From: an uncultured Bacteroidales bacterium
Lineage (GTDB): Bacteria > Bacteroidota > Bacteroidia > Bacteroidales > UBA932
DNA length: 10,312 bases
Direction of reading: 5' to 3'
Assembly: GCA_945874815.1 (NCBI GenBank)
Contig: CAMCIE010000028.1
Location: forward strand, 1 to 10,312
Shown: piece after piece, positions 1 to 10,312 of the stretch
Layout of the letters: each line of letters opens with the position of its first letter
Numbering within the stretch: position 1 is the first letter of the stretch
Notes under the pieces: generated by a model
Told to the model about the DNA's origin: nothing
What the model saw: the letters and a program-made list of their open reading frames with translations, nothing else
Databases searched by the model: none
Position numbers and translations under genes: made by a program

Positions 1-19
1 TGCATTACGTTCGAAATTT

Positions 20-120
20 TTGTCATTTCGACCTCGTGAGCGGTCAGCAAACAGCCCGGTGGGCTTTTGCAGCGAGCAGCCGACGGCAGTCGGATACTAA
101 GCGCGTGGAGAAATCTCTCC
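20..120. repeat. REP-like intergenic element rich in hairpins
   Basis: No coding signal is seen here. The stretch opens with GTCATTTCGACC and closes with GTGGAGAAATCTC, a pairing I associate with dispersed intergenic repeats in Bacteroidota (recollection, not a search). Three hairpins can be read: GCAAA-c-AGCCC with loop GGT and partner GGGCT-TTTGC (47-70, ten pairs with one bulged C); CCGAC-GGCA-GTCGG (80-93); and GGAGA-AATC-TCTCC (107-120). Only one copy lies in this window, so repetition in the genome is inferred. Confidence 0.45.
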
Positions 121-127
121 AAAGCCA

Positions 128-135
128 CAAAGTTA
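128..135 (-). promoter_or_regulatory. possible leftward promoter, -7 box only
   Basis: On the minus strand the octamer reads TAACTTTG, matching the Bacteroidota -7 box TAnnTTTG and identical to the octamer before the M13 peptidase gene at 3676-3683. No convincing -33 TTTG is found 19-21 nt upstream. Any gene it drives lies beyond the left edge of the window. Confidence 0.25.
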
Positions 136-174
136 CGAAAAAATGATGTAACTATGTGATAATTATAAAAACAA

Positions 175-219
175 ATATTCCCGACAATTTGCCGGGAATA
201 TCAATGAAGTATCACTTCA
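175..219 (-). terminator. pair of adjacent hairpins, possible terminator
   Basis: A perfect 9-bp stem ATATTCCCG/CGGGAATAT (175-183 with 193-201) is followed 3 nt later by a perfect 6-bp stem TGAAGT-ATC-ACTTCA (205-219). Read leftward, the first stem is followed by a U-rich run (TTTGTTTTTA), so termination of leftward transcription is plausible. It could also end a gene arriving from outside the window. The nearest gene on that strand stops at 491, with a repeat copy in between. Confidence 0.4.
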
Positions 220-277
220 GTCTTATTTAATCAATTTTGAAACTTATTCAAATAGTAATCAAATTCGTCTTTAGTCA

Positions 278-466
278 TTTTTTTGCAATTATATCGATAT
301 TGACTCCAACATCTGAGAAAAGTCAACTCCTTGCAGGCCTTATTGACATGCTACAAGTCGCTTATCCCAATTCGTCCGGGGAAACCACTATTTTCCGGAC
401 AAATAGCGAAAAAAATACATTTTGTCCGGGAAAACAATCATTTCCCGGACAAAAACGTGAAGTTCA
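278..466 (+). repeat. 190-bp intergenic repeat, copy A
   Basis: This stretch recurs in inverted orientation at 9860-10050 with seven mismatches and two single-base differences in homopolymer runs, about 95% identity. It holds two tandem stem-loops built on GTCCGG. The first is 374-383 with 391-400, ten pairs including two G-U. The second is 420-433 with 441-454, a perfect 14-bp stem with a 7-nt loop. I see no terminal inverted repeats, obvious target duplication or transposase. A 77-codon open frame crosses it without start context or recognisable domain and is probably not a gene. It may be a dispersed structured repeat of this genome; its identity is unknown. Confidence 0.85.
420..454 (-). 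terminator. 14-bp stem-loop inside repeat copy A, possible terminator of the M13/phosphoesterase unit
   Basis: TTTTGTCCGGGAAA pairs perfectly with TTTCCCGGACAAAA around the loop ACAATCA. It lies 37 nt past the phosphoesterase stop codon on the minus strand, and in that direction the stem is followed by TGTATTTTTTT. This is the strongest hairpin near the end of the unit. Because it belongs to a repeat found elsewhere, a terminator role is inferred. Confidence 0.4.
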
Positions 467-490
467 ATAATATTATTTGGAATAGTTCTG

Positions 491-1612
491 CTATCTCAGA
501 ACAAAATGCGCTGACGGACGGGTAGAGTCTCCGGCATAGAAATCAACGGTAATGCCCTCGTCGCTGACATTCATCTTGTAGCATCCTGCTGAACGGGCGT
601 ATGAATAGCCTTTCACACCCGGACGGAACTCATCGAAAAGTTCGCTTCCGCTGATTGCACCATAGCCTTCAATTCCCTCGGCCATGACATTGTATTGGCC
701 GGTAGCCTCGTCCTTCCACACGCTGTTCATAGTCATCTGGGTAATCCTTCCTCCGTCACCGTACCAATCAAGGAATTCGGTGGAATGGGTGTGGCCGCAA
801 AGCACTATTACGTTGCGTTTTGCAAAAAGCTCACGCATCGTATTCCTTGCAGTATTATCCTTGTCCTTGCCGTGGTAGTACCAGTTGCTGTATTTGCTTC
901 CGTCATAAGGGAAAACCGGTGCGTGGCAAAGGATGAACGTGTATCTCGCACCCTCAGTTTCCTTGAGAAGCCTTTTCACGGTCTCGTCGTCCGGCTTGTT
1001 GAAATTCACTGCTATGAAGGCATCCGGCCCGATGCGGAAGGCAAAATCCAGCCCCTCTACCTCGGTGCCGAGCTCCTTTGAAAGCCTCTCAGGCATGAAT
1101 TTCTTGTAACCTTCACGGGCCTCGGAGTCCTTCTTGCCCCTGAGGTCGTGATTTCCCGCGACAGTCACAAGAGGTGCGGCTCCCATGGCTTCTTTAAGAT
1201 ATTCGAAAGCATCAGAAAGCATCTTTGCCTGTGCATCCACTCCGGAGGTGTCGCCCTGGATGATGTCTCCGGTCTGGTAAACAAGTTTGGTGTTATCATC
1301 CACAAGGCAGGCAGCTCTTTTGACCAGCCTCGGACATCTGTCAGCCCACATTTCGGCATTTCTCGCAAACTCCTTGCGATGGTTGGCCTCCCTTGTCGGG
1401 TTCGGATCGGAATATCCTGTATGATAATATGTGTCAGGTGCGGTGTCGTAATGGGTGTCGCCAAGGATAATCACGGAATAGCTGCCATCCTTCGAACGCT
1501 TGCCACGTTTGCCTTTTTTCCCACTGAGTGATTCAGCTGCATCGGCTGCCGGTCCTATGCTCAGACCAATCAGTCCGGCTGCCGACAACCTCAAAAAATC
1601 TCTTCTGTCCAT
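491..1612 (-). CDS. Tat-exported calcineurin-like metallophosphoesterase
   Basis: The 373-residue protein carries the motifs of a two-metal calcineurin-like phosphoesterase in the usual order: GDTHYD (51-56), GDIIQGD (115-121), GNHD (153-156), a CH pair (229-230) and GHTH (273-276). All metal-ligand blocks are present, so it should be active as a phosphomonoesterase or phosphodiesterase; the substrate cannot be told. The N-terminus MDRRDFLRLSAAGLIGLSIG has a twin-arginine motif and a hydrophobic stretch, with likely cleavage near residue 25, so it is probably exported folded to the periplasm. A short, very basic segment (GKKGKRGKRSK, 31-41) follows the signal, which is unusual. The gene starts 4 nt after the M13 peptidase stop codon, so the two are probably one transcript. 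No terminator lies between them; the next strong hairpin is in the repeat downstream. Confidence 0.9.
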   Translation of the reverse strand: MDRRDFLRLSAAGLIGLSIGPAADAAESLSGKKGKRGKRSKDGSYSVIILGDTHYDTAPDTYYHTGYSDPNPTREANHRKEFARNAEMWADRCPRLVKRAACLVDDNTKLVYQTGDIIQGDTSGVDAQAKMLSDAFEYLKEAMGAAPLVTVAGNHDLRGKKDSEAREGYKKFMPERLSKELGTEVEGLDFAFRIGPDAFIAVNFNKPDDETVKRLLKETEGARYTFILCHAPVFPYDGSKYSNWYYHGKDKDNTARNTMRELFAKRNVIVLCGHTHSTEFLDWYGDGGRITQMTMNSVWKDEATGQYNVMAEGIEGYGAISGSELFDEFRPGVKGYSYARSAGCYKMNVSDEGITVDFYAGDSTRPSAHFVLR

Positions 1613-1616
1613 AAGA

Positions 1617-3635
1617 TTACCAAATTATAACTCTTTCAGATTCAGGACGATACATTGCATCTCCTTCTTTTATTCCGAATGCCTCGAAGAAAGTGTCGAT
1701 ATTTCTCAGAGTGGCATTCACACGGTTGCGTCCGAGTGAGTGGACATCCAGAAGTGTCAGCCTCTGCTCTTCCTGAGGTGTGATGTTCTGTGCCCAAAGT
1801 GTAGCATAGGCAAGGTAGAAGCGCTGCTCGGCAGTGAATCCGTCGATTGGCTCTGGATGTTTACCGTTGAACGAGTTCTGAAGAGCGGTGTAAGCAATCC
1901 TGAGTCCGCCCTGGTCTGCGATATTCTCTCCAAGGGTTGCAGCTCCGTTTGCCATAAGGCCAGGCTGAATCTCAATCTGATTGAACTGGTCAACAAGGCC
2001 CTGTGCCTTTGCCTTGAATGCCTCTGCATCCTCGTCTGTCCACCAATTGTTCATGTTGCCGTCCTTGTCGAAAAGACGTCCCTGGTCGTCAAATCCATGG
2101 GTCATCTCATGGCTGATTACCACTCCGATTGCTCCATAATTCACAGCATCGTCTGCATCCGAATTGTAGAAAGGTGGCTGGAGAATACCTGCAGGGAAGC
2201 AAATCTCATTTGTGGTCGGGTTGTAATATGCATTCACGGTCTGAGGGCTCATTCCCCATTCTGTCTTGTCAACCGGTTTTCCTATTTTTGCGAGGTTATC
2301 CTCTGTGTACCAGCGTGATGCGGCACGCAGATTCTCGTAATAGCTGTTCTCGGGATTGATTGACAGCGATGAATAATCTTTCCATTTGTCAGGATAGCCG
2401 ATCTTCACGGTAAATGAAGAGAGTTTTTCTTGAGCCTTGGCCTTGGTCACATCGCTCATCCAGTCGAGCGCTGCAACTCTCTGGCCGAGTCCTGCCTGGA
2501 TATTCTTGACGATTTCAAGCATTCTCTGTTTGTCCTTCTCAGGAAAGTATTTCTTTACATACATCTGTCCGACTGCTTCTCCGAGAATGCTGTTAGGTAC
2601 AGTCATGGCTCTCTTCCAACGAGGTTTCTGCTCCTGGATTCCGGACATCTGCTTTGAGAAGAACTCGAATGATGCTTCGTAGAAATCGTCACTCAGGCTT
2701 CCGCATGCTGAACTGAGCAGGTTTGCCTGAAGATAATGTCTGAGTACTGCACCGTCTGTCGATGATACGATATTGTTGAGCGCCTCGAAATATGATGGCT
2801 GCATGACGATGACTTTCTCTTGCGGCTCAATGCCCAGCTGCTCGAAGAAAACGTCCAGATGAAGATTAGGGTAGGCTGTGAATATCTCATTGAAAGACAT
2901 CGGGTTATACATGGCCTCGTAGTTTCTCTGCTGCACCATTGACCAGTATGGAACTGCGATAGCCATCTCGAAATCCATCGCATTCCTTGCTCTTGTGGCG
3001 GCATCTTCATATCCTGCAAGGCTGAATGCTTTGGTCAGAAATGCCACATATCCCTCGCGGAGGGCAGCATTTTCTTCATTGAGATAATAGTCGCGGTTAC
3101 CCAGGCCAAGTCCGCTTTCCGCCAGATAGAGCGCATTGTTGTTGCTGTCCATCAGGTCGGCGTCCACTCCCGTGCCCCAGGCTCCTTCCTCTCCATAGAG
3201 CCCCATCTGACCTATTGCCTTTGCAAAACTTTCCGCATCGCAGACAGCCTCAAGTTCCTGAAGGTAAGGCAGGACAGGCGCAGCGCCTTCTTTGTTGAGG
3301 CGAAGAGAATCGAGCCCCATGGTATAAAGGTCAGCAATCTTCTGCTCCACGCTTCCTTCCTTTGTCTTAAGGTCGGTCAGTCCCTTGAAAAGTTCGTTGA
3401 GACGTATTTCATTGTTCTCGCGCAAGATATCGAACGAACCGTAACGGGAAAACTCTTTCTTCAGCGGGTGATTTTTCTGCCATCCGGCCGTTGCGTATGT
3501 GTAGAAATCCTCTCCCGGTGCCACGGTAGTGTCAATATTTGTCAGGTCGATTGCCGGAACCTTCTCCTGTGCCGGCTGATTGTTGCAGGCTGCCGCCATA
3601 AGTGCGATTGCCATAATCCATGCTTTGTTGTTCAT
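1617..3635 (-). CDS. pepO: M13 family (neprilysin/PepO-like) zinc metallopeptidase, lipoprotein
   Basis: At 672 residues this is a full-length M13 endopeptidase. The catalytic zinc motif is HEMTH (509-513), the third zinc ligand is in ENIAD (570-574), and the substrate-binding VNAYY lies at 467-471. VHSLGRNRVN (631-640) holds the histidine and arginine matching the active-site His and Arg of neprilysin. The family's usual C-terminal C-x-x-W appears here as VIIW, so that cysteine is missing. The N-terminus MNNKAWIMAIALMAAAC is a lipoprotein signal with the lipidated Cys at 17, which places the enzyme on the periplasmic or surface face of a membrane. M13 enzymes cleave short peptides on the amino side of hydrophobic residues; the substrate here is unknown. 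It leads a two-gene unit with the phosphoesterase. The symbol follows the Porphyromonas M13 enzyme and is family-level only. Confidence 0.95.
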   Translation of the reverse strand: MNNKAWIMAIALMAAACNNQPAQEKVPAIDLTNIDTTVAPGEDFYTYATAGWQKNHPLKKEFSRYGSFDILRENNEIRLNELFKGLTDLKTKEGSVEQKIADLYTMGLDSLRLNKEGAAPVLPYLQELEAVCDAESFAKAIGQMGLYGEEGAWGTGVDADLMDSNNNALYLAESGLGLGNRDYYLNEENAALREGYVAFLTKAFSLAGYEDAATRARNAMDFEMAIAVPYWSMVQQRNYEAMYNPMSFNEIFTAYPNLHLDVFFEQLGIEPQEKVIVMQPSYFEALNNIVSSTDGAVLRHYLQANLLSSACGSLSDDFYEASFEFFSKQMSGIQEQKPRWKRAMTVPNSILGEAVGQMYVKKYFPEKDKQRMLEIVKNIQAGLGQRVAALDWMSDVTKAKAQEKLSSFTVKIGYPDKWKDYSSLSINPENSYYENLRAASRWYTEDNLAKIGKPVDKTEWGMSPQTVNAYYNPTTNEICFPAGILQPPFYNSDADDAVNYGAIGVVISHEMTHGFDDQGRLFDKDGNMNNWWTDEDAEAFKAKAQGLVDQFNQIEIQPGLMANGAATLGENIADQGGLRIAYTALQNSFNGKHPEPIDGFTAEQRFYLAYATLWAQNITPQEEQRLTLLDVHSLGRNRVNATLRNIDTFFEAFGIKEGDAMYRPESERVIIW

Positions 3636-3675
3636 ATATTTTTATTTATAATAATTCCAAAATCAAACAAACGCA

Positions 3676-3683
3676 CAAAGTTA
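3676..3683 (-). promoter_or_regulatory. -7 box of the M13 peptidase/phosphoesterase promoter
   Basis: The minus strand reads TAACTTTG 40 nt before the peptidase ATG, matching TAnnTTTG. The -33 TTTG expected about 19 nt upstream is not recognisable. It lies just after the tRNA-Leu terminator, so the unit is probably transcribed separately from the tRNA. Confidence 0.45.
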
Positions 3684-3730
3684 CGGATTATCTTGCACTT
3701 CTCCGCCATTTATCAGCCAGATAATATCAC

Positions 3731-3763
3731 AAAAAAGAGGATAACCAACTTGGTTACCCTCTT
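3731..3763 (-). terminator. intrinsic terminator of tRNA-Leu
   Basis: On the minus strand a 12-bp stem, AAGAGGGTAACC with GGTTATCCTCTT (one G-U pair) and a 5-nt loop, is followed by a run of six U. It begins 3 nt past the tRNA CCA end, an ordinary arrangement for a single-tRNA transcript. Confidence 0.85.
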
Positions 3764-3766
3764 TTT

Positions 3767-3852
3767 TGGTGCGGATGGCGAGACTCGAACTCGCACAGGA
3801 AAACTCCCACTACCCCCTCAAAGTAGCGCGTCTACCATTTCGCCACATCCGC
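3767..3852 (-). tRNA. tRNA-Leu(GAG), CCA encoded
   Basis: The minus strand folds as a class II tRNA. The acceptor GCGGATG pairs with CATCCGC, followed by discriminator A and an encoded CCA. The anticodon stem CTACT/GGTAG encloses the loop TTGAGGG, giving anticodon GAG, which reads CUC and CUU. The variable arm is long, as expected for leucine tRNA, and the T arm contains the usual GTTCGAGTC. Its own promoter and terminator flank it closely. Confidence 0.96.
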
Positions 3853-3880
3853 TTGTCAGTCTTGTTTCGTTTTGGGATTG

Positions 3881-3911
3881 CAAAAGTACGACAAAATTTT
3901 TAAACTGCAAA
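3881..3911 (-). promoter_or_regulatory. promoter of tRNA-Leu
   Basis: The minus strand has TTTG (3911-3908), a 19-nt spacer and TACTTTTG (3888-3881), an exact fit to the Bacteroidota consensus. The tRNA begins 28 nt past the -7 box. The flanking bases (GTTTGCAG upstream, CAATCCC and CGAAA downstream) are shared with the tRNA-Gln promoter at the right end. Confidence 0.85.
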
Positions 3912-3952
3912 CTTTTTCTGATTTTTTTTGAAATTTTTTCGCATCCGCACGT

Positions 3953-4408
3953 TTATTCCGTCTTTTTCCAGTAGAATGATTGTGAAAATCCCAGCAACGA
4001 TCCCTTTACGCGCAAGACTCCCTCGTCTTCGAATCTGCATACAAGGTTAGCCCTTATGCCACGCGTCGGGTCATATATTTTCGTTCCGTCCCATTGTTTT
4101 TTGTCGGGATTGTATTTCAAACCGGTAAAAATGACAATCTCATCACATGGGACATGCCTCAGAGATTTGTCCGGATTCTTCTCATCAAGCCTAACATTGC
4201 CGTTTTCGTCCGTCCTGTTCTTCACCCAAATAATCTGAGCCATGAATGTCCCGCCATTTTCGCGGGTAATCCTTACTTTAGACTCCTCTCCCTGATGAAT
4301 GGCATTGTATGTACCTATAATATTATCTGCAGATGTATTGTCTTGAGCAAAGGAAATGACACCTGGCAGAATCACGCCAAGGATTAACGTGAAAATTTTA
4401 TTTACCAT
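3953..4408 (-). CDS. exported DUF2147 family protein
   Basis: A 151-residue protein with a signal peptide (hydrophobic 5-20, cleavage likely after SFA at 21) followed by one small beta-rich domain. It matches the DUF2147 pattern: an opening IIGTYN (30-35), a KVRI strand (44-47), [12 protein letters not shown] (51-62), DEKNPD (75-80), the signature [12 protein letters not shown] (106-117), and [16 protein letters not shown] near the end (132-147). DUF2147 proteins are small secreted or periplasmic proteins with a lipocalin-like fold and no settled biochemical role, so none is given here. The gene stands alone on its strand, diverging from rpsP. No clear terminator is seen after it, and the tRNA-Leu promoter lies about 40 nt beyond its stop codon. 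Confidence 0.85.
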
Positions 4409-4433
4409 ATTTGTTCTGTTTTAATGTGTGCGG

Positions 4434-4464
4434 TTGCAAATATAGGAAAAATTCAATATATTTG
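4434..4464 (+). promoter_or_regulatory. promoter of rpsP-rimM
   Basis: TTG (4434-4436), a 20-nt spacer and TATATTTG (4457-4464) match the Bacteroidota promoter form; the -33 tetramer is GTTG rather than TTTG. The -7 box lies about 60 nt before the rpsP ATG. The DUF2147 -7 box falls inside this promoter's spacer. Confidence 0.7.
4437..4444 (-). promoter_or_regulatory. -7 box of the DUF2147 gene promoter
   Basis: The minus strand reads TATATTTG 28 nt before the ATG of the DUF2147 gene. No good -33 TTTG lies at the expected distance. The box sits between the -33 and -7 elements of the divergent rpsP promoter, so polymerase should not be able to occupy both at once. Confidence 0.5.
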
Positions 4465-4525
4465 CGCGCTTTTCCTCGAGAAGGAAAATATTAGGTATTT
4501 ATTAACAATTCAAAACAGATTTACA

Positions 4526-5083
4526 ATGGCTGTTAAAATTCGTCTTCAGCGCCACGGTAAGAAGAATTTCGCATTCTTCCACATTGTTGTGGCTGACTCT
4601 CGCGCACCTCGCGACGGTCGTTACATCGAGCAGATCGGCTCTTACAATCCAAACACAAACCCTGCAACCATCGTTCTCGACAGCGAGAAGGCTCTTGCAT
4701 GGCTTAACGTAGGTGCTCAGCCTACCCTTACTGCAAAACGCCTCCTTTCTTACGAGGGTGTTCTTCTCAAGAAACACCTCCAGGGCGGTGTAGCAAAAGG
4801 CGCTCTCACTCAGGAGCAGGCTGACAAGAAATTCGAGGCTTGGAAAGCAGAGAAGACTGCAAAGATCAACGCGAAGAAAGAAGGTCTCAGCAAAGACGCT
4901 GCTGCAAAAGCTAAAGCTGCAGTTGAGGCTGAGATGAAGGTTAATCAGGAGAGAGCTGAGGCTCTTGCCAAGAGGAAAGCTGAGGCTGAAGAGGCTGCTC
5001 GTGCTGCCGCTGAGGCTGCTGCTGCAGAGAAAGCTGCTCAGGAAGCTGCTGCCGCTGAGGCTGCTGAGAACACTGAGGCCTAG
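4526..5083 (+). CDS. rpsP: 30S ribosomal protein S16 with long Ala/Glu/Lys-rich tail
   Basis: The start [20 protein letters not shown] and the segment [22 protein letters not shown] (residues 21-42) identify S16, a small-subunit protein that binds 16S rRNA and aids 30S assembly. The S16 core covers about residues 1-85. Residues 93-185 form a highly charged tail rich in Ala, Glu and Lys, predicted helical or coiled-coil. S16 in most bacteria ends near 80-90 residues; extended tails are known in Bacteroidota. The open frame continues upstream to 4424, but ATG 4526 gives the conserved N-terminus and lies after the promoter at 4434-4464, so it is the start. The region before it is A-rich with no Shine-Dalgarno, as usual in the phylum. 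rimM follows after 6 nt, so the two are cotranscribed. Confidence 0.97.
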
Positions 5084-5089
5084 TCTCTT

Positions 5090-5659
5090 ATGGCAGGTAT
5101 GGCAAATAAAGGCTTGTCCTTGGTTGACGACCTGTCTCAGATAGCATCAGTGTTGAAATCCAATGGCACTGACGGGGAAATCGTAATGGGTTTCCGCGGC
5201 ATTGATCCTGAAGATATCGACTTAGAGGAACCGGTTTTCATCATTTTTGATGGACTCCCGGTTCCTTTTTTCATTGAATCAATGACAAGGCGCGGCAATG
5301 CCAAAGCCCTTGTACATCTTACTGATATCCGCACATTTGATGACGCGGAAGAGCTTGTAGGCAAGCCTATATATATAAAGGAGTCATCTTTGCCTGAGCT
5401 GTCAATTGAAGAGGACGGATTCGAAGCCCTCATCGGCTGGACGCTTCTCAAACCAGCCAAAATTTCAAAGAAGGGAGAAATCAAGGAAGTGGAGCAGGTC
5501 GGAGAAATCACCGATTATGTTGATATCCCAGGCAATCCATGCATCGAAGTCAATGTGGATGGAGAGCCAATGATGGTCCCTCTGCATGAGGACTTGATTC
5601 TTTCAGTTGATCCTGAATATCAGGAAATTATCATCAATATTCCCGAAGGTCTCCTTTAG
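5090..5659 (+). CDS. rimM: ribosome maturation factor RimM
   Basis: The 189-residue protein matches RimM, which binds the 30S subunit near S19 and assists late maturation of the 16S rRNA 3' domain. The N-terminal RimM domain (about 15-98) opens with IASVLKSNGTDGEIVMGF, the usual G-x-x-GE start, and includes PVFIIFDGLPVPFFIES and LVGKPIYI. The C-terminal PRC-barrel (about 108-189) includes ALIGWTLL, GEITDYVDIPGNPCIEV and the family's ending VPLHEDLILSVDPEYQEIIINIPEGLL-type segment. A second ATG at 5099 (MANKG) is a possible alternative start. The gene lies 6 nt after rpsP. The trmD and rplS genes that often follow in Proteobacteria are absent; a terminator closes the unit. Confidence 0.93.
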   Translation: MAGMANKGLSLVDDLSQIASVLKSNGTDGEIVMGFRGIDPEDIDLEEPVFIIFDGLPVPFFIESMTRRGNAKALVHLTDIRTFDDAEELVGKPIYIKESSLPELSIEEDGFEALIGWTLLKPAKISKKGEIKEVEQVGEITDYVDIPGNPCIEVNVDGEPMMVPLHEDLILSVDPEYQEIIINIPEGLL

Positions 5660-5703
5660 GAATCTTCCACATTTATCTGATTCCTCGGTTGTTTCCATTT
5701 TCC

Positions 5704-5732
5704 ATCCGTCATTCAATATGGCCGGATTTTTT
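5704..5732 (+). terminator. intrinsic terminator of rpsP-rimM
   Basis: ATCCGTCAT (5704-5712) pairs with ATGGCCGGAT (5718-5727) through nine pairs including one G-U and one bulged C, around the loop TCAAT, followed by six T. It lies 45 nt past the rimM stop. The 92 nt between it and the next gene contain no promoter matching both consensus boxes; TAATATG at 5786 is a weak -7 candidate. Confidence 0.75.
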
Positions 5733-5824
5733 CTATCCTCGTAATATCTTGCATTTTCTGCAACATTCTGTCGTCCGGGGCAGTCTAATATGCAAAATTG
5801 AAAGTTTAATTAAAGTTATTGATT

Positions 5825-6274
5825 ATGGAAACATTTTTTGAAATGTTGGTTCCCATTGGCATTTGCGTGGTGCTGCCGATAATGATTGTCTGGCTTGAAA
5901 CAAGGACAAAAAGCAGAAGCATAGACAAAAAAACCGAGGTCCTTCTCAAAGCACTCGAAAATGGGCAGCAAATTGACCCGGAATTGCTTATTACCCCAAA
6001 ACAAAGCAAGAATCTTAAAACAATCAAGATGGTTCTGCTTGAAAAACTTCAGGTGGCGGCAGTGTTCACAATCATGGGAGTGGCAATGATAGTGCTCTCA
6101 GCAGTAGGCATTCTGGGCGACACTGCAAATGTAGGCTTCCCTGTATTCATGCTCTGCGGAGTAATCTTCAGTGCTATCGGTATCGGGCATATCGTTGTCT
6201 ATGTGCTTGGTAAACAGAATCTTAAAGCGGAGATGGATGCAGAGCTCCGCGAAAAGGAGAGCGGTAACAAGTGA
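5825..6274 (+). CDS. small membrane protein, DUF6249-like, preceding an ECF sigma gene
   Basis: The 149-residue protein has three hydrophobic helices, about 4-25 (MLVPIGICVVLPIMIVWL), 76-97 and 104-129. Between the first and second is a charged segment (26-72) with KTEVLLKALENGQQIDPELL; a charged tail (131-149) ends it. The layout and the helix-one/ENG-x-x-DPELL region resemble DUF6249 proteins, often encoded beside ECF sigma genes in Bacteroidales; this is from memory and not searched. The ATG at 5825 is chosen over an in-frame TTG two codons upstream. The sigma gene begins 9 nt after its stop, so the two are probably cotranscribed. A role in sensing or in holding the sigma factor at the inner membrane is possible but unproven. 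Confidence 0.8.
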   Translation: METFFEMLVPIGICVVLPIMIVWLETRTKSRSIDKKTEVLLKALENGQQIDPELLITPKQSKNLKTIKMVLLEKLQVAAVFTIMGVAMIVLSAVGILGDTANVGFPVFMLCGVIFSAIGIGHIVVYVLGKQNLKAEMDAELREKESGNK

Positions 6275-6283
6275 CACTGACCT

Positions 6284-6784
6284 ATGACAAGGGAGCAGTT
6301 CATACAGGAGATTTCAAGGGAGCAGGAGCCGCTCAGGCGGTTCCTCTGCCTGTTGTGTGAAGGAGATTCGTTCCGTGCGGACGACCTTGCACAGGAGGCG
6401 CTTCTGAAGGCCTACCTCAGTTTCGAAAGATTCGAGGGCCGGTCGAAATTTTCCACATGGCTGTTCCGGATTGCATATAACTGCTTCTATGACAGTAAGG
6501 CACGCAATCGCTCCGACGACGTTCCGATAGAGTCTGCATGTGAAAAGATTGACGATGATACCGGCTCGGACAAGCGTTTTGCAAACGAAGCCCTGTACCT
6601 TGCCATCGAAGGCCTTTCGGATCAGGAAAAAGCCGTCACCCTCCTTTTTTATATGGAGGACAAGTCCATAAAGGACATAGAATCAATCACGGGGATGCCC
6701 TCCGGCACAATCCGCAGCCACCTTTCCAGGGCAAGGGGCCATTTGAAAACATATCTTGAAAAACATTCGGATTATGACAGATAA
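6284..6784 (+). CDS. ECF-type RNA polymerase sigma-70 factor
   Basis: At 166 residues it has only regions 2 and 4, as ECF sigma factors do. Region 2 (about 14-78) includes DDLAQEALLKAY (33-44, core-polymerase contact) and KFSTWLFRIAYNCFYD (55-70, -10 recognition and melting). Region 4 (about 104-158) holds the helix-turn-helix LSDQEKAVTLLFYMEDKSIKDIESITGMPSGTIRSHLSRAR-type segment that binds the -35 element. The linker (79-103) is acidic. It sits between two small membrane-protein genes; the following one overlaps its end by 11 nt, the usual coupling of sigma and anti-sigma. It is not a FecI-FecR pair, since no FecR-like gene is present. Target genes cannot be read from this window; the convergent TonB receptor has its own riboswitch leader. 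Confidence 0.93.
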   Translation: MTREQFIQEISREQEPLRRFLCLLCEGDSFRADDLAQEALLKAYLSFERFEGRSKFSTWLFRIAYNCFYDSKARNRSDDVPIESACEKIDDDTGSDKRFANEALYLAIEGLSDQEKAVTLLFYMEDKSIKDIESITGMPSGTIRSHLSRARGHLKTYLEKHSDYDR

Positions 6785-7127
6785 AGATATCAGGAAATTT
6801 ATGCAAGAGAACAAGGTACATTCTGCTGACAGCAAGGAATTCATGGAAGAGCTCATAAGGCAGATGGACCTGCTTCCGACCCCGGCAAGCATGTCGGCAG
6901 AGGACGGGGGAATGGCCGAACTTATCCTGGAATTCAAAAAAAGGCTCAAGCGTTATTACCGCATATGTGCAATCCTGACCATAAGCCTGGATTGCATCAT
7001 CTGCGTCGTCCTTTTCGCTCTTGCTTTTCTTATCGGAGTCTCTAAACTTACTTTAATCGCAGCAGGAGTCCTGTCCGTGGGGGTTGTGGCCTGGACTCTG
7101 TCACGCAGCCCTCTGATTGAAATTTAG
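6774..7127 (+). CDS. small membrane protein, putative anti-sigma factor
   Basis: With the start at ATG 6774 the protein has 117 residues: an acidic soluble N-terminal part (1-62, beginning MTDKDIRKFMQENK) and two hydrophobic helices (about 64-89 and 91-109). This start overlaps the sigma gene by 11 nt, implying translational coupling; an in-frame ATG at 6756 is less likely. A short cytosolic N-terminal helix region followed by membrane helices, encoded directly after an ECF sigma gene, is the common anti-sigma layout, but I recognise no named anti-sigma domain such as a zinc-binding HxxxCxxC motif. The function is therefore inferred from position and topology. The gene ends 31 nt before the convergent TonB receptor stop. 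Confidence 0.8.
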   Translation: MTDKDIRKFMQENKVHSADSKEFMEELIRQMDLLPTPASMSAEDGGMAELILEFKKRLKRYYRICAILTISLDCIICVVLFALAFLIGVSKLTLIAAGVLSVGVVAWTLSRSPLIEI

Positions 7128-7132
7128 CGTGT

Positions 7133-7152
7133 ACGGGCCTTGGCCGTCCCGT
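7133..7152. terminator. possible short hairpin between convergent genes
   Basis: ACGGG and CCCGT (7133-7137 with 7148-7152) can pair around an interior containing CC/GG. It lies in the 31-nt gap between the converging stop codons. No T-run follows on either strand, so any termination role is weak. Confidence 0.2.
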
Positions 7153-7158
7153 CCATCC

Positions 7159-9513
7159 TCAGAATCTGAACCGGGCCCCGAAGGAGAAGTTTCTTCCGAA
7201 TCCCCAGAAACCACGGAAGCTTGCGGCATCATGCGAAGCTCCGTCCTTGCCCCTTTCGATGAACCTGGTTCCGAGAAGGTTGTCTCCCTGAGCGAATATT
7301 GTAAGGCCAATACGGTCTTCTCTTCCGAAGGCTCTCCAACTTCCTGTCCATGAGACATTTGCCCCTAAAAGATGATATCCGGGAATGCGGTACGAAGGCT
7401 GGCGGTCGTCCGGATTCGTTCTTGTCAGAGGGTCGAAATCGGCATACATCCTGTCGTTGAACTGCCAGTTTGCACTGATCCGGAATCCGGCAGGAATGTT
7501 GGCTCCGACAGATGCACCCACCTGAGTCTGAGGGGAATCGGCAACGGGAAGGTTGTCGCAATATACATTCAGCTTGCCAATCTCCAGGCCCGAATAATCG
7601 TCATAGATAACGGCCTGGACATCATTTTTCCACCTCCAGTCCCCGAACGAAGCAAAAGCATTGATTTCAAGCCACTTGCCCACATTCTGGCTGAGGCTCA
7701 GCTCTGCTCCGTAATGGAAGGCGTCAAGGCCCCTGACCATATATCTTGTATCTTCGGAGTCGAGCTGTTTGTATTTGTCCGACATCAGGGATTTGTTTTT
7801 CCAATACGCTGCATAGCCGGTCAGTTCGACGCTGCCGCTTGTCCAGACCCACCGCCAGCCGACCTCCCCGAGGCTGTTTCTTTCGTTGCGGACATCCCTG
7901 GTGATTTCATTGTTCCCGGAGGAAAACCACACGTTGCTGTACGGAAGCCTGCTGTACCAGCCCCCGTTGGCATAGAGGCTGTGTCCACGGTTTATCTTCC
8001 ACAACACTCCGGCTTTCACGCTCGCTCCCGTGCCTCCTGCTGCTTCGCTGAGGACGTCGTCTCCGACATAATTATATCTGTCCCAACGTTTTATAAGGCT
8101 TCCGAAGACGGATGCACCAATGTTGGCGTTGAAGCGGCGTGAGGAATATGAGGCGCTGATATATGCCGTTCCATGGTGGATGTTCTTGCCGTTGTCGGTC
8201 CTGACATAGTCGCCGGCATGTTTTATCGGATTGCGTCCTGCCAGACCGGCAAGTGACTTGTTTTCATAGTCCTCGATCCAGAAATCCGCCCCGAGAAGGT
8301 CCGTGATCTGTTCCTTTTCCCATGTGTAGTAGATCTGTCCATGCAGGCCGGTTCCCAGAGTCCAATGCTCCGTGAGGGAATATTCCATGGTTGAAATGGC
8401 TCCCGCCTGAGTGTGTCCTGCCATGTACTGGCTGAGGATGTTGACAGCCGATCCGTCGTCATTGCGGTTATTTGCAATGGCTTCATCCCAGTCTATCTGG
8501 CCGTCCTTCATGAATGATGAGATGTTTTTTCCCTTGCTTTCGCTCCATCGTCCTCCACCGCTGGCAAGTGCAAGATAGAGGGAGTTTTTCATTTTTATTT
8601 TATCTCCGTCCCATATATACTGCAGGGTGAAATATGGCTTGAAATAGTTGTTATAGCTCAGGTTGAAGGCCTTACCATCCCTCATGCCCCAGTTCTTGCT
8701 GTAGCTCAGGCCATATTGTTCCACTTCCTCCAGACTCAGCCGGGTGCTTCGCTGTTCATGTTTTTCCGGAGATCCGAGTGCCGTGAAAATGAGAGAATGT
8801 TCCTGCCCTATTTTTTTGCTGACGTTCAGCATATAGGCGAATGAATTCACCCTTGTTGCGTCCACATAGCCGTTTCCCCCGACATAGGATGCCATCAGGT
8901 TCACCGCCCATCCCTTCGGGAGGGTTCCGCTGCTGATTTTGACAAATCCCTTGACCGTGCCATAGTGTGAGCCATGGACTCCGGCTTCTGCGGAAAAGGT
9001 CTCTGAAGGCGATTCAGTGATGATGTTGACCGAGCCGCCTACTGAACCGTCCGACAGGAGGGATGCTCCGACTCCTTTCTGGATCTGGACTGCGTATGTG
9101 GCATCGGCAAGGCCCATCCAGTTGTTCCAGTACATGCTTCCGGTCACGAGTCCGCTGATTGGGATTCCGTTCAGCAGGACGGATATGTTGTCCTGCCCGA
9201 AGCCCCGGATGTTCAGTTTTGCGTCGCCGTAACTTCCTGATTCAGAGGTGGCATAAAGACTCGGGATGCCACGGAGCATCTCGGGATAGGTCCGCTCGGT
9301 TGCGCGTTGCCTGAGTTTCTCACCGTCGATTGTCGTCAGCCTCAGCGGGCTGGACGTGACGCTTGCAAATGTGGATTGGATGACTGCCTCCTGGATTGAG
9401 AGGGTGTCTGAAACTGATGGCACATCGTTTTCGTGTGCACGGGCATCATGGGCGGCCACAATACTTGCCGCCATCAGAATTGTGATGCCCATAAGAAAGT
9501 GCTTTGTTCTCAT
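7159..9513 (-). CDS. TonB-dependent outer-membrane receptor under an FMN riboswitch (putative flavin receptor)
   Basis: The 784-residue protein has a signal peptide (hydrophobic 6-21, cleavage likely after ARA at 26), a probable TonB-box region (DTLSIQEAVIQS, 36-47), a plug domain (about 48-170) with ERTYPEMLRGIPSLYATSES-type start, LNIRGFGQ (100-107), VLLNGIPI (112-119) and GSVGGSVNIIT (156-166), then a long beta-barrel ending in the aromatic strand FSFGARFRF. It lacks the N-terminal carboxypeptidase-like domain common in Bacteroidota SusC-type receptors, and no susD partner lies nearby. Such receptors import scarce large or bound nutrients using TonB energy. The FMN riboswitch 41 nt upstream is the only substrate clue and suggests uptake of riboflavin or another flavin; this is inference. 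It stands alone and converges on the sigma cluster. Confidence 0.93.
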   Translation of the reverse strand: MRTKHFLMGITILMAASIVAAHDARAHENDVPSVSDTLSIQEAVIQSTFASVTSSPLRLTTIDGEKLRQRATERTYPEMLRGIPSLYATSESGSYGDAKLNIRGFGQDNISVLLNGIPISGLVTGSMYWNNWMGLADATYAVQIQKGVGASLLSDGSVGGSVNIITESPSETFSAEAGVHGSHYGTVKGFVKISSGTLPKGWAVNLMASYVGGNGYVDATRVNSFAYMLNVSKKIGQEHSLIFTALGSPEKHEQRSTRLSLEEVEQYGLSYSKNWGMRDGKAFNLSYNNYFKPYFTLQYIWDGDKIKMKNSLYLALASGGGRWSESKGKNISSFMKDGQIDWDEAIANNRNDDGSAVNILSQYMAGHTQAGAISTMEYSLTEHWTLGTGLHGQIYYTWEKEQITDLLGADFWIEDYENKSLAGLAGRNPIKHAGDYVRTDNGKNIHHGTAYISASYSSRRFNANIGASVFGSLIKRWDRYNYVGDDVLSEAAGGTGASVKAGVLWKINRGHSLYANGGWYSRLPYSNVWFSSGNNEITRDVRNERNSLGEVGWRWVWTSGSVELTGYAAYWKNKSLMSDKYKQLDSEDTRYMVRGLDAFHYGAELSLSQNVGKWLEINAFASFGDWRWKNDVQAVIYDDYSGLEIGKLNVYCDNLPVADSPQTQVGASVGANIPAGFRISANWQFNDRMYADFDPLTRTNPDDRQPSYRIPGYHLLGANVSWTGSWRAFGREDRIGLTIFAQGDNLLGTRFIERGKDGASHDAASFRGFWGFGRNFSFGARFRF

Positions 9514-9515
9514 AA

Positions 9516-9553
9516 AACCTTGACTTGTTACTTATGGCATACAATTCAAGGCT
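9516..9553 (-). promoter_or_regulatory. hairpin at the receptor start codon, candidate expression platform
   Basis: Between the aptamer and the ATG the minus strand carries AGCCUUGA (9553-9546) and UCAAGGUU (9523-9516), which pair through eight pairs including one G-U around a 22-nt loop. The stem ends 2 nt before the start codon and could block ribosome entry. A full U-run terminator is not present, so control of translation is more likely than of transcription. The pairing is seen; its switching is inferred. Confidence 0.45.
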
Positions 9554-9832
9554 GTCTTCTTCCATCCAGACTTACCTCACTTGTTTTCAGAATCTTTCAG
9601 GCCTCCCGGCACCTTTCCGGTCTCTTGTGGCTTTTGACTTTCGGGGTCTTTCAGGCCTCCTGACACCCTTGTAGTCTTTCGGGCTCTCAGGAGGCTTCAA
9701 TTTTCCTGTAAGCTATCAGCAGATTCTATTAAACAAAGCGGGGAACACTGTCGGTGCCGTAGTTCCAACGGCTCATGCCTTTCGGCTCGCGGACTATACC
9801 GCCGATCGGGATTCTCACCCTGCCCTGAAGTT
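9554..9832 (-). promoter_or_regulatory. FMN riboswitch (RFN element) with an expanded P6 arm
   Basis: On the minus strand the conserved RFN blocks appear in order: CUUCAGGGCAGGGUG and AGAAUCCCGAUCGGCGGU (9830-9798), AGUCCGCGAGCC, a short hairpin with loop UGGAACU closed by GCCGU/ACGGC, ACCGACAGU (9755-9747), and finally AAGUCUGGAUGGAAGAAGA (9573-9555). These match the FMN aptamer of the Bacillus rib operon and Fusobacterium block by block. FMN aptamers bind flavin mononucleotide and usually shut down downstream expression. The oddity is 173 nt (9574-9746) between the two P6 strands, where a loop of a few nucleotides is normal. The P1 stem is short here (CUUC/GAAG). The element precedes a TonB receptor gene, with a -7 box just upstream. 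Confidence 0.93.
9593..9695 (-). repeat. imperfect 54-nt repeat and hairpin inside the riboswitch insert
   Basis: On the plus strand TCTTTCAGGCCTCC starts at 9593 and again at 9647, followed in both by a near-identical G-CACC; the similarity fades after about 21 nt. The core CTTTC occurs five times (9594, 9613, 9638, 9648, 9676), giving GAAAG in the RNA. Within the second unit, GCCUCCUGA (9695-9687) pairs perfectly with UCAGGAGGC (9663-9655). Confidence 0.6.
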
Positions 9833-9841
9833 ATGCGGCCG

Positions 9842-9849
9842 CAAAGATA
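9842..9849 (-). promoter_or_regulatory. -7 box of the riboswitch/TonB receptor transcript
   Basis: The minus strand reads TATCTTTG, matching TAnnTTTG, about 12 nt before the first aptamer base. The position expected for the -33 box falls within the end of repeat copy B and shows no clear TTTG. Transcription from here would give a leader of roughly 320 nt. Confidence 0.6.
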
Positions 9850-9859
9850 ATGAAAAATC

Positions 9860-10050
9860 TGAACTTCACGTTTTCGTCCGGAAAATGATTGTTTTCCCGG
9901 ACAAAATGTATTTTTTTTCGCGATTTGTCCGGAAATTAGTGGTTTCCCCGGACGAATTGGGATAAGCGACTTGTATCATGTCCATAAGGCCTGCAAGGAG
10001 TTGACTTTTCTCAGATGTTGGAGTCAATATCGAGATAATTGCAAAAAAAA
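9860..10050 (-). repeat. 190-bp intergenic repeat, copy B (inverted relative to copy A)
   Basis: This is the reverse complement of 278-466 at about 95% identity. The two GTCCGG stem-loops remain foldable. In the sense direction (minus strand here) the changes in the second hairpin are C to U and A to G in one arm, and both keep pairing as G-U; the first hairpin loses one end pair. The repeat lies between two promoters, that of the TonB receptor and that of tRNA-Gln. Confidence 0.85.
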
Positions 10051-10060
10051 TAGAAAAAAG

Positions 10061-10091
10061 TTTGCAGATTCACAAAACATTACTACCTTTG
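10061..10091 (+). promoter_or_regulatory. promoter of tRNA-Gln
   Basis: TTTG (10061-10064), a 19-nt spacer and TACCTTTG (10084-10091) match the consensus exactly. GTTTGCAG around the -33 box and CAATCCC plus CGAAA after the -7 box match the tRNA-Leu promoter almost base for base. Confidence 0.85.
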
Positions 10092-10106
10092 CAATCCCAA
10101 ACGAAA

Positions 10107-10260
10107 GTGGTCGCCACTTCCCCCACAAAAAAGGGAGAGGGTTGGTTTAAAAGGCCTCATCAGAGGCCGCGACCGGGCCGGGTATTTGCACCAGCAAATA
10201 CGGAAAGGCGAAAAGGTCGCCACTTCCCCCACAAGGGGGGGACGGGAGGGGGGAAATATA
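10107..10260 (+). repeat. structured leader with a 20-bp direct repeat before tRNA-Gln
   Basis: The 20 bases from 10109-10128 recur exactly at 10215-10234 (GGTCGCCACTTCC start). Hairpins: AGTGG-TCG-CCACT (10106-10118), GGCCTC-ATCA-GAGGCC (10153-10168) and GTATTTGC-ACCA-GCAAATAC (10182-10201), the last enclosed by GCGACC/GGTCGC (10169-10174 with 10215-10220). No coding potential is evident. It looks like a dispersed repeat lying between a tRNA promoter and its tRNA. Confidence 0.6.
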
Positions 10261-10261
10261 T

Positions 10262-10312
10262 TGAGATATGGTGTAATGGTAGCACTACAGATTCTGGCTC
10301 TGTCAGTGAGGG
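10262..10312 (+). tRNA. tRNA-Gln(CTG), 3' part cut by window end
   Basis: The 5' acceptor strand TGAGATA is followed by TG, a D arm (GTGT/GCAC) and an anticodon stem ACAGA/TCTGT enclosing the loop TTCTGGC, so the anticodon is CTG, reading CAG for glutamine. The T arm and the 3' acceptor strand lie outside the window, so acceptor pairing cannot be checked. Confidence 0.88.

Follow-up and report, generated by a model that had tools for sequence, protein, structure and literature searches.

A variant FMN riboswitch with an extended P6 arm upstream of TonB-dependent receptor genes in a Bacteroidales lineage

FMN riboswitches, a highly conserved class, serve as drug targets. The locus described here lies in a window of 10,312 nucleotides, the whole stretch analysed, from an uncultured Bacteroidales bacterium of the gut (assembly GCA_945874815.1, contig CAMCIE010000028.1), and has in common with the class (RFN element, RF00050) the conserved blocks, the six-helix plan and the position in a leader. 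It departs from the norm of RF00050 in holding 174 nt in L6 (2–3 nt in canonical relatives), in scoring below the family cut-off, and in standing before a TonB receptor and not before a recognised riboflavin gene. In the accessible part of PMC2258182, the loops of P2, P3 and P5 of FMN riboswitches are described as interrupted by a helix, and P6 is not named there. The closest known form is the L3-extended FMN riboswitch, in which a helix likewise leaves a docking loop at positions that are not conserved, often through a like junction (UUCC...GGU-R-AG), whereas the helix of the window is at L6 and is far longer and more variable. Expansion segments of rRNA, such as those of bacterial 5S rRNA presented in the accessible part of PMC7812874, are also insertions confined to particular lineages, with the layout of the core unaltered; the segment of the window sits in a riboswitch. 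The window element adds a new variant to a known class of riboswitch, and the expansion of its P6 arm is a real, lineage-wide feature.

Aptamer core and L6 insert

The element occupies positions 9835–9556 of the minus strand and is, by its sequence, a variant of the FMN riboswitch, with FMN binding predicted. The core blocks, including the junction and the 3′ strand of P1, are all present in order on the minus strand, by eye and by pattern. The 5′ part of the aptamer (9747–9835) comprises the 5′ strand of P1, helices P2 to P5 and the 5′ strand of P6 (CAG, 9750–9748), and its last block before the insert is CACCGACAGT (9756–9747). The 3′ conserved block, AGTCTGGATGGAAGAAG (9572–9556), comprises the AGUC of L6, the 3′ strand of P6 and the 3′ strand of P1 (GAAG). 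This order of blocks supports the initial annotation, which had identified an FMN riboswitch with all conserved aptamer blocks present and the 3′ block belonging to the same aptamer. The P1 helix of the window is short, with only about four pairs. Just upstream of the aptamer, on the same strand, is a promoter-like box, TATCTTTG (9849–9842), which resembles the −7 promoter consensus of Bacteroidota.

Against RF00050, the window scores 59 bits, below the gathering cut-off of 66.2, and by score it falls outside the family; at that cut-off, Rfam reports nothing at the aptamer. The element is filed as an FMN riboswitch variant despite this score, because criteria of membership other than the score were also weighed. 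The RF00050 match stops at 9717, within the insert, and misplaces the 3′ block, because the model is unable to span 174 nt. Although covariance alignment shifts the end of the match in this way, it yields no separate aptamer, and the 3′ block stays with the same one. Forms with inserts of 20–55 nt have RF00050 matches above the cut-off that are long enough to reach the true 3′ block, and 17 of the 20 other expanded loci scanned exceed the cut-off. The three below it are L017, L074 and L022, the last being long in both P4 and P6, and together with the window they mark a blind spot of annotation. A second covariance model, R1, was built from 34 leaders, that of the window included, and was limited to the 5′ half of the aptamer because L6 had to be measured without help from P6; it scores the window, one of its own 34 training rows, at 98.5 bits.

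The insert lies between CAGT (9750–9747) and AGTC (9572–9569) and by these flanks comprises 174 nt (9746–9573), within one base of the 173 nt (9574–9746) first annotated. Pairing between its ends carries P6 onwards, and folding of the arm to minimum energy recovers every stem proposed in the initial annotation: 9743–9738 with 9575–9580 (one mismatch, 9741/9577), 9737–9731 with 9581–9586 (one bulged U, degenerate by one register with respect to the 9736–9731 first proposed), and 9727–9721 with 9589–9595. The fold adds further pairs, for example UU (9745–9744) with AA (9573–9572). The arm as folded comprises P6 (CAG/CUG), a small internal loop, an end-joining helix in which 21 pairs are interrupted by one mismatch and some bulges (basal helix; 5′ strand within 9721–9745, 3′ strand within 9572–9595), and a branched tip. 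The basal helix and the 3′ conserved block overlap by one base, A9572. The tip contains a hairpin (9650–9700) whose arms, 9650–9668 and 9682–9700, form an inverted repeat with 79% complementarity, and the insert holds two direct repeat copies of 39 nt (9585–9623 and 9639–9677) that are 77% identical at a spacing of 54.

Compared with 500 dinucleotide shuffles, the folding energy of the insert has a z of −3.1 (p 0.008), and the insert forms 10 end-to-end pairs where the shuffles average 1.3 (p 0.008); for the insert with its flanks, the energy z is −2.6 and 3 of 200 shuffles fold equally well. The insert and its basal pairing are thus confirmed in the window. A hammerhead motif, considered from the repeated CUGAAAGA..CGAAA in the insert, was rejected: the spacing does not fit the consensus of the hammerhead core, and no such Rfam match appears at E ≤ 1.

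The junction at L6 and docking on L2

Residue numbers are carried onto the window through the F. nucleatum sequence. The residue identities that could be compared from the accessible parts of PMC3764141 and PMC7573352 agree with this mapping. As described in the accessible part of PMC3764141, the L2 T-loop receives A90 of L6 between its residues A21 and A22, a base pair joins C30 to G93 of L6, and A38 of L3 plays the corresponding part towards L5. The window has UGAGA in L2 (9813–9817, minus strand), the presumed dock of L6 by the role given in that source, and CAGU...AGUC in L6, but a G where the intercalating A90 is expected; the L3-extended locus L221 likewise has a G at the expected A position.

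The canonical L6 of relatives reads C(A/G)GU-(N)AN-AGUC, with one or two free places. The AGUC is kept in 19 of 19 arms and the C(A/G)GU in 17 of 19, counts that hold partly by construction, the parser having allowed few mismatches, but only one of 73 loci of the genus (L119) was left unparsed. The L2 T-loop UGARA is kept in all 21 expanded rows. These counts do not support the proposal of the initial annotation that L6 is displaced and its contact with L2 replaced.

The junction R-UUCC...GGUA-AGUC is found in 5 of 19 arms, and its GGUA-AGUC part in 9 of 19. Extensions of L3 occur in 24 of 27 parsed loci of the phylum, with the junction A-UUCC...GGUR-AG in 10 of the 27. By sequence and fold, the arm of the window behaves as the L3 type does: the helix exits its loop at unconserved places and the docking letters are kept. 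Since L3 and L6 are pseudo-symmetric partners with like junctions, the P6 extension would be the twin of a known kind of extension, and docking would persist. The extension would exit L6 where one or two positions are not conserved, between the T-loop-inserting base and AGUC; P6, the core of L6 and the docking on L2 would thereby be kept, with a helix of variable length pointing outwards. A coupling between an L2 bulge A and the P6 extension (UGARAAU in 11 of 12 rows of the window's receptor group and in 1 of 30 unexpanded rows) was dropped, as it could be a single event.

We therefore read the element as an ordinary FMN switch that bears a lineage-specific, hypervariable P6 expansion segment, with docking kept and no second function needed, and we put the probability of this reading at about 0.7; the arm probably leaves the FMN sensor itself working. 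Against it stand the score below the Rfam cut-off, the G at the place of the intercalating A, the P1 of about four pairs, and the dependence of the residue mapping on the F. nucleatum sequence used.

Distribution and variation of the arm

A scan of the genus with R1 gave a match in 73 of 400 genomes, and one locus was read from each of the 73. Little can be read into a genome without a match, since ten of several hundred candidates were scored in each and many of the genomes are incomplete. Loci were sorted by protein motif for ribD and by tblastn for the receptor. The P6 extension is present in 21 of 36 receptor leaders of the genus, that of the window included, the other 15 being canonical, and in none of 35 ribD leaders, all of which have 2–3 nt in L6; the arm of the window is thus not unique. 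One further locus (L123) has a canonical L6 and no gene called downstream. The one locus that could not be parsed even with a looser pattern (L119) has an FMN leader broken after P5 that runs straight into ribD-like coding sequence, through either a deletion or a join made during assembly. Candidatus Cryptobacteroides merdavium and Ca. C. intestinigallinarum fall within the genus of the window (identical leaders).

In the rest of the order, the extension is found in 0 of 87 loci, all with 2–3 nt in L6. The order scan matched 90 of 393 genomes, 86 of them outside the genus; the 87 loci are 84 that were fetched, three of which are places already among the earlier relatives, and three others. Four of the 84, on which the script failed, were read by eye, and all have 3 nt; a related receptor lies downstream in 35 of the 80 parsed by script. 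Across the phylum, RF00050 matched 28 of 392 genomes, that of the window included, and 25 of 26 usable loci are canonical (L225 and L229 among them; L234 is a chance match and L235 stops before P6). The remaining one, L233, has an independent P6 insert of 20 nt together with an L3 extension, and P6 extensions are therefore not unknown outside the genus. Among the loci read, long P6 extensions are seen only in receptor leaders of the window's genus. The initial parse missed 15 of 117 loci, of which 13 were re-read by eye and two (L018 and L041) had their flanks inspected; the window's 174 nt was entered by hand in the scripted counts, in which L035 stands at 2 nt, and a second weak match in G179 and one in G497 were left out of the reading.

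The 19 distinct arms range from 20 to 174 nt (lengths found: 20, 26, 36, 37, 39, 47, 49, 55, 72, 98, 99, 118, 124 and 174 nt). In a rapidly computed, unrooted tree of 51 receptor proteins, with SH-aLRT as the only support measure, some long branches and two rows less than half filled, the expanded state changes at least five times, four of these changes being forced by starred branches. On the window's side of one branch (support 97), 12 of 12 receptors are expanded, with arms of 20, 36, 36, 47, 49, 55, 55, 55, 99, 118, 124 and 174 nt. Arm length would thus appear to change fast, with a closed base as the main constraint. A coding insert was ruled out, the lengths not being held to multiples of three. 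As a separate observation, P4 is greatly lengthened in L022 and L028 (5′ halves of 204 and 161 nt, against about 81), and also in L012 and L025; in L022 and L028, the long P4 occurs together with a long P6.

The sister of the window, L023, has a receptor 93% identical and an insert of 124 nt with a corresponding basal helix. Between the two, three pairs of this helix change with pairing kept (C-G/U-G, G-U/A-U and U-G/C-G), one mismatch is found in the window only, and one pair is missing in L023; comparison of the two pair lists gave no double compensatory change, and the two-sequence consensus fold shows no broken pairs by construction. The tips of the two arms align poorly. The insert of L023 also holds direct repeats (35 nt, 89% alike, spacing 55), and the occurrence of such repeats in both inserts makes tandem duplication a likely contributor to arm growth.

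Folding energy is better than that of shuffles (p < 0.05) in 15 of 19 arms. End-to-end pairing is significant by itself in 4 of 19, short arms closing easily when shuffled, and the minimum-energy fold departs from the modelled P6 in four arms (L028, L066, L074 and L078). The four arms that fold no better than shuffles, the 15 that fail the end-pairing test alone, the four folds that lose P6, and the lack of a double compensatory change between the window and L023 all weigh against the expansion-segment reading. Relatives whose paired ends are not conserved had been named at the outset as grounds for giving up the paired continuation of P6; the expanded relatives keep their paired ends, with the above significance.

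The extension could instead be a selected module specific to the receptor leaders. It would add a second input, by binding a small RNA or a protein, or it would time co-transcriptional folding and so tune the switch, up to 174 nt having to be transcribed before the 3′ half of the aptamer emerges; either role would depend on shape or length and not on sequence. We consider such a module unlikely. The confinement of extensions in the genus to receptor leaders (none before ribD), their retention throughout the group of 12, and the better-than-shuffled folding of most arms all speak for it. The confinement could equally be descent, because the receptor leaders form one lineage, and 15 of the 36 receptor leaders of the genus do without the extension. 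No sequence is common to the tips of the 19 arms beyond close relatives (otherwise only short, weak matches), the lengths range widely, and Rfam at E ≤ 1 reports no family other than FMN in the window. The added binding site offered in the initial annotation as the other possible role of the arm therefore finds no positive sign.

The downstream gene and the switch

The presumed target of the riboswitch is a gene for a TonB-dependent receptor of 784 aa (7159–9513, minus strand; Pfam Plug match). The receptor has no relative among solved structures at E ≤ 1e-5, and NCBIfam gives nothing but plug-region matches far below the cut-offs. In named genomes, a complete FMN leader was found by script at 34 of 36 related receptor loci, the leader of L041 being cut by a contig end and L018 having none in the roughly 400 bases before the receptor; on this ground, the FMN-leader TonB receptor is a candidate for flavin import across the outer membrane in Bacteroidales. 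A search of mainly open-access literature returned no report joining an FMN or riboflavin riboswitch with TonB in Bacteroides or Prevotella, apart from one cobalamin title. The text of PMC4418817 does not mention TonB, and the accessible part of PMC3766115 gives no FMN riboswitch in Bacteroidaceae.

Between aptamer and gene lies a putative expression-platform hairpin, CCTTGAATTGT...ACAAGTCAAGG (CCUUGA...UCAAGG; 9518–9551, minus strand). The hairpin stops four bases short of the ATG at 9513, and it folds with about −10 to −12 kcal/mol, both in the window and in the other leaders computed. Its CCUUGAA can alternatively pair with UUCAGGG of the aptamer (9829–9823; −6.9). Of 51 receptor leaders, 37 have the corresponding GCCTTG(A/G)ATTG no more than 500 bases from the aptamer: 20 of the 21 expanded leaders and 17 of the 30 canonical ones, as counted with a looser pattern that recovers L001, L023 and L066. 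The riboswitch would most likely turn the receptor gene off when FMN is plentiful: with FMN present, the aptamer would hold UUCAGGG, the hairpin would form, and the start codon would be blocked or transcription ended; with FMN absent, CCUUGAA would pair with UUCAGGG and the gene would be on.

Among the ribD leaders, L083, L090 and L109 have a terminator hairpin, GCCCTGAGTGC...TCAGGGC. By eye, the aptamer's TCAGGGC offers an alternative partner for the 5′ strand of the hairpin, and this pairing is likely the switch of the biosynthesis operon. Loci L196–L198 have variant FMN leaders in which GATTCAAGAGGAGAGG...GGTATTCGAATC replaces the usual P1 and J1/2.

When the entire leader of the window is folded without ligand, the P6 extension (P6b) and the platform hairpin are formed, and P1 and the 3-bp P6 are not. 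This fold counts against the expansion-segment reading and would suit a riboswitch in decay, with P6 disrupted by the insert and FMN sensing lost, as would the low Rfam score, the short P1 and the G at the intercalating place. However, the core blocks are intact in both the window and L023, the platform element is kept in all 12 members of the group, and most of the expanded loci scanned (17 of 20) exceed the cut-off; we hold decay to be less probable again than a selected module. Least probable, and already disfavoured, is that the insert is an assembly artefact or came from a mobile or dispersed element that landed in L6, which would fit the internal repeats and the abrupt length gaps between close relatives (124 versus 174 nt), since no second full copy was found in the genome of the window (an assembly about 73% complete, with two short, weak matches of 21 and 15 bases at E 0.26 and 0.9) or in that of L023, the repeat copies differ by 23%, and extensions recur at the same site in separate assemblies with different sequences.

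In sum, an FMN switch with a lineage-specific expansion segment on P6 remains our preferred reading, and P6 arms of 20 to 174 nt within one lineage suggest that the docking loop L6 tolerates large helical insertions. The lineage provides a natural series for the effects of peripheral arms and of transcript length on switching. Were the arm to prove a second module after all, the leader would be a two-part switch for the uptake of flavins across the outer membrane.
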